A stretch of DNA of 64,000 nt, taken from assembly GCF_019145475.1 (NCBI RefSeq), contig NZ_JAHTKI010000002.1, forward strand, positions 348,237-412,236, in the 5' to 3' direction. This stretch comes from Pseudomonas botevensis (GTDB taxonomy: Bacteria; Pseudomonadota; Gammaproteobacteria; Pseudomonadales; Pseudomonadaceae). The notes beneath the pieces were generated by a model that was not told the origin of the DNA, ran no database searches, and saw nothing but the letters and a program-made list of their open reading frames with translations. This document shows positions 1 through 64,000 of this stretch, in pieces; the stretch's first letter is position 1, and every line of letters begins with the position of its first letter. The translations under genes were made by a program, and so were the position numbers.

Positions 1-1
1 C

Positions 2-877
2 CATGATGGCGCCCAGCGCCGACTGGAGTTGACGCAACAGACCCTGATCAGCCGCGAATACTCGTTCGCCCTGATCAGCCAGCGCCGCGCGACCGGTACG
101 GCCAGTGCGCTGGACTATCAAGAGGCGCTGGGACTGGTCGAGCAGTCTCGTGCCGAACAGGAAAGCAACCTGCGCCAGAAGCAGCAGGCGCTCAATGCGT
201 TGGTGTTGTTGCTGGGAACGAAGGACGCCGCGAAGTCGATCCCGCAAACCGTGCAGAAGCAACCGATGCTGGTTCAGGACATTGCGCCCGATACCACCTC
301 GACGCTGATTGAGCGGCGTCCGGACATTCTTGCCGCCGAGCATCGCTTGCAGGCACGCAATGCCGACATCGGCGCAGCGCGCGCAGCGTTCTTTCCGCGC
401 ATCAGCCTGACGGGCAGCTTCGGCACTTCCAGTGCGCAGATGTCGGGGTTGTTCGACGGCGGTTCGCGTTCCTGGGCCTTTGTGCCGACGCTGTCGTTGC
501 CGTTGTTTGACGCCGGGCGCAACAGCGCAGGCCTGAGCCTTGCTGAAGCCCGCAAGGACTCGGCCGTAGCCGCTTATGAAGGGACGATTCAAACCGCGTT
601 TCGCGAAGTGGCCGATGCATTGGCGGCCACCGACACGTTACGCCGGGAAGAAGCGGCGCGACGTGCCTTGGCCGACACCAGTAGCGAAACGCTGAAGCTG
701 GCCAAGGCCCGTTACGAGGGCGGTATCGACAGCCACCTGCGTTACCTCGACGCCCAGCGCACGCGCTTCGTCAACGAGTCGGCATTCATTGAGGTCAGCA
801 CGCAGCGGCAGTTGGCCCTGGTCGATCTGTTCCGTTCGTTGGGCGGCGGCTGGTCAGCCGAACGGCAGGTGCGATAG
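2..877 (+). CDS. Outer-membrane efflux factor (NodT/OprM family), 3' part
   Basis: This is the C-terminal part of a TolC-like outer-membrane channel protein that lets a tripartite drug or metabolite pump export across the outer membrane. The frame is open to the left edge of the window, so the start, the signal peptide and the lipobox are missing. About 290 residues are visible: long amphipathic helices (QSRAEQESNLRQKQQALNAL) and the RRPDILAAEHRLQARNADIGAARAAFFPRISL region. That region, with its RPD and AAFFPR..LTG motifs, is the signature of the second half of RND/MFS efflux outer-membrane factors. The gene ends at a strong terminator and faces a tetR gene, so it probably belongs to a pump operon that begins outside the window rather than to the emrAB genes on the other strand. 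Family assignment is secure; substrate is unknown. Confidence 0.9.
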   Translation, partial: HDGAQRRLELTQQTLISREYSFALISQRRATGTASALDYQEALGLVEQSRAEQESNLRQKQQALNALVLLLGTKDAAKSIPQTVQKQPMLVQDIAPDTTSTLIERRPDILAAEHRLQARNADIGAARAAFFPRISLTGSFGTSSAQMSGLFDGGSRSWAFVPTLSLPLFDAGRNSAGLSLAEARKDSAVAAYEGTIQTAFREVADALAATDTLRREEAARRALADTSSETLKLAKARYEGGIDSHLRYLDAQRTRFVNESAFIEVSTQRQLALVDLFRSLGGGWSAERQVR

Positions 878-906
878 CAACGGGTTGGCGCATCCAGCCT
901 GATTTC

Positions 907-941
907 AGCCCCGTGGATCATTTGATCGCGGGGCTTTTTTT
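907..941 (+). terminator. Rho-independent terminator after the efflux factor
   Basis: A 7-bp GC-rich stem (AGCCCCG at 907-913 pairing with CGGGGCT at 929-935) is followed by a run of T up to 941. It lies 30 bp after the stop codon of the outer-membrane factor and close to the end of the converging tetR gene. Confidence 0.85.
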
Positions 942-951
942 CGCCTGGATT

Positions 952-1518
952 TTACTGAGGACGGGCGGGACTGGCGGCGCCGTGCAGGAACATTTGCTCC
1001 AGCACATTGGCCGAATTGGCGCTGGCGGCACGTCCACGGCGTTCGGCATCGACCATGCCGAAAATCAGGGTCAGGAACAGTTCGCTGAACACCGCCGCCG
1101 TGATATCTATGCGAAACACGCCGAGCTGCTGACCACGCAGAAAGAATGCATCCAGCGCATCCACATAGGATTGCCAGCGATCGCCTTCGCCATTTGTCGG
1201 CAGGGTATCGGGGCGATACTGGAAGAGCAGGAACACCAGCATTTCACGGTGCGCCAGGTGCTCGTTGATCAGGCTGCGTAGCGCCGCCACGGGTTCACCG
1301 TGCAACAGATCGGTGGTGGCAATGATCTGGTTGAGCACCGTTTCGCCATGGCCCTCCATCATCTGCACCAGGTTGTCGCGGGTGCCGCAGAAGCGGTGCA
1401 GGGTGGCCTTGCTGACGCCGGCGGACTCGGCCAGTTCCTTGAGCGTCGCCCGTGGGCGATCAACGATGGCCAGGGCCAGCGCCTTGATGAGTCGTTCGTC
1501 TTGGGCAGTCAGGGACAT
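952..1518 (-). CDS. TetR-family transcriptional regulator
   Basis: A 188-residue DNA-binding repressor. The N-terminal helix-turn-helix reads ATLKELAESAGVSKATLHRFCG (residues about 25-46), typical of TetR proteins, and is followed by an all-helical ligand-binding and dimerisation domain. I chose the ATG at 1518 because the family begins about ten residues before the first helix; an upstream in-frame ATG at 1563 would add 15 residues of no recognisable domain. It is the last gene on the minus strand of the emrA-emrB group, 126 bp after emrB, so it may be transcribed with the pump or from its own promoter. Control of the neighbouring efflux genes is an inference from position. The ligand is unknown. 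Confidence 0.85.
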   Translation of the reverse strand: MSLTAQDERLIKALALAIVDRPRATLKELAESAGVSKATLHRFCGTRDNLVQMMEGHGETVLNQIIATTDLLHGEPVAALRSLINEHLAHREMLVFLLFQYRPDTLPTNGEGDRWQSYVDALDAFFLRGQQLGVFRIDITAAVFSELFLTLIFGMVDAERRGRAASANSANVLEQMFLHGAASPARPQ

Positions 1519-1644
1519 CAATAGGTCTCGGCTCGAATTTCTATGGGACGCATTGTGCCGCAAAAGCTTGCGAGAACAATGAAAACGGCGAATCCGTATT
1601 GATTTTTACAGCCGTGAACACAGCACTTCGCAATCTGCACGGCT

Positions 1645-3210
1645 TCAATGAGCGTCGGCGGACGGTTGTCTGGGCGGCTGAACCTTGTGCATCAGCGGCA
1701 CCAGCAAGGTGGCGACCACAAAGCACGACATGATCATCAGGAACGCGTCGGCATAGGTGAGTGTCTGCGCTTCCCGCCAAGTCAGAGCCCACAGTTGATG
1801 CAGCGCGGTCTGGCTGCCTTCGAGGCTGTTCTGGCCGAGCAATTGGGCATTCAGGGTCAGTTGGTCGAGCCAGGCATTCATGGTTTCGTTGCGGGTATTG
1901 AGGTGTTCGGCCAGCCTCAGGAAATGCAGGTTGGTGCGATCGTTGAGCACCGTGGCGCACGCAGCAATGCCAATGGCGCCACCCAGATTGCGCATCAGGT
2001 TGAACAGTCCCGAGGCAAGCTTGAGCCGGTCAGGGGCCAGAGATCCGAGGGTGAGGGTGACAACGGGCGGCACCGCCAGTTGTTGAGCGAAGCCGCGAAT
2101 TGCCTGCGGCAACAGCAGCTCCTTGGCACCCCAGTCGTGGGTGATCGGCGAGAAGTCCCACATCGACACGGCAAAGAGGGCCAGGCCCAGCATCAGAATC
2201 CAGCGCAGATCGATGCGGTTGGCCAGCAGCGCGTACACCGGGATCGCCAGCAACTGAAAGACGCCGGTGGAAAATACCGCCAGGCCGATGTCCAGTGATC
2301 CATATCCGCGAACACGTCCCAGGAACAGCGGCGTCAGGTAAATGGTGGCGAAAATGCCGATCCCGGTGATAAACGAGAACAGGCAACCGAGGGCGAAATT
2401 GCGATCACGCAAGGCGCGCAGGTCGACAATCGGTTCGGAAATCTCCAGGCAGCGCCAGATGAACAAGGCACCGCTGATGCCCGCGATCCAGGCAGTGGTG
2501 GCGATGGTGCTGTCGCTGAACCAGTTCCAGCGCGGGCCTTCTTCGAGGGTGTATTCCAGGCAACCGAGAAACACCGCCATCAGGATCATGCCGATGTAGT
2601 CGGCGCCCTTGAGCAAGGCCAGGTTGGGGCGGTCGACTTTCACCAGCATCGGCACGGCCAACGTCACGAACAGGCCCGGCACCAGGTTGATATAGAACAG
2701 CCAGTGCCAGGATGAAATATCGGTGATCCAGCCACCGACCGCCGGGCCGAGGGTCGGGGCCAGCGAGGCAATGGCGCCGATGGTCGAGGCCGCGATCACC
2801 CGCTGTTTGCCGGTGAAGTACATGAATGCCGTGGTGAACACCAGCGGGATCATTGAGCCGCCCAGGAAACCCTGCAGGGCGCGGAAAGCAATCATGCTCT
2901 GGATGTTCCAGGCCAGCGCGCACAACAGGCTGGTCAAGGTGAAACCGGCTGCCGACGCCGCGAACAGCCAGCGCGTGCTCATCACTCGGGAGAGCCAGCC
3001 GGAGAGCGGAATCACGATGATCTCCGCGATCAGGTAAGCGGTCTGCACCCAGGCGGTGTCGTCCGCACCGGCCGACAGACCACCGCCGATGTCCTTGAGC
3101 GACGCGGAGACGATCTGGATGTCGATCAGGGCGATGAACATGCCCACGCACATGGTCGCGAAGGCGGCGACTTTTTGCGCCGTGGTCAGTGTCGGCAGTG
3201 GGCTGTTCAT
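1645..3210 (-). CDS. MFS drug transporter, DHA2 family (EmrB-like)
   Basis: A 521-residue inner-membrane proton antiporter with about 14 hydrophobic segments. DHA2 hallmarks are visible: the start (MCVGMFIALIDIQIV), the motif-C-like stretch LAPTLGPAVGGWI and the WHWLFYINLVPG segment. Such proteins expel hydrophobic drugs or uncouplers together with a periplasmic adaptor and an outer-membrane channel. The start codon overlaps the stop of the adaptor gene by 4 bp (ATGA), so the two are translationally coupled. No outer-membrane partner is encoded in the operon; the factor on the opposite strand at the left edge could serve, but nothing in the sequence proves it. Confidence 0.92.
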   Translation of the reverse strand: MNSPLPTLTTAQKVAAFATMCVGMFIALIDIQIVSASLKDIGGGLSAGADDTAWVQTAYLIAEIIVIPLSGWLSRVMSTRWLFAASAAGFTLTSLLCALAWNIQSMIAFRALQGFLGGSMIPLVFTTAFMYFTGKQRVIAASTIGAIASLAPTLGPAVGGWITDISSWHWLFYINLVPGLFVTLAVPMLVKVDRPNLALLKGADYIGMILMAVFLGCLEYTLEEGPRWNWFSDSTIATTAWIAGISGALFIWRCLEISEPIVDLRALRDRNFALGCLFSFITGIGIFATIYLTPLFLGRVRGYGSLDIGLAVFSTGVFQLLAIPVYALLANRIDLRWILMLGLALFAVSMWDFSPITHDWGAKELLLPQAIRGFAQQLAVPPVVTLTLGSLAPDRLKLASGLFNLMRNLGGAIGIAACATVLNDRTNLHFLRLAEHLNTRNETMNAWLDQLTLNAQLLGQNSLEGSQTALHQLWALTWREAQTLTYADAFLMIMSCFVVATLLVPLMHKVQPPRQPSADAH

Positions 3211-4319
3211 GGCTGGCCTGCCAGCGCCACTTCGTTGCGCGACGACGCATCATGAGTGTCTACCCGGACCACCACGGACAATCCCGGACGCAGCGCACCC
3301 AGTTGGGCATCGGCGGCGTCCAGACGTACCCGGACCGGCACGCGCTGCACGATCTTGGTGAAGTTGCCAGTGGCGTTTTCCGGCGGCAATATGCTGAACT
3401 GCGCGCCAGTGGCCGGTGCCAGGCTTTCAACGTGACCGTGAAATTCACGACCGGGCAAAATGTCGGCACGGATGCTGACGCTTTGGCCTTCCTGCATATG
3501 CGCCAGTTGGTCTTCCTTGAAGTTGGCGTCGATCCACAGTCCTTTCGCCGGGACCACCGAAATCAGTTGGCTACCCGCTGCGGCATAGCTGCCGACCCGC
3601 ACGCGACGGTTTCCGACATACGCATCGACAGGGGCGCGCAACTCGGTGTAGCCGACGTTCAGCAGCGCCTGTTCGCGTTCGGCTTGCGCCTGCTGCAAGG
3701 CCGCGCGGGCCTGGCCGCGCTGGCTTTCGATCACTGCCAGTTGCCGGCGGGCCGCCAACAGCCCGGCTTCTGCACGAGCGCGATCGGCCCGGGCGGTTTT
3801 CCAGGTGGCGTCGACCCGCTGGGCACTTTCGACCGAGACGGCCTGGCTGCGGACCAGATTTTGATAGCGCGCGTGGTCATCCCCGGCGCGTTTGGCTTCC
3901 GCGTCCGACGCATCGATCTGCGCCTTGGCCTGATCGATCACCGCTTGTTGCAATTGCTCGGTCGCATCGAGGTTGATCAGGCTGGCCTGTTGCGCCGCGA
4001 CGGCGCCATCGGCCTTGGCCAGTGCCGCGCGATAGTCGCGCACATCGATCCGGGCGAGCAGATCGCCGGCTTTGACAAACTGGTTGTCCTGCACCACCAC
4101 TTCACTGATGTAGCCCGGCACCTTGGCACTGATGACCGTGACATCGGCGCCGACATAGGCATCGTCGGTGTCTTCGATGAAGCGATTGACCGACCACCAG
4201 TGGCCGCCGTAACCGACGGCACCGATGATGGCGAGGGCCAACAGCCCGAGTTTCAAGGCTTTTTTGGAGCGGGCGGGGCGAGCGGCCTGTACGACTTCGG
4301 GGCTGACTTGAGTGTTCAT
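3207..4319 (-). CDS. HlyD/EmrA-type membrane fusion protein
   Basis: A 370-residue periplasmic adaptor for the downstream EmrB-like pump. One membrane anchor lies at residues 21-38. A lipoyl-like half-domain follows (DAYVGADVTVISAKVPGYIS, about 53-72), then a long alanine-rich coiled coil (about 95-215), then the second lipoyl half (TELRAPVDAYVGNRRVRVG) and a beta-barrel domain. The DDAYV motif and the order of domains are those of EmrA and VceA. It starts 21 bp after the hxlR gene and overlaps emrB by 4 bp, so hxlR, emrA and emrB are very likely one transcript. Confidence 0.92.
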   Translation of the reverse strand: MNTQVSPEVVQAARPARSKKALKLGLLALAIIGAVGYGGHWWSVNRFIEDTDDAYVGADVTVISAKVPGYISEVVVQDNQFVKAGDLLARIDVRDYRAALAKADGAVAAQQASLINLDATEQLQQAVIDQAKAQIDASDAEAKRAGDDHARYQNLVRSQAVSVESAQRVDATWKTARADRARAEAGLLAARRQLAVIESQRGQARAALQQAQAEREQALLNVGYTELRAPVDAYVGNRRVRVGSYAAAGSQLISVVPAKGLWIDANFKEDQLAHMQEGQSVSIRADILPGREFHGHVESLAPATGAQFSILPPENATGNFTKIVQRVPVRVRLDAADAQLGALRPGLSVVVRVDTHDASSRNEVALAGQP

Positions 4320-4340
4320 GGCGATGACCTTTGCGGGACG

Positions 4341-4862
4341 TTAATGGGGGAAGTGGCTGATCAAGGCATCAGCCTCGCGATAGGCCTGACCGGCGCGCAC
4401 ACGCCATTTGGCCAATTCGTCGGCGTCCTGCGACACATGCACCCGGTGGCCCTCGTGGGTGATGGGCTTGCCGGTGTTGGCGTCCATCAACACCAGATCC
4501 ACAGGTTTGCCAGTGGCTTCGTCGGCCAGGAAAACCTTGTCCGAGCCGCTGGTGTGGCGGGCGCCCCAGGCCATCAGCGTGAGGATGACCGGGCGTAGAT
4601 CCCGGCCTGCTTCGGTGAGGAGGTACTCGTAACGGGGCGGGTTGTCCTGATAAGGACGGCGTTCGAGCAGACCGGCGGCGGTCAGCGCGCCGAGGCGGCG
4701 GGTCAGGGTGTTCGACGCGATACCCAGGCTGTTGAGGAATTCGTCGAAACGGCGCAGACCGTAGAAGGCATCACGCAGGATCAACAGGCTCCAGCCGTCA
4801 CCAATGTGCTCAAGGGTATGGGCGACCGGACAAGGCATAGATTGAAAGCTGGCTCTTTTCAT
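4341..4862 (-). CDS. HxlR-family transcriptional regulator
   Basis: A 173-residue winged-helix regulator. The N-terminal MPCPVAHTLEHIGDGWSLLILRDAF and the RRFDEFLNSLGIASNTLTRRLGAL recognition region are characteristic of HxlR proteins, several of which sense quinones or aldehydes. The conserved cysteine follows SMP near residue 11. The C-terminal 60 residues extend beyond the usual HxlR core of about 110 residues. It is the first gene of the efflux operon, and a perfect 8-bp inverted repeat lies 26 bp upstream of its start, which suggests autoregulation and control of the whole operon. Those regulatory statements are inference. Confidence 0.88.
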   Translation of the reverse strand: MKRASFQSMPCPVAHTLEHIGDGWSLLILRDAFYGLRRFDEFLNSLGIASNTLTRRLGALTAAGLLERRPYQDNPPRYEYLLTEAGRDLRPVILTLMAWGARHTSGSDKVFLADEATGKPVDLVLMDANTGKPITHEGHRVHVSQDADELAKWRVRAGQAYREADALISHFPH

Positions 4863-4887
4863 CGGGCTTCTCCACAGTAAGTGGTGA

Positions 4888-4907
4888 AATATTATGCAAA
4901 TAATATT
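4888..4907. promoter_or_regulatory. Candidate HxlR operator
   Basis: A perfect inverted repeat, AATATTAT - 4 bp - ATAATATT, sits in the AT-rich region upstream of hxlR. Its size and its position over the likely core promoter fit a dimeric winged-helix repressor. Binding is not shown. Confidence 0.5.
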
Positions 4908-5022
4908 ACATAGATAATTTCATCATGGAAGTGACTTTTCTAAAGCGTCGATGCCGGTCATCGGTTCGTGCTCGAACCCAATTTCGGAGGGGGAGGGAAA
5001 CTCGATGGAGTAACGAGCAAGC

Positions 5023-5055
5023 AAAAAAAAGCCCCGCAGCCAAATGGCGCGGGGC
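5023..5055 (-). terminator. Rho-independent terminator after tetR
   Basis: Read on the minus strand, GCCCCGC (5055-5049) pairs with GCGGGGC (5037-5031), extended by GCC/GGC, and is followed by eight T. It lies 34 bp after the stop codon of the tetR gene at 5089. Confidence 0.85.
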
Positions 5056-5088
5056 AACAAATCACCGACGATGCGGGGAGGGGCCGTA

Positions 5089-5673
5089 TCAGCGATCCAC
5101 CGATTCGCCGTGCGGTTGACGCAAGTAGTGCTTCTCAATGGTATGGCGCGTCGAGGAAATGATTTCCTTGCGGGTCTGCTCCTTCGCCACGACGCGGGAC
5201 AACATCAAGGCACCCACACATTGAGCGAGAATGGCCCAGGCAGCCTCCGGATCGTCGACACGTCTGGCCCAGGCCTGCTGAATGTGTTTCAACCCTTTCT
5301 CGACCGTCTGGCGCACTTCGGGTTCGGCGCGTGCGATCTCTGCGCCCAATGCGGGAAGCACGCACCCCTCATCGGGATGAAGCGAGTGAAAGGTACTCAG
5401 GTAGGTGCGCAAGCATTGCTCCAACTGCTCCCCTGACTGGTTTTGATCGCCAGCCAGCATTTCGGTGCTGTTTCGGATCTCGTCTTCAATCACCGCCTGG
5501 AACAGTGCCTGCTTGGAGGGGAAGTGGCTGTAGAAAGCACCGCCCGTCATGCCGATGGCGGACATCAACGCGTCAACGCCGGTCGTGCCGAAACCGCCTT
5601 TCTTGGTGATGGCTCGTGCGGTTTCAAGCAGTCTGGATCGTGTCTCTTCCTTGTGCGTTTTGGAGTAGCGCAT
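5089..5673 (-). CDS. TetR-family transcriptional regulator
   Basis: A 194-residue repressor with the TetR helix-turn-helix near residues 10-56: ARAITKKGGFGTTGVDALM, then MTGGAFYSHFPSKQALF. The FYSHFPSK variant and the length resemble regulators of NADPH-dependent oxidoreductases and efflux genes in proteobacteria. No obvious partner is adjacent: the downstream gene is the hxlR operon and the upstream gene is a two-component regulator. A 15-bp palindrome 50 bp upstream of the start is a likely autoregulatory site. Target genes are unknown. Confidence 0.87.
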   Translation of the reverse strand: MRYSKTHKEETRSRLLETARAITKKGGFGTTGVDALMSAIGMTGGAFYSHFPSKQALFQAVIEDEIRNSTEMLAGDQNQSGEQLEQCLRTYLSTFHSLHPDEGCVLPALGAEIARAEPEVRQTVEKGLKHIQQAWARRVDDPEAAWAILAQCVGALMLSRVVAKEQTRKEIISSTRHTIEKHYLRQPHGESVDR

Positions 5674-5722
5674 GGGTGGATCTCAGCGATGGATTGACAT
5701 GCGGCGGAGCTTAGCATGTCGC

Positions 5723-5737
5723 TCGTTTAGTAAACGA
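5723..5737. promoter_or_regulatory. Candidate TetR operator
   Basis: A perfect palindrome, TCGTTTA-G-TAAACGA, is centred 57 bp upstream of the tetR start codon and outside the neighbouring response-regulator gene. The size and symmetry match TetR-family operators. Confidence 0.55.
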
Positions 5738-5754
5738 TCACTCAGACTCTTCAG

Positions 5755-6387
5755 TCAGTGCGAAATGAGCCCGTGATCGATCGCGTATTTGACCAGCGCC
5801 GCCGGTTTGTCGATGTTGAGTTTGCGGCGAATGCTCAGGCGATGGGTTTCCACGGTGCGCACGCTGATGTCCAGTTCCCGCGCCATTTCCTTGTTGTTCA
5901 ACCCTTGCGCCATCTTCGACAGCACCTGGCGTTCCCGAGGCGTCAGCTCGCTGTCGCTGTTCTTGTCGGCAATCAGCCTTTGCGCGATTTCGGCGCTGTA
6001 GAACGTACCGCCGCTGGTGATGGCTTCGATGGCCGCAAGGATTTCTCGCGACGGCGCATTCTTCAGCACATAGCCGCTTGCACCTGAGCGCAGGGACTCA
6101 CTCACGTATTCATGATTGTCGTACATGCTCAGGACCAGCACTTTGAGCGACGGGTACTGGCTGCGCAGCACACGGGTCAGCACCAGGCCATTCATGTCGC
6201 GCAGGCTGATGTCCACCAGCAGCAGGTCCGGTTGGCAGCGTCCGACCATTTCGATCGCCTCGGCGCCACTTTCGGCTTCGCCCACCACTTCCAGAGGCGG
6301 CATGACCGCCAGCAGGGCCTTGATGCCGTCGCGGACCAGAGAGTGGTCGTCAACCAAGGCGACGCGGATAGGAGAGGGCAGGTTCAT
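5755..6387 (-). CDS. NarL/LuxR-family response regulator
   Basis: A 210-residue response regulator, the output of the kinase encoded just upstream. The receiver domain has the acidic pair (VDDH), phospho-acceptor Asp59 in LLLVDISLRDMNG and a Lys in YVLKNAPS. The C-terminal LuxR helix-turn-helix reads LTPRERQVLSKMAQGLNNKEMA...VRTVETHRLSIRRKLN. I prefer the ATG at 6387, preceded by AAGAGTG, over the GTG at 6399. It forms an operon with the kinase (gap about 30 bp) and is divergent from cstA, so control of cstA is the simplest inference. It resembles AgmR/ErdR-type regulators, but the sequence does not establish orthology. Confidence 0.9.
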   Translation of the reverse strand: MNLPSPIRVALVDDHSLVRDGIKALLAVMPPLEVVGEAESGAEAIEMVGRCQPDLLLVDISLRDMNGLVLTRVLRSQYPSLKVLVLSMYDNHEYVSESLRSGASGYVLKNAPSREILAAIEAITSGGTFYSAEIAQRLIADKNSDSELTPRERQVLSKMAQGLNNKEMARELDISVRTVETHRLSIRRKLNIDKPAALVKYAIDHGLISH

Positions 6388-6419
6388 TGCGGTATTCACT
6401 CTTATTGTTTTGGGAGGCG

Positions 6420-7781
6420 TCAGGATTTGTCGACGGAAGGGTTCATGGGCAGCAGCACGTCCAGCTCACTGCGCCCCGGCGTCGAAATCAGATCGAAGCG
6501 ACCGCCAAAGTGCTCAACCCGCTCGCGCATGTTGCGCAGCCCGATTCCGGCATGGCGCCGTTGGACCTGAGCGACGTTGAAACCCACACCATCATCGACC
6601 ACGGTCAGGCGAATGTTGTCGTCCGTGCCGTGCAGGGTAATGGAAACGTTTTTTGCCTGTGCATGGCGTTCGATGTTGGTCAGACACTCCTGCACGATGC
6701 GGAACAATGACACCGCTGCGCCATCGACCAGATGACAATCGAATTCGTTGTCGTTGTAGGTCACCGCAAGGCCGCTGCGCTGCTCGAATTCCGCCGCCAG
6801 CTGGCCGATGGCCGCCGACAGACCCAGGGTGTCGAGCAACGAAGAACGCAAGTCGTGAGACAGGCTGCGCACTTCTCCAATCGCTTCGCCAAGCCGCTCG
6901 GTGGCATTTCTCAAAATCGTCAGGCCATTGTCCTGTCCCTTCTCCAGCACATGGCTGGCCAGTTCGAACTGAAACTTGATCGAGACCAGTACCTGGCTGA
7001 TGCCGTCGTGCAACTCGCGGGAGACCCGTGAACGTTCCTCCTCTTGCAGACTGACGATGCGCTGCGTCAGACGCTGCAGTTTCTTGTCCGCCAGACGGTG
7101 CTCGCTGACGTTGAGGGTAATCCCGGTGGCGAACACGAACAGTACGGCAACGAGGGCGACAACGCCTATCGCCATCATGGTTTTGCGAATGCCCATGGCC
7201 ACTTCGGTACGCGCTTGCTGAGTGGCGCGCTCGACGTCTTCAATGTAGATGCCGGTGCCCAGCATCCAGCCCCAGCGGTCGAGCATGACCACATAGGCGA
7301 GCTTGTCGGTGACCTGGCCGGAGGAGGGCTTGTTCCAGGCGTAGCGTTGAAAGCCTTCGCCGGATTGAGCGCTCTTGAGCAACGCCTGAATCACCGGTAA
7401 ACCGTGTGGGTCCTTCATGTCCCACAGGTATTGGCCCACCAGTTCCGACTGGCGCGCGTGCATCAGGCTGCGACCTTCATGGTCGTAGACGAAAAAGTAA
7501 CCGTTGATGCCGAAGCTGAGCTTGCGCAGTTCTTCCAGCACTTGTTGCTGCGCATGGGCATCGCCGCGCCCATCGTCATACAGCGGCGCAATCAGGCTCT
7601 GCGCCATTTCCACGTAGTTTTTCAGCTCCGCACGCTTGCTCGCCAGAATGCTGTCTTCAATCAGTTGCGCCTGCTGATCGCCCAACTGGCGGTTGAGGGA
7701 AATCACCAACCCACAGATCACCGCAATCGCCAGTACGAGCGGCAGAATTCCAAGGGCGACGATTTTGTGTTTGAGCTGCAT
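6420..7781 (-). CDS. Cache-domain sensor histidine kinase (HisKA_3)
   Basis: A 453-residue membrane kinase. TM1 is at residues 7-29, a periplasmic single-Cache domain spans about 35-190 (FGINGYFFVYDHEGRSLMH, DRWGWMLGTGIYIEDV), and TM2 is at about 201-224. The HisKA_3 box has His258 in SRELHDGISQVL, and a C-terminal HATPase_c domain has NIERHAQA, DDGVGF and GIGLRNMRERV. Cache domains of this type bind small carboxylates or amino acids. The ATG at 7781 is chosen for the AGGAG five bases upstream; an earlier in-frame start lacks this. It is divergent from cstA and in operon with the NarL-type regulator. Confidence 0.92.
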   Translation of the reverse strand: MQLKHKIVALGILPLVLAIAVICGLVISLNRQLGDQQAQLIEDSILASKRAELKNYVEMAQSLIAPLYDDGRGDAHAQQQVLEELRKLSFGINGYFFVYDHEGRSLMHARQSELVGQYLWDMKDPHGLPVIQALLKSAQSGEGFQRYAWNKPSSGQVTDKLAYVVMLDRWGWMLGTGIYIEDVERATQQARTEVAMGIRKTMMAIGVVALVAVLFVFATGITLNVSEHRLADKKLQRLTQRIVSLQEEERSRVSRELHDGISQVLVSIKFQFELASHVLEKGQDNGLTILRNATERLGEAIGEVRSLSHDLRSSLLDTLGLSAAIGQLAAEFEQRSGLAVTYNDNEFDCHLVDGAAVSLFRIVQECLTNIERHAQAKNVSITLHGTDDNIRLTVVDDGVGFNVAQVQRRHAGIGLRNMRERVEHFGGRFDLISTPGRSELDVLLPMNPSVDKS

Positions 7782-7914
7782 GGGGGCTCCTGTCCGGGGC
7801 GACGGCTCGGCATCATATGTCAAAAGATACGCCCGGCCTTAAACATTGGCGGACGGAATGACTGACGGCTCGAAACGATCCGTTGAAGCGTAAAACCGGC
7901 ACCCGCGTGGCATC

Positions 7915-7946
7915 TACGTAGAACTACGTAGGTGGCGCGTACGTAG
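7915..7946. promoter_or_regulatory. Triple TACGTA repeat in the kinase-cstA intergenic region
   Basis: Three copies of TACGTA begin at 7915, 7925 and 7940, two of them within CTACGTA and one followed by G. The spacings are 10 and 15 bp, one and one and a half helical turns. They lie between the divergent kinase and cstA genes and are good candidates for binding sites of the NarL-type regulator. No binding evidence is available. Confidence 0.45.
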
Positions 7947-8058
7947 TAACGCGGATTTCTTTGATGACAGGATGCGCAGATATTGGGCCAGCTCCGCATC
8001 GCGGACACAATTATAAAAATTACCGCCGCAGCCCCTGGTTGTCGGCAGGAGACAAGCT

Positions 8059-10116
8059 ATGCCCCGTCTGGCTAAACACCTCGCCTGGTTTGCCGTGGCT
8101 GTCCTTGGAGCGATTGCGCTGAGTGTCGTGGCCCTGCGCCGCGGCGAAGCGATCAACGCCCTCTGGATCGTAGTCGCAGCAGTCGCTATCTACCTCGTTG
8201 CCTACCGCTACTACAGCCTGTTCATCGCCAATAAAGTGATGCAGCTGGACCCCAATCGAGCCACGCCCGCCGTACTCAACAACGACGGTCTGGACTACGT
8301 TCCAACCAACAAACACGTTCTTTTCGGTCACCATTTCGCGGCCATCGCTGGCGCGGGTCCGCTGGTCGGTCCGGTTCTGGCGGCGCAGATGGGTTATCTG
8401 CCCGGCACACTCTGGCTGATCGCCGGCGTGGTGCTGGCGGGCGCGGTTCAGGACTTCATGGTTCTGTTCATGTCGACCCGGCGCAACGGCCGCTCCCTTG
8501 GCGACATGGTGCGCGAAGAAATGGGCCGCATCCCTGGCACCATCGCGCTGTTCGGTTGCTTCCTGATCATGATCATCATCCTCGCGGTGTTGGCGCTGAT
8601 CGTGGTCAAGGCGCTGGCCGAGAGCCCGTGGGGCATTTTCACGGTGATGGCGACCATCCCGATCGCGATGTTCATGGGTATCTACATGCGCTACATCCGC
8701 CCGGGGCGCATCGGCGAAATCTCCATCATTGGTGTGCTGTTGCTGCTGGGTTCGATCTGGCTGGGCGGGCAAGTCGCCGCCGATCCGGTGTGGGCCAAGG
8801 TGTTTACCTTTACCGGTATCCAGATCACCTGGATGCTGATCGGTTATGGTTTCGTTGCGGCGGTACTGCCGGTGTGGCTGATTCTGGCCCCGCGTGACTA
8901 CCTCTCGACCTTCATGAAAATCGGCACCATCGTCGCCTTGGCAATCGGCATTCTGGTGACCATGCCCGAGCTGAAAATGCCGGCGCTGACCCAGTTCGTC
9001 GACGGCTCTGGCCCGGTGTGGAAGGGTGGTCTGTTCCCGTTCCTGTTCATCACCATTGCCTGCGGCGCGGTGTCCGGTTTCCACGCGCTGATTGCTTCCG
9101 GCACTACGCCGAAGTTGCTGGCGAGTGAAGGGCACGCCCGTTACATCGGTTACGGCGGCATGCTGATGGAATCGTTCGTGGCAATCATGGCCATGGTCGC
9201 CGCTTCGGTGATCGATCCAGGTGTGTATTTCGCCATGAACAGCCCGGCCGCCGTGGTCGGCGCCGACGCCGTTGCCGTTGCGCAGACCGTCAGCAGCTGG
9301 GGCTTTGCAATTACCCCGGAAGCCCTGCAAGCCGTGGCTCACGACATCGGCGAAACCACCATCCTGGCCCGTGCCGGCGGTGCGCCGACCCTGGCGGTCG
9401 GTATCGCGCAGATCCTGCACCACGTACTGCCGGGTGAGAACACCATGGCGTTCTGGTACCACTTCGCAATCCTGTTCGAAGCGCTGTTCATCCTCACCGC
9501 TGTCGACGCCGGTACTCGTGCCGGGCGTTTCATGCTGCAGGATCTGCTCGGCTCTTTCGTACCAGCGTTGCGCCGTACCGAATCCTGGACCGCCAACCTG
9601 ATCGCGACCGCTGGCTGCGTGGCGATGTGGGGTTATCTGTTGTATCAAGGTGTGATCGATCCACTGGGCGGCATCAATACCCTGTGGCCGCTGTTCGGTA
9701 TCTCCAACCAGATGCTGGCCGGTATCGCGCTGATGCTCGGCACCGTCGTGCTGATCAAAATGAAACGCGAGCGTTACGTGTGGGTCACCTTGCTGCCGGC
9801 GGCCTGGCTGCTGATCTGCACCACCACCGCAGGCTTCATCAAGCTGTTTGACGCCAACCCGGCAATCGGCTTCCTGGCCCTGGCCAAGAAGTACAGCGAT
9901 GCCCTGGCCAATAATCAGGTGCTGGCACCGGCCAAAAGTATCGATCAGATGCAACACGTGATCTTCAACGCCTACACCAACGCAACACTGACTGCGCTGT
10001 TCCTGTTCGTGGTGTTCAGCATTCTGTTCTTTGCACTCAAGGTCGGTGTCGCGGCCTGGGGCAAAAAAGAGCGGACGGACAAAGAAGCGCCATACCAGGC
10101 CGTACCGGATGCCTGA
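8059..10116 (+). CDS. cstA: CstA-family carbon starvation / pyruvate transporter
   Basis: A 685-residue inner-membrane protein with about 16 hydrophobic segments. Recognised by [31 protein letters not shown], by [27 protein letters not shown] and by the [14 protein letters not shown] region, all conserved in CstA/BtsT proteins. Family members import peptides or pyruvate when preferred carbon runs out. The ATG at 8059 has AGGAG nine bases upstream. It is followed after 2 bp by a YbdD/YjiX-family gene, the usual partner, and is divergent from a Cache kinase and regulator. Pyruvate as substrate is known for relatives and is only inferred here. Confidence 0.95.
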
Positions 10117-10118
10117 TC

Positions 10119-10316
10119 ATGTTCAACGACCTCAATCGGCTCGGCAAATACCTCGGTCAGGCCGCGCGCCTGATGGTGGGGATGCCTGACTACGATAACT
10201 ATGTCGAACACATGCAAAGCAAACACCCGGACAAGCCGTTGATGGACTACGAGGCGTTCTTCCGGGAGCGCCAGGAGGCCCGATACGGTAGCAAGGCCGG
10301 GCCTAAGTGCTGTTGA
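10119..10316 (+). CDS. YbdD/YjiX-family small protein
   Basis: A 65-residue soluble protein (DUF466). Recognised by the [20 protein letters not shown] segment and the C-terminal [11 protein letters not shown], followed by a Lys-Cys-Cys tail. It starts 2 bp after the cstA stop, as in many proteobacteria where the two genes always travel together. It is thought to be required for, or to modulate, CstA/BtsT transport; the mechanism is not known. Confidence 0.93.
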
Positions 10317-10323
10317 TCTGTTA

Positions 10324-10357
10324 AGCGGGTAGTGACATGAGTCACTCCCGCTTTTTT
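10324..10357 (+). terminator. Rho-independent terminator after cstA-ybdD
   Basis: AGCGGG-T-AGTGAC pairs with GTCACT-CCCGCT across a 4-base loop (ATGA), followed by six T. It ends the cstA transcript before the converging oprB gene. Confidence 0.88.
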
Positions 10358-10392
10358 GTGGTTGTAGAACCGAATCCCCGCAAGTCGAGCGC

Positions 10393-11691
10393 TCAGAGCG
10401 CAGCCTTCACCTGCAATCCCACCACCAGTGCATTGTCGATGTCCTGCCCGGAAAACGCGCCCGGTTCGATGATGTATTGCACATTCGGACGCAGCGTCAG
10501 CCAGGGGGTGGCTTGATAGCCGTAACCGAGTTCGATCAATTGTTCTGCACTGTCCAGGTTCGGGAACGCAGCGCCATTGGCCAGCGCGGCGTCCTGTTGT
10601 ACATCGCGACTGCGCGGGTTGGGCACGGCGCGGCCATAACCTAAAGCGACAGTGTCACGCGGGCGGCCTTCGAACGGTTTGTACAAAACCACGCCGGTGC
10701 CGTACCACTTACTGAACGGCGAAGCTGCTTCGCTCGCGGCCGAATACTGGCCGAACGCATGCAGGCTGCGGCCCTCGGACGTCGGCGAACGCCAGACCGC
10801 CTGATCGATCAGCAGATAATGACCGCCGCGCCCGGATACTTCCTTATCGCTGCCGATGCGTTTTACCTCGGAGCTGTCGTAGTAATAACCGAGCTTGTAT
10901 TCGCCGGGCAGGCTGCCGGCGTGCTTGTACACCAGTTCGATCGGCACCACGGTGCCGGTGGTGTGTTTCGGTCCCAGGTGCCAGGCACGGCTGGAATTAC
11001 CATTGCTTTCAGGATCGACGTTGAAGGCGGCCACACGCAGTTGCCAGGCGGAGGACAGGTCGTATTTGACTCGCACACCGAGGCGGGCATTGGGGTAGTT
11101 GGTCCAGCCGCTGCCGCCGGACATGTTCAACGGGTGACCGCAGAACCCGGCGTTCATGAAGTTGCAGAGAATGCCGCTGTCCAGGCCGCCGAGGTCGTTG
11201 CCCATGGCCATGTAGCCGAGTTTGACGTTGAGCGCCGGGGTGTACAGCGTGCGCTCGTAGCTCAGTTCGGTCAGGCGGGTATAGAGGCCGCCGTAGTTTT
11301 CCTGGATCGGCAGACGGTTGCCGACCAGGTCTTCCGAGGCGCTGTTGCCGCGTCGGTCGTTGATGGTGAGCTGGATCTTGCCGGCGTTGTCCACGCCATA
11401 CAGTTTGCTCAGGTCGAATTGCGCGCCGAGCTTGATGTTCTGCGAGTAACGCGCCGAGCGGTGCAGACCGCCGTCGGCGTTGTAGGCGGTCTCGCCGCTG
11501 TAGTCACCGGTGAATTTGATGCCGTCTTCGTCGAGCTGGTGGCGCAGTCCGCCCCAGTCGCCGGTCAGGGTATTGCGGGTGAACAGATTCGAATCGGTAT
11601 CGGCGAAGGCGGGCAGGGTAGCGCTGCAAGTGAGACCGAACAGCACGCCGGTGAAAACGCCGGAATGAGTAAAGCGAACAGCCAATGACAT
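10393..11691 (-). CDS. oprB: Carbohydrate-selective porin OprB family
   Basis: A 432-residue outer-membrane porin. The signal peptide covers residues 1-30 (cleaved after PAFA). The mature start has the NTLTGDWGGLRHQLDEDGI segment typical of OprB, and the end is a beta strand (ALVVGLQVKAAL). OprB channels admit glucose and other sugars. I place the start at 11691 because AGGAAG precedes it by 8 bases and a standard signal peptide follows; longer starts would bury the signal. It lies 93 bp after gcd in the same direction. This gcd-oprB pairing is common in pseudomonads and fits delivery of glucose to the periplasmic dehydrogenase. Confidence 0.93.
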   Translation of the reverse strand: MSLAVRFTHSGVFTGVLFGLTCSATLPAFADTDSNLFTRNTLTGDWGGLRHQLDEDGIKFTGDYSGETAYNADGGLHRSARYSQNIKLGAQFDLSKLYGVDNAGKIQLTINDRRGNSASEDLVGNRLPIQENYGGLYTRLTELSYERTLYTPALNVKLGYMAMGNDLGGLDSGILCNFMNAGFCGHPLNMSGGSGWTNYPNARLGVRVKYDLSSAWQLRVAAFNVDPESNGNSSRAWHLGPKHTTGTVVPIELVYKHAGSLPGEYKLGYYYDSSEVKRIGSDKEVSGRGGHYLLIDQAVWRSPTSEGRSLHAFGQYSAASEAASPFSKWYGTGVVLYKPFEGRPRDTVALGYGRAVPNPRSRDVQQDAALANGAAFPNLDSAEQLIELGYGYQATPWLTLRPNVQYIIEPGAFSGQDIDNALVVGLQVKAAL

Positions 11692-11733
11692 GTAAAAACT
11701 TCCTGCTGAAATCTTGGGCATAGACAGAAAACG

Positions 11734-11757
11734 GCGCGGCACCCGAAGGTGCCGCGC
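11734..11757 (-). terminator. GC-rich hairpin between gcd and oprB
   Basis: A perfect 10-bp stem, GCGCGGCACC / GGTGCCGCGC, with a 4-base loop. On the minus strand it is followed by CGTTTTC, a short T tract. It could be a partial terminator or mRNA-processing site that sets oprB expression relative to gcd. Confidence 0.5.
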
Positions 11758-11784
11758 ACAAGTGCAATGAAGAAGGGCGGCGGT

Positions 11785-14190
11785 TTACGGCAAGGCGTAA
11801 GCCATCACGTAGTCGCCGCGATCGGTCGACTGACGGGCACCACCGGCAGTGATGACGACGTATTGCTTGCCGGTTTTCGGCGACACATAAGTCATCGGGC
11901 CACCCTGACTGCCCACCGGCAGACGCGCTTTCCAGACTTCTTCGCCATTGCCACTGTTGAAGGCGCGCAGGTAGAAGTCCTGAGTGCCGGCGATGAAGAT
12001 CAAGCCACCCTGAGTCGACAGGGTGCCGCCGAGGGTCGGCAGACCGATTTTGATCGGCAGGTGCATGCGGATACCCAGCGGGCCGGTGTCTTCAACGGTG
12101 CCGACTGGAACTTGCCAGGCGACTTTTTGAGTCTTCATGTCGATGGCGGTCAGCGTGCCGAACGGTGGTGCCTGGCACGGAATGCCGGCAACCGACAGGA
12201 AGCGGTTCTTGTTCACCGCGTAAGGCGTGCCTTTCAGCGGCACGGCGCCCATGCCGGTGTTCAGTGCTTCGCCGCCGGAGGTGGCCTGGCCCTTGTTCTG
12301 CGACGCAATCATCTGAATCCACAGGCCCAGACGCATGTCGTTGACGAAGATGAAACCGTGTACCGGGTCGGTGGAGATGCTGCCCCAGTTCATGCCGCCC
12401 AGCGAACCCGGGAAACTCAGCGATTTGTCGGTGCCCGGTGCGGTGTACAGGCCGTCGTAGCGCATCGATTTGAAATCGATTCGGCACAGCAGTTGGTCAT
12501 ACGGCGTCGCACCCCACATGTCCGATTCGGTCAGGTGCTGGGCACCGATCTGCGGCATGCCGACCGATTTCGGCTGGGTGGGCGAGTAAGGTTCGTTAGG
12601 GATGTTGGAGGCCTTGACCGGCACTTCCTTAACGTCGGTCAACGGTTTGCCGGTGGCGCGATCGAGCACATAGATTTGCCCGGCCTTGGTGCCGATCACC
12701 AGCGCCGGTACGGTTTTACCGTCCTTGGTGAAGTCGATCAGGCTTGGCTGCATTGGCAGGTCGAAGTCCCAGAGGTCGTTGTGGACGGTCTGGTACACCC
12801 ACTTTTCTGCGCCACTGGTGGCGTCCAGCGCCAGGATCGAGGCGCCGTAGGTGTGATCAAGCTTGCTGCGCTCGACACCATAAATGTCGGTGGACGAGCT
12901 GCCCATTGGCAGGAACACCGTGTTGGTCGCCGGATCATAGGACATCGGCGCCCAGCTGTTCGGCGTGCTGCGCACATAAGTGCTGCCGTCGGCCGGTGCG
13001 TTGCGATCCTGCGGGTTGCCCGGGTCGAACGCCCAGCGCATGGCGCCAGTGACGACGTCGAAACCACGAATCACGCCGCCGGGCATGTCGGTTTGCACGT
13101 TGTCGGCGACGCGACCGCCCACCACCACGGTGGTGCCCGCCATCAGTGGAGCGGACGACAACTGGTAGTAGCTGTCCGGGACATCGCCCAGACCGGCCTT
13201 CAGATCCACCTGGCCGTTGTGGCCGAAACCCTGGCAGAACTCGCCGGTGTCGGCGTCGACCGCGATCAGACGCGCATCAATGGTGTTGGTCAGCAAACGG
13301 CGTTGGCAATTGGCGGCCGGCGCGGGTTTGGCTTCGATGATGGTCGAGTTGCTCGGCTGAGCGATTGCCTTGGTGGCATCGAAGTAAGCCATGCCACGGC
13401 AACGCTGCCAGACTTTCGACTGGGCATTGATCGGGTTTTTCCAGAGTTCCTTGCCAGTGTCGGCATCCAGCGCAATCAGGTTGTTATGCGGGGTGCAGAT
13501 GAATACCTTGTTGCCGATCTGTAGCGGGGTGAGCTGGTCTTCGGCACCATTGCCATCGCTCTCGGCGACGTCACCGGTGTGGTAGGTCCACGCCACCTGC
13601 AGCTTGTCGACGTTGCTGCGGTTGATCTGATCCAGCGCGGCAAAGCGGCTGCCGCCTTCGGTATTGCCGTAATGCGCCCAATCCTTCTGTGCCTTTTCCG
13701 GTTCGACCGGAGTGAGGGCAGGGCCGGTGCCAGTGGCGGCAACGGTCGGGTGGGCGACAAACATGTTGCCGGCAGCCACGGCGATCGCTACGGCCAGCAC
13801 GGCGGCAACGGCATAAGCGCCACGACCCGGCACACCGCCGTTGGCACGCTTGAGCAATGGGTAGACCAGCGTCACCGCCAGGCCCACGACGCTGAACATG
13901 AACAGGCGCGAGAACACCGGCCAGAACACCAGCCCGGCGTCGCTCACCGCCCAGATCGCCGTACCCAGCAGAAATACGGCGAACAACCAGGCGCCGGCCG
14001 GCTTGCAGCGAGCGATCAGCAAACCGGAAATGGCCATGACCAGACCACCCACCAGGAAGTACCACGACCCTCCCAGACTGACCAATTTCACGCCGCCAGC
14101 GGCCAGTGCCAGGCCGAGGAGGGCGATGACCACGCCCAGCCCCACCAGAATGAATGTTGATATGCCCGAGAGGCGTTGACTCTGCTTCAC
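11785..14190 (-). CDS. gcd: Membrane-bound PQQ-dependent glucose dehydrogenase
   Basis: An 801-residue quinoprotein that oxidises glucose to gluconolactone in the periplasm and passes electrons to ubiquinone. Five N-terminal membrane segments (residues about 12-150) precede an eight-bladed PQQ propeller: WAHYGNTEGGSRFAALDQINRSNV, then GRVADNVQTDMPGGVIRGFDV, with repeated tryptophan-docking strands and GTQDFYLRAFNSGNGEEVWKARLP near the end. Length and order match Gcd of Pseudomonas. The start has a good signal-anchor. It is upstream of oprB on the same strand. A short inverted repeat lies 40 bp upstream of the start codon. Confidence 0.96.
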   Translation of the reverse strand: MKQSQRLSGISTFILVGLGVVIALLGLALAAGGVKLVSLGGSWYFLVGGLVMAISGLLIARCKPAGAWLFAVFLLGTAIWAVSDAGLVFWPVFSRLFMFSVVGLAVTLVYPLLKRANGGVPGRGAYAVAAVLAVAIAVAAGNMFVAHPTVAATGTGPALTPVEPEKAQKDWAHYGNTEGGSRFAALDQINRSNVDKLQVAWTYHTGDVAESDGNGAEDQLTPLQIGNKVFICTPHNNLIALDADTGKELWKNPINAQSKVWQRCRGMAYFDATKAIAQPSNSTIIEAKPAPAANCQRRLLTNTIDARLIAVDADTGEFCQGFGHNGQVDLKAGLGDVPDSYYQLSSAPLMAGTTVVVGGRVADNVQTDMPGGVIRGFDVVTGAMRWAFDPGNPQDRNAPADGSTYVRSTPNSWAPMSYDPATNTVFLPMGSSSTDIYGVERSKLDHTYGASILALDATSGAEKWVYQTVHNDLWDFDLPMQPSLIDFTKDGKTVPALVIGTKAGQIYVLDRATGKPLTDVKEVPVKASNIPNEPYSPTQPKSVGMPQIGAQHLTESDMWGATPYDQLLCRIDFKSMRYDGLYTAPGTDKSLSFPGSLGGMNWGSISTDPVHGFIFVNDMRLGLWIQMIASQNKGQATSGGEALNTGMGAVPLKGTPYAVNKNRFLSVAGIPCQAPPFGTLTAIDMKTQKVAWQVPVGTVEDTGPLGIRMHLPIKIGLPTLGGTLSTQGGLIFIAGTQDFYLRAFNSGNGEEVWKARLPVGSQGGPMTYVSPKTGKQYVVITAGGARQSTDRGDYVMAYALP

Positions 14191-14229
14191 GTTGAATGTC
14201 CCGTTGAAATGAGGCGGGCATTATATAGA

Positions 14230-14243
14230 TAGGTAACTACCTA
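14230..14243. promoter_or_regulatory. Inverted repeat upstream of gcd
   Basis: TAGGTA-AC-TACCTA, perfect 6-bp arms, lies 40 bp upstream of the gcd start within an AT-rich patch that probably contains the promoter. It may be an operator; the cognate regulator is unknown. The rest of the 14191-14456 interval shows no gene. Confidence 0.4.
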
Positions 14244-14456
14244 GTTAAATCACTAATTCAGCATGAAGCGTAGTTGGCTGCCCGAAGGCTTGCCAGAACG
14301 AGCACGGGCTTGCGTCTCGGGGATTCGCGGGGATTTCTGCAGCGTTTGAAAAAGTGGCTTTTTTGTCAGGAAGGGGAAGAGTTTTGACAGGTATGGATTT
14401 TGGCGGATGCAGGTTAGCCCTCCAAACTTCAAGGCGCGGAGGACACTTCCTGAGTG

Positions 14457-15374
14457 TTAACGACGCGCGAAATGCTGTTGCGGTGCCAGAAAGGCATCAT
14501 GGAAATACGTACGGAACGCCTGCATCGCCGGACTGAACTCTCGCTCGCGATGCCACGCCAGGCCGACACTCATCGCGGTCACCTTGTCAGTGATCGTCAG
14601 CGTTTCGATGCGCTTGCCTTCCAGCGACCAGGGGCGGTGCACGAGGTCCGAAAGGATTGCCACGCCACTGCCATTGGCGACCATGCTGCGCACGGCTTCC
14701 ACCGAGCTGGTCCGAACTCTGACGTTCGGCTGCTGGCGGGCGTTTTCCCAATACCGCATGGCGCTTTGTTCTGCCTCGTCAACGGTCAGCAGGATGAACG
14801 GTTCTTTCGCCACGTCGGCAAGACTGACCGCCGAACGCTCGCACAGCGGATGGTGGCTGGGCAGCCATAACCGGCGTTCAGAGTTGAAGAGTGTTTCTGA
14901 AACGATATCCGGGTGGGTGAGGTTGGCAGTGAGCACCACCGCCATGTCGAACCGACCTTCCAGCAAGCCTTGCTCGATTGCTTGCCGTTCCTGTTCGTGG
15001 ACTTCGATGGCCACGTCGGGATGCCAATGCTCCAGTCGCTGCAAATGGTGCGGCAGGAAATAGCCTATCACCGTGTAGCTCGCGGCCAGGCGTAATACGC
15101 CACTGGCACGAATGTCCGGCAACGGGCTGTTCAGCGCGTCATCGACACTGCGCAAAATCACGTAGGCGCGGTTCAGGAAATGCCTCCCGGCATCCGTCAG
15201 GCTCATGCCTTGGGCCGAGCGCTGGAACAACAACGTGCCGAGTAATCCTTCCAGCTCCTTGATCGCGGTGGTCACCGCCGACTGGGAAATATTCAGGTGG
15301 ATCGCCGCTTGGGAAATCTGCCCGATCTCGGCCGTGGCAACGAAGTAGCGAATTTGGCGCAGCGTCAGGGACAT
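14457..15374 (-). CDS. LysR-family transcriptional regulator
   Basis: A 305-residue LysR protein. The N-terminal winged helix is MSLTLRQIRYFVATAEIGQISQAA followed by ISQSAVTTAIKELEGLLGTLLFQR. A periplasmic-binding-like effector domain covers about 90-295. It is divergent from the pxpA operon, with 125 bp between start codons that hold short inverted and direct repeats, so it is the likely activator or repressor of that operon. Its inducer would then be the pathway substrate, still unknown. Confidence 0.92.
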   Translation of the reverse strand: MSLTLRQIRYFVATAEIGQISQAAIHLNISQSAVTTAIKELEGLLGTLLFQRSAQGMSLTDAGRHFLNRAYVILRSVDDALNSPLPDIRASGVLRLAASYTVIGYFLPHHLQRLEHWHPDVAIEVHEQERQAIEQGLLEGRFDMAVVLTANLTHPDIVSETLFNSERRLWLPSHHPLCERSAVSLADVAKEPFILLTVDEAEQSAMRYWENARQQPNVRVRTSSVEAVRSMVANGSGVAILSDLVHRPWSLEGKRIETLTITDKVTAMSVGLAWHREREFSPAMQAFRTYFHDAFLAPQQHFARR

Positions 15375-15394
15375 GAAGACTCCGGGCGAATAGG

Positions 15395-15425
15395 TATCTG
15401 ATTTTCAGAAGATAGCCTATCTGAT
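15395..15425. promoter_or_regulatory. Repeats in the lysR-pxpA intergenic region
   Basis: TATCTGAT occurs at 15395 and again at 15418. The second copy overlaps an inverted repeat AGATAG-C-CTATCT at 15410-15422. The 23-bp spacing and the location between divergent lysR and pxpA genes suit LysR binding sites. Inference from pattern only. Confidence 0.4.
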
Positions 15426-15499
15426 AATAGATCTTCCCAAGGGGGTGGCAGAAATCTAACGTGGCCTGCATGCAGTCACAAGCGCCAGGAGCCAGCGTC

Positions 15500-16258
15500 A
15501 TGCAAGCAGTAGATTTCAATTCGGACATGGGTGAAGGCTTCGGCCCATGGACCATTGGTGATGGTGTCGACAACGAGCTGATGGGGTTTATCAGTTCCGC
15601 CAATGTCGCCACCGGTTTTCATGCCGGCGACCCCGGCACCATGCGCCGGACCGTCGAGCAGGCCAAGCGCCTGGGTGTGGCCATCGGCGCGCATCCGGGA
15701 TTTCGGGACCTGGTCGGCTTTGGCCGCCGGCACATCAACGCTCCGGCCCAGGAACTGGTCGACGACATGCTCTATCAACTGGGCGCCTTGCGCGAGTTGG
15801 CCCGGGTGCAGGGTGTGTCCCTGCAACACATAAAACCCCACGGGGCCTTGTACATGCACCTGGCCCGGGACGAGGAGGCTGCCCGCCTGCTGGTGGAAAA
15901 CCTGCAACGTCTGGAGCCTGAGTTGCTGTTGTATTGCATGCCTGATTCGGTGATCTGGCGAGTGGCGACAGAACTCGGCCAGCCGGTGATCCGCGAGTTC
16001 TATGCCGACCGCGAATACGACCTTAGCGGCTCCATCGTATTTACCCGCAACGTACGTGCCTACGATCCAGCCCAAGTCGCCGCACGGGTGCTTCGCGCTT
16101 GTCAGCAAGGCGTGGTGCGTACGGTCGAGGGTGAGGATCTGGCAATCGAATTCGATTCCATCTGTTTGCACAGCGACACGCCCGGCGCACTGAGTTTGGT
16201 TCAAGCCACACGTAAATCCCTCGACAACGCCGGGATCAAGGTGCGCGCACCGCGCTGA
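15500..16258 (+). CDS. pxpA: LamB/YcsF family, 5-oxoprolinase subunit A
   Basis: A 252-residue cytosolic protein of the LamB/YcsF family. Recognised by [50 protein letters not shown] and [15 protein letters not shown]. In E. coli and B. subtilis PxpA works with PxpB and PxpC to cleave 5-oxoproline with ATP. I chose the ATG at 15500, which has AGGAG upstream and keeps the conserved start; the in-frame ATG at 15461 would add 13 unrelated residues. It opens an operon that continues with biotin carrier, biotin carboxylase and the B and C subunits, which raises the possibility of a carboxylation-linked reaction. Confidence 0.93.
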
Positions 16259-16353
16259 CCTCTCGCGACATCACCTGGCACCCAGAGGCCAGGGTATGCA
16301 CCACGATTCACTTTTTGCCTGCCTTTCTACAACTATTCCAAGAAGGAACAGAC

Positions 16354-16599
16354 ATGGCCGAACACACTGTAATCACCCCTTTGCCAGGGACCTTCTATCG
16401 CAAAGCCACCCCGGAATCGGCGAACTTCGTCGAGGTGGGCGCGCAGGTCAGCGCCGACACGGTGATTGGCCTGATCGAGGTCATGAAGCAGTTTTCCGAA
16501 CTGACCGCCGGGACGGCCGGTCGCCTCAGTGCCTTTCTGGTAGAAGACGGAGATCCGGTGGAGCCGGGTCAAGTCATAGCAACACTCGACGACGAGTGA
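16354..16599 (+). CDS. Biotin carboxyl carrier protein (short form)
   Basis: An 81-residue biotinyl domain protein. The modifiable lysine is Lys45 in LIEVMKQFSEL, a variant of the canonical EAMKM motif, flanked by the two hairpin-like halves (TPLPGTFYRKATP and VEDGDPVEPGQVIATL). It lacks the long N-terminal linker of housekeeping AccB. It stands 95 bp after pxpA and 10 bp before the biotin carboxylase. Its likely job is to carry carboxybiotin between that carboxylase and a carboxyltransferase; no accA/accD pair is present here, but PxpB and PxpC resemble the urea-carboxylase transferase domain. Confidence 0.88.
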   Translation: MAEHTVITPLPGTFYRKATPESANFVEVGAQVSADTVIGLIEVMKQFSELTAGTAGRLSAFLVEDGDPVEPGQVIATLDDE

Positions 16600-16609
16600 G
16601 GGCGTGATC

Positions 16610-17983
16610 ATGACTCAAGGCATTCATAAATTACTGATCGCCAACCGTGGCGAGATTGCGGTGCGGATCATCCGTGCCGCCAGACAACTGGGCATTCCCA
16701 CCGTCGCTGCCTGCAGTGAGGCGGACGTCGATTCCCTCGCCGCACGCATGGCCGATGAGGTGCATATCCTCGGCCCGGCCCGCGCCGATAAAAGCTATCT
16801 GAACGTCGAGGCATTGCTCGCTGCCCTGAAAGCCACGGGCGCCAATGCGGTTCACCCCGGTTACGGTTTTCTTTCGGAAAACGCTGATTTCGCCGAAGCG
16901 GTTGCTGCCGCCGGAGCCATTTTTGTTGGCCCCAGTGCCGAGACAATCCGGCGCATGGGCGATAAAGCCGAGGCGCGTCGCACCGCGCAAGCGGCGGGGG
17001 TGCCTGTAGTACCGGGATCGGCGGGAGAACTGTTCGACGTTGAGGCGGCGCTCAAGGCTGCCGAAACCGTGGGCTTCCCACTGTTGATCAAAGCCTCGGC
17101 CGGCGGTGGCGGACGCGGTATTCGTCTGGCGGAGAATGCCCAACAGCTGAGCGAAGAATTTCCCCGCTCTCAGCGCGAGGCGCAGGCGGCGTTCGGCAAT
17201 GGCGCGGTGTACCTGGAACGGTTTATCGGCCAGGCCCGGCATATTGAAGTGCAGGTGTTGGGCGATGGCCGCAATGCGGTGCACCTGTTTGAGCGCGAAT
17301 GCTCCTTGCAGCGCCGGCGGCAGAAAATCTTTGAAGAAGCACCGTCACCAGTCCTCAGCCAGCAGCAGCGGGAAAAACTCTGTGCCAGTGCCGTGCGCCT
17401 GACAGAATCGCTGGGCTACAAAGGCGCTGGTACCCTGGAGTACCTGTATGACGATGTCACCGGCGAGTTTTTCTTCATTGAGATGAACACGCGGATTCAA
17501 GTCGAACATCCGGTCAGCGAACTGATCACCGGCATCGATCTGGTCCAGGCAATGTTGCGCATTGCCGGTGGCGAACCGCTCGGTTTCAAGCAAAGTGACA
17601 TTCAACTGAACGGTGCAGCCTTGCAAATGCGCCTGAACGCCGAAGATCCGCAGCGCGATTTCTTTCCCTGCCCGGGGCTGGTTGAGCAACTGATCTGGCC
17701 GCAGGGTGAAGGCATTCGCGTCGATACGCATCTGTATCAGAGCTACCGCGTGCCGCCTTACTATGATTCGCTGCTGGCCAAGGTGATCGTGCATGGCATT
17801 GATCGGACACAAGCGTTGGCTCGGGCACAGCTTGCCGTGAAGCAAACCACGCTCACCGGCATGGCCAGCACGCTGGCGCTGCACGGCGAGTTACTGGAGC
17901 AACCGTGGCTGCACAAAGCAGACTTTCACACCGGCACCCTGGAAATCTGGCTGGCCGCGCGCCGCAGCAGAGGTGAAGCATGA
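16610..17983 (+). CDS. Biotin carboxylase (AccC-like)
   Basis: A 457-residue ATP-grasp enzyme that carboxylates biotin on its carrier protein. The N-terminal domain starts HKLLIANRGEIAVRIIRAA. The ATP-binding loop is SAGGGGRGIRLA. The catalytic core includes ECSLQRRRQKIFEEAPSP and FIEMNTRIQVEHPVSELITG, matching housekeeping AccC closely. I use the ATG at 16610; a GTG two codons earlier is possible. Its stop overlaps the pxpB start by 4 bp. Being in this operon rather than with accB/accA, it is probably dedicated to the local pathway. Confidence 0.93.
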   Translation: MTQGIHKLLIANRGEIAVRIIRAARQLGIPTVAACSEADVDSLAARMADEVHILGPARADKSYLNVEALLAALKATGANAVHPGYGFLSENADFAEAVAAAGAIFVGPSAETIRRMGDKAEARRTAQAAGVPVVPGSAGELFDVEAALKAAETVGFPLLIKASAGGGGRGIRLAENAQQLSEEFPRSQREAQAAFGNGAVYLERFIGQARHIEVQVLGDGRNAVHLFERECSLQRRRQKIFEEAPSPVLSQQQREKLCASAVRLTESLGYKGAGTLEYLYDDVTGEFFFIEMNTRIQVEHPVSELITGIDLVQAMLRIAGGEPLGFKQSDIQLNGAALQMRLNAEDPQRDFFPCPGLVEQLIWPQGEGIRVDTHLYQSYRVPPYYDSLLAKVIVHGIDRTQALARAQLAVKQTTLTGMASTLALHGELLEQPWLHKADFHTGTLEIWLAARRSRGEA

Positions 17984-18852
17984 GCAAGCCGATCCGATAC
18001 AGCTTTGGCGCCGATGAGCATTTGTTTGCCGAAGTCAGCGACAGCATGTCTCTGGACGCGTTCTTCAAGGGGCTTGCGGTCACCCGCGCAGTGGAGCGAC
18101 TGGCGCTCGATGGCGTGCTCGATGTGTGCCTGGCCAATGCCTCGTTCCAGATCCGCTTCGATCCGGATCGTATCGCCCCGCAAACCTTGCTCGAAGCGGT
18201 GCAAGGCGCCGAGGCCGAAGCCGTCGCCGAGCGCACGTTGCAAACACGGATCATCGAGATTCCGGTGCTCTACAACGACCCCTGGACTCATGAAACTCTG
18301 ATGCGCTTTCGCGATCGTCACCAAGACCCGAGTGCCACCGATCTTGAATACGCCGCACGGATCAATGGCCTGGCGGACGTCGATACCTTTATTGCGGCTC
18401 ACAGTGGCGCCCCGTGGTTTGTGTCGATGGTCGGCTTCGTTGCCGGGCTGCCGTTCATGTTCCAGATGGTCGAGCGCGAACGCCAGTTGCAGGTGCCGAA
18501 GTACCTGCGGCCTCGCACGGACACACCGAAGTTGACCCTCGGCCATGGCGGTTGCTTTGGCTGCATTTACTCGGTGCGCGGTGCCGGTGGTTACCAGATG
18601 TTTGGCGTGACGCCGGCACCGATCTACGACCCGCAACAGAACCTCGCCTACCTGAAAGAGCACATGGTGTTTTTCCGTCCGGGCGACATCGTGCAGTTCA
18701 AGCCAATGGACCGGGCGGCCTATGACCGCGCCGTAGCTGACGTGGAGGCAGGGAGTTTTGACCTGCGGATTCGTCCGGTGGAGTTTTCCCTGGACGCCTT
18801 TCTGGCCGATCCGATCGGTTATCCCAAGTCGCTGCAGGAGGTGCTGGCATGA
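17980..18852 (+). CDS. pxpB: PxpB/KipI (AHS1-domain) protein
   Basis: A 290-residue AHS1-domain protein, longer than the roughly 220 residues of E. coli PxpB. The N-terminal KipI-like fold (residues 1-80) is followed by a segment of about 60 residues and then the cyclophilin-like part, with GAPWFVSMVGFVAGLPFMF and GGCFGCIYSVRGAGGYQMFGVTPAPIYD. The RGAGGYQ..G wording and the extra length recall the carboxyltransferase domain of urea carboxylase rather than the short PxpB. Start and stop overlap its neighbours by 4 bp each, so it is tightly coupled to biotin carboxylase and pxpC. Confidence 0.88.
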   Translation: MSKPIRYSFGADEHLFAEVSDSMSLDAFFKGLAVTRAVERLALDGVLDVCLANASFQIRFDPDRIAPQTLLEAVQGAEAEAVAERTLQTRIIEIPVLYNDPWTHETLMRFRDRHQDPSATDLEYAARINGLADVDTFIAAHSGAPWFVSMVGFVAGLPFMFQMVERERQLQVPKYLRPRTDTPKLTLGHGGCFGCIYSVRGAGGYQMFGVTPAPIYDPQQNLAYLKEHMVFFRPGDIVQFKPMDRAAYDRAVADVEAGSFDLRIRPVEFSLDAFLADPIGYPKSLQEVLA

Positions 18853-19823
18853 TCAAGGTACTCAAACCCGGTCTGGCCACCTCGGTACAGGATCTTGGCC
18901 GCGAAGGCTATTACCACCTGGGTATTCCGCCGTCAGGCGCACTTGATCAATACGCGTTGAGCGCGGCCAATCAACTGGTCGGCAACCCGGCGGGTCTGGG
19001 CGCGCTGGAGTGTACGCTGCTCGGGCCGGAACTCGAGTTTCAGCAGGACGCCCTGGTGGCGGTTTGTGGTGCACACATGACACCACGGGTCGACGGCGTG
19101 GAGATGCACCACGACACGGCCTTCTCGGTAAAGGCCGGGCAAGTGTTGCGGTTCGATTTCCCCAAGGCGGGTGCCCGGGCCTATCTGGCTGTATCGGGGG
19201 GGATTGATGTGCCGCTGGTGCTCGGCAGTCGTTCGACCTACGCGCTCGGAGCACTTGGCGGTTTTCACGGCCGCCGACTGGTCGCGGGAGACGAATTGCC
19301 AATAGGCGTTGCCGGTGGCAACGGCCGTGTCGGGGCCAGCTTGCCTATGGCATTACGGCAGTCGCTGGGTGGCGAAATTACTTTGCGAGTGGTTCCAGGC
19401 CTGTATTACGAGCGCCTGAGCGAATCGGCGTCAAAGAGTTTCTTCGCCGAGCCGTGGACGGTTGGCTCGGAAGCGGATCGCATCGGTTATCGCTTCAAGG
19501 GCGGCAGCGCGCTGAGCTTTCAACCGCGTGAACAGCCGTTCGGTGCCGGTTCCGATCCCTCGAATATTGTCGACAGTTGCTACCCGATCGGTTCAATTCA
19601 GGTGCCGGCCGGGCTTGAACCGATCGTCCTGCACCGTGACGCGGTGTCCGGAGGCGGTTACGCGATGATCGGCACGGTGATCAGCGCCGACCTCGATCTG
19701 ATCGGCCAGATGCAGCCCAACCAGAAAGCCCGTTTTGTTGCGGTGACTCTGGAGGAGGCGCTGCAAGCGCGCCGTTCCTATAAGAAAAAACTCAGCTGCC
19801 TGAGCATGCTGTTCCCTTCCTGA
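18849..19823 (+). CDS. pxpC: PxpC/KipA (AHS2-domain) protein
   Basis: A 324-residue AHS2-domain protein. Recognised by VLKPGLATSVQDLGREGYYHLGIPPSGALDQYALSAAN at the start, ALECTLLGPELEF, and AYLAVSGGIDVPLVLGSRSTY. It pairs with the AHS1 protein to make a 5-oxoprolinase or the transferase half of a urea-carboxylase-like enzyme. Its length agrees with E. coli PxpC (about 310). It ends 111 bp before the permease gene, with a UUCG-type hairpin (19870-19885) in between. Confidence 0.92.
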   Translation: MIKVLKPGLATSVQDLGREGYYHLGIPPSGALDQYALSAANQLVGNPAGLGALECTLLGPELEFQQDALVAVCGAHMTPRVDGVEMHHDTAFSVKAGQVLRFDFPKAGARAYLAVSGGIDVPLVLGSRSTYALGALGGFHGRRLVAGDELPIGVAGGNGRVGASLPMALRQSLGGEITLRVVPGLYYERLSESASKSFFAEPWTVGSEADRIGYRFKGGSALSFQPREQPFGAGSDPSNIVDSCYPIGSIQVPAGLEPIVLHRDAVSGGGYAMIGTVISADLDLIGQMQPNQKARFVAVTLEEALQARRSYKKKLSCLSMLFPS

Positions 19824-19869
19824 TTCTGCCCGCCGCATCGCGCGGGCCATGCCAAACGGTAAGCCAACG

Positions 19870-19885
19870 CCGCACTTCGGTGCGG
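19870..19885. other. Small hairpin between pxpC and permease
   Basis: CCGCAC-TTCG-GTGCGG, a stable stem with a UUCG-type loop, lies 48 bp downstream of pxpC. No T tract follows, so it is more likely an mRNA stabiliser or REP-like remnant than a terminator. Confidence 0.4.
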
Positions 19886-19934
19886 TGACGGCTGCCCGCG
19901 CTTCAACCTTTGACTGGTTCTGGAGTTCACGCAT

Positions 19935-21251
19935 ATGGCTGCTTTATCGCAATCGAGTCAGACCGGGCAGGACCCGGCCCATCATCCTGTTTCAACCGAA
20001 GCCCGTATGGGCCGCCTTTCGCTGACCATGGCCTGGTGGGCGGTGTGCAGCGCAATGTTCTACATCGTGGTCGGCGCTTCACTGGCCTTGTCCTTCGGCG
20101 CGCGCAATGCACTGATCGGCATGGTGCTGTCAGTGATCAGCTATGGATTGGTCAACAGCGTGCTCAGCCGATTCGCCATCCGCAGCGGCTTGTCGGTGGC
20201 GTTGTTCTCAAAATTGTTGTTCGGCAGCACGGGAGCGTGTCTGGCAACGTTGATCTTCTTTTCTACCGCGATCTACTACGCGGTGTTTGAAGGTTCGGTG
20301 ATCGCCGTAGCGCTCAATCACCTGTACCCGGAACTGGTCTATCCGCTGGCGGCGCTGGTGGTGGTTTTGTACAGCGTGCCGATGATCCTGGGGAGCGTGC
20401 AACACTGGCTGGACAAGCTCAACGGCGTATTGCTTCCGGTGTATCTGGGCGGTTTGCTGGTGGCGGTGGGGCTGTCGATCAACCGTTATGGCTACCAACC
20501 GCAGTGGCTGGATTTCGGCCCCCAAATGCCCAGCCCGTACGGTTGGTGGCACTGTTTTGTCGCCTACATGGGCGTATGGATTTTGATGCTCTTCACCTTC
20601 GACTACGCCCGTTTCGGCAAAACTGAAGACGCCGGGTATCACGGTCGCTGGAACTTCGGCATGCCGTTCTACGCGGTGACGTTTTTGCTCAATGGCGCGG
20701 CGGGGATCTATCTGGTCAGCAGCATTCCCCACGAAGGTGCGCTGAACGAAGTGTCGGTGGTAATGGCGATCCTGCAGTTGATGGGTTTGTGGGGGCTGGT
20801 ATTCGTCTGGGCGACGCAGACCCGCATCAACACGGCCAATTACTACCTGGCGACGTTGAACATGCAGGCGTTCTTCGGCCGATTTGGCGTACGGGGTTCG
20901 TACCTGGCGTGGGCATTGGTGGTGGGGGTGGTCGTGTACGGCCTGATGCTGGCGGACGTGTTCGCCTACTTGCTCAAGGCTCTGGCCTATCAAGGGATTT
21001 TTGTGGTGGCCTGGGTCGGTGTGGCGTTGGCGCAGACTGTCTACGGACGCAACGATGCGGCGGCACTTGAACGTGTGGAGGCGTTCAACCCTGTCGGTTT
21101 GACGGCGTGGATCAGCGCTACAGCGCTGGGACTGGCGTTGATGTTTGCAGGCGATGGGCTGAGCAGTTTTTCAGCGCCTGCAACGGTGATACTTGCCTTT
21201 GCCTTGCAGTCGGGTTTATCCCGGAAAGTCCGGTTACCGTTGACTGAGTGA
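19935..21251 (+). CDS. NCS1-like cytosine/purine-type permease
   Basis: A 438-residue inner-membrane transporter with about 12 hydrophobic segments. The order WWAVCSAMFYIVVGASLALSFGARNALIGM, then FDYARFGKT and TRINTANYYLATLNM, is that of the cytosine/purine/allantoin permease family. It is the last gene of the pxp operon. In such a context it probably imports the nitrogen heterocycle or amide that the operon degrades. Actual substrate unknown. Confidence 0.82.
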   Translation: MAALSQSSQTGQDPAHHPVSTEARMGRLSLTMAWWAVCSAMFYIVVGASLALSFGARNALIGMVLSVISYGLVNSVLSRFAIRSGLSVALFSKLLFGSTGACLATLIFFSTAIYYAVFEGSVIAVALNHLYPELVYPLAALVVVLYSVPMILGSVQHWLDKLNGVLLPVYLGGLLVAVGLSINRYGYQPQWLDFGPQMPSPYGWWHCFVAYMGVWILMLFTFDYARFGKTEDAGYHGRWNFGMPFYAVTFLLNGAAGIYLVSSIPHEGALNEVSVVMAILQLMGLWGLVFVWATQTRINTANYYLATLNMQAFFGRFGVRGSYLAWALVVGVVVYGLMLADVFAYLLKALAYQGIFVVAWVGVALAQTVYGRNDAAALERVEAFNPVGLTAWISATALGLALMFAGDGLSSFSAPATVILAFALQSGLSRKVRLPLTE

Positions 21252-21410
21252 GGACTTCAGGCAGGGAATTCGAACAGGGCAAGCAGTCTCTGTGTGTAGA
21301 GGTCGATGGCACGCGTGCCTTTCGTCGCCATGCTTGAACGCAACGCACGACAACGGCTCTACGGATCTCGTTGGCAACTGTTGTGTTCAAGCCATGACGG
21401 GAGAGGGGAT

Positions 21411-21872
21411 TTGCATCAACGCCTGCAACGACCAAAGCACCGGACTGCGTTTTTTGCCGATACCACAGCACTGATCCTGTTTTTCACCACCACCGGGATT
21501 ATCAATGAACGCTTCATTGCCGGCATGGATTGGAATCAGGTTCTGTACGCACGTCTACTGGGCGCGGCGTTGATGATCCCCGTCGCCAGGCCTTATGGTG
21601 TCTGGCGCGATTGGGTGATGACACGGGCCAATCAGAGCAGGGTGTCCAGAGTGTTTTGGGACAGCATTGCGCTGGTCAGCTTTCAGGTGCCCATCTATGC
21701 AGCGATCATTGCTTTCAGTGGTGCATCGGGCGGTGACCTGGTACGCGGTACTCTTGGGGCGGCTTTGATGATGCTGTTTTTGGGGCGACCTTATGGTGCG
21801 TTTCTGAACGGAGTGAGAAAGTTGTTCGGGTTGCCTCCGGGCGGTGACAAGCCAATGTCGTTGAATAGCTGA
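21411..21872 (+). CDS. alaE: AlaE-family L-alanine exporter
   Basis: A 153-residue membrane protein with four hydrophobic segments. Recognised by TAFFADTTALILFF, NERFIAGMDWNQVLYARLLGA, PVARPYGVWRDWVM and a second tract FLGRPYGAFLNGV. The E. coli exporter is 149 residues. The frame is open further upstream, with an ATG at 21306 giving 188 residues, but the extra sequence is unlike the family. A TTG at 21411, preceded by GAGAGGGG at 21401-21408, gives the expected length, so I take that as the start. It stands alone after the permease gene. Function follows from the family. Confidence 0.82.
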   Translation: MHQRLQRPKHRTAFFADTTALILFFTTTGIINERFIAGMDWNQVLYARLLGAALMIPVARPYGVWRDWVMTRANQSRVSRVFWDSIALVSFQVPIYAAIIAFSGASGGDLVRGTLGAALMMLFLGRPYGAFLNGVRKLFGLPPGGDKPMSLNS

Positions 21873-22316
21873 ATGAACGTTATCGGCGAAAGAATATTGG
21901 GATAATCAAAGCCGGTAACTGTTAGGGGATCTAATTGATCCCCGCTTCATAATCGTTCAATTGGGACAATCGCCCCGTCTGAGGATTGCGAACTCGCAGA
22001 TACACTGGAGCGCACGCCTCACTCACAGCCTATTTCATGGCCCGATCTGCGACAGCGCAGTCATCTGCTACTCCGGCATTCCATGATATGCAGGGAAGTC
22101 TGCACGTTCGAGGTGATTGTCGCGTATGGTAGCCCCTGGATCAGACTTTGTACGCTTGTGCAGCATTGCGTCCGAAAACTCAAGCAACCTGATTTTGCGG
22201 ACGACGCTGCATGCTCAACAAAGCACTCAACCCACTTCACACCTTGACTATTCTCACTGTTAGCTTCGGCGGAGAGTCACTGTTCGAGACAACGCTGGAC
22301 GACATCGGGATAGGTC
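21873..22316. other. Intergenic region before the RsbQ-like gene
   Basis: This 444-bp stretch has no convincing gene. It holds a hairpin GGGGATC/GATCCCC at 21925-21943, possibly the end of the alaE transcript. A longer inverted repeat lies at 22169-22203 (CGTCCG-AAAA pairing with TTTT-G-CGGACG). A TTGACT at 22243 may be a -35 element for the hydrolase gene, but I see no clear -10. Confidence 0.5.
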
Positions 22317-23129
22317 ATGAACCTGCAAAAACGTAACAATGTGCATATTGCCGGAGACGGCAGCGCAACCTTGATCCTGTCCCACGGCTTCGGCTGTGAT
22401 CAATCGATGTGGAAGCTGTTGCTGCCACATTTCATCAAGCGTTTTCGCGTTATCACCTATGACCTGGTCGGCGCGGGGCAATCAGACCTCAGCGCTTATG
22501 ATCGCGAAAAGTACGCTTCATTGTGGGGTTACGCTTCGGATCTCAACGAAATCATCGACGAGTACGCGACCGGACCAGTGGTCGTGGTGGCGCACTCGGT
22601 GAGCGCAATGATCGCAGCCCTGGCACAGGTTCAGCGACCAGGACGGATCGCTGGCCTGGCCATGATTGGCGGTTCGCCTTGCTACATCGACTCCGGCACG
22701 TACACCGGGGGCTTTTCTCTGGATGAAGTCTACGAATTGCTCGCCACCATCGATGAGAACTACCTCGGTTGGTCCAGCACCATGGCGCCTGTGCTGATGG
22801 GCGCACCGGAACAGCCGGCGCTCGCAGAAGAATTGCACGGCAGCTTTTGCCGTACCGATGCGCAGATCGCCAGACATTTCGCTCGCGTTATCTATCTATC
22901 CGATCACCGGCAGGACCTCGCCGGGCTGCCGATACCGACCTTGATTCTGCAATGCACCGGCGACCCGGTGGTGCCGGTTGACGTCGGAGAGTATCTGCAC
23001 AGTGTTCTACCTGACAGCCAGCTGACCCTCATTGACAACATGGGCCACTATCCGCAGTTGAGTGCTCCGAGTGCTTGCTCTGCGGCCATCGATGCATTTC
23101 TCACACAATATGGTCTTGTTCATGGATGA
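22317..23129 (+). CDS. RsbQ-like alpha/beta hydrolase
   Basis: A 270-residue cytosolic hydrolase very like Bacillus RsbQ and the plant KAI2/D14 receptors. The catalytic triad is Ser94 (in VVAHSVSAM), Asp216 (in QCTGDPVVP) and His244 (in NMGHYPQLSAP), close to the Ser96-Asp219-His247 of RsbQ. The start reads MNLQKRNNVHIAGDG, with LSHGFGCDQSMW forming the oxyanion region. Its stop overlaps the start of a PAS histidine kinase. In Bacillus, RsbQ supplies a signal to the PAS phosphatase RsbP, so a hydrolase-to-PAS signalling pair is a reasonable inference here. The signal molecule is unknown. Confidence 0.9.
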   Translation: MNLQKRNNVHIAGDGSATLILSHGFGCDQSMWKLLLPHFIKRFRVITYDLVGAGQSDLSAYDREKYASLWGYASDLNEIIDEYATGPVVVVAHSVSAMIAALAQVQRPGRIAGLAMIGGSPCYIDSGTYTGGFSLDEVYELLATIDENYLGWSSTMAPVLMGAPEQPALAEELHGSFCRTDAQIARHFARVIYLSDHRQDLAGLPIPTLILQCTGDPVVPVDVGEYLHSVLPDSQLTLIDNMGHYPQLSAPSACSAAIDAFLTQYGLVHG

Positions 23130-24306
23130 CACAGCCCAGCTGTTCACAGAATCGTTTTTCGAGAACGCCCCCTGCGGACTGATCGTTATGGCCGTGGATG
23201 GCACCCTGCTGCGTTGCAATCAGACGTTCAGTGATTGGTTGGGCTACGACAAAACATCCTTGCAGGAGCGCAGTTTCGATCAGTTGCTGACGGTCAGCGG
23301 GCGAACGTTTCAGCTCACCCACTGGGGGCCATTGATGAACAAGCAGGGCTCTGTGGCGGAGGTGAAGCTTGATCTGCGGCATAGCGACGGATCTGTGCGT
23401 TCCATGCTGCTCAACGGTGTCCGGCGTGTAACGAGTGATGGAGTACGTTTTCATCTGGCGCTGTTTGCCACGACGGAGCGTGACCGTAGCGAGCGGGCGG
23501 TTTTTCTGGCGATGCAGCAAGCCGAAAAGCTGCTGGCGGAGAAAATCAGCGCTGAGGCCGCATTGCACCGCGCTCAAGCCGAGCTCGCCAAGGCCTATGA
23601 AGAGGCTCAGCATCGCGCACTCTTCGCTGAGCAGATGGTCGCTGTCGTCAGCCATGACCTGAAAAATCCGATGACCGCCATCAAAATGGCTAGCCAGTTG
23701 CTCGAGCAGGAAGCACAAAGCGACAGGGCGCACCGTTTGCTGGCCAGCATCGGCGACTCGACTGACCGGGCACAGCGCATGATCATTGACCTGCTGGATT
23801 TCGCCTCGGTCAGGATGGGGCAAGGCATCAGCATCCGTCGCCGGGAGGTCGACCTCCTCAAGGTGGTGGACGAGAGCGTGAGTGAACTCAGGGTTGTATT
23901 CGCCAAGGCAAATATCCGTCACTACTCGCGGGGGCGTGGCACCTTCGGCGTGGACCCGGACAGATTGCAGCAGATTATCGGTAACCTCGTCGCGAACAGC
24001 GTGGCCTATGGCGACCTGCGGTTCCCGATCACACTGACCACTGACTTGTCGCAGGAAAACGTCACTCTGAGCGTTCACAATCATGGGCCGGCCATCGATC
24101 AGGCATTGGTGCCGGCCTTGTTCGAACCCATGACAAGGGGGACCGAACATCAGGATTCAATACGCTCGGTGGGGCTCGGGTTATTCATCGTCAGGCAGAT
24201 TACCCAAGCGCACGGCGGCACGATTGCCATGACCTCGAACGCGGCCAATGGCACCACGTTCACCATTCGGTTGCCCGTGGAGTTGCCGGAGCAGGTCGGC
24301 AGTTAA
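23122..24306 (+). CDS. PAS-domain soluble histidine kinase
   Basis: A 394-residue kinase without membrane segments. A PAS domain covers about 8-120 (FENAPCGLIVMAVDGTLLRCNQTFSDWLGY). A coiled coil runs 125-170, then a HisKA domain with His178 in VVSHDLKNPMTAIKM, then HATPase_c with NLVANSVAYGD and SVGLGLFIVRQI. The ATG at 23122 overlaps the hydrolase stop (ATGGATGA), so translation is coupled; starts 4 or 20 codons upstream are also possible. No receiver protein is encoded nearby, so this is an orphan kinase whose input is probably shaped by the RsbQ-like protein. Confidence 0.9.
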   Translation: MDDTAQLFTESFFENAPCGLIVMAVDGTLLRCNQTFSDWLGYDKTSLQERSFDQLLTVSGRTFQLTHWGPLMNKQGSVAEVKLDLRHSDGSVRSMLLNGVRRVTSDGVRFHLALFATTERDRSERAVFLAMQQAEKLLAEKISAEAALHRAQAELAKAYEEAQHRALFAEQMVAVVSHDLKNPMTAIKMASQLLEQEAQSDRAHRLLASIGDSTDRAQRMIIDLLDFASVRMGQGISIRRREVDLLKVVDESVSELRVVFAKANIRHYSRGRGTFGVDPDRLQQIIGNLVANSVAYGDLRFPITLTTDLSQENVTLSVHNHGPAIDQALVPALFEPMTRGTEHQDSIRSVGLGLFIVRQITQAHGGTIAMTSNAANGTTFTIRLPVELPEQVGS

Positions 24307-24357
24307 TCCAGGTTGCTGCACCCGGCCACGGAGCTACTCGTACGACAGGACGTCAGC

Positions 24358-25431
24358 ATGAGAAGTCATCGAGACAAACGAATCGTCATTGTGGGGGCGG
24401 GCATCGTTGGTGCCTCCCTGGCCTATCACCTGTCTGCCAAAAAGGCGCATGTCACGCTTGTGGATGCCGGGGAAATAGCTTCAGGCGTGACCGCAACCTC
24501 GTTCGCCTGGATCACGGCCGCACATTGCGGATCTGATCCCATCTCACAACTGCGTGGCGCGGCGATCGAGGAGTACCGACGACTTGAGGCGCAGGTGCCA
24601 GGTCTCGACATCCGTTGGACCGGAGCGTTGTCTTACGGTGCGGATGCCCATCAGACACCGCCGCCCGATGGGGTGCTGTCGGCGAACCTGGTATCGCGCG
24701 CTCGAATACTCGAACTGGAACCCCATCTCAAACGTCCACCACGGCAGGCTATGTTTGCAGCGCAAGAAGGCGCGCTGGACGCAGTGGCCGCGACTTACGC
24801 ATTGGTTGGCGGCGCTCGCCAGAACGGGGCGAAGATTCTCACGCACACGCCCGTTGACGGCTTCATCAGTAAGGGTAACCAAGTGATCGGCGTTGAAACT
24901 GCGTCAGGCGTGATTGATGCCGATGTTGTCGTAATGGCGGCTGGTACGGGAATCAAAATGCTGACTGAACAACTTCAAACGCCTGTTCCTGTAACGGCAT
25001 CGCCGGCGATTTTCATCCGCTACAAGGCCCGGCCCAATCTGGTGCGCACTCTCATTTCCAGCCCTGAGATGGAAGTCCGGCAATGTGCGGACGGTACGTT
25101 GCTGGCCGCCGAAGATTATCTGGACAACACCCCGGAAAACCGGCCGCAAGCCATCGCTTTACGTACCGCCAGGGCCATTCAGAATGAGCTCGACGGCGTC
25201 GTTGCGATTGAAGCGGAAGTGGCCTGCGTCGGCCTCAGACCAATGCCTGAAGACGGTATTCCCATCATCGGCTATCTGCCGCAAATCAACGGTGTCTACA
25301 TTTGCGCCATGCACCCGGGAGTGACCCTGGCAGCGGTGGTGGGCCGGCGCGTCAGCGAAGAGATAGTCGACCTGAAGGTCGCGCCTGCTCTGGCTGCGTG
25401 CCGGCCGGATCGGTTCTTCCAGGCTGATTGA
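24358..25431 (+). CDS. FAD-dependent oxidoreductase (DAO family)
   Basis: A 357-residue flavoprotein of the D-amino-acid/glycine oxidase fold. The FAD-binding motif GAGIVGASLAYHLS is at residues 10-24, SFAWITAAHCGSDP follows, and the C-terminal FAD segment is RPMPEDGIPIIGYLPQINGVYICAMHPGVTLAAVVG. It probably oxidises the C-N bond of an amino acid or amine. I start at 24358 because AGGA lies 9 bases upstream and the dinucleotide fold is near the N-terminus. It is 51 bp after the PAS kinase in the same direction and could be co-transcribed. Substrate unknown. Confidence 0.87.
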   Translation: MRSHRDKRIVIVGAGIVGASLAYHLSAKKAHVTLVDAGEIASGVTATSFAWITAAHCGSDPISQLRGAAIEEYRRLEAQVPGLDIRWTGALSYGADAHQTPPPDGVLSANLVSRARILELEPHLKRPPRQAMFAAQEGALDAVAATYALVGGARQNGAKILTHTPVDGFISKGNQVIGVETASGVIDADVVVMAAGTGIKMLTEQLQTPVPVTASPAIFIRYKARPNLVRTLISSPEMEVRQCADGTLLAAEDYLDNTPENRPQAIALRTARAIQNELDGVVAIEAEVACVGLRPMPEDGIPIIGYLPQINGVYICAMHPGVTLAAVVGRRVSEEIVDLKVAPALAACRPDRFFQAD

Positions 25432-25471
25432 CCGACTCGACCACACCGTAACCTCTTACCGCTCAAATAGA

Positions 25472-25496
25472 CGAAGCCCGCACGAGGCGGGCTTCG
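25472..25496. terminator. Hairpin between convergent genes
   Basis: CGAAGCCCGC pairs perfectly with GCGGGCTTCG across a 5-base loop. It lies between the oxidoreductase stop and the end of the converging TonB receptor gene. It lacks a strong T tract on either side but is well placed as a bidirectional terminator. Confidence 0.65.
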
Positions 25497-25547
25497 GTAG
25501 TGCGTTCAGGCGTCTGGCTCACCTTGGGGAGGTAACACGACCAGACA

Positions 25548-27845
25548 TCAGAACGCAGTACTTAGGGTCAACGACAGATTGCGCGGATCGCCATAAATGG
25601 CGCCGGCATAGAAGCCGTATCGGGTGTAGTAGGTTTTGTCGAAAAGGTTGTTGGCATTCAGGGTGAGCGAGGTGTCATCGGTAATGTCGTATTTGGCCAT
25701 CGCGTTCCAGATCGCATAGCCAGACCAGTTGACGTCGGTCGGGCCACGGCTGACGCCGTTGGTTGGAGCGCCTGCCGGCGTGGAAGTGACGCGGATGTTG
25801 GTCTGTGCGGTCACGCCGGTGCCCAGCGTCAGGCGGTCAAGCGCACCGGACAGACGATAGGTGGTCGAAGCGCGGAACAGGTGCGACGGATCATTGCGGC
25901 CATCGGCGTCAAGTCGACGCATGTGCAGGTAGGTGTAGCCGCCGTAGACATTCCAGTCCGGGGTGAGGGCGCCGGACACTTCGATATCGATGCCATCGGT
26001 TTCCACGCCTGTTCCGGCCTTGTACGCCGTGGCGCCGGAAGGGGTCAGATTATCGCCGTCGGTGACCGCTTTGTTTTCCTGCTTGGTCAGGAAATACGCC
26101 ACCTGCGCATTGACCTCGCCGTCGAACCATTCGCCCTTGATGCCTGTTTCATAGCTCTGGCCACGGATGGGTTCGATCTTGCTGCCGCTGGCGCTTTCTT
26201 CGCTCTGCGGGCTGAAAATGTCGGTGTAGCTGGCGTAGAGCGAGTAGGTGTCGTTGAGGTCATACACCGCCCCCAGATACGGCGTGACGATGCCGTTTTC
26301 CTGCTGATTGCTGCGTGCGCCTGAGGTTGCGAGCGTGGTGTTGCTGTAGTCGCTGACCCGGGCCCCGAGGATGACCGAGAGGGGATCGGTAATGCTCAAG
26401 CGGGTGGCGGCGTACATGCCTTGCAGGCGGGTGGTGGTCTTGGTGTGCAGGCCGGTTTGTTGCGCGACGATCGAATAGTCGTCGTTGACGCCATTTCGCC
26501 AGTCGCTGAGCGCAAAGCCGTTGTTGGCCCTGAACTGACAGCCCAGAGAACTGGCGCTGATACGGCTTGAGCTGACCATGTTGCAGCGATACTGAGGCAC
26601 CCACGCCACCGTGCGGCTGTCGTTGTAGCCGAACATGGCCTGGTGAGTGCGGCCGAACAGGCTGAAAGGTCCGGTCAAATCCACCTGTGCCGACTGTTGG
26701 GTGGTGTCCGTTGAGCTGTGCAAACCGTTGAGCACCGCGCCGCTACCGTCCTGATTCCAGTACCCACGATAAGTACCTGCGCCGGCCGAGTTCACTTTGG
26801 CCAGGCCACGGTGGTTCAACGCATCTGTAGTACTCTGCGCGACTTTAAGGTTCAGGTTCCAGTCGTTGTCGAAGCGATGCTCCAGCGAACCAAACGTGGT
26901 GCGGGTGGTGAACTCGCCGAAGCTCCAGCTCGGCACGACATTGGTGCTGCGTGGCAGGTCGGTTTTGGCGCCGTTGCCGTACCAGATCGGAATGTTGGCG
27001 CCCCAGCCGCCACCCACGGTTTTAGAGTACTCATACTGATAGCCCGCGCCGATGGTCGTGGCATCCGTCAGGTCGAATTCGAAATTGGCCAGGGCTGCCC
27101 GCGAGCGATCCGATTGCTGATCGCGGAAGGAGTTGGCGTCCTGCTGCGTCATGACGAAACGCGAACGCAGCCGGCCGTCTTCCGACAGTGGCAAATTCAG
27201 ATCCGCGCCAAGACGGCGTTTGTCCCAACTGCCATAGGTGACGTAAGCCTTGCCGCCGAACTCGGTGCCGGGACGCTTGCGAATAAGGTTGATCGTCGCC
27301 GAAGGATCGCCCGTTCCACCCAGGAGGCCGTTGGCTCCCCGCACGATATCGATACGCTCGTACATGTCCATATTCAGCGCGTTGCCACTGCCACTGAAGT
27401 CAGATCCGCCCTGAACCTGCAGCCCATCGACTTTCCAGTTGGTGACCGGATAACCGCGAGCACGAAACTCTGTACGTCCGCCCACTTCCGACTTGCTCAC
27501 GCTGATGCCCGGCGTGGCTTCCAGGGCCTGTTCGATGTTGGTGATCTGGCGGTCGGCCATTTGTTGCTGGGTGATGGTCGTGACCGACTGCGGGGTTTCT
27601 CGTGGCGAGAGTTTCATCCCCGTGGAACTGGTGGTGCTCTTGACCGTGTAGCCGAGCTGCTCGTTGCTCTCATTGGCCTGGGGCAGGCTGGCCTGGACAT
27701 TCACCGCATCCAGCTCGACGGCGTCGGCGACGGCATTTGGACTGATAAAGCCTGCAACCGCGCTTAATCCCATGGCGATAAAAAGTGCGGATTTCGGGTG
27801 GCTGCATGCCTGTGTTTTCAGCAAAAGCGGTGAATAGTCCTTCAT
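25548..27845 (-). CDS. TonB-dependent siderophore receptor
   Basis: A 765-residue outer-membrane receptor. The signal peptide spans 1-40 (ending NAVA). A TonB box-like ELDAVNV comes next, then the plug domain (SPRETPQSVTTITQQQM, TPGISVSKSEVGGRTEFRARGY, DIVRGANGLLGGTGDPSATINLIRKRP), then a 22-strand barrel ending SLTLSTAF. No N-terminal STN signalling domain is present, so it cannot act through an ECF sigma/anti-sigma pair; the adjacent divergent OmpR/EnvZ-type pair is the likely regulator, as for PfeRS-PfeA. The ATG at 27845 is chosen because it gives a standard signal peptide; longer in-frame starts overlap the response regulator's leader. Ligand unknown. Confidence 0.93.
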   Translation of the reverse strand: MKDYSPLLLKTQACSHPKSALFIAMGLSAVAGFISPNAVADAVELDAVNVQASLPQANESNEQLGYTVKSTTSSTGMKLSPRETPQSVTTITQQQMADRQITNIEQALEATPGISVSKSEVGGRTEFRARGYPVTNWKVDGLQVQGGSDFSGSGNALNMDMYERIDIVRGANGLLGGTGDPSATINLIRKRPGTEFGGKAYVTYGSWDKRRLGADLNLPLSEDGRLRSRFVMTQQDANSFRDQQSDRSRAALANFEFDLTDATTIGAGYQYEYSKTVGGGWGANIPIWYGNGAKTDLPRSTNVVPSWSFGEFTTRTTFGSLEHRFDNDWNLNLKVAQSTTDALNHRGLAKVNSAGAGTYRGYWNQDGSGAVLNGLHSSTDTTQQSAQVDLTGPFSLFGRTHQAMFGYNDSRTVAWVPQYRCNMVSSSRISASSLGCQFRANNGFALSDWRNGVNDDYSIVAQQTGLHTKTTTRLQGMYAATRLSITDPLSVILGARVSDYSNTTLATSGARSNQQENGIVTPYLGAVYDLNDTYSLYASYTDIFSPQSEESASGSKIEPIRGQSYETGIKGEWFDGEVNAQVAYFLTKQENKAVTDGDNLTPSGATAYKAGTGVETDGIDIEVSGALTPDWNVYGGYTYLHMRRLDADGRNDPSHLFRASTTYRLSGALDRLTLGTGVTAQTNIRVTSTPAGAPTNGVSRGPTDVNWSGYAIWNAMAKYDITDDTSLTLNANNLFDKTYYTRYGFYAGAIYGDPRNLSLTLSTAF

Positions 27846-27951
27846 GTTGCCCCATGTTGTCATTGGTAACAGTTCGTATTTGCAGATGATTTTTGCTAGC
27901 ATTTTATGCATCGCGGCTCTGCGCTCTACCACTGGCTTGTATGGGGATGTA

Positions 27952-28716
27952 ATGGATTGTAATGAGGGCATCTGCCCCCCGGTCTTGAAGGCCCATCCGC
28001 TGGTCAAGACCCTGCTGGTCGTGGATGACGACGATGAAATACGCGAGCTGCTGTGCGACTACCTCAGTGAAAACGGCGACTGTGTACTCGCCGCCGCCGA
28101 TGGTCCGCAGATGTGGCAGCAACTGGAACAGCAACCCGTGGATCTGGTGATACTGGACGTCATGCTGCCTGGCGAGGACGGTTTGAGCCTGTGTCGACAA
28201 CTGCAAGCCCGACCAGGTCTGAGCGTGATCATGTTGTCCGCCAAAGGCTCTGCACTGGATCGCATCATCGGCCTGGAAGTCGGCGCTGACGATTACGTCG
28301 CCAAGCCGTTCGAGCCGCGTGAATTGTCGGCCCGGATCAAAGCGGTACTGCGCCGCCCGGTTCGTAGCGCGCCCGAGGAGAGGCCACGTCCGGAGCCACA
28401 GCATCAGTTCGCCGGGTATCGGCTCGATCATGCCAAACGTGTTCTCAGCGTCCCGCAAGGATCATCTTTCACGTTGCCGCGTTCTGATTTCAGAGTGTTG
28501 CGGGATCTGCTGGATGCGCGCGAGCAGGTGTTGTCCCGAGATCAGCTGACGCGCAGTGCAATGGGCCGTGATTACTCGCCGGATGATCGCAGCGTCGACA
28601 TGTGCATCAGTCGCCTTCGCCAGTATTTCAAGAGCGCCGAGGATGGCCTGGTGCAGATCCTTACGGTGCGCAATGAAGGGTATCTGTTGAGCATTTCCAG
28701 CATGGCCGCCGATTGA
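27952..28716 (+). CDS. OmpR-family response regulator
   Basis: A 254-residue regulator. The receiver has the acidic cluster LVVDDDDEIREL, phospho-acceptor Asp69 in LVILDVMLPGEDG, and DDYVAKPFEPRELSARI. The C-terminal winged helix reads FTLPRSDFRVLRDLLDAREQVLSRDQL and DRSVDMCISRLRQYF. The ATG at 27952 gives a usual N-terminus; the frame is open further upstream. It is divergent from the TonB receptor and followed directly by its kinase. By analogy with PfeR and PirR it probably switches on the receptor when the ligand is sensed. Confidence 0.92.
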   Translation: MDCNEGICPPVLKAHPLVKTLLVVDDDDEIRELLCDYLSENGDCVLAAADGPQMWQQLEQQPVDLVILDVMLPGEDGLSLCRQLQARPGLSVIMLSAKGSALDRIIGLEVGADDYVAKPFEPRELSARIKAVLRRPVRSAPEERPRPEPQHQFAGYRLDHAKRVLSVPQGSSFTLPRSDFRVLRDLLDAREQVLSRDQLTRSAMGRDYSPDDRSVDMCISRLRQYFKSAEDGLVQILTVRNEGYLLSISSMAAD

Positions 28717-28717
28717 G

Positions 28718-30136
28718 ATGATTCGTGACCGCCTGCTCAACGGCTTGAGACGTCTGTGGCCCAAGACACTCTTTGCCCAACTGACATTGATCATGGTGAC
28801 TGGCACGCTGGCCGTTCAACTGCTGTCGAGCAGCATCTGGTTCGATGTGCGCTTCGCCCAGGTACTCGAGGCCCCTTTACGTCTGATGGCCAGCCGTTCC
28901 GCCGATCTGATTCGCCAGGGCGGTTGTCATCCCGACGAAGTGATAAAGGCACCTGCGAACTATCAGGTCCAATGTCTGGACTCTGAACCTGCGATACATG
29001 CCGATTTGCAACGAGGTGCCCGGCGTACCGAAATGCTGCTCAACCAGGCGCTGACGTATGAGCTTGGTCACGAGCAATCGGTCAAGGCATTGATGATTCA
29101 ACTGACCGATCTGCAAGGCAAGCCAGTGGTCTGGCGCAGTCTATTCGGGTTGCAGACGGCGCTGACCCATGTCTGCTTTGCCGTGCGGCTGCCCGATGGT
29201 CACTGGCTGGAAGTCGACGGTCAGGAGTTGCAGGGCTGGAGTGGCGAGTCGGCCTGGGCGCTGATCACCGATTACATTCTCAGGGTCTACGTGCTGCGGA
29301 TAATGGCGGTGTTGGCCATTTGTTGGATAGCTGTCCGCTTGTGCCTGAGCCCGCTCAAAAGGATGAGTGATGCCGCCAGGGCACTGGGTAAAAACCTCGA
29401 TCAACCACCCCTCATTATTGAGGGATCATCGGAAGTCCGTCAGGCCGCGCGCACGTTCAATTCCATGCAACAGCGAATCGTGGCGATGGTCAATGACCAG
29501 AGCTTTTTCCTCGCGGCCGTTTCCCATGACCTGCGCACGCCCCTGACTCGTATGCGCTTGCGCATCGAGCGGCTGAAAGAAGTCGATCACCGCGAGCGCC
29601 TGAAGCAGAACGTGCAACAGATGGATCGGATGATCGCCCAAGTGCTCGATTATCTGCACAGCGCCAAACAGCATTCTTTCCAGTTTGTGGACGTCGACAA
29701 GCTGTTGCATCGACTGTGCACGGATTTGGCAACCAAAGAAGAGAACCTGCCGGTGACCGGGCGGGGAGGGATGATCCACGCAAACGAAGTGTTGCTGCAG
29801 CGCTGCCTGCAGAATCTGTTGGAGAACGCTTTACGTTATGCCTGCCAGATCGAGATACATGTCGAGAGGACACAAGAGGCGGTGCTGATCAGCATCACCG
29901 ACCGTGGTCCCGGCATTACGCCAAGCCTGCTCGACTCCATCACCGATCCGTTCGTGCGTGGAGAGAGCTCGCGCAATGGCCAGTCTGGCGGATATGGCCT
30001 GGGACTGAGCATTGCCAAGCGTATTGCGGCGAGCCAGGAGGGCGCGCTTGAACTGTCGAATCGGCAGGGGGGCGGGCTCAGAGTGAGCGTAGGTCTACCT
30101 TACAGACGTGAAAGCTGCCGGACGGATTGCTGTTGA
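28718..30136 (+). CDS. EnvZ-type sensor histidine kinase
   Basis: A 472-residue membrane kinase. TM1 is at about 17-39, a periplasmic domain of about 150 residues follows, TM2 is at 187-208, then HAMP, then HisKA with His270 in AAVSHDLRTPLTRMRL, and HATPase_c with NLLENALRYA, DRGPGI and GGYGLGLSIAKRI. It starts 1 bp after the response-regulator stop. The periplasmic part is large enough to sense a siderophore or metal. It faces the end of an AraC gene 7 bp away without a recognisable terminator. Confidence 0.92.
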   Translation: MIRDRLLNGLRRLWPKTLFAQLTLIMVTGTLAVQLLSSSIWFDVRFAQVLEAPLRLMASRSADLIRQGGCHPDEVIKAPANYQVQCLDSEPAIHADLQRGARRTEMLLNQALTYELGHEQSVKALMIQLTDLQGKPVVWRSLFGLQTALTHVCFAVRLPDGHWLEVDGQELQGWSGESAWALITDYILRVYVLRIMAVLAICWIAVRLCLSPLKRMSDAARALGKNLDQPPLIIEGSSEVRQAARTFNSMQQRIVAMVNDQSFFLAAVSHDLRTPLTRMRLRIERLKEVDHRERLKQNVQQMDRMIAQVLDYLHSAKQHSFQFVDVDKLLHRLCTDLATKEENLPVTGRGGMIHANEVLLQRCLQNLLENALRYACQIEIHVERTQEAVLISITDRGPGITPSLLDSITDPFVRGESSRNGQSGGYGLGLSIAKRIAASQEGALELSNRQGGGLRVSVGLPYRRESCRTDCC

Positions 30137-30143
30137 TCCACGT

Positions 30144-31160
30144 TTAACCTGATGCCTTCGTGCCCGAAGCCGCTTTCAGGCGATAAGCGGCTGGGGAGCA
30201 GCCAAACCAGCGGTTGCAGGCGCGGTAAAAACTGCTGACCTCCTGAAACCCCAGACCTTTGGCGATCACCGCAGAACTCTGGTCGGTCGTACCGATCAAG
30301 TGGCGGGCGAGCTGCAAGCGGGATTCGTCCAAAAGCTCCCTGACCCCCGTTTGCTCCTCATCCAGCCGGTTACGTAGCATTCGTGGACTCAAATTCATGG
30401 CACTGGCGATACTTTCGAGTGAAACCACGACACCTGTGGCCAGACCCGAGACAATATGATTCTTCACCACGGAAGACATTTTTACGGGGAAGTTCTGGAT
30501 TTCCAGGTTGACCAGGTTGTCGTGATGAATTTTCAGTTCGGGAAATCCGGTTGGCAACTTCTGATTCCAGTCGTGAACAGAGATCGTTATTTTGTTGATC
30601 AGATTGGAAAATGTCAGATTTTCCCCGAAAAGGACTTTAAGTTTGCTTGTGTCGACAGGGGCTTCATAACTAAATGTTGTTGCGACAGGTACGACCTTGT
30701 TAAATGGCAGTAACCAATGAACAATTCCAATCAGCGTGGCAAAATAACAGTCTATATAAGATCTGGAAAGATTCAGTAGCTCCAGCCTAAGAAATACGAC
30801 GCTAAACGAGTCAGGCTCTTCAAGAACCAATAGTGGAGCTCCGTCCGACAATATTGCGGAGAGTCGCGAAAGAAGCAATAACGCGTCACCTAGAGTAGCG
30901 CTGGACATTAAAGGGTAGAGTTGGGATTGAAGTTGTCCTGGGTGAAACTCTTCATAACAGGCCAGCCCGATGTCTGTGTTTCCCGAGTCGGACTGTAGGC
31001 AGAGCATAAACTTCGATACGTCTTTTATTTTTGTCCGCTGCCCGCTATCCGCCAAAGCGTTCAAATAGTTGTATAGATTTTCTGTTTCATCAGATGTCGC
31101 TTGCGCATGCTCTTTTAATCTGAGCATGACTTTTGTACAGGACGGTGCAATGGTTGACAT
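30144..31160 (-). CDS. AraC-family regulator with Arabinose_bd-type N-terminus
   Basis: A 338-residue regulator. The N-terminal domain (about 20-210) shows YPLMSSATLGDALLLLSRL and the LLFxENLTFS pattern of the AraC_N ('arabinose-binding') type used in OruR-like proteins. The C-terminal HTH has VSLESIASAMNLSPRMLRNRLDEEQTG and VIAKGLGFQEVSSFYRACNRWFGCSPAAYR. It is a paralog of the gene 18 bp upstream. Codon use is AT-richer than in neighbours, which points to transfer or slow amelioration. Target genes are unknown. Confidence 0.88.
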   Translation of the reverse strand: MSTIAPSCTKVMLRLKEHAQATSDETENLYNYLNALADSGQRTKIKDVSKFMLCLQSDSGNTDIGLACYEEFHPGQLQSQLYPLMSSATLGDALLLLSRLSAILSDGAPLLVLEEPDSFSVVFLRLELLNLSRSYIDCYFATLIGIVHWLLPFNKVVPVATTFSYEAPVDTSKLKVLFGENLTFSNLINKITISVHDWNQKLPTGFPELKIHHDNLVNLEIQNFPVKMSSVVKNHIVSGLATGVVVSLESIASAMNLSPRMLRNRLDEEQTGVRELLDESRLQLARHLIGTTDQSSAVIAKGLGFQEVSSFYRACNRWFGCSPAAYRLKAASGTKASG

Positions 31161-31178
31161 AAGTAGGGATTCAGACCT

Positions 31179-32192
31179 TTAGCTTTTCTGGTTTTGTGCT
31201 CTTAGCTGACCAGGGGACAGAGAAAACCAACGCTGACAGGCTTTACTCAGGCTGCTTGACTGGCTGAAGCCGAGAATGGAGGAAATCTCCTTCAGGCTCA
31301 ACGCGGAGCTGGCGATCAAATTGCTGGCAAGTTCTTTTCTCAATGCCTCCTGGAGTGCAGAAAACGTTACACCTTCCTCTTCAAGGTATTTTTGCAGTGT
31401 GCGTTTACTCATGTTCAGGGTTGTGGCCATTTCCTGAAGCGAGATCAATCGTCCCTCGGTCATGCCGGAAGAAAATACTGAACGAACTTTTTCCATCAAT
31501 GAGCCATTTATTTTTTCTTCGAGTTGCGCATCGGCATATCGACGGTGAACGTCTTCAAATCCCGGGTTTCTGCTGTAAATCGATTTCTTTTTGATCTCGC
31601 TATCGAATACCAGGCGGATATGTGGCGCATCGAAATTGATGTTTTTACCGAATAGCCGCTGCAGATTTATCGTTTCAGCCGGCTTTGGATAGGGCAGATC
31701 TACAAAAACCGGCTGTAGTTTCAACGGAAACGCAAGCCAATGAATGAGCCCGAGAATAACGGCTGCTGCGGCGTCGATAATGTGCCGAGTGACTTCGGTG
31801 CTGGGTAATCCTTTATTGAAAGCCGAAATGATGAAGTGCTCGTTTTCGTCATCCAGTGTAATGAATGATGAGTCAGCCACTAATGGGTGATATTTGGCCA
31901 GGCGTTCAAGCGCGATGTCGAGGGTTGGACTGGACATCAACGAATAGCCGGCTATTCCAAAGAAGTCCGGTCTGGCATGTTTGTAGGCTGACAGACCGAT
32001 ATCCGCATCGCCTGAATACTGAGAGGCGTCATTAAAGAAACGACAGGCTATCGAAAGTTTTAACTTGTCATCGTCATTTTCTTCGATTAACTGCTCAGCG
32101 TAATGATTGACCAGCGATTTTATTTTAAAGTTGCTCGATGATATGGCCTGAATGATATTTCTGAAAGAACTTGCGGAAATCGTACACATCAC
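31179..32192 (-). CDS. AraC-family regulator, tandem paralog
   Basis: A 337-residue protein built like its downstream neighbour: AraC_N-type N-terminus with GYSLMSSPTLDIALERLAKYHPLV, then an HTH with ISLQEMATTLNMSKRTLQKYLEEEG and LKEISSILGFSQSSSLSKACQRWFSLSPGQLR. The two are clearly homologous but well diverged, so the duplication is old. It too is AT-rich. It is divergent from the EAL protein gene, 315 bp away. What either regulates is not visible here. Confidence 0.88.
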   Translation of the reverse strand: MMCTISASSFRNIIQAISSSNFKIKSLVNHYAEQLIEENDDDKLKLSIACRFFNDASQYSGDADIGLSAYKHARPDFFGIAGYSLMSSPTLDIALERLAKYHPLVADSSFITLDDENEHFIISAFNKGLPSTEVTRHIIDAAAAVILGLIHWLAFPLKLQPVFVDLPYPKPAETINLQRLFGKNINFDAPHIRLVFDSEIKKKSIYSRNPGFEDVHRRYADAQLEEKINGSLMEKVRSVFSSGMTEGRLISLQEMATTLNMSKRTLQKYLEEEGVTFSALQEALRKELASNLIASSALSLKEISSILGFSQSSSLSKACQRWFSLSPGQLRAQNQKS

Positions 32193-32507
32193 TTTGCCTG
32201 AAGTTTTTATGGGTTAATCATCGATGGCACACAATTTACGAGAGGGCAATTTGCGCGGCAGGACATAATAAAAGAAACTCAAGACACTAGGCAAGGCAGC
32301 GCAGCAATGTGATCATCGCCTTCGTAATAGCGCATGGCCATTTGTCTTGATTTGTTAATCAAAGATTGATTATCAAGGAAACAGCGCAAGCGTCTCCGTC
32401 GACATGCAGAGCGCGACAAATCAATAAGGGAGACCGCAGCAAGGATTTGCGTCTTTTTTGGACTGGTGTTCCATAAAATACCCAAGTAGTTGGTGGCGGA
32501 GGAGCTT
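32193..32507. other. Intergenic region between araC paralog and EAL gene
   Basis: This AT-rich region of 315 bp separates two divergent genes and should hold both promoters. I see no convincing gene, operator or RNA structure in it. Confidence 0.5.
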
Positions 32508-33320
32508 ATGGAGCTATTTTCTTATACAGAGACGAGTTCTGATCTCAAGTTTTGCAGCGTTTCGTCCGAAGATGCACGCGAGTTTGTCAATTGGTTCTAT
32601 CAGGAGCTCGCGCAAGGCCATTTTTTTCTCGCTTTCCAGCCGATTATTGCTGTCGGCTCAGACAGGTTTTTTTATTACGAGGGCCTGCTTAGGCACTGCA
32701 ACGGCCCGATGAAATTCAGCCCGTTTGCAATTCTGGAAGGGCAAAAATCTATAAGGGATCTTGATCATTGTGTGGTGTCGAGCGTGATTGCCATGTTGCG
32801 CGAGCATCCCGCAATCAGGCTGGGTTGCAACATCTCGGCGCAAAGTGCAGTCGTTGATGAACAATGGAAAAGTATCATTTCTCAATTGAAGGCTGAGCCG
32901 CAGCTCGCTGAACGCCTCGTCATTGAAATCACCGAAAGTGCATCTCCCGATCAAAGCGCCGCAGCTGATTTTGTCATTCACATGCGAAGTGTTGGCTGCC
33001 TGTTGGCCGTTGACGATTTTGGCTCAGGTTTCAGCACACTTGAATTCATCCGTGTCGCGTCTCCCGACATTATAAAAATCGATAAGGGCTACCTGCTGCG
33101 CGCGAGCAATTGCGCAACGGCTGCCAAGGCATTTGAGCATCTGGTCGGTCTCTGCAAAACCTTCGTTCCCTATGTGATTGCGGAGGGCGTCGAGTTCGAG
33201 GCGGATACCGAACGCTTGGCGAACTGCGCTGTGGAGTGGATGCAGGGGTTCTTTACAGGTCGGCCTGAGCGCTGCCTGCCGGGTATCACTGGGCAGTGTG
33301 TCGTTGGTAACTACCTGTAA
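32508..33320 (+). CDS. EAL-domain cyclic-di-GMP phosphodiesterase
   Basis: A 270-residue stand-alone EAL protein with no sensory domain or membrane segment. Catalytic signatures are present: Glu58 in the YYEGLLR variant of EAL, Asn108, Glu143 in ITES, Asp169-Asp170 in AVDDFGSGF, Lys190 in IIKIDKG, Glu226-Glu229 in IAEGVE and Gln246 in MQGFFTG. It therefore looks able to hydrolyse c-di-GMP to pGpG. The ATG at 32508 has GGAGGAG just upstream. It directly precedes the chemosensory operon in the same direction (62 bp), so it may be linked to that pathway. Confidence 0.9.
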   Translation: MELFSYTETSSDLKFCSVSSEDAREFVNWFYQELAQGHFFLAFQPIIAVGSDRFFYYEGLLRHCNGPMKFSPFAILEGQKSIRDLDHCVVSSVIAMLREHPAIRLGCNISAQSAVVDEQWKSIISQLKAEPQLAERLVIEITESASPDQSAAADFVIHMRSVGCLLAVDDFGSGFSTLEFIRVASPDIIKIDKGYLLRASNCATAAKAFEHLVGLCKTFVPYVIAEGVEFEADTERLANCAVEWMQGFFTGRPERCLPGITGQCVVGNYL

Positions 33321-33382
33321 TGGAGTGATCACCACTGATATCCAGTTCAAATCTTCTCAAATCGAGTTCAGGAAGTAGATTC

Positions 33383-34588
33383 ATGCCCCAAAATCATCGC
33401 TTGCATGATATGACCTCCGAGCCTTTACCGAGCCTGTCTCTTCCTGCGTTGACTACCGGTGCATTCGCGGTCGGGACGGTGTTTCTGCAGAGCATTTATC
33501 CCGTTCACTGGGGCATCTCTTGCGCGGCAATCCTGTTGGCGACGCTCATGTCGGCGTATTGGCTCAATCCGCTCCGGCGCCGGCAACCATCCAACCGCTT
33601 TGTGCTGCAAGGGGCAATGTCCTCGGCGCAGCCTGATGCTGCGGACGATGATTTGCAGGCGTTATGTCTGAAGGCAATGCCCATCTGGTCGAGCCAGATC
33701 GAGATCTCCCGCAACCAGACCGAAGTGGCAGTCGTTGAGCTGACCGACCGATTCGTCGGCATTGCTTCGCGCCTGCAACAAACCGTACAGGCATCACAGC
33801 AAGCCGCCGGTGATCTGGTCGGGCAGGGCGGTGGCGGCGTGAACGAGACCCTGGCCAGCGGCAAGCAGGACTTGCGCAGAGTGATCGAGTCACTGCGCAT
33901 CACCCAGCGAAACCGTGACGAAATGCTGGCGCAAGTGCAGAAGCTCAACGACTACACCGGTGAGTTGAGCAACATGACCAAAGAGGTCAAGGCCATCGCT
34001 TCGCAAACCAACCTGCTGGCCCTCAACGCAGCGATTGAAGCGGCCAGAGCGGGCGAGGCAGGGCGCGGTTTTGCCGTCGTGGCCGACGCGGTGCGCAAGC
34101 TCTCGCAGGAGTCCAGCGCAACGGGTGAGCTGATGTCGAGCAAGGTGGACATCATCAACGCCGCGATCGCTCAGGCAGTGGGCGTTGCGGACAGCAACAG
34201 CGAGCGTAGCGCCGACATGATTGCGCAGTCCGAGGAGACGATCCGCAACGTGCTCGCCCGTTTCGGCGATGTCACGGCGCGCCTGAGCCACTCCGCCGAG
34301 TTGCTGCAGCGTGAAGGCAGCGGCATACGCGAGGAGCTCGACGACGTGTTGGTGGCGTTGCAGTTCCAGGATCGTACCAGCCAGATCCTGTGCCACGTGC
34401 GTAACAACCTGGATCAGTTGCTGGAGCACCTGCACACCCGCGCAAACGCTCCAAGCCAGGCGGGCACTCTCGACACCTTGAGCTGGCTGGCCGAGATGGA
34501 GCGCACCTACGCCACTGACGAGCAGCGCCAGTCCCATAAGGGCGGCTTACAGCAGTCGGGCACTGAACATGAAATTACTTTTTTTTAA
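33383..34588 (+). CDS. Methyl-accepting chemotaxis protein without periplasmic domain
   Basis: A 401-residue receptor. Two adjacent membrane segments lie near residues 22-60 with almost nothing between them, so no periplasmic ligand domain exists. The cytoplasmic signalling tip is [22 protein letters not shown], followed by [14 protein letters not shown]. The helical bundle is short. AGGAAG precedes the ATG. As the first gene of the chemosensory operon it probably feeds the local CheA. With no sensor domain it may respond to membrane state or a partner protein. Confidence 0.88.
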
Positions 34589-34600
34589 GGAACCGCTCTC

Positions 34601-34969
34601 GTGGCAAAGACCATTCTCGTTGTGGATGACTCCAGCAGTGTCCGTCAGGTTGTCGGCATTGCGCTCAAAGCGGCTGGCTACGACATCATCGAAGCCAGCG
34701 ATGGCCGGGACGCCCTGAGCAAGCTGACAGGGCAGAAAGTCCATCTGATGATCAGTGACGTCAACATGCCCAACATGGACGGCATCACCTTCGTCAAAGA
34801 AGTGAAGAAGCTGCCCGCCTACAAGTTCACTCCGATCATCATGCTCACGACCGAGTCCCAGGACTCGAAGAAACTTGAAGGCCAGGCGGCGGGCGCCAAA
34901 GCCTGGATCGTCAAACCGTTTCAGCCGGCGCAAATGATGGCGGCGGTCTCCAAGTTGATCATGCCGTAA
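34601..34969 (+). CDS. cheY: CheY-like single-domain response regulator
   Basis: A 122-residue receiver domain. Phospho-acceptor Asp53 (LMISDVNMPNMDG), acidic pair Asp9-Asp10 in ILVVDDSSS, Thr83 and Lys105 in WIVKPFQPAQM are all in place. The start is GTG, with AAGGA ten bases upstream. It belongs to the chemosensory operon and should take phosphate from CheA. Whether it acts on a flagellar motor or another target cannot be read from the sequence. Confidence 0.93.
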   Translation: MAKTILVVDDSSSVRQVVGIALKAAGYDIIEASDGRDALSKLTGQKVHLMISDVNMPNMDGITFVKEVKKLPAYKFTPIIMLTTESQDSKKLEGQAAGAKAWIVKPFQPAQMMAAVSKLIMP

Positions 34970-34970
34970 G

Positions 34971-35020
34971 GCCCTCAGGGAATCCGCACCATGGCAATCG
35001 TCAATCAGTGCCCTGAGGGC
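34971..35020 (+). promoter_or_regulatory. Inverted repeat enclosing the STAS gene start
   Basis: GCCCTCAGGG at 34971-34980 and CCCTGAGGGC at 35011-35020 form a perfect 10-bp stem with a 30-base loop. The likely Shine-Dalgarno (CAGGGA) is in the left arm and the ATG at 34991 is in the loop. The RNA structure could hold translation of the STAS protein below that of its neighbours. Confidence 0.45.
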
Positions 35021-35302
35021 GGCGTTAATTGGGTTATCGACGGGGAGCTGACCATTTACACCGTCGCAGAGCTCAAGGCTGAGTTGTTGCCCTCGCTCGC
35101 GCCGAACGGCGACGTCGAAGTGGATCTTGCCCTCGTCAACGAGATCGACAGCGCCGGCGTTCAGTTACTCCTGGCGCTACGGCAAGCCGTCACGGCGTGC
35201 GGGAATGCGCTGCACATGAAGGGTGCTAGCCCGGCAGTACGCGACGCGCTGCAGTTGTGCAATCTCGCGCATGTGTTTGATGGTCACGCGAGCCTCATTT
35301 GA
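34991..35302 (+). CDS. STAS-domain protein
   Basis: A 103-residue STAS domain like SpoIIAA-type anti-sigma-factor antagonists: NWVIDGELTIYTVAELKAELL, then VEVDLALVNEIDSAGVQLLLALRQAV. The serine of IDSAGV is the position phosphorylated in SpoIIAA. STAS proteins occur in several non-flagellar chemosensory operons with unclear roles. It lies between cheY and cheA, and a hairpin spans its translation start. No anti-sigma or phosphatase partner is nearby. Confidence 0.87.
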   Translation: MAIVNQCPEGGVNWVIDGELTIYTVAELKAELLPSLAPNGDVEVDLALVNEIDSAGVQLLLALRQAVTACGNALHMKGASPAVRDALQLCNLAHVFDGHASLI

Positions 35303-35335
35303 GGCTCGCAAATTCAAAGGGCAGTTGGACGATCC

Positions 35336-37531
35336 ATGGATATCAACCTCGATTCCGCGTTGCAGACCTACATCGTCGAAGCCCGCGATCTACTCCACCA
35401 GATGGAGGAAGCGTTGCTCGTTCTGGAAAACGACCCGAACGACAGCGACACGGTCGACAGCTTGTTTCGCGGTGCGCACACCATCAAGGGGTCGGCCGGC
35501 CTGTTCGGTTTGACCCCCATCGTCAGCTTCACCCATGGCGTGGAAGACCTACTCGATCGCGTGCGGGATGCGACGCTGAACATCGACAGCGCGTTGATTG
35601 CCTTGCTACTGGCATGCACGGACCATATTTGCGAACTCGTCGATGTCGTCGCCGAGCGCAGCGCCAGCCTTGATGCGCAGGCAGTACAGCGCGAAAACGC
35701 CCTGCGTGAACGGCTGATGACGTATCAGGTTTCGACACCAACGAGTCCAGATACGTGGGTGCGCCAGTCTGTGATCGACGATTCTGCAGTGCGGGCAGCC
35801 AATCTCGACTGGCATATTTCCCTGCGCTTCGGTGAGCAGGTTTATCGCAATGGCATGGACCCGTTTTCGTTCCTTCGCTATCTGAACACCCTCGGCGAAA
35901 TCCTCCATATCGTCACCACTACGACGGCCATGCCTGCCTTGCCTGAGATGGACCCTGAGTCCTGCTATCTCGGCTTCGACATCCGTTTTCGCTCCGCTCA
36001 AACGTTTGAAACGATCAACGAGGCTTTCGATTTCGTGCGCGACGATTGCGCCGTGCACATCCTGTCGCCGCGCGCTTCATTGAGTGAGTTTGCAGCCTTG
36101 CTGGGGCAACTTCCGGAAAGTCGCGATCACGCCGAGCGTTTGTTGGTGGAGTCCGGTTCGCTGCTGCCGGGAGAACTCGACAGCGTACAGAGCCAGTTAC
36201 CTACGCAGCCGAGCCCATCAACGGATCTCGAACTGCCTGCTGATCCCGTCCAGTTGCGCGGTGATTCCGCCCCCCAGGCCACCGCACGCGAGCAAAAGAG
36301 CCGGGAAAGTCGTTATGTCAGAGTGCATGCCGACAAACTGGAAGAGCTGATCAACCTGGTGGGCGAACTGGTCATCGCCGGGGCAGGCGCGAAGTTGCTG
36401 GCGAGCTATAACCCCGAGTCTGAGCTGCGCGATGCCACGGCAGCGGTGGCGGAGCTGGTCGAGAAGACCCTCGATTGCGCGCTCAGAATGCGCATGGTAC
36501 CCATCGGTGACACGTTCAGCCGCTTTCAGCGAGTGGTTCGCGATGTCAGCAAGGAGCTTGGCAAAGACATCGAGCTTGAGATCAGTGGTGGCGAAACCGA
36601 ACTGGACAAGACCGTCGTCGAGCGTATCGGCGACCCGCTGATGCACCTGATCCGCAATGCACTGGATCACGGTATCGAGGCCCCGGCGGTGCGCCAGGCC
36701 AACGGCAAGCAGGCCAGGGGCCGACTGCGCCTCAATGCGTTTCACGATGCCGGCAACATTGTCGTGGAGATCATCGACGACGGCAGAGGCTTGGACCGTG
36801 AACGCATTCTGGAAAAGGGCCGCGAGCGCAATCTCGTGCCTGCCGGGGCGACGCCGAGTGATTCGGACATCTACAACCTGATCTTCGAACCCGGTTTTTC
36901 AACCGCCGAGGCGGTTACCAACCTGTCCGGCCGAGGCGTCGGCATGGACGTCGTGAAGCGCAATATCACGGCGCTGCGTGGCTCAATCGACCTGGACAGC
37001 CGAAGCGGCGAGGGCACGACCGTGCGAATCCGCCTGCCGCTGACACTGGCGATCATCGATGGCTTCCTGGTGGGTGTAGGCGAGGCCTTCTACGTCATCC
37101 CCCTGGAGCGCGTGCAGGAATGCATGGAGCTGACGTCTGCCGCCAACGACGCAGCCCGCCGCTGCGGTTACATCGATCTGCGCGGCGAGGTGCTGCCGCT
37201 GCTGTTCATGCACGACTACTTCTCGATTGAAGAGGCAGGCGCGGGCAGTCGCCGGCAGAACGTGGTGGTCGTGCATCACCTGAGCAAAAAAATCGGGCTC
37301 GTGGTGGATGAGCTGATGGGCGAGTACCAGACCGTTATCAAACCGCTGGGCAAACTCTTCGGTGCGCTTCACGGGTTTGGCGGATCAAGCATTCTGGGCA
37401 ACGGCGCGATTGCCCTGATTCTGGATATTCCGGCCTTGCTCACGCGCTTGTCTGAAGACAGCCGAGCCTGCGTCTCCAAAAGCACAACCACATCCGAATC
37501 TCTTTCCGTTTCGCAGGGGCAACGCTCATGA
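35336..37531 (+). CDS. cheA: Chemotaxis histidine kinase CheA
   Basis: A 731-residue kinase. The P1 HPt domain has His48 in RGAHTIKGSAG. A second HPt-like/P2 region covers 130-310. The P3 dimerisation domain starts near ESRYVRVHADKLEELINLVGEL. The P4 ATPase has HLIRNALDHGIEAP, DDGRGLD and GRGVGMDVVKRNI. The P5 CheW-like domain is at the C-terminus (VGVGEAFYVIPLERVQECMEL). It overlaps the next receptor gene by 4 bp. It is the kinase core of a chemosensory system separate from any flagellar genes. Confidence 0.95.
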   Translation: MDINLDSALQTYIVEARDLLHQMEEALLVLENDPNDSDTVDSLFRGAHTIKGSAGLFGLTPIVSFTHGVEDLLDRVRDATLNIDSALIALLLACTDHICELVDVVAERSASLDAQAVQRENALRERLMTYQVSTPTSPDTWVRQSVIDDSAVRAANLDWHISLRFGEQVYRNGMDPFSFLRYLNTLGEILHIVTTTTAMPALPEMDPESCYLGFDIRFRSAQTFETINEAFDFVRDDCAVHILSPRASLSEFAALLGQLPESRDHAERLLVESGSLLPGELDSVQSQLPTQPSPSTDLELPADPVQLRGDSAPQATAREQKSRESRYVRVHADKLEELINLVGELVIAGAGAKLLASYNPESELRDATAAVAELVEKTLDCALRMRMVPIGDTFSRFQRVVRDVSKELGKDIELEISGGETELDKTVVERIGDPLMHLIRNALDHGIEAPAVRQANGKQARGRLRLNAFHDAGNIVVEIIDDGRGLDRERILEKGRERNLVPAGATPSDSDIYNLIFEPGFSTAEAVTNLSGRGVGMDVVKRNITALRGSIDLDSRSGEGTTVRIRLPLTLAIIDGFLVGVGEAFYVIPLERVQECMELTSAANDAARRCGYIDLRGEVLPLLFMHDYFSIEEAGAGSRRQNVVVVHHLSKKIGLVVDELMGEYQTVIKPLGKLFGALHGFGGSSILGNGAIALILDIPALLTRLSEDSRACVSKSTTTSESLSVSQGQRS

Positions 37532-39168
37532 ACTGGTTCTATAACCTGAAAATATCCACCAAGCTGCTGACGTCTTTCATGCTCGTGCTGGTGCTCACGG
37601 CGGGAATGGGGATCTTCGCGGTCTTTCAACTGCAACAGGTGAATTCCAGTTCTACCGACATGAAGGAGAACTGGATCCCGTCGATCCGGCTCGCCGCCGG
37701 CATGCGTTTTTATGCGAGCCAGTACCGTACCCGCGAACTGCGCAACGTGCTGGCTGATGATCTGCGGGAAAAAGCCGTACAGGAAAAGCAGGCTGCCGAA
37801 TCCCGGCATGAGATGGACGAACGGATTCAGCGATACAAGCAACTGGTCAGCGACGAGAACGAACGCCAGATCTATGAATCGGTGATAGACGATTGGAACA
37901 CCTACCTGAAGTTGAGCCAGTCGGTGTTCGAACTCTCGCGCACCGATCGGCCACGGGAGGCCGAAGCTCTGCTCACCGGCGAATCGAAAGAGGTCTCCGA
38001 CAGCCTCTCCACCAAACTGCAACAGCTCGTTCAGCTCAATGACGACGGGGCTGCAGCCGCCAGCGACCAGGGTGACCAGATTTACAGCAACGCGCGCTTG
38101 TCGATCCTCGTGGCGCTGGCTGTCGCCTTGGGTGTCGGGTTGTTCCTGGCCTTTTTCATCGCACGGATCATTTCCCGCCCATTGATCAATGCCGCCGAGG
38201 TTGCCAGCCGTCTCGCCGAAGGCGACCTGACCCCGAACGTGATCGTCACCTCGCGCGACGAGACCGGTGTTTTGCTGGGCGCCATGGACAACATGATCGG
38301 CAAACTCTCGCACATCATCGGCGAAGTACGTAACGCTTCTGACAATCTGGCCAGCGCCTCGGAGCAAGTCAGTGCCACGGCACAATCCATGAGTCAGGCC
38401 ACTAGCGAACAAGCCGCCAGCGTCGAAGAAACCAGCGCTTCGATCGAGCAAATGAGTGCGAGCATCAACCAGAACACCGACAACGCACGTGTGACCGACG
38501 GCATGGCCAGCAAAGCCGCCCGTGAAGCGACTGAAGGTGGCCAGTCGGTGCAGCAGACCGTCATTGCGATGAAGAAGATCGCTCAGCGCATCAGTATCAT
38601 TGACGACATTGCTTATCAGACCAACTTGCTGGCGCTCAACGCCGCCATTGAAGCAGCGCGGGCGGGTGAGCATGGCAAGGGTTTCGCCGTGGTAGCCGCC
38701 GAAGTACGCAAACTGGCCGAGCGCAGTCAGGTAGCCGCCCAAGAGATTGGCGAGCTGTCGACGAGCAGCGTGGAAATGGCTGAGAAGGCCGGCAGTCTGC
38801 TCAATGAAATGGTGCCTTCGATCAACAAGACCAGTGATCTGGTACAGGAAATCAGCGCCGCCTCCGAAGAACAGGCCGCCGGTGTCGGGCAGATCAATAC
38901 CGCCATGGCGCAACTCAATCAGGTCACTCAGCAAAACGCCTCGAGCAGCGAAGAGCTGGCTGCGACCGCCGAGGAAATGAGCAGTCAGGCTGAGCAATTA
39001 CAGGAAGCAATGAGCTTCTTCACTCTCTCCACCACGACATCCTCTGCCCCCCGAGCACGCGCAGCAACACCACCCCGTTCGGCGCCGTCGAGCCCGACAG
39101 CCGTTCCGAGCTTTCGACCGGTTGCTGCCAGCGCAGCGATTTCGGAACACGAATTCACGCGATTCTGA
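37528..39168 (+). CDS. Methyl-accepting chemotaxis protein with 4HB sensor
   Basis: A 546-residue receptor. TM1 is at about 12-31 (STKLLTSFMLVLVLTAGMG), a periplasmic four-helix-bundle domain spans 35-188, and TM2 is near 189-212. A HAMP follows, then a signalling domain with [24 protein letters not shown]. After a Pro/Ala/Ser-rich linker the protein ends EFTRF, which fits the x-[HFYW]-x-x-[HFYW] pattern of CheR/CheB-docking pentapeptides. It is inside the che operon next to cheR and cheB, so that use is plausible. Its ligand is unknown. Confidence 0.92.
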   Translation: MNWFYNLKISTKLLTSFMLVLVLTAGMGIFAVFQLQQVNSSSTDMKENWIPSIRLAAGMRFYASQYRTRELRNVLADDLREKAVQEKQAAESRHEMDERIQRYKQLVSDENERQIYESVIDDWNTYLKLSQSVFELSRTDRPREAEALLTGESKEVSDSLSTKLQQLVQLNDDGAAAASDQGDQIYSNARLSILVALAVALGVGLFLAFFIARIISRPLINAAEVASRLAEGDLTPNVIVTSRDETGVLLGAMDNMIGKLSHIIGEVRNASDNLASASEQVSATAQSMSQATSEQAASVEETSASIEQMSASINQNTDNARVTDGMASKAAREATEGGQSVQQTVIAMKKIAQRISIIDDIAYQTNLLALNAAIEAARAGEHGKGFAVVAAEVRKLAERSQVAAQEIGELSTSSVEMAEKAGSLLNEMVPSINKTSDLVQEISAASEEQAAGVGQINTAMAQLNQVTQQNASSSEELAATAEEMSSQAEQLQEAMSFFTLSTTTSSAPRARAATPPRSAPSSPTAVPSFRPVAASAAISEHEFTRF

Positions 39169-39180
39169 CGGGAGCATGTC

Positions 39181-39714
39181 ATGAAGGGTTTGGCAGATAA
39201 AAGCCGTGTGCAAACACCTCCTGAGGGCGACGGTCAGTACCTGACGTTTACCTCGGGCGGCGAGATGTATGCCATCGCCATTCTAGGGATCAAAGAGATC
39301 ATCGAGTATGGCGGTTTGACCGTGGTGCCGATGATGCCCGACTTTGTGCGTGGGGTGATCAACCTGCGGGGCGCGGTCGTGCCGGTCATTGATCTGGCGG
39401 CACGATTCGGTCAGCCCAATGCAAGCTTGAGCCGGCGCAGTTGCGTGGTGATTGTCGAGGGGCACTCCGAAGCCGAAGGGCGTCAGGACATCGGTCTGTT
39501 GGTGGATGCGGTGTCCGCTGTGCTGGATATCGCCGCCAGCGACGTCGAGCCTGCGCCGAACTTCGGCGCCCGGATCAACGCCGAATTCATCAGCGGAATG
39601 GCGCGCATGGATGGCAAGTTCGTCATTGTGCTCAACGTTGACCGCGTGTTGTCGGTGGACGACATGGCGGTGATAGGCACTGCTTGCGCCCCGGCTCATC
39701 CGGAGCCAGCGTGA
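39181..39714 (+). CDS. cheW: CheW coupling protein
   Basis: A 177-residue adaptor with one CheW domain: QYLTFTSGGEMYAIAILGIKEIIEYG, PDFVRGVINLRGAVVPVIDLAARFG and DGKFVIVLNVDRVLS. It couples receptors to CheA. It lies 12 bp after the receptor gene within the operon. Confidence 0.93.
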   Translation: MKGLADKSRVQTPPEGDGQYLTFTSGGEMYAIAILGIKEIIEYGGLTVVPMMPDFVRGVINLRGAVVPVIDLAARFGQPNASLSRRSCVVIVEGHSEAEGRQDIGLLVDAVSAVLDIAASDVEPAPNFGARINAEFISGMARMDGKFVIVLNVDRVLSVDDMAVIGTACAPAHPEPA

Positions 39715-39751
39715 GAGCCGTCGATGAACGCTTTTGGCGCGGGGTTGCTGC

Positions 39752-40558
39752 GTGAATACGATTGTCTTGCACGACAGTGAGTTTCGGCAGTTCCAGTCCT
39801 GGCTTCACCGCGCCGCCGGCATCAGCCTTTCAGAAGCGAAAAAGCCACTGGTGGCGGGGCGTCTGTTCAAGCGTCTGCGCCACTATGAGTTCAATAGCTA
39901 TGGCGAGTATTTAACCCTGATCATGGGGCGCGACGGCGCTGCGGAATTGCAGGTCGCGCTGGATATGCTGACCACCAACGAGACCTACTTCTTCCGCGAA
40001 CCCAAACATTTTGAGTTCCTGCGCGAAGTGGTCTTGCCTGAGGTCAGGGGCGGCCAGCCGCTTCGGGTCTGGAGCGCGGCCTGTTCTTCCGGCGAGGAGC
40101 CTTACAGTCTGGCCATGACCTTGGCCGAAGGCCTGGGGAGCAAACCCTGGGAGATCGTCGCCTCGGATATCAGCACCCAGGTATTGGCGCGCGCCTGCAC
40201 CGGTCATTACCCGATGACGCGCACCAGCACGTTACCGCGTGAGCTGTTGGTCAAATATTGCCTTAAAGGCATCGGGCGCCAGGAAGGGACGTTCCTGGTA
40301 GAGGCCGGATTGCGCAGTCGCATTCAGTTTTTGCAAGTGAACCTGAATGAGCCGCTGGCGCCGATGGGTGAGTTCGAGGTGATTTTTCTGCGCAACGTGA
40401 TGATCTACTTTGAAATGGAAACCAAGCGCCGGGTGGTGGCGCGCATGCTGCCGCTGCTCAAACCCGGCGGTTATCTGATTGTCAGTCACTCCGAAAGCCT
40501 CAACGGCGTGTGCGAAAGCCTGCAATTGGTTGCACCGTCCATTTATCGAAAACCATAA
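39752..40558 (+). CDS. cheR: CheR protein-glutamate methyltransferase
   Basis: A 268-residue methyltransferase that methylates receptor glutamates with S-adenosylmethionine. The N-terminal helical domain (HDSEFRQFQSWLHRAAGISL) is followed by MLTTNETYFFREPKHFEFL and the SAM motif WSAACSSGEEPYSLAM, then VIFLRNVMIYF and GGYLIVSHSESL. I place the start at the GTG at 39752 with GGGG upstream; a TTG six codons earlier gives a less usual start. It precedes cheD by 2 bp. Confidence 0.93.
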   Translation: MNTIVLHDSEFRQFQSWLHRAAGISLSEAKKPLVAGRLFKRLRHYEFNSYGEYLTLIMGRDGAAELQVALDMLTTNETYFFREPKHFEFLREVVLPEVRGGQPLRVWSAACSSGEEPYSLAMTLAEGLGSKPWEIVASDISTQVLARACTGHYPMTRTSTLPRELLVKYCLKGIGRQEGTFLVEAGLRSRIQFLQVNLNEPLAPMGEFEVIFLRNVMIYFEMETKRRVVARMLPLLKPGGYLIVSHSESLNGVCESLQLVAPSIYRKP

Positions 40559-40560
40559 AT

Positions 40561-41067
40561 ATGGCCAGACCCATCCCACCGCAACCGGCAGAGGTCTACC
40601 TCGAGATCGGGGCGATCTATTTCGGACAGGCCGGCACGCGCATCACCACGTTGCTCGGTTCATGCGTGGCGTTGACGTTCTGGCACCCCACATTGCGCGT
40701 CGGCGGGATGTGTCATTGCTTGCTGCCAAGCCGGCGCAACGGCCAACCACCGTTGGACGGTAAATACGTCGATGAGGCTGTGCAGTTGTTGCTCAATGCC
40801 ATGGCGAAGTGCCGTCGCCCCGTCAGCGAGTACCAAGTGAAACTGTTCGGGGCCGGCAATATGTTTCCTAGCATCGTCGGATCGGGGCCGCAGGTCGATG
40901 TGGCAGGGCGCAATGCCGAGGCCGCACGAGAAAAAGCGGCGAGCCTGGGGCTACAGATAGTCGCTGAAGATACCGGCGGCTGGGGTCATCGAAAAGTGGT
41001 GTTCGATTTGGCCAGCGGGCATGTCTGGGTCCGTCACGAACGCATCAACAACAGAAGAATGAAATGA
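40561..41067 (+). CDS. cheD: CheD receptor glutamine deamidase
   Basis: A 168-residue enzyme that deamidates receptor glutamines. The catalytic Cys is in [13 protein letters not shown] and the His in [23 protein letters not shown] and the C-terminal [16 protein letters not shown] complete the family pattern. The ATG at 40561 directly follows the cheR stop; an in-frame ATG inside cheR is less likely. Its last codons overlap cheB by 4 bp. Confidence 0.93.
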
Positions 41068-42164
41068 ATCCGATCAAGGTTTTGGTGGTGGACGACTCTG
41101 CGGTCGTTCGCCAGGTGATGCAGGCCATTCTTGACGCCGAGCCAGATATCCAGGTTATTGGTGTGGCCTCGGACCCACTGTTTGCCATCGAGCGCATGCG
41201 CAAAGAATGGCCGGATGTCGTGGTACTGGATGTGGAGATGCCACGGATGGATGGCATCACGTTCCTGCGCAAGATCATGGCTGAACGACCGACGCCGGTG
41301 ATCATCTGTTCATCTCTGACCGAGAAGGGCGCGCAGACAACCCTGCAAGCTCTGGCGGCGGGTGCGGTGGATATCATCACCAAGCCGAGCATGGGCTTGA
41401 AGAACTTTCTGATGGAGTCTGCCAGCGAGTTGGTGCGCGCCGTGCGTGGCGCCAAACAGGTAAACATGCGCAATCTCAGTCGGGCACACGCAGCACATGA
41501 CGCCACGACAGATCAGCCGCCCCCCAAAACCATTGCCGTCAATCCGCGCTATAACGCCGACGCCATCCTGCCGTCAGGCGATGGCCATGCCATGGTCGCC
41601 ACGACAGAAAGAATCGTTGCGCTGGGCACCTCCACCGGGGGAACGCAAGCGCTGGAATACGTGCTGACCCGCTTGCCCAGAGTCTGTCCAGGCATCGTGA
41701 TCGTCCAGCACATGCCGGAAAAATTCACCGCATCCTTTGCCACCAGGCTCAACGATATTTCACAAATCGAAGTCCGCGAGGCTCGTAACAACGATCGCGT
41801 CTTGCCGGGCACCGCGCTGCTGGCACCAGGTGGCAAGCACTTGCTGCTCAAACGCAGCGGCGCGTTATATCTGGTCGAGGTGCGCGACGGTCCCTGCGTC
41901 AACCGCCATCGACCTTCGGTGGATGTACTGTTTCGCTCGGTGGCCAAGTTTGCCGGACGCAACGCAACGGGAATCATCATGACGGGCATGGGCGATGACG
42001 GTGCCCGGGGTCTCAAGGAAATGGCCGAGGCCGGGGCCAACACCTACGCCCAGGATCAAGCGAGTTGTGTCGTGTTTGGAATGCCCAAAGAGGCGATCAA
42101 GCTGGGAGGGGTAAAGAAGGTCCTGGAGTTGCGGCAGATTCCGGGGGCAATTGTTGGTGGGTGA
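41064..42164 (+). CDS. cheB: CheB protein-glutamate methylesterase
   Basis: A 366-residue methylesterase/response regulator. The receiver has Asp56 in [13 protein letters not shown]. The catalytic domain has Ser190 in [11 protein letters not shown], His216 in [11 protein letters not shown] and Asp312 in [12 protein letters not shown], a complete triad. It removes methyl groups from receptors once phosphorylated by CheA. It is the last gene of the chemosensory operon. Confidence 0.95.
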
Positions 42165-42253
42165 AGCGGCGGTATTATCCGGACGCGTCGCTGTCGCTGC
42201 GATGTGTCATTCTCCGCCACGGACGTGCCAGCGATCTCGATGCTCGAATCGGG

Positions 42254-43165
42254 CTATTGTCCCATCAATCCCTCTTCAGATCCGTCGTGGCTTTTGTCGT
42301 CTCGAGGCGAGCGTCCAAAATAACTTTTGTAGGCGCGACTGAAAGCCGCCTCGGACTCGTAGCCGATCGCGAAACCCACCTCGCCGATCCGGCTGTCCTT
42401 TTTGGCCAGCATCGATTTCGCCAGGCTCAGGCGCCATTCATTCTGGTAGCGCAGCGGCGAGCGTCCAACCAATGAGCTGAATCGCTCGCAGAAGCTGGAT
42501 CGAGACATCCCCGCGATGGCCGCAAGAGCATCGATCCGCCATTGCTGTCCGGGCTTTTCGTGTATGGCCCTCAGCGTTCGCGCAATGCGTTCGTCAGACA
42601 AGCCCCCGAGCCACCCCGACGCCATGCCCTGTTGAACCCAGGTGCGGAGGATACGAATGACGATGAGGTCAATGAGACGTGAAATCATCAACGCACCGCC
42701 GGGCTGTGAGTCATCGGACTCGATCAGTATGAAATGCAGGATGTTTTGCGCCCACGCTGCCGCTTCGGTTTGCTTGATATGAATGAGCGATGGCAAGGCG
42801 AACACCATCGCCTGGAAACTGCTGGCATCAAACCAGAAGCGACAGATGATCAGCGCCGCAGGTCCCTGGGTGGCCATAATCCTCAGGGAGGAGGGGTCGT
42901 GGGGCAGCAGGAGAATGTCGCCCTTTTCAACAGTAATGATTTGCTTGTCGGCGCCTTCGATATGGAGTCGCCCGAGCTGCAGCACGCAGATATGTGAGCT
43001 TTTTGCATCCAGCTCCAAGCGTTTATCCATGTCCAGTGTTGCTGAGTAGACACGATCCCCTGTCAGGCGAATCTTGGCCAATACCTGCGAGAGCAGATCC
43101 CCCGTGGACAGCCCTTCCAATTTCAATTCCGGAAGAATGGTCAAGTTTTCCAGCAAATCAGTCAT
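42254..43165 (-). CDS. AraC-family regulator (cupin_6-type sensor)
   Basis: A 303-residue regulator. The N-terminal cupin-like half carries KSSHICVLQLGRLHIEG and VEKGDILLLPHD, as in the AraC_binding/Cupin_6 group. The C-terminal HTH has WRIDALAAIAGMSRSSFCERFSSLVGRSPLRY and IGEVGFAIGYESEAAFSRAYKSYFGRSP. It is divergent from a small membrane-protein gene with 124 bp between them, which is its most likely target. Ligand unknown. Confidence 0.9.
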   Translation of the reverse strand: MTDLLENLTILPELKLEGLSTGDLLSQVLAKIRLTGDRVYSATLDMDKRLELDAKSSHICVLQLGRLHIEGADKQIITVEKGDILLLPHDPSSLRIMATQGPAALIICRFWFDASSFQAMVFALPSLIHIKQTEAAAWAQNILHFILIESDDSQPGGALMISRLIDLIVIRILRTWVQQGMASGWLGGLSDERIARTLRAIHEKPGQQWRIDALAAIAGMSRSSFCERFSSLVGRSPLRYQNEWRLSLAKSMLAKKDSRIGEVGFAIGYESEAAFSRAYKSYFGRSPRDDKSHDGSEEGLMGQ

Positions 43166-43289
43166 GTCGGCATGGTCACGTGTTGAATAGTCTGAATGCC
43201 TGAATCATAAGGTTTTCAAACGACAAAATTGGCATTTCTGAAGCAAATTTTGCTTTTAACACATCATCCATAAAACAAGGATACATCGC

Positions 43290-43772
43290 ATGTTCGGGAT
43301 ATCTGCCCTCGGCTGGCTGCACACACTTGGAAGCCTGCCCGCCATTCCGCTGGCCGCCTATATGCTCTTCAAACACGGGCGCATCGTACCGAGGTCGCGA
43401 GCCGGGGCTGCCTATTTTGTCTTTATGCTGATCGGCGGTTGCACAGTGTTTCTGGTTGCTCGTCAGCCGATCAGTCCAGTGATCGGCGCCATAACACTGT
43501 TGTTACTGTTTGCCGGTTACGGAATAGGGTTCGTTCGCTGGCTGGGGCGAGCAGGGGTGTACCTTGAAACGATTCTCTTGAGCCTGACCGTGTTCTTCTT
43601 GATGGTTCCGACCGTCTCGGAAACCTTGCGTCGTGTTCCGGATGGCCACCCTGTTGTGACCGACCCGAATTCGCCTTTGCTCAAAGGCGTGCTGGGTTTC
43701 ATAGCGCTTGCGCTGGTCATGGGTGTCACGGCGCAGGTGGTATTCCTGCGACGTTCTGGAAGATCGAAGTGA
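43290..43772 (+). CDS. Small four- or five-helix membrane protein of unknown function
   Basis: A 160-residue hydrophobic protein. Hydrophobic segments lie at about 5-25, 40-57, 61-80, 90-107 and 132-152. A short polar stretch (RRVPDGHPVVTDPNSP) before the last helix is the only distinctive loop. I do not recognise a named family with certainty; DUF2306-like proteins have a similar layout. It is divergent from the AraC regulator and may be controlled by it. A few bases separate it from the next, unrelated gene. Confidence 0.7.
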   Translation: MFGISALGWLHTLGSLPAIPLAAYMLFKHGRIVPRSRAGAAYFVFMLIGGCTVFLVARQPISPVIGAITLLLLFAGYGIGFVRWLGRAGVYLETILLSLTVFFLMVPTVSETLRRVPDGHPVVTDPNSPLLKGVLGFIALALVMGVTAQVVFLRRSGRSK

Positions 43773-43805
43773 GTGATCACAATAGCCCTGATACGAGGAG
43801 CTCTT

Positions 43806-44471
43806 ATGACCAGAGTTTCCCCCGTCCCGCCAGCTCCATCAATCTTGCCGGCTGAAGAAAATAAACCGCAGGTGACGACCAGTGGGCCGGATTTCCACTC
43901 GCAATTGCAGGCTCAGTCCAACCCTCGTGAGCGGCAGCCCGATACAACACGCGCTCAGGGGCTACTGAATATGACCATGAACGTGTCACGCCGACCGGAA
44001 ATGGAAGCAATGCTTCAGTCATCGGAGTGGCGCAAGAATGCGGCCAGTGCAACGAACAAACCCGCTCGACCAGTGCCAGGTGCTCGAGCCAGTGGACTTG
44101 ATATTGCTGACTACAGTTTTCCGGATCGAGACGTGCAGGTCGATGGGGAGGTCGTCAAGCAGGCCTGCTTGAATGAGCACGGTAGCGAGTTCGCTCCAGA
44201 GTCCGTCGATGATCCGACCGCATGTACTCCCAACGGCGAAGAGAGCCAACTCAACTCTGACGTTATCGGTGGAGGAGGACTGAATGCGTTCGCCATTGCA
44301 GTGGCTTTGTCCCCAATCACGCTCACCTGGGTACCGATTGAAATTGTTCGAGCACCACTGCGATCACCCCGGATCCGGACCTGGCGGCGCAATCCGTTTG
44401 CAGCGCAGAGCCATCTTCCAGACACGTCGGATTCAGAGGCAGGAAGTCCCAAACCGGTTCTTGATACTTAA
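43806..44471 (+). CDS. Unrecognised 221-residue hydrophilic protein
   Basis: I recognise no family. The start has a strong Shine-Dalgarno (GAGGAG) and the protein begins with a Ser/Pro/Thr-rich, probably disordered region (MTRVSPVPPAPSI). A middle acidic part is followed by one short hydrophobic stretch near residues 165-186 (FAIAVALSPITLTWVPIEIV) and an Arg/Pro-rich tail. Such composition occurs in secreted or regulatory proteins, but no secretion genes are nearby and I make no functional claim. Its stop overlaps the stop of the converging beta-helix gene by 4 bp. Confidence 0.6.
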   Translation: MTRVSPVPPAPSILPAEENKPQVTTSGPDFHSQLQAQSNPRERQPDTTRAQGLLNMTMNVSRRPEMEAMLQSSEWRKNAASATNKPARPVPGARASGLDIADYSFPDRDVQVDGEVVKQACLNEHGSEFAPESVDDPTACTPNGEESQLNSDVIGGGGLNAFAIAVALSPITLTWVPIEIVRAPLRSPRIRTWRRNPFAAQSHLPDTSDSEAGSPKPVLDT

Positions 44472-45007
44472 TCGTAGACGAACTGGTCAATCAGTCCCAG
44501 ACGTGGAACGTGGGTGTTTGGCCGTAATATGGCACCGGGGGCTATGACTGCATTTGCCCCGATTTTGCATCCATCACCGACCAAGGCACCGAATTTTTTC
44601 ACTCCCGTCTCGATCACACTGCCTGCGTAGCGGATGCTGATGTCTGCGCCATCCAACTCGTTACGGTAATTGGCGATGATTGCCCCAGCTTCAATGTTTA
44701 CGCCTTCGCCAATCAGTGAGTCGCCGACAAAATTGAAGTGAGCAAGCTTGCTGCCATCAAGCATGAAGCTGCTTTTCAATTCGCAGCTTGGTCCGACAAT
44801 GCAATTGCGGCCGAGATAAACCCCTCCACGCAGGTAAGCCCCCGCAGCCACAAAAGATCCCTCGCCGATGATAATCGGCCCCTTCAGCACAGCACCGTGC
44901 TCCACATCGGCGCTTTCGTGGATGGCTACATTGCCGTGGCGGCGATAACTCGCGCCGAGACCTTCCAGCAGGGACAAAACCTGGTTTTCGCAGTCTTGAG
45001 AAATCAT
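44468..45007 (-). CDS. Left-handed beta-helix (hexapeptide-repeat) protein
   Basis: A 179-residue protein built mostly of hexapeptide repeats: VLKGPIIIGEGSFVAAGAYLRGGVYLGRNCIVGP, IGEGVNIEAGAIIANYRNELDGADI and LVGDGCKIGANAVIAPGAILRPNTHV. It looks like the C-terminal acyltransferase-like domain of GlmU or glucose-1-phosphate thymidylyltransferase-related proteins, without the nucleotidyltransferase half. It may be an acyltransferase or a sugar-nucleotide binding protein. It is on the same strand as the methyltransferase 180 bp upstream. Confidence 0.8.
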   Translation of the reverse strand: MISQDCENQVLSLLEGLGASYRRHGNVAIHESADVEHGAVLKGPIIIGEGSFVAAGAYLRGGVYLGRNCIVGPSCELKSSFMLDGSKLAHFNFVGDSLIGEGVNIEAGAIIANYRNELDGADISIRYAGSVIETGVKKFGALVGDGCKIGANAVIAPGAILRPNTHVPRLGLIDQFVYD

Positions 45008-45187
45008 TCAGGGGGCAGAGGGCAGCAAGCCCAACATGGGCCACCGACTAATAAACGCACTGATCTCAACTAGCTTCATGGCATCCTTCTGGTGCGGACA
45101 ATGTGGGGAAGTACTGCGCGGCCAACGGCATGTCGATGGCGCCCGGACATGTGCAGCACATACCCGGGCTGATCGCTTATCCCGTCA

Positions 45188-46732
45188 TCAAATAAGGCCA
45201 AGGGCGCTGAAAATCACTAGCGATTGCGCGGCAAACGCTTCGGCAGACTCGGTCAGTTCGGCGAGGTTTTCTTCAGCCGTGAGCAAAGGCTGATTGTCCT
45301 TGATCAGGACTTCGCCTTGTTCGCCGAGGACACTCCAGGCCAGCATTGCCCAGTCGGCAGGGCGCTTGTTGCCTTGTTTGATCGAAATCAGGAACAACTG
45401 CTGGAAGCGGCTGACCGTTACGCCGCCACCGGTGACCGGGCTGGCCAATACCTGGATCTTGGCGCTCAGCAGCGCGCGTTTGCACAGCTGCAGGTTGAGT
45501 GTGCGGCAGCGCGCCTCGACTTGTTGTTCGGCGGCTTCGCTTTGGCACGGTGCCGCGGCGCCCATCCCGACCAGTACGGTAATGGCCTGCACCAATTCGT
45601 CATATGGCAGCGAGGGCGCGGCCACTGACAGCTGACGCAAGGTTTTTGGCGTATAGGCGTTGGCGGCCAATGCTTCGAGCACCGGGCCGTAGATCTCCAC
45701 TTGCAGCGATGCTTCGCCGGCCGGCCCACGGACGCTGGCGGACACGCTTTCTGCCGCTTGCAACAGCACAAAGCGCGTATTGAGCAGGGCCTGGCGCTGT
45801 TCCGAGGCGGTCAACCGGTTGGCGCCGCGCACGTACAGATCCCGGCGGAAGTGCTGATTGACGAAATAGTCACGCGCCTGTTCGCGCATGACCGGATGCT
45901 CGATGCCCTCGAGGAAGTCCATGCCTTCGGCGCTCAGGTTGAGCGGATCCACGGTATCCAGCGGCACCGCCGTCGCCGCGTAGTCGAGCTTGGCTGGCGC
46001 CAGGGCATCGACCACGTCGGTGAAGTACATGCAATTCCAGTCGCGGTTGAAGTACTCATGGGCAACGTAGTGGCGATCCTGGCCTTTGATGCTTTGCAGT
46101 TTGGCTGCGATGCTCGGGGCCGCAGCGGCGTAGTTGGGATTGGCCGCCAACAGCGTCTCGGAGAACTGCAGGGCGGCGTCTATGCGCTGCTGCGGGTTTG
46201 TAGAACTGCTGGTGGCGAAGCGATCGTGCAAGCTGAACAGATGGCGCAACGGTGCCGAAGGCGACCAGCCCGGCAAGCAGTTGTAGCTGACATACAGCAT
46301 GCCGCCAGGCTTGAGGTGGCGGCGGGCGAATTCAACGATCAGCTTCTGGTTGTCGCGACTGACCCAGGTCCAGATGCCATGCAGGCTGATGCTGTCGAAC
46401 TGTGGCAAATCCTTGCGCGCGAGTAGTTGTTCGAAGCTGTCGTCATACAGTTGTGCATCGCTGTTCCAGGTACGCGCAAGCGCTTGGGCATGGGCGGCCT
46501 GAGCCGGGTGAAAGTCCGTACCGATGAAAGACCCGGGATTGGCGGCAGCATGGATATTGATTGAAACGCCTTGGCCAAAGCCCAGTTCGCAGTGATAACC
46601 GTCGCTGGTCTCCAGCGTGGCAAAACCGCGCAACAACAGGCAGTAGCGCTGGAAGACGGGATTGATTTCCCGGCTATAGCTGTAGGTATAACCCTCGTCC
46701 GTGAAATACCCTTCGTTCCAGGCGTTGCTCAT
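45188..46732 (-). CDS. SAM-dependent methyltransferase with regulatory domain
   Basis: A 514-residue protein. The N-terminal class I methyltransferase fold carries motif I as CELGFGQGVSIN (48-59), followed by FIGTDFHPAQAAHAQAL. The middle part (about 200-300: AAPSIAAKLQSIKGQDRHYVAHEYFNRDW) matches the methyltransferase regulatory domain type, and the C-terminal half is all-alpha. Proteins of this layout are common but of unknown substrate. AAGGAAA precedes the ATG at 46732 by 7 bases; earlier in-frame starts lack the family sequence. Confidence 0.85.
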   Translation of the reverse strand: MSNAWNEGYFTDEGYTYSYSREINPVFQRYCLLLRGFATLETSDGYHCELGFGQGVSINIHAAANPGSFIGTDFHPAQAAHAQALARTWNSDAQLYDDSFEQLLARKDLPQFDSISLHGIWTWVSRDNQKLIVEFARRHLKPGGMLYVSYNCLPGWSPSAPLRHLFSLHDRFATSSSTNPQQRIDAALQFSETLLAANPNYAAAAPSIAAKLQSIKGQDRHYVAHEYFNRDWNCMYFTDVVDALAPAKLDYAATAVPLDTVDPLNLSAEGMDFLEGIEHPVMREQARDYFVNQHFRRDLYVRGANRLTASEQRQALLNTRFVLLQAAESVSASVRGPAGEASLQVEIYGPVLEALAANAYTPKTLRQLSVAAPSLPYDELVQAITVLVGMGAAAPCQSEAAEQQVEARCRTLNLQLCKRALLSAKIQVLASPVTGGGVTVSRFQQLFLISIKQGNKRPADWAMLAWSVLGEQGEVLIKDNQPLLTAEENLAELTESAEAFAAQSLVIFSALGLI

Positions 46733-47079
46733 GCTTGTTTCCTTTATCTCGGGAGGGAAAGCGGTCTTTATACGGGGTAGCCGTGGCGCGCCACAAGCGT
46801 AATGAGCGGCACGTGGTTCGGCTTGGGTCAGACATGCTTGAGAGGCATGGTTGAAGCCATTCAATAAGTGTTACCCGGCTACCAATCTGCACTTGTTTGA
46901 GGCTCATCGTGAGCCAATAGGTAGCAGACTCTCAGGCCAAGGTCCTGAGACGGTCGCTGTCTCATTTCGCAAAAATCATTGGAATCAAACGCTTGGCAAG
47001 TGCTGGCGCAATTTGGCACGCGTCGTGCTTTTCTGCATTCATGGATAATTGGATACAAAAATACAAAAAAGGTGCCGTC
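46733..47079. other. Intergenic region between methyltransferase and gntR
   Basis: This 347-bp region separates divergent genes. Near 47051-47068 an AT-rich stretch GGATACAAAAATACAAAA contains two ATACAAAA repeats 8 bp apart just before the gntR start, a possible autoregulatory site. Nothing else is recognisable. Confidence 0.45.
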
Positions 47080-47748
47080 ATGCAATTCGCTCCCGCGTAT
47101 GAACAACGACAACCGATGACGGCCGAGGAGGAGGCCTACAACTTTCTCCTGGAAGGCATCTGTGGCGGGCGTTACCGCAAGGGCGATCGACTGATTGCCG
47201 AGGACATTGCCGGCGAAATCGGCATGAGCCGCATGCCCGTGCGCGAAGCCTTCCGCCGTCTCGACGCCCAGGGATTGGTCACGCTCAGGCCCAACCGTGG
47301 CGCAATTGTCAGCGGTCTGGATGTAGAGGAAATGCACGAAGTCTTCGAGATGCGCAGCGCCCTGGAGGGGCTGGCGATGCGAATCGCGGTGCCGAAGATC
47401 ACTGAGCGTCAGTTGATGGCCCTGGAGCGACTGCTCGATGAAATGGACGACTACCGCGACGAGAGTGCGGCCTGGGTCAGCCGCCACCGCAAGTTCCATG
47501 AATACCTGTGCAGTCTCAGCGGTCGCCCGCGACTGCTGAAGCAGATTTGCGCCCTCTATTCGCTGATCGAAGCCCCGATGCGCCTATGGCTGCAGCATGT
47601 GGAGAAGCCGCTGAGTGCTCGCCAGGAACACACGATGATCCTTGATGCGATTCGGGCCGGTGATGCTGACAAGGCCGAAGCGGTGGTGCGCGAACACATC
47701 GAGGGAACCGTCCCTGAGCTGATCAAGTTTCTGCAATCCGAAAGATAA
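47080..47748 (+). CDS. GntR-family (FCD) transcriptional regulator
   Basis: A 222-residue regulator. The winged helix reads YNFLLEGICGGRYRKGDRLIAEDIAGEIGMSRMPVREAFRRLDAQGLV. The FCD effector domain covers about 85-215, with RSALEGLAMRIAVPKI, RKFHEYLCSLSG and EHTMILDAIRAGDADKAEAVVREHI, whose histidines usually bind a metal. I take the ATG at 47080 with AAGG upstream; earlier starts at 47041 or 46993 are possible. It leads the uptake and gamma-glutamyl operon and probably represses it. Confidence 0.9.
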   Translation: MQFAPAYEQRQPMTAEEEAYNFLLEGICGGRYRKGDRLIAEDIAGEIGMSRMPVREAFRRLDAQGLVTLRPNRGAIVSGLDVEEMHEVFEMRSALEGLAMRIAVPKITERQLMALERLLDEMDDYRDESAAWVSRHRKFHEYLCSLSGRPRLLKQICALYSLIEAPMRLWLQHVEKPLSARQEHTMILDAIRAGDADKAEAVVREHIEGTVPELIKFLQSER

Positions 47749-47827
47749 CCAAAGAGCGGTCAACAAGGCCGCCGATGTTGTGACTTTGAGTACTGCCCCG
47801 TTACTAACCGAACTGGAGTGTCTGGTC

Positions 47828-48634
47828 ATGCATAAGTCTCGTGTGTTACTCGCTGCAATCTCCTTGGGGCTCTGTACACAGTGGGCGGTTGCTGCGCCGA
47901 CGGTGCCGGAGCGTCTGGTCAAGGTCGACAAGCTCACCTATTGCTCAGGCATGGATTCCCCACCTCTGGTGTCCTTCGATGAGGCGCAAAAGCCCAAGGG
48001 ATTGACCATCGATCTGGGCCTGGAAATTGCCAAACGCCTGGGGGACAAGAAAGTCGATTGGCGGGTCATTCCGTTCTCCGGATTGCTCCCGGCGTTACTC
48101 GCCAAACAGTGCGACATGATCGTTGACCAGTTGTTTGACAAGCCCGAGCGCCGCGAGGTGATCGACATCGTCAACTACATGTATTCCAGCCAGGCGGTGG
48201 TGGTGCCGAAGGGCAATCCGAAGTCGCTCAAGACACTGCCAGACCTGAGCGGGCACAAGATCGCGGTACTCAACGGCTCGACCATCAAGACCCTGCTCGA
48301 CACCGAGAATGAAAGCCTGACCAAGGCGGGCAAACCGCCGATGAAACTGGTCGTCTACAACACTGACACCGATGCTTTCCAGGCCCTGCGGATCAACCAG
48401 GTCGACGCGTACGGCACCACCGTGGAAACCGCCGGCTACTACGCCGCCATGGCGCCGGATCTGTTCGAGGAGGGCGTGCCTGCCTTTAGCCGAATCCTCA
48501 CCGGCCTGGGCATTCGCAAGGACGATCCGCAACTGAGCGCCGCCGTGCAGCAGATCATCACCGACATGCGCAGCGATGGCAGCTACAACCAGCTCCTGAA
48601 TAAATGGCACGTCGCTAGCGACACACTCGATTGA
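47828..48634 (+). CDS. Amino-acid ABC transporter substrate-binding protein
   Basis: A 268-residue periplasmic protein of the SBP_bac_3 family. The signal peptide spans 1-23 (cleaved after AVAA). The mature part has CSGMDSPPLVSFDEAQKPKGLTIDLGLEIAKRLG and AFQALRINQVDAYGTTVETAGYY. It delivers a polar amino acid or opine-like solute to the permease encoded 12 bp downstream. The solute is not predictable from sequence alone. Confidence 0.91.
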   Translation: MHKSRVLLAAISLGLCTQWAVAAPTVPERLVKVDKLTYCSGMDSPPLVSFDEAQKPKGLTIDLGLEIAKRLGDKKVDWRVIPFSGLLPALLAKQCDMIVDQLFDKPERREVIDIVNYMYSSQAVVVPKGNPKSLKTLPDLSGHKIAVLNGSTIKTLLDTENESLTKAGKPPMKLVVYNTDTDAFQALRINQVDAYGTTVETAGYYAAMAPDLFEEGVPAFSRILTGLGIRKDDPQLSAAVQQIITDMRSDGSYNQLLNKWHVASDTLD

Positions 48635-48646
48635 GGTCAGGCGCTG

Positions 48647-49423
48647 ATGAATTTCAATTGGGATGTGTTCTGGCAGTACCTGTTGCAGCCGAGCGGGGTG
48701 TACCTCACCGGGCTCTGGCTGACGTGTGTGATCAGCGTGCTGGCGATGTTGCTGGGTTGCGTGCTGGGCCTTGCCGCCGCCTTGTTGCGGTTATCGAGAA
48801 ATCCGTTGCTGCATCTGCCGGTGCGGTTCTACGTGTGGTTGATGCGCGGTACACCGCTGCTGGTGCAGATCGTTTTCCTCTACACCGCACTGGCCGCTGG
48901 CGGAATCTTCCGCTTTCAGGACATTGAACTGTTCGGGCTGCTGATCCCCGGCAACATCCAGGCCGCGATCATCGCGCTGGGCCTGAATGAGGGCGCGTAC
49001 ATGGCCGAGATTATCCGTGCGGGTATCGGCGCCGTGGACAAGGGCCAGTATGAGGCCGGGCGTTCCCTGGGCATGACCTTCGCCAAGCTGATGCGCCGCA
49101 TCGTTCTGCCGCAGGCGTTTCGGGTGATCGTTCCGCCGCTGGGCAATGAGTTCAACGTGATGCTCAAGAATACCACCCTGGTCAGTGTCATCGGCGTGCA
49201 AGAGCTGCTGCTCAGTACCCAGATGGTAACGTCGGCGACTTTCCGGGTGTTCGAGTTGTACCTCGTGGTGGCGATTTATTTCCTGTTGCTTACGACGCTG
49301 TGGGGCTTCTTCCAGCGCTGGCTGGAGAAACGCTTTGGTCAGTCGGACAGGCCTTCGTCACCGCCACCGGCAACCAGCCGCATGTTCGGGCGCAGCACGC
49401 TGAAACTGTTGAGGGGGCGTTAA
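48647..49423 (+). CDS. Amino-acid ABC transporter permease (HisM/GlnP type)
   Basis: A 258-residue inner-membrane permease with about five helices. The cytoplasmic EAA loop is [32 protein letters not shown], and [22 protein letters not shown] marks the amino-acid permease group. Only one permease gene is present, so the transporter probably uses a homodimer. It sits between the binding protein and the ATPase. Confidence 0.93.
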
Positions 49424-49425
49424 TC

Positions 49426-51317
<1,892 letters not shown>

Positions 51318-51342
51318 ATGCTTGTTTGAAAGAGACTTTGTC

Positions 51343-52953
51343 ATGTTGAAATTTTCTGCTCACGAATATCCGTATCCGTCGCAGCGCCAGAGCGTTTTTG
51401 CCCGTCGCGGCATGGTGGCGGCTTCCCAGCCATTGGCCGCCCAGGCAGGCATTGAAATGATGCAAAAGGGTGGCAATGCGATCGATGCGGCCATTGCTAC
51501 GGCGGCGGCATTGACGGTGGTTGAACCCACGGGTTGTGGCTTGGGTGGCGATGCGTTTGCCTTGGTCTGGTTCAAGGATCAGTTGCACGGGCTTAGCGCC
51601 AACGGGCACGCACCGGCGGGGCTGAGTATCGAAGCGGTGAAGGGCGCCGGCCATGAGCAGATGCCGCTCTATGGCTGGACGCCGGTGACGGTGCCGGGTT
51701 GTCCTTCGGCCTGGGCTGAACTGTCGGAACGCTTTGGTGCGCTGCCGTTTGCCGATTTGCTTCAGCCAGCGATCAGCCTGGCGCGAGACGGGTTTCCACT
51801 GTCGCCGGTGGTTGCCCATCAATGGCAGGTTGCGCTGGATGAGTTCACTCCCCATCGCGACGGGGTTCTGGAGGCCTGGTTCGAGACCTTTCTGATAGAC
51901 GGGCGAGCGCCCAGAGCAGGAGAGATCTTTCGCAATCCGGAGCAGGCGCGAACGCTTGAAGAGTTGGCTGCCACCCGTTGCGAGAGTTTCTATCGAGGGG
52001 CTTTGGCCCAGCGTCTGGATGCGCATTCGCGGGCCACGGGCGGCTATCTGCGGGCCACAGATCTTGAGCAGTATCGAGCGCAATGGGTGGAACCGATCAG
52101 CGTCAATTACCGTGGCGTGGACGTGTGGGAAATCCCGCCGAGCGGGCAGGGCCTGGTTGCGTTGATGGCGCTGAAGATTCTGGAAGGGTTCGACTTCGAT
52201 CACCGTGACAGCCAGCGGACCTGGCATCGGCAATTGGAAGCCATGAAGCTGGCTTACAGCGATGGACTGCACTACATCACCGATCCTCTGCATATGCGCG
52301 TGGCGGTGGCTGACTTGTTGAGTGAGGACTACAGCGCTCGGCGACGCGGGCAGATCGGTGAGCAGGCCCAGCCGCCAAAGCCTGGAGATCCACATGCCAG
52401 CGGCACGGTGTATCTGGCGACGGCCGATGAGGAAGGGAATATGGTTTCGTTCATCCAGAGCAATTACCACGGTTTTGGCTCGGGCGTGGTGCTGCCAGAC
52501 AGTGGTATTGCGCTGCAAAACAGGGGGCAAGAGTTCAGTCTTGACCTCGAGCACGCCAATTGTCTGGCTCCTGGGAAGAAGACATTTCACACGATTATTC
52601 CGGGGTTTCTCACCAGGGACGGCAAGGCGCTCGGGCCGTTTGGAGTGATGGGCGGGTACATGCAGCCTCAGGGGCATGTGCAGATGGTCATGAACCTGGT
52701 GGATTTTGGTTTGAACCCGCAGGCGGCACTGGATGCGCCTCGCTGGCAGTGGTTGGGGGGGAAGAAGGTGGGAATCGAGCAGGGGGCCTCGAGGGATTTG
52801 GCCAATGCGCTGGCCCGGCGGGGGCATGAGGTGCAGATTGCCAGTGACCTGACTGATTACGGGCGAGGGCAGATCATTCTTCGTGATTCGGAGAGCGGGG
52901 TGCTTTGTGGCGGGACGGAGCCGAGGGCGGATTCGCATGTTGCGATTTGGTAA
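51343..52953 (+). CDS. Gamma-glutamyltransferase-family protein
   Basis: A 536-residue Ntn-hydrolase of the GGT family. The N-terminal QKGGNAIDAAIATAAALTVVEPTGCGLGGDAFALVW is diagnostic. The nucleophile for self-processing is probably Thr355 in ASGTVYLATADEEGN, aligned with the TTH-VVD motif of classical GGT. No signal peptide is visible, so it appears cytosolic, unlike periplasmic Ggt. In this operon it may hydrolyse an imported gamma-glutamyl compound or act as a cephalosporin-acylase-like amidase. Family secure, substrate unknown. Confidence 0.9.
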   Translation: MLKFSAHEYPYPSQRQSVFARRGMVAASQPLAAQAGIEMMQKGGNAIDAAIATAAALTVVEPTGCGLGGDAFALVWFKDQLHGLSANGHAPAGLSIEAVKGAGHEQMPLYGWTPVTVPGCPSAWAELSERFGALPFADLLQPAISLARDGFPLSPVVAHQWQVALDEFTPHRDGVLEAWFETFLIDGRAPRAGEIFRNPEQARTLEELAATRCESFYRGALAQRLDAHSRATGGYLRATDLEQYRAQWVEPISVNYRGVDVWEIPPSGQGLVALMALKILEGFDFDHRDSQRTWHRQLEAMKLAYSDGLHYITDPLHMRVAVADLLSEDYSARRRGQIGEQAQPPKPGDPHASGTVYLATADEEGNMVSFIQSNYHGFGSGVVLPDSGIALQNRGQEFSLDLEHANCLAPGKKTFHTIIPGFLTRDGKALGPFGVMGGYMQPQGHVQMVMNLVDFGLNPQAALDAPRWQWLGGKKVGIEQGASRDLANALARRGHEVQIASDLTDYGRGQIILRDSESGVLCGGTEPRADSHVAIW

Positions 52954-53003
52954 ATCAGAGGTTGCCTTTAAGCGCCGGTAAAAAAGGGAAGAGAAGCCAC
53001 TGT

Positions 53004-53064
53004 TTTTGATTGGTGAATTATTTTCACCGTGGCATCAATCATTGAGCAGATTGTTGCGACAGTC
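53004..53064. repeat. 61-bp direct repeat, copy A
   Basis: About 52 of 61 bases match the sequence at 55158-55218 in the same orientation. On the minus strand it carries the codons for KIIHQSK preceded by GTG, the same N-terminus as the LysR protein encoded at 55181, but the frame then diverges and soon stops. It looks like a relic of a lysR 5' end plus promoter, now upstream of the alcohol dehydrogenase gene. Confidence 0.75.
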
Positions 53065-53181
53065 TGGCGATCTTAGGATCGAGGGGAGAAGTGCAGCAAG
53101 GGTTCCACGCCCGTTGGCGTCGCTCTGAGCCCTTGGTTTGCAACCCTACAGTGATGATGATCTGGTGGAGAGAAAAGCGCG

Positions 53182-54210
53182 ATGAAGATGAAGGCAGTTG
53201 TGATGACGGGGGCGAACAAGCCTTGGGAAGTTCATGAGGTTCCTGTGCCCAAGGCAGAGCCAGGGCTGGTTCTTGTGAAAGTTCATGCATCCGGCATGTG
53301 CTACACGGACGTGTGGGCAACCCAAGGGGCTGGTGGTGACATTTATCCGCAAACTCCAGGTCACGAGGTGGTTGGCGAGGTTGTCGAAGTGGGTGCGGGC
53401 GTCCATACGCGCAAGGTTGGAGACCGAGTCGGCACCACTTGGGTACAGTCCTCGTGCGGTCGGTGTCCGTACTGCCGCCAGAACCATCCGTTGACCGGCC
53501 AGACGGCCATGAACTGCGTCTTGCCCAGAACGACCGGCTTCGCGTCTCAGGGCGGTCACGCAGAGTACATCGCGATTTCTGCCGAAGGCACCGTATTGTT
53601 GCCCGATGGGCTGTCCTACAAGGATGCTGCGCCCATGATGTGCGCGGGTTATACCACCTGGAGCGGCCTGCGCGACGCGGAGCCTAAACCTGGTGAGCGG
53701 ATCGCGGTGCTGGGTATTGGCGGACTGGGCCACGTCGCCCTTCAGTTTTCCAAGGCTTGCGGATTCGAGACCGTCGCGATCACACATTCGCCGGACAAAC
53801 ACGGGCTGGCCAAGGAGCTAGGTGCCGACATTGTCGTCGCCAACGGCGAGGAACTGCTGGAGATCGGTGGCGCGGATGTTCTTCTGGTCACGACCAACGA
53901 CTTCGACACCGCCGAAAAAGCGATGGCGGGGGTAAGGCCTGACGGGCGCATCGTCCTTTGCGGGCTCGACTTCAGCAAGCCGTTCTCGATCCCGTCCGAT
54001 GGCAAGCCATTTCACATGATGCGCCAACGCGTGATCGGATCCACGCATGGCGGACAGCATTACCTCGCCGAAATTCTCGATCTTGCCGCAAAGGGTAAGG
54101 TGAAGCCGATCGTCGAAACTTTTTCGCTCGACCAGGCAAATGAAGCATACGACCGCCTGTCTTCAGGGAAGATGCGGTTCCGTGGAGTGTTCCTGCCGCA
54201 CGGCGAGTAA
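53182..54210 (+). CDS. Zinc-dependent alcohol dehydrogenase
   Basis: A 342-residue medium-chain dehydrogenase. Catalytic-zinc ligands are Cys40, His61-Glu62 (TPGHE) and Cys154. A structural-zinc lobe is present as Cys92, Cys95, Cys98 and Cys112, with 13 instead of the usual 7 residues before the last Cys. The NAD(P) motif is GIGGLG at 178-183. It oxidises an alcohol or reduces an aldehyde; the substrate is unknown. The gene is convergent with lysR, but the repeat upstream suggests a lysR gene was once divergent from it. Confidence 0.93.
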   Translation: MKMKAVVMTGANKPWEVHEVPVPKAEPGLVLVKVHASGMCYTDVWATQGAGGDIYPQTPGHEVVGEVVEVGAGVHTRKVGDRVGTTWVQSSCGRCPYCRQNHPLTGQTAMNCVLPRTTGFASQGGHAEYIAISAEGTVLLPDGLSYKDAAPMMCAGYTTWSGLRDAEPKPGERIAVLGIGGLGHVALQFSKACGFETVAITHSPDKHGLAKELGADIVVANGEELLEIGGADVLLVTTNDFDTAEKAMAGVRPDGRIVLCGLDFSKPFSIPSDGKPFHMMRQRVIGSTHGGQHYLAEILDLAAKGKVKPIVETFSLDQANEAYDRLSSGKMRFRGVFLPHGE

Positions 54211-54226
54211 ATTTCAATTCCAAGGT

Positions 54227-54261
54227 GACTCCGGCGACTGAATTGTCGCCGGAGTCGTTTT
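54227..54261 (+). terminator. Rho-independent terminator after alcohol dehydrogenase
   Basis: A perfect 12-bp stem GACTCCGGCGAC / GTCGCCGGAGTC with a 6-base loop is followed by GTTTT. It separates the convergent dehydrogenase and lysR genes. Confidence 0.85.
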
Positions 54262-54263
54262 GA

Positions 54264-55181
54264 TCAACTGTCGGAAAGCGTTTCAGTCAGCATATTGATT
54301 AGTGCTCTCAGACCCGATGATACGTGTCGATGCCCTGAGTAGTAGAGGCACAGTCCTGGTTGCGCGGGACACCAATCCTCCAGAGCTCGTTTGAGTCGGC
54401 CATCTTTGAGAGCATCTGCCGCAAGATGCTCGGGCACGAAGGCGATGCCTATTCCATCGATCGCGGCATCTACCATCATCGGTTGATCAGTCAACGTTAA
54501 AGGTCCCGACGCATTGAACCTTTCAGCGACTCCCAGACGCTCTAATTCCCATCGGTAGATTGCACCACTTTCGAACCGGAAGCGTATGCAGTCATGCCCA
54601 TGCAAATCATGGGGCACCTTTGGATATCCGCGTTGTTCAAAATATCCGGGTGACGCAACTACTGCAAAACGCACGTCTTTCGAGACAGAAACCGCCACCA
54701 TGTCTCTGGGCACGGCCTCTGCTAATCGGATACCCGCGTCGAAACCGTCGGCAACAATGTCACTGAGCTTGCCGTCGCTGACAATGTCGAGGTGCACTTG
54801 AGGATACTCACGAAAAAATCGCGCCAGAACAGGTCGCAGCACCAAACGGATAGCGCCTTCACTGGCATTGATTCGCACCACACCTTTTGGGCGATGGTCA
54901 TCGCTCTCCAGTTCTTGAATGGCTTCCTCGATCGATGCCATTGCCGGTCTCAATTTTGAGGCAAGACGTTCTCCTGCGTCAGTCAAGGAAACGCTACGCG
55001 TCGTTCGGTTGAAAAGGCGGACATTCAACCGTCGCTCGAGCACCTTGATCGCATGGCTTATCGCCGAGGGCGTCATGTTGAGTTCGTCAGCGGCGCTGCG
55101 AAAACTCCGATGGGCCGCCACCGCTAAGAATGCGGTGAAGGAGGAGAGGTCATTATCTTTTGATTGGTGAATAATTTTCAT
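54264..55181 (-). CDS. LysR-family transcriptional regulator
   Basis: A 305-residue LysR protein of the group with FLAVAAHRSFRSAADELNMTPSAISHAIKVLERRLNVRLFNRTTRSVSLT. The effector domain covers about 95-290. The ATG at 55181 starts MKIIHQSK; no good Shine-Dalgarno precedes it. The start codon and the 38 bp upstream lie in a copy of the repeat found before the alcohol dehydrogenase gene, so it probably binds both sites and controls the dehydrogenase. That is inference. Confidence 0.9.
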   Translation of the reverse strand: MKIIHQSKDNDLSSFTAFLAVAAHRSFRSAADELNMTPSAISHAIKVLERRLNVRLFNRTTRSVSLTDAGERLASKLRPAMASIEEAIQELESDDHRPKGVVRINASEGAIRLVLRPVLARFFREYPQVHLDIVSDGKLSDIVADGFDAGIRLAEAVPRDMVAVSVSKDVRFAVVASPGYFEQRGYPKVPHDLHGHDCIRFRFESGAIYRWELERLGVAERFNASGPLTLTDQPMMVDAAIDGIGIAFVPEHLAADALKDGRLKRALEDWCPAQPGLCLYYSGHRHVSSGLRALINMLTETLSDS

Positions 55182-55218
55182 CGTGGAAACGATAATTGAG
55201 CATACTTTTGCGACAGTC
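55158..55218. repeat. 61-bp direct repeat, copy B
   Basis: The counterpart of the repeat at 53004-53064. It spans the first codons of the intact lysR gene and its promoter-proximal region. The two copies bracket the dehydrogenase-lysR pair as direct repeats. Confidence 0.75.
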
Positions 55219-55558
55219 AAGCTATCAGGGAATAACGCAGCATTGCGTGTTTATAGCCAACTGGTGGCTGTCCAATCCTTTAAGAGAATACCCAGAAATA
55301 TACGGAGCATTTTTTTGATTTGAGCCCGCAGGTAGCGAGGGTAGATCATTGCTGGTGGGTTGCCCGGCGCCGGCGGGCCGAGGAGGATTAGTGCAGTTGG
55401 CCACAAAGGGCTATGTAGATATCCGGGTCTGGGAGTTATCGGATAATTGACTTGAGTTGGGACGCAATGATCTGAATAGCAACTCAGCACGGTGAGTAGT
55501 TAACTGCACTAAATAGCCGTTTAGTTGAGCTATCAAAAAAAATCAAGGGGGGCAGGCC
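55182..55558. other. Intergenic region upstream of lysR and the cupin gene
   Basis: Apart from repeat copy B, this 377-bp stretch shows no gene. It is the start-to-start gap between divergent lysR and the cupin protein. A GC-rich patch at 55363-55385 can form small hairpins. Confidence 0.5.
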
Positions 55559-56074
55559 ATGAGTCAACGCAATGTGAGTGCAAATGACGTCATCAAAACG
55601 CTGAATCTTGAGCCTCACGTCGAAGGTGGCTATTTCCGGCGAACCTTCCAGGCCGACCAGCGCGCCATGCTCGAGACCGCCGCCGGCCCACGTTACCTGA
55701 TGACGTCGATTTACTATCTCTTGACCGAGCAATCACCGGTGGGCCAGTTTCATTTCAACCAGTCCGACATCCTGCATTATTTCCATCTGGGCGACGCCAT
55801 CGAATACAGCCTGATCCTGGCTGACGGTTCATTGCAGACACTGGTGATGGGAAACGATGTCTTGGCCGGACAACATCTGCAATTGCACGTACCGGGCGGA
55901 ATCTGGAAAGCCTCGCGACTGCTTGAGGGGGCGAACGGATTTGGTTTGATCAGCGAAGCGGTTTCACCAGGATTTGATTTCGCGGATATGGAAATGGGCG
56001 ATCGACAGAAACTCACGGCGCAGTACCCACAGCATCGCGCGCTGATTGAAAAGCTGACGCGAGACGGTGAATGA
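55559..56074 (+). CDS. Cupin_5 family protein (DUF985)
   Basis: A 171-residue single-domain cupin. Recognised by LNLEPHVEGGYFRRTFQAD at the start, SIYYLLTEQSPVGQFHFNQSDILHYFHLGDAIEYSLI and the C-terminal GFDFADMEMGDR. Relatives such as yeast Yml079w have a cupin barrel with an unassigned sugar-epimerase-like pocket. GGGGGG precedes the ATG. It marks the right end of ordinary chromosomal genes before the accessory region. Confidence 0.88.
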   Translation: MSQRNVSANDVIKTLNLEPHVEGGYFRRTFQADQRAMLETAAGPRYLMTSIYYLLTEQSPVGQFHFNQSDILHYFHLGDAIEYSLILADGSLQTLVMGNDVLAGQHLQLHVPGGIWKASRLLEGANGFGLISEAVSPGFDFADMEMGDRQKLTAQYPQHRALIEKLTRDGE

Positions 56075-56268
56075 GTACTGTACATTTCAAGGGGGCGGCC
56101 AGGTGTCGGCGAAAGTGGTTTTGTGAGTGATGCTGGAGATTGAAATCGTGCGTGCAACGAGGCTGATCTTGAAACATGATGTTACGTGTAATGTATATTA
56201 TGTTAAACCATGTGCTATGTCAGAGATGTTCATAAGCCACGTAAGTCACTGATTCGACCAATTCGTAT

Positions 56269-56786
56269 TTGACGCCTACTTTCTCAACGGGCCATGTCCA
56301 TAGTGTTCATAACGATTCCCTAAATGAGGTGGCTGTCGATGAAACTGATTCAGTGCAGGTTCTCTTCGGGTCAGCGTGTACCGCTGCGGCGCCTTTGCTG
56401 GCCGGTTACGCCATTTGGCTCCAAAGCGGCCGTCAAGCCGACAACCTAGTCGGCCGAATCGGCACAGCTGAAACGGCACCTTTTTCGCAGATCGATCCGC
56501 GTATTCATGACCAGTACTTGCGATTACTGAAGCTATACCTTTCCCTGTATGTCACCCGATATTCGCAGATGTCGCCAAAGTCATTGAACGTCGCTTTGAG
56601 AGCCATATCATCAATGGTCGTCACGACCATGCTCGTTATCGCAGCCTGACAGATACTCAACTCCAGATTATTCGCACACTGATTCGCCCGGGCGCCGCGG
56701 AAAATCCGTTTCCAGAACGATTGCAGATGCGCAATTGGCTAATGATTGAGAAGCAGTCGTTCGCTAAATCGGCCTTGCGCTTTTGA
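56269..56786 (+). pseudogene. Frameshifted tyrosine-integrase remnant
   Basis: Two overlapping frames together resemble the middle of a tyrosine recombinase. The first, to about 56570, includes GRQADNLVGRIGTAE and DPRIHDQYLRLLKLYLS. The second, open from 56511 to a stop at 56786, includes VAKVIERRFESHIING, ARYRSLTDTQLQIIRTLI and ENPFPERLQMRNWLMIEK. The join suggests one frameshift near 56560-56580. The N-terminus is uncertain and the catalytic C-terminal domain is missing. It probably marks the decayed end of a genomic island carrying the defence genes that follow. Recognition is from memory of the family, so moderate confidence. Confidence 0.5.
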
Positions 56787-56802
56787 GTGAGCCAGTCTGT
56801 CT

Positions 56803-57969
56803 TCAGAACTCGTTTTCGTATGAAACATCAGGATAATAGGTCTTGTATCGAATTCCTGATAAATGGCCGCCAGGCAAGTTCTTGATTAAGTTGTATTTGG
56901 TTATGAGATTACTAGAGACCCCGGCTAAATCTGACACGTCAGCTTGGAATTCCCACTTCATTCCAAGACTAGAAATGCTATTTACTAACAACAACGCCTG
57001 CTCATATGTTGAGAGTTGTGCTCTGTACAGCTTGCCATAGGAATATTTTTCTTTCTCGCTTAAGTCAGGATGATCATTGAGATACGTATAACTTTGATAT
57101 AGGTGTCGAAAGTAATGCCCCAGCCTAAACTGATGTCCACCATAGTACTTATTATATGCTTTGCTCATATCAAATTCGTGAACAAGGGGGAACGAGGATT
57201 TCGGTTGCGACGGCTGCTTCCTGGCTTGGTAAAGGTCGTCTATTACTTTGTGAAAATTTTCGTATGTCAATTGATTAAGTCGCTCCCAGCTCTCAAATCT
57301 GCTTGCGTTAGAGCGTTTTGGCTTAAGCCTTATAAAATAAATAAGCTTATAATAATAGTCCTTGCTGAACTTGTTTATTATATTTGCCTTTATTATTGCC
57401 TCCCCCTCCTCCCCCAGACCGAAAAACACTATAAGGAACGCCAGATCAATGGACGCCATCTCGATAATATCTATTCCGGGATTTTGCTTCACAGCTATTG
57501 ATCTAAGTTTTTTCGCATAAACTGGATGGAGGTAGTCGAGCTCATTCTTGGAATTTGAGTATTTTCGAATTTCCCTGTAGCACTCAATAAATTCTTCAAA
57601 TATCAGTCGGGCAACCTGTCGATTCTCATACATATCATATTCACCCCCCATGAACTTTTTGTATCTAAATTCGCTGACATTTTCTCGATAAAGTTTCAAC
57701 ATTCCAAAAAAAGAAGATTCGAATGCAGAGCGCTTATTTTCTTTGGTTTGCTCCTTGAAGTTCATGTAAATAAGTAAGGTTCCGGACAATGCGAAAAATG
57801 TACCCACGACCCCACCGACGAAATCCCCAAACTGGCCGGTTGTCGGATAGTCAGTAGGATTGAAGCTGAATATGGTGTAACCGTCAATGGTAGCCTTGCC
57901 CACGAAGCAAGCAAGAACGACAGTGCCACAAAACAGTAAAACGATTGCGGATAGTTGGAGAAATCTCAT
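56803..57969 (-). CDS. Putative phage abortive-infection protein (putAbiC type)
   Basis: A 388-residue protein. Two membrane segments lie at about 5-24 and 50-70 (GQFGDFVGGVVGTFFALSG), then a coiled region, then a soluble domain with GHQFRLGHYFRHLYQSYTYL at 278-297. The N-terminal GDF-GG stretch and the HYFRHLY box are the hallmarks of the putAbiC family, thought to stop growth of infected cells. Base composition is much more AT-rich than the flanking chromosome. It stands 222 bp downstream of the large STAND gene on the same strand, so it could share its transcript or be an independent defence gene. Confidence 0.8.
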   Translation of the reverse strand: MRFLQLSAIVLLFCGTVVLACFVGKATIDGYTIFSFNPTDYPTTGQFGDFVGGVVGTFFALSGTLLIYMNFKEQTKENKRSAFESSFFGMLKLYRENVSEFRYKKFMGGEYDMYENRQVARLIFEEFIECYREIRKYSNSKNELDYLHPVYAKKLRSIAVKQNPGIDIIEMASIDLAFLIVFFGLGEEGEAIIKANIINKFSKDYYYKLIYFIRLKPKRSNASRFESWERLNQLTYENFHKVIDDLYQARKQPSQPKSSFPLVHEFDMSKAYNKYYGGHQFRLGHYFRHLYQSYTYLNDHPDLSEKEKYSYGKLYRAQLSTYEQALLLVNSISSLGMKWEFQADVSDLAGVSSNLITKYNLIKNLPGGHLSGIRYKTYYPDVSYENEF

Positions 57970-58191
57970 ACCTTGTCCTTGGCGTAAAGCCTGTAAAATT
58001 ACACATATTCACCCAATCTGAAAACTGAGGTGTTCGAAATTTCGCACTAGTACAGCCTCCGGCTTTATAGCGTCACCTCCTGTGAAGGCCATGACTGTTT
58101 CACTCCATTCCAGTGACCCTAAGGAGTTTCCGCTCAGTGCTTCCTTAATTGGCTGCTCACGAAAAAAAGCCAAGCACTCGAATTGAAAGAA
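57970..58191. other. Gap between STAND and putAbiC-type genes
   Basis: These 222 bp contain no gene. On the minus strand the last 40 bases before the putAbiC start are AT-rich and include CAAGGACAAGGT as a possible ribosome site, so a separate promoter is possible. Confidence 0.45.
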
Positions 58192-61100
58192 TTAAGCACA
58201 GAAATACCCTCTGATAAAAATCACATCCGGTACGGGTTGACCTACAAGTGTTTTCTTTCGATTATCCCCCTGCACTTTGATCGCCGTCTTTCTTAATTTT
58301 CTGAAAAGTGCTAAGAATTCCGGCCACTTGGTTTTATTTATGAATGTGTCAGATACCCGTTGATCCATGCAAAGTGTTGAGATAATCATACAGCGCCAAA
58401 ATTCATCCATGGTCGTAGCAAGAGATATTTCTCGCATCCATGATTTTGCCCATTGAGCCGCATCGTGGGCGGCCTTGGCTTTTTGCGCAGCCTGGCCCGT
58501 GATTCCTTTGTCATCGAAGTGCTCTTCAATTACGGACAGCCATTCTTCTGAACGCTCAGAAAATCCAGCCACACAGATCGCGAAGCATTTATCCAGCGTG
58601 GATGAACTGCGCACTTTTTCTTGCACGAAGTTCTCAATAAATGTCGCCGCACCGAACCGCTCCGCTGCCGCAACCTCCCGAGCGAGAACTTCGTCATCCC
58701 CCGCGGTTAAGAGCCGCTCCTCCCAGAACAAGTTAGTCGTTGAAGAAGGAGCGCTTGACCAAATCGCTTCATGTTCAAGGGTCAGCCCGTCAGCCAGTTT
58801 ATAGGTGATAAAGAACTGAGTTTTCTGAGCTCTTTTGAATAAACAAACTGCCACCTCGGGCATATCACTCGATATTAAATTAGCGACCACCAATGCCAAG
58901 TTTTTTAACCAACTAAATTCGGCATCACCTGCCTGCTCTAATATGCCAAGCATGGTTGGCAGCAGTGTGGGCACCGCTAGAGTCAGCAATCTCAGATCAT
59001 CGATCGTCACATGCTCCGTAAAAAGCAGCGCGTTCGCCCCCTTCAGCCTCGCGAAAAAGTCATCGGAGATTGCACGGAGTCGATCTTGCTTACCGTAAAA
59101 ATCTTCTTGAGAGCCAAATAATTCGGCGAAAACTTCTGGGTTGACAAATCGACTCGTCTCTTGCGCAGGTTCCTCAATTGACAGCATCGGATAGGGAGCT
59201 GATTCCGATGGTGTGAGCGTGAGCTGAACGCCCGGTGCTAAGATGCAACTAACCTCCTCAATTCCCAGCTCTAATCGCTGCAGGAAATGGGCGGCCAAAG
59301 GTTCCAGCATCTCTGAGCCAACGCGTTTGGCACACGTAAACCAAGTTTCTGGATGGACCCTATTTATAAGCTCTTCCACTTTAAGTTCATTCTTTTTGCA
59401 CGCATCTGCTAGCAGGATCGCGCCATACCACCTCTCTTTAGTCTGAGTGTCTAGGGTACGTCCAGACCAACCACTAAGGACGTGGGCATCTCTGATCGTT
59501 TTCAAGTTTTCTAGGGCAGCCAACTCTAGCACGAACGCCCTCCCTCTTACCGTTGTCGACTGGTAGCAACGAAGTAATTGTGACTCAAGCTCCTCTGTGA
59601 TGGGTGTACGACCGTATCGAGTAGCTGCGAGAACAGCATAAGTTTGCACCTCGTTGTCATCATCCAGCGCTAACTGCAGGGCTTTTCTGATTGCATCTGT
59701 GGATAGAGGCTTCAGCATTGGAATAACATTTAGCAGATAATCCGTGCCGAACACTGGATTACGCATGCAATCGAGCTGTTCCAGTGCTGATAGCTGTGGA
59801 GCCGCATACATGAATAAAAACATTCGCTGCGTATTTTGCTCGCGCCCGACAAGCGTAGCCACTACATCATCTTTGCCTTCAGTCATTCGTGCGATCAGCC
59901 GAAGAGCAATATCCCGCTTCATTAGAGGGGCGTACTGCATCCCATTTAGTATCAATTGACGTAACGGCATTGAAGTTCGAGTGAGAAGACCTGAAAGTAC
60001 CGAGCGAGCCTTCTCTAGCGCCTCTTCAGGGGCGAAGCGACAGGCTACAGGTAGAAACTCCTCAAATTGGCGATCCCTCGCGCTGGACGTCATGGATTGA
60101 AGGACACAATCGGGGTCAATGGCATTAAAGCGTTCTAGCTCACTGACCATATCGCCGGGTCGCATCGCGTTAGGGTTAGCAACGCTTAAGTGCCGCCATT
60201 CACTCAGTGCGGGCATGGCCTGGCGCACTATCTTGTCGCGCAGTAAGCGGGAGATTTCCTCAGCTTCTCTAGCTGCTGATTCATCCCCAGTGGCAAGCAA
60301 CATTCGTACGACAGTCCATTTTCCCCCTCTCGAGGTATCGGGTGATCGCAACGGTTCAATGGCTTTCAGAAAGGATTCCATCGCAGCTGCGCGGTCCGAA
60401 CTGTTAAAGGTCGTCAAATGGTCAAATGCTTTCCGAGCCCCCGAAGTATCTATATCCATCGAGAGACCGAGGCCAAAGAAGATAAAGCTTTCAGCGAATT
60501 CCGCAAGAGGCCGACCCGCCAGAAGCTGAAGTGCGACGCTGTAAAGATCATCTAACTGACCTTCTACCGCAGTCATTTTTTGCAGAAGCGTGCGTTCGAA
60601 AGCAGACAGAGAGTCAAGAGTCGCCTGAATTTCGATCGTCTTTTTCTCAAGTCGCTGTGTTTGTTCTTCTTCCGTTTGCTTCGGATATCTACTCACCTGA
60701 TCGAGTGCGTTATTGTTGTAGTAACGTAGCCACTTACGAACAGCCCCTGCGGCTATAGGCCAACCCTTATGTGACGCTGCAGTTGAGAACGCTGAATGAA
60801 CGAACCAGTCGTAATTAAGCCTTCGTCTTGACTCAAGTGTGAAAACACCTAGCAATTCAAACAGTGCCGTCGCTTGTGTTTTGACAATCCCCGCGAACTC
60901 TTCGAATCGTTGATCATCAACGTTCTGCAGAGTAGAAAAAGCGTCCAGCAGAACTGCGAATATAGTTTGGTTGAAGCGAACTGAGTCGAAAGCACAGATC
61001 ATCAAGGCGGCAAACACTACATCAACGGTCCGGTCCATTGCGTGAATGGGATCGATCAAGGTTGTCATTCGTTGCGAAAGGTCGTGGGCAGAGTGTTGCG

Positions 61101-62739
61101 CCTGCCAGAGCTGGTCAATGAGCGTATAACCGAGTGCCAGGGTCAGACCTTCCTCGCGAAGTTCATAAGTATCTCTTGGTCCATGGAGTGTCTGGAAAAA
61201 GCGCGTTTCGACCACCGCTATTGAGTCGGCCTCAAAATTATGAGGCGGCTCGTGTCGCATTACGCTGATACGCTCCAATACCTTTCTTGCATGATCGCTG
61301 AGACGTGCAGTCAGCTCTTTCAAGGTCTCTGATTCAAAGTTTTCCCGTTGTGAAGCTCGTAAATGCTCAAAGAGAAGTCTGTCAGTCGTGAGCCCTTTCC
61401 AGGCGAGAGAACTCGTGTGAGGCATCGTCGCGATTGCAACTCCGAGCAACCGGGGATTTCGAAGGGTGCAGAGGGTTCCCTCGTCAAGCCAATCATGGCG
61501 GATACCGTGATGCGTCAGTATTTGATCACGTTCGTCCGGTGACCACTCTGGCACCTCGATTTGTATTGGTTCGAAAGAAAGACCTGGAGCAACAATTTTT
61601 AACCAATATTGCGGGCGAGCAGTAACAACCAGACACCCGCCGATGGCGAATAATCTTTCCCTCAAACCATTTAGGATAAGGTGCCATCGCCGACTTTGTC
61701 GCTGATTGACACCGTCGACGACCATCAGTAATGGAAGAGCCGGCGGTTGATGTTTCCAAGCAGCAAATCGATGGCGCCACCTCAGTTTCACAGTTTCATC
61801 TGAGACATCACCAGTCTGACTTATCAGAAGTTCAACTATAAAGTCGTCGAGATCTTTAACGTTGACTTCATCAAATTGCTCTGCACTTGAAAAAAGAGCC
61901 AGACCTTCATGGTCCCAGCAGATTTGCGCCGCTAGCCAAGACTTTCCATGCCCCTCACCACCGGTTAAGACTATGGGCTGACCAATTTGCAGGCTGTCCT
62001 TGACCTGTTGCCGCAGAGTTGCCCGCAGTGGCAGTGAGCACGATTTGGCGATTACCAATGCTTGTCCTAACCGTTCTCGCGCGATGTGTTCAGAGCCAAA
62101 CGATTCAATGCGCCATGTTTTATTCAGCTCGGTCGACCGTGCCGTTGCTAGAGTCGAAACGTTCAAATTCGACTTGAGTTTTTCCAGCAGGGTGTGAAAC
62201 CGAGGGTCATTGGTGATGACTTCGAATGTTCGGGAAAGCTCTTGGCAATCAGGTTTTGGATTGCAATGTGTCATCAAAAAATCAGTAGCCTCATTAGCCG
62301 CCGCTACAGTGGCGATAGCCAAGAGGGGTAATGGATCAGCCCAATCAAGCATAAGAGTGGAAATAGCATGTTTGTCGCCGTCTTCTTGCAATGACTTCGC
62401 TAACTGCGCGGCAATTTCACTTGTCGCAGCTAGTACCCAGAGCCGGTCTGGTGACTCGCTCTTACGTGAAAGGTCTGCAATTTTTGTCAGGACTTCATTT
62501 CGAGGAACAGAGCCTGAGTAACGCTTTGCCTCGAAACACACAGCATCAATTCGCAATGCCGCATCACCATCTACCCCCCCTTGGAGACCACTTGCGGCTA
62601 ATCTAAAAGGAACGCTGGTCAGTGCAGTAAGGACTACCCTGACAAATCCTTCAAAGCCTGTCGCTCCCGCTGCATCAAGCGATAGCAGTACGCCCTTGAG
62701 ATATTCGAGCCGCTCTCTAGTCAACTCCTCGAATGACAT
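58192..62739 (-). CDS. Avs-like STAND ATPase with N-terminal PD-(D/E)XK nuclease
   Basis: A 1515-residue cytosolic protein. Residues 1-135 form a restriction-endonuclease-like domain: GLQGGVDGDA supplies the acidic residues (Asp57/Asp59) and CFEAKRY the Glu70-x-Lys72 pair, as in Mrr/Cap4-type nucleases. A P-loop NTPase follows: Walker A GGEGHGKS (260-267), Walker B LLMVVDG (337-343) and a sensor-like VVTARP (371-376), a NACHT/STAND pattern. From about 450 to the end it is all-helical and probably repeat-forming, without an obvious catalytic motif. This order matches antiviral STAND (Avs) proteins that cut DNA after binding a phage protein. AAGGAG precedes the ATG. GC content is lower than in the core genes. 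Which Avs type, or a new one, cannot be decided by eye. Confidence 0.85.
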   Translation of the reverse strand: MSFEELTRERLEYLKGVLLSLDAAGATGFEGFVRVVLTALTSVPFRLAASGLQGGVDGDAALRIDAVCFEAKRYSGSVPRNEVLTKIADLSRKSESPDRLWVLAATSEIAAQLAKSLQEDGDKHAISTLMLDWADPLPLLAIATVAAANEATDFLMTHCNPKPDCQELSRTFEVITNDPRFHTLLEKLKSNLNVSTLATARSTELNKTWRIESFGSEHIARERLGQALVIAKSCSLPLRATLRQQVKDSLQIGQPIVLTGGEGHGKSWLAAQICWDHEGLALFSSAEQFDEVNVKDLDDFIVELLISQTGDVSDETVKLRWRHRFAAWKHQPPALPLLMVVDGVNQRQSRRWHLILNGLRERLFAIGGCLVVTARPQYWLKIVAPGLSFEPIQIEVPEWSPDERDQILTHHGIRHDWLDEGTLCTLRNPRLLGVAIATMPHTSSLAWKGLTTDRLLFEHLRASQRENFESETLKELTARLSDHARKVLERISVMRHEPPHNFEADSIAVVETRFFQTLHGPRDTYELREEGLTLALGYTLIDQLWQAQHSAHDLSQRMTTLIDPIHAMDRTVDVVFAALMICAFDSVRFNQTIFAVLLDAFSTLQNVDDQRFEEFAGIVKTQATALFELLGVFTLESRRRLNYDWFVHSAFSTAASHKGWPIAAGAVRKWLRYYNNNALDQVSRYPKQTEEEQTQRLEKKTIEIQATLDSLSAFERTLLQKMTAVEGQLDDLYSVALQLLAGRPLAEFAESFIFFGLGLSMDIDTSGARKAFDHLTTFNSSDRAAAMESFLKAIEPLRSPDTSRGGKWTVVRMLLATGDESAAREAEEISRLLRDKIVRQAMPALSEWRHLSVANPNAMRPGDMVSELERFNAIDPDCVLQSMTSSARDRQFEEFLPVACRFAPEEALEKARSVLSGLLTRTSMPLRQLILNGMQYAPLMKRDIALRLIARMTEGKDDVVATLVGREQNTQRMFLFMYAAPQLSALEQLDCMRNPVFGTDYLLNVIPMLKPLSTDAIRKALQLALDDDNEVQTYAVLAATRYGRTPITEELESQLLRCYQSTTVRGRAFVLELAALENLKTIRDAHVLSGWSGRTLDTQTKERWYGAILLADACKKNELKVEELINRVHPETWFTCAKRVGSEMLEPLAAHFLQRLELGIEEVSCILAPGVQLTLTPSESAPYPMLSIEEPAQETSRFVNPEVFAELFGSQEDFYGKQDRLRAISDDFFARLKGANALLFTEHVTIDDLRLLTLAVPTLLPTMLGILEQAGDAEFSWLKNLALVVANLISSDMPEVAVCLFKRAQKTQFFITYKLADGLTLEHEAIWSSAPSSTTNLFWEERLLTAGDDEVLAREVAAAERFGAATFIENFVQEKVRSSSTLDKCFAICVAGFSERSEEWLSVIEEHFDDKGITGQAAQKAKAAHDAAQWAKSWMREISLATTMDEFWRCMIISTLCMDQRVSDTFINKTKWPEFLALFRKLRKTAIKVQGDNRKKTLVGQPVPDVIFIRGYFCA

Positions 62740-62765
62740 TTTTCACAATCTCCTTATATTTTGGG

Positions 62766-62791
62766 TGTAGTGGTCTAATGAAACCGGACAC
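62766..62791 (+). repeat. IS left inverted repeat
   Basis: A 26-bp terminal repeat: ten outer bases and eight inner bases match the right end exactly, with a diverged 8-bp middle. Confidence 0.85.
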
Positions 62792-62829
62792 CCATTTAGG
62801 CGAGAATGCTCGCCAGATAGAGGTGTCTG

Positions 62830-64000
<1,171 letters not shown>

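Follow-up and report, generated by a model that had tools for sequence, protein, structure and literature searches.

Avs proteins are defined by an N-terminal effector, a central STAND ATPase and a C-terminal sensor, and Avs1-4 are reported to be nucleases that sense terminase, portal or Ksap1 (PMC12931631). The clade 6 proteins bNACHT25 and bNACHT32 are described as consisting of an N-terminal PD-(D/E)XK DNase, a central NACHT module and a C-terminal sensing part, and as defending through DNA degradation, for which the nuclease is required (D48A; PMC12169576). Elsewhere, Mrr_cat-STAND-repeat proteins were found in a P4-like satellite hotspot (PMC9122126), and DefensePredictor yielded validated PD-(D/E)XK and NACHT systems (PMC13092281). 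The protein analysed here has the three-part layout of Avs types 1-5, with presumed effector and sensor roles at its two ends, and it resembles bNACHT25/32 in domain layout and the satellite proteins in kind of architecture, both likened by description; a DefensePredictor-validated system, also likened by description, may be a relative. The clade 6 proteins carry NCH1 after the NACHT module; in the Pfam copy searched, our protein matched no such family at E<=1. The PD-(D/E)XK-NACHT kind is thus itself already known; the protein belongs to a large family outside the libraries searched, with its own predicted sensor and a nearly fixed change from DE to NQ in the extended Walker B box.

A large, rare and patchily distributed gene family

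The gene lies in the window, which is the whole stretch of Pseudomonas botevensis DNA that was analysed (64,000 nt; positions below are those of the window), and is preceded by a plausible ribosome-binding site:

58192..62739, minus strand: whole gene, 1515-aa protein with a predicted Mrr-like nuclease, a STAND/NACHT ATPase and a predicted helical sensor; stop codon at 58192-58194
62750..62755, minus strand: Shine-Dalgarno-like AAGGAG, 10 nt 5' of the ATG, from reading of the sequence

The open reading frame is intact, with 1515 codons and an ATG start, and since the longest stop-free run across 500 mononucleotide shuffles of the gene stretch was 286 codons, its length is not due to chance. 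Relatives are full-length, with starts and ends that roughly coincide with those of the window protein, so the 1515-residue protein proposed by an earlier, sequence-only reading holds.

A protein search with the window protein as the query, in which 7996 candidates were scored, returned 183 proteins at a threshold of E<=1e-3. The best 120 of these 183 relatives are 1456-1532 aa long with identities of at least 46%; the nearest among the listed matches comes from Pseudomonas (86% identity), and relatives in Pseudomonas chlororaphis and P. brassicacearum are 63% identical to the window protein. A second search, started from a plasmid relative, returned 382 proteins at E<=1e-3, a set that may overlap the first, and the 112 of its proteins that were aligned share 26-30% identity with the window protein. 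The plasmid relatives themselves comprise 12 records (24-30% identity, with 89-100% coverage in 6 of the 12). A wide alignment of 242 rows was built from 120 first-list proteins (including the window protein), 112 second-list proteins and 10 loci, after 8 of 120 second-list proteins, each shorter than 1400 aa, had been dropped; its rows are not independent (L019, for example, duplicates P0241). Only 29 of the 1515 columns show at most one deviating row, and D57, E70, K72, N345 and Q346 all fall within them.

Names were mostly absent or "hypothetical protein" among the listed matches, while a few entries bear the name "NACHT domain-containing protein" and a single entry the name "restriction endonuclease". 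The sequence-only reading had suggested comparing the protein with the Avs types in PADLOC; neither PADLOC nor NCBIfam held a family that matched the window protein at E<=1, and the PADLOC Avs2 model was reached by one of 31 members (E 0.029). Because the window protein lacks a library match and its listed relatives bear only generic names, current annotation likely misses members of the family, and a literature search of open-licence papers found no description of it.

Own genome aside, matches were present in at least 1 of 297 genomes of the same-genus sample (a strong match; one 19.2-bit match left uncounted), at least 2 of 368 genomes of the class sample (two matches of 17-18 bits uncounted) and at least 3 of 397 genomes of the phylum sample (three weak matches uncounted). 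These counts are lower bounds, with at most two candidates scored per genome, and the class and phylum samples have one genome in common. The family is therefore rare and patchy in the sampled genomes. No relative was found among 50,697 phage records or among the 48 pattern matches of a pattern-limited IMG/VR scan, and 5,426 E. coli genomes, queried at the DNA level with 4,000 of the 4,548 bases of the gene, gave no match.

An effector swap was considered and rejected, as a 31-row profile run against 369 class and 398 phylum genomes recovered no substantial relative bearing another N-terminus; rows that matched the ATPase only scored 17-19 bits in these searches. One 716-aa frame (L065, G1085:C25) matched the profile over positions 12-63 alone, where the nuclease begins, with a score of 22.7 bits. 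In contrast to this family, Avs4 matches without the Avs4 N-terminus do exist: the proteins of L026, L027, L028 and L029 align to the Avs4 profile from position 162-187 onward but not before it, and perhaps combine another N-terminal effector with an ATPase and sensor of Avs4 type.

Domain architecture

Within the gene, the following elements were delineated (row counts refer to the 242-row alignment):

62305..62688, minus strand: residues 18-145, predicted PD-(D/E)XK nuclease, Mrr-like, from profile and model
62569..62571, minus strand: D57, predicted metal-binding Asp, 241/242 rows
62524..62532, minus strand: E70-x-K72, predicted catalytic motif, each residue in 241/242 rows
61105..62157, minus strand: residues 195-545, STAND/NACHT ATPase with a helical and winged-helix-like part
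61939..61962, minus strand: residues 260-267, Walker A GGEGHGKS; G260, G265, K266 and S/T267 kept in 240/242 rows
61699..61722, minus strand: residues 340-347, Walker B and extended Walker B VVDGVNQR; D342 in 242/242, N345 in 241/242 and Q346 in 241/242 rows
61702..61704, minus strand: Q346, at the motif position of human NLRP3 E306, from alignment and NLRP3 data in PMC9633759
61615..61617, minus strand: R375, sensor 1 arginine (VTARP), 239/242 rows
58195..61104, minus strand: residues 546-1515, predicted sensor, modelled as a HEAT/ARM-like helical solenoid, from model and Foldseek

In the predicted nuclease, each of the three residues D57, E70 and K72 is found in all 120 close relatives examined, and the trio occurs jointly in 241 of the 242 rows; E30 and K86 are each kept in 237. 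The motif had been read as Asp57/59...Glu70-x-Lys72, of which D57, E70 and K72 stand, while D59, missing from both the invariant and the nearly invariant residue lists, falls away. An hhalign comparison with seven Mrr_cat proteins covered 96 columns at a probability of 73% (E 3.1e-5, against 0.57 for the reversed control; 30% probability with the 31-row profile), and it brought the FE, GGxDG and (E/Q)AKRY stretches into line, with the alpha1 Glu E30, D57, E70 and K72 falling on the Mrr-type site. Pfam Mrr_cat matched weakly, at an E of 0.048 at best, in 2 of 31 members and had no match at E<=1 in the window protein. Structurally, the model places a helix at 29-41, a strand at 67-72, a helix at 80-91, a strand at 99-105, a helix at 111-123 and a strand at 126-131; residues 49-65, which carry D57, have pLDDT below 50, so the fold is partly modelled, with the strand around D57 poorly resolved, and the absence of a nuclease fold, which would have told against the early reading, was not seen. 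The nuclease profile matched none of Avs2, Avs3 and Avs4. We take the Avs3 nuclease to be of the Cap4 type, and the Cap4 half of the initial "Mrr/Cap4-like" label is thus unsupported; the Mrr-like assignment, by contrast, is moderately supported by these profile comparisons.

The ATPase is the part that ties the protein to described defence systems. Pfam NACHT (PF05729) scored 25.0 bits in the window protein, under the curated cut-off of 26.7 (28 bits at the same place in a six-frame search), and this module was matched at E<=0.1 by 26 of 31 members. Compared by hhalign, the ATPase profile matched Avs2, Avs3 and Avs4 at 92-95% with negative reversed controls, and over all comparisons made the values were 95-97% for Avs3 and 93-94% for Avs2. 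For Avs4, a full-length profile built from the close relatives alone matched the ATPase weakly (10-31%), which wider alignments raised to 92-94%. The Avs5 comparison, made with one distant Avs5 protein that itself scores 222.6 bits where the cut-off is 1000, gave no match. For a model of residues 1-640, the best Foldseek match was Avs4 bound to phage portal, with low TM-scores (0.28 and 0.14), and sequence searches of solved structures, by single protein or by profiles, returned nothing meaningful. On this profile evidence Avs2, Avs3 and Avs4 share a homologous ATPase domain with the window protein, in line with the Avs-like architecture claimed at the outset; a match to a non-defence ATPase was not seen. 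The Walker A and Walker B (VVDG) motifs picked out by eye are likewise borne out by their conservation across the rows.

Homology of the ATPase does not extend to class membership, and in the absence of any Avs profile match the protein should not be classed in Avs1-5. Relative to Avs4 (AVAST type 4; PDB 8dgf; NF041815), Avs3 (NF041816) and Avs2 (NF041813), only the ATPase matches, whereas the nuclease and sensor profiles do not. The Walker B sequence also differs, being VIDSAE in 95 of 111 Avs4 proteins and VVDGVNQR in the window protein; in the two of five Avs2-type proteins where the box is readable it is D-A-I/V-N-E, aligned to D-G-h-N-Q of our family, with their Glu replaced by Gln in the window protein.

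The C-terminal part, which had been described as about 1000 helical residues, is nearly all helix in a model of residues 430-1515 (mean pLDDT 85.0, pTM 0.81), interrupted by a few brief beta segments, of which a hairpin near residues 1172-1189 is the longest. Structure searches with it are dominated by HEAT/ARM solenoids, including a spliceosome SF3B1-type chain, RanBP5, Kap121 and CAND1 among the Foldseek matches. Avs was absent from the best 50 Foldseek and best 50 VIA rows, though a relation may exist, and the sensor profile matched none of the tested Avs2, Avs3, Avs4 and Avs5 sequences (E>=0.05), in a test in which the Avs2 and Avs4 sensors also fail to match each other. Pfam gave one match after the ATPase in the window protein, far under its cut-off. 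As far as sequence profiles show, these results support the view that the C-terminal ~970 residues form a predicted sensor of no recognised family, as the first reading had supposed in calling it a new branch, and if the sensor is new, then its phage trigger is likely new as well. One family member (L010:10028-14362) lacks, by eye, 60-70 residues near the sensor beta-hairpin (~1155-1230 in window numbering), a part that may be dispensable, or the L010 gene may be decaying.

The extended Walker B box reads NQ instead of DE in almost every aligned row

Most NLRs carry the box hhhhD[GAS]hDE, with NE in Ipaf/NLRC4 as an exception (PMC2323615). In human NLRP3 and NOD2 the box is of the hhhhDGxDE form typical of most NLRs, in contrast to D342-G343-h-N345-Q346 (DGhNQ) in this family, where N345 and Q346 are each kept in 241 of 242 rows. 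As a background, we used 30 loci kept among the top-scoring PF05729 matches across 299 genomes of the phylum. Pattern matching picked out a Walker A/B pair in 25 of the 30, the other 5 being unreadable; a D-G box was present in 20 of the 25, ending in E in 18 of 20 and in H in 2 of 20, and Q occurred at the last place in none of the 25, a small set limited to the strongest NACHT matches. The change had escaped the sequence-only reading. The sole row with Glu at 346 is L023:10001-14650, a natural test case for the role of the Gln.

Functionally, the closest parallel is an artificial one, as the NLRP3 mutant E306Q has the same last box residue as the window family. That mutant is reported to retain 0.22 of wild-type ATP turnover, to form more specks and to have the strongest cell-death effect its authors observed, and they suggest that the resting state is perhaps never reached (PMC9633759); it thus seems hyperactive. 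With Gln in place of the last Glu and Asn in place of the preceding Asp, weak ATP hydrolysis is probable in the family as well, and we infer from this that it could constitute a natural low-hydrolysis switch, silenced by its own sensor. The NQ pair need not behave as E306Q does, given that the same study gives D305A/E306Q 0.42 of turnover, above the 0.22 of E306Q alone, and that inflammasome assembly failed for D305A/E306A and the triple mutant(s) (PMC9633759). In PaAvs5-1, which has a different Walker B, Glu410Gln retained protection and Glu410Ala lost it, and its authors concluded that nucleotide binding outweighs catalysis (PMC12931631).

Taken further, the protein might be a one-way latch that binds ATP and barely hydrolyses it, with the NLRP3 "E306Q" change fixed, the HEAT-like sensor as its only restraint and a trigger novel to Avs and bNACHT. 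We regard this as a tentative and rather unlikely reading, its probability lowered by the NLRP3 box double mutants that keep more turnover or do not assemble. It is debated if, and to what end, NLR-type switches require ATP hydrolysis. A natural family that has Gln at this place in 241 of 242 aligned rows and apparently works as a single gene would open that question to testing in bacteria.

Genomic neighbourhoods

We compared 21 neighbourhoods (L001-L014, L019-L024 and the window), using for L001-L014 the 27 larger ORFs scanned by Pfam and, save one, by PADLOC (1-3 per locus), and for L019-L024 existing annotations plus three ORFs of L021. A known or candidate defence gene was present in 8 of the 21:

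L002:5207-8964, same strand, ~41 bp downstream: Avs4/PDC-M54A-like protein (PDC-M54A E 1.4e-11, Avs4 E 2.9e-10)
L012:15018-19760, same strand, ~480 bp downstream: PDC-M54A protein, 1182.7 bits
L005: Drt3a and Drt3b (DRT3), with TrbL alongside
L019 and L020, near-identical: restriction system of XamI type, and a helicase/partner pair falling into one cluster with the L023 HamA region
L023: HamA (Hachiman), with an integrase alongside
L024: RloB with an AAA ATPase, VapC, and an integrase alongside
Window, 56803-57969, minus strand: putAbiC-family protein (PF16872, E 3.2e-18; 388 aa, GC 40.5%)

L002 and L012 are possible tandem pairs with a second large protein. No defence gene was counted in 11 of L001-L014 among the 1-3 ORFs scanned in each; in L013, where the scanned ORFs gave no defence match, the gene lies near purL and guaA. 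HipA in L004, an HNH endonuclease in L022 and a UvrD/PDDEXK pair in L021 were not counted as defence, the PADLOC GajB/UvrD matches of L021 having been rejected as such since, with a PDDEXK_1 neighbour, they look in our judgement like a housekeeping AddAB-type nuclease-helicase.

The idea of an accessory gene was also tried and dropped, an all-against-all ORF comparison of 22 loci and the window revealing no conserved partner. The lack of a conserved partner in the compared loci supports stand-alone action, which had been proposed from the single sequence.

Proposed mechanism and alternative explanations

We posit that the protein, with its predicted Mrr-like nuclease, Avs-homologous STAND/NACHT ATPase and predicted solenoid, is probably a lone NLR-like anti-phage sensor that would cut DNA on phage detection, likely acting by abortive infection. 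At rest, the ATPase and solenoid would hold the nuclease monomeric and off, until the solenoid senses a phage-made protein or the disturbance it brings. ATP uptake by the ATPase would then let the protein oligomerise, bringing the nuclease domains together, with phage and host DNA being cut and the infection aborted, and, given the probably weak hydrolysis, the ATP-bound state would work like a latch, remaining on after it has been set.

The same machine might instead sense phages indirectly by guarding a host factor such as a chaperone, as in bNACHT25, likewise a PD-(D/E)XK-NACHT protein, which is reported to need host DnaJ and not to be bound directly by the coat protein that activates it (PMC12169576). 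This is the alternative that fares best, though we consider it rather unlikely; set against it, with neither point decisive, are the length of the C-terminal solenoid (~970 residues) and the top Foldseek match of the N-terminal part to Avs4 with phage portal, a case of direct binding.

Improbable, to our mind, is that the main targets are plasmids or other mobile elements rather than phages. Relatives do occur on plasmids (the 12 records above), with mobile-element genes near some of them (TrbL at L005, integrases at L023 and L024), whereas several of the neighbouring systems are of anti-phage types (DRT3, Hachiman, restriction) and the Avs relatives are reported to sense phage proteins (PMC12931631).

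A two-part system formed with the putAbiC gene is very improbable. That gene lies directly downstream on the same strand across a gap of 222 bp, both genes are low in GC (0.497 and 0.405), and putAbiC is a putative phage abortive-infection family, whereas none of 26 loci around family members, some of them short, yielded a putAbiC relative at E<=1; putAbiC relatives are present in three plasmid records. STAND proteins serve as regulators too, and a non-defence STAND regulator or housekeeping host protein is the least probable reading of all, given the conserved nuclease site, the patchy spread, the low GC with an IS flank and the defence neighbours in 8 of 21 neighbourhoods.

Flanks of the window copy

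Compositionally, the gene stands apart from its surroundings, with a GC content of 49.7% versus 58.7% in the first 50 kb of the window. Immediately upstream lies an insertion sequence:

62766-64000: IS3-family element, extending to the contig end

The element starts 26 bp before the start codon, its ends are alike at 21 of 26 bases, and three other contigs are capped by its ends (35-36 bp). The GGG adjoining its left end had no repeat in any flank seen at the contigs that carry its ends. A promoter scan of 62650-63000 gave no site on the strand of the gene and two on the plus strand. The element may have cut the gene off from the promoter it natively used, and the window copy may consequently be silent. 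Elsewhere in the window, at 30144-32192, two adjoining regulators of 338 and 337 aa appear, by eye, AraC-like and similar to each other, and GC dips to 46% at this pair.
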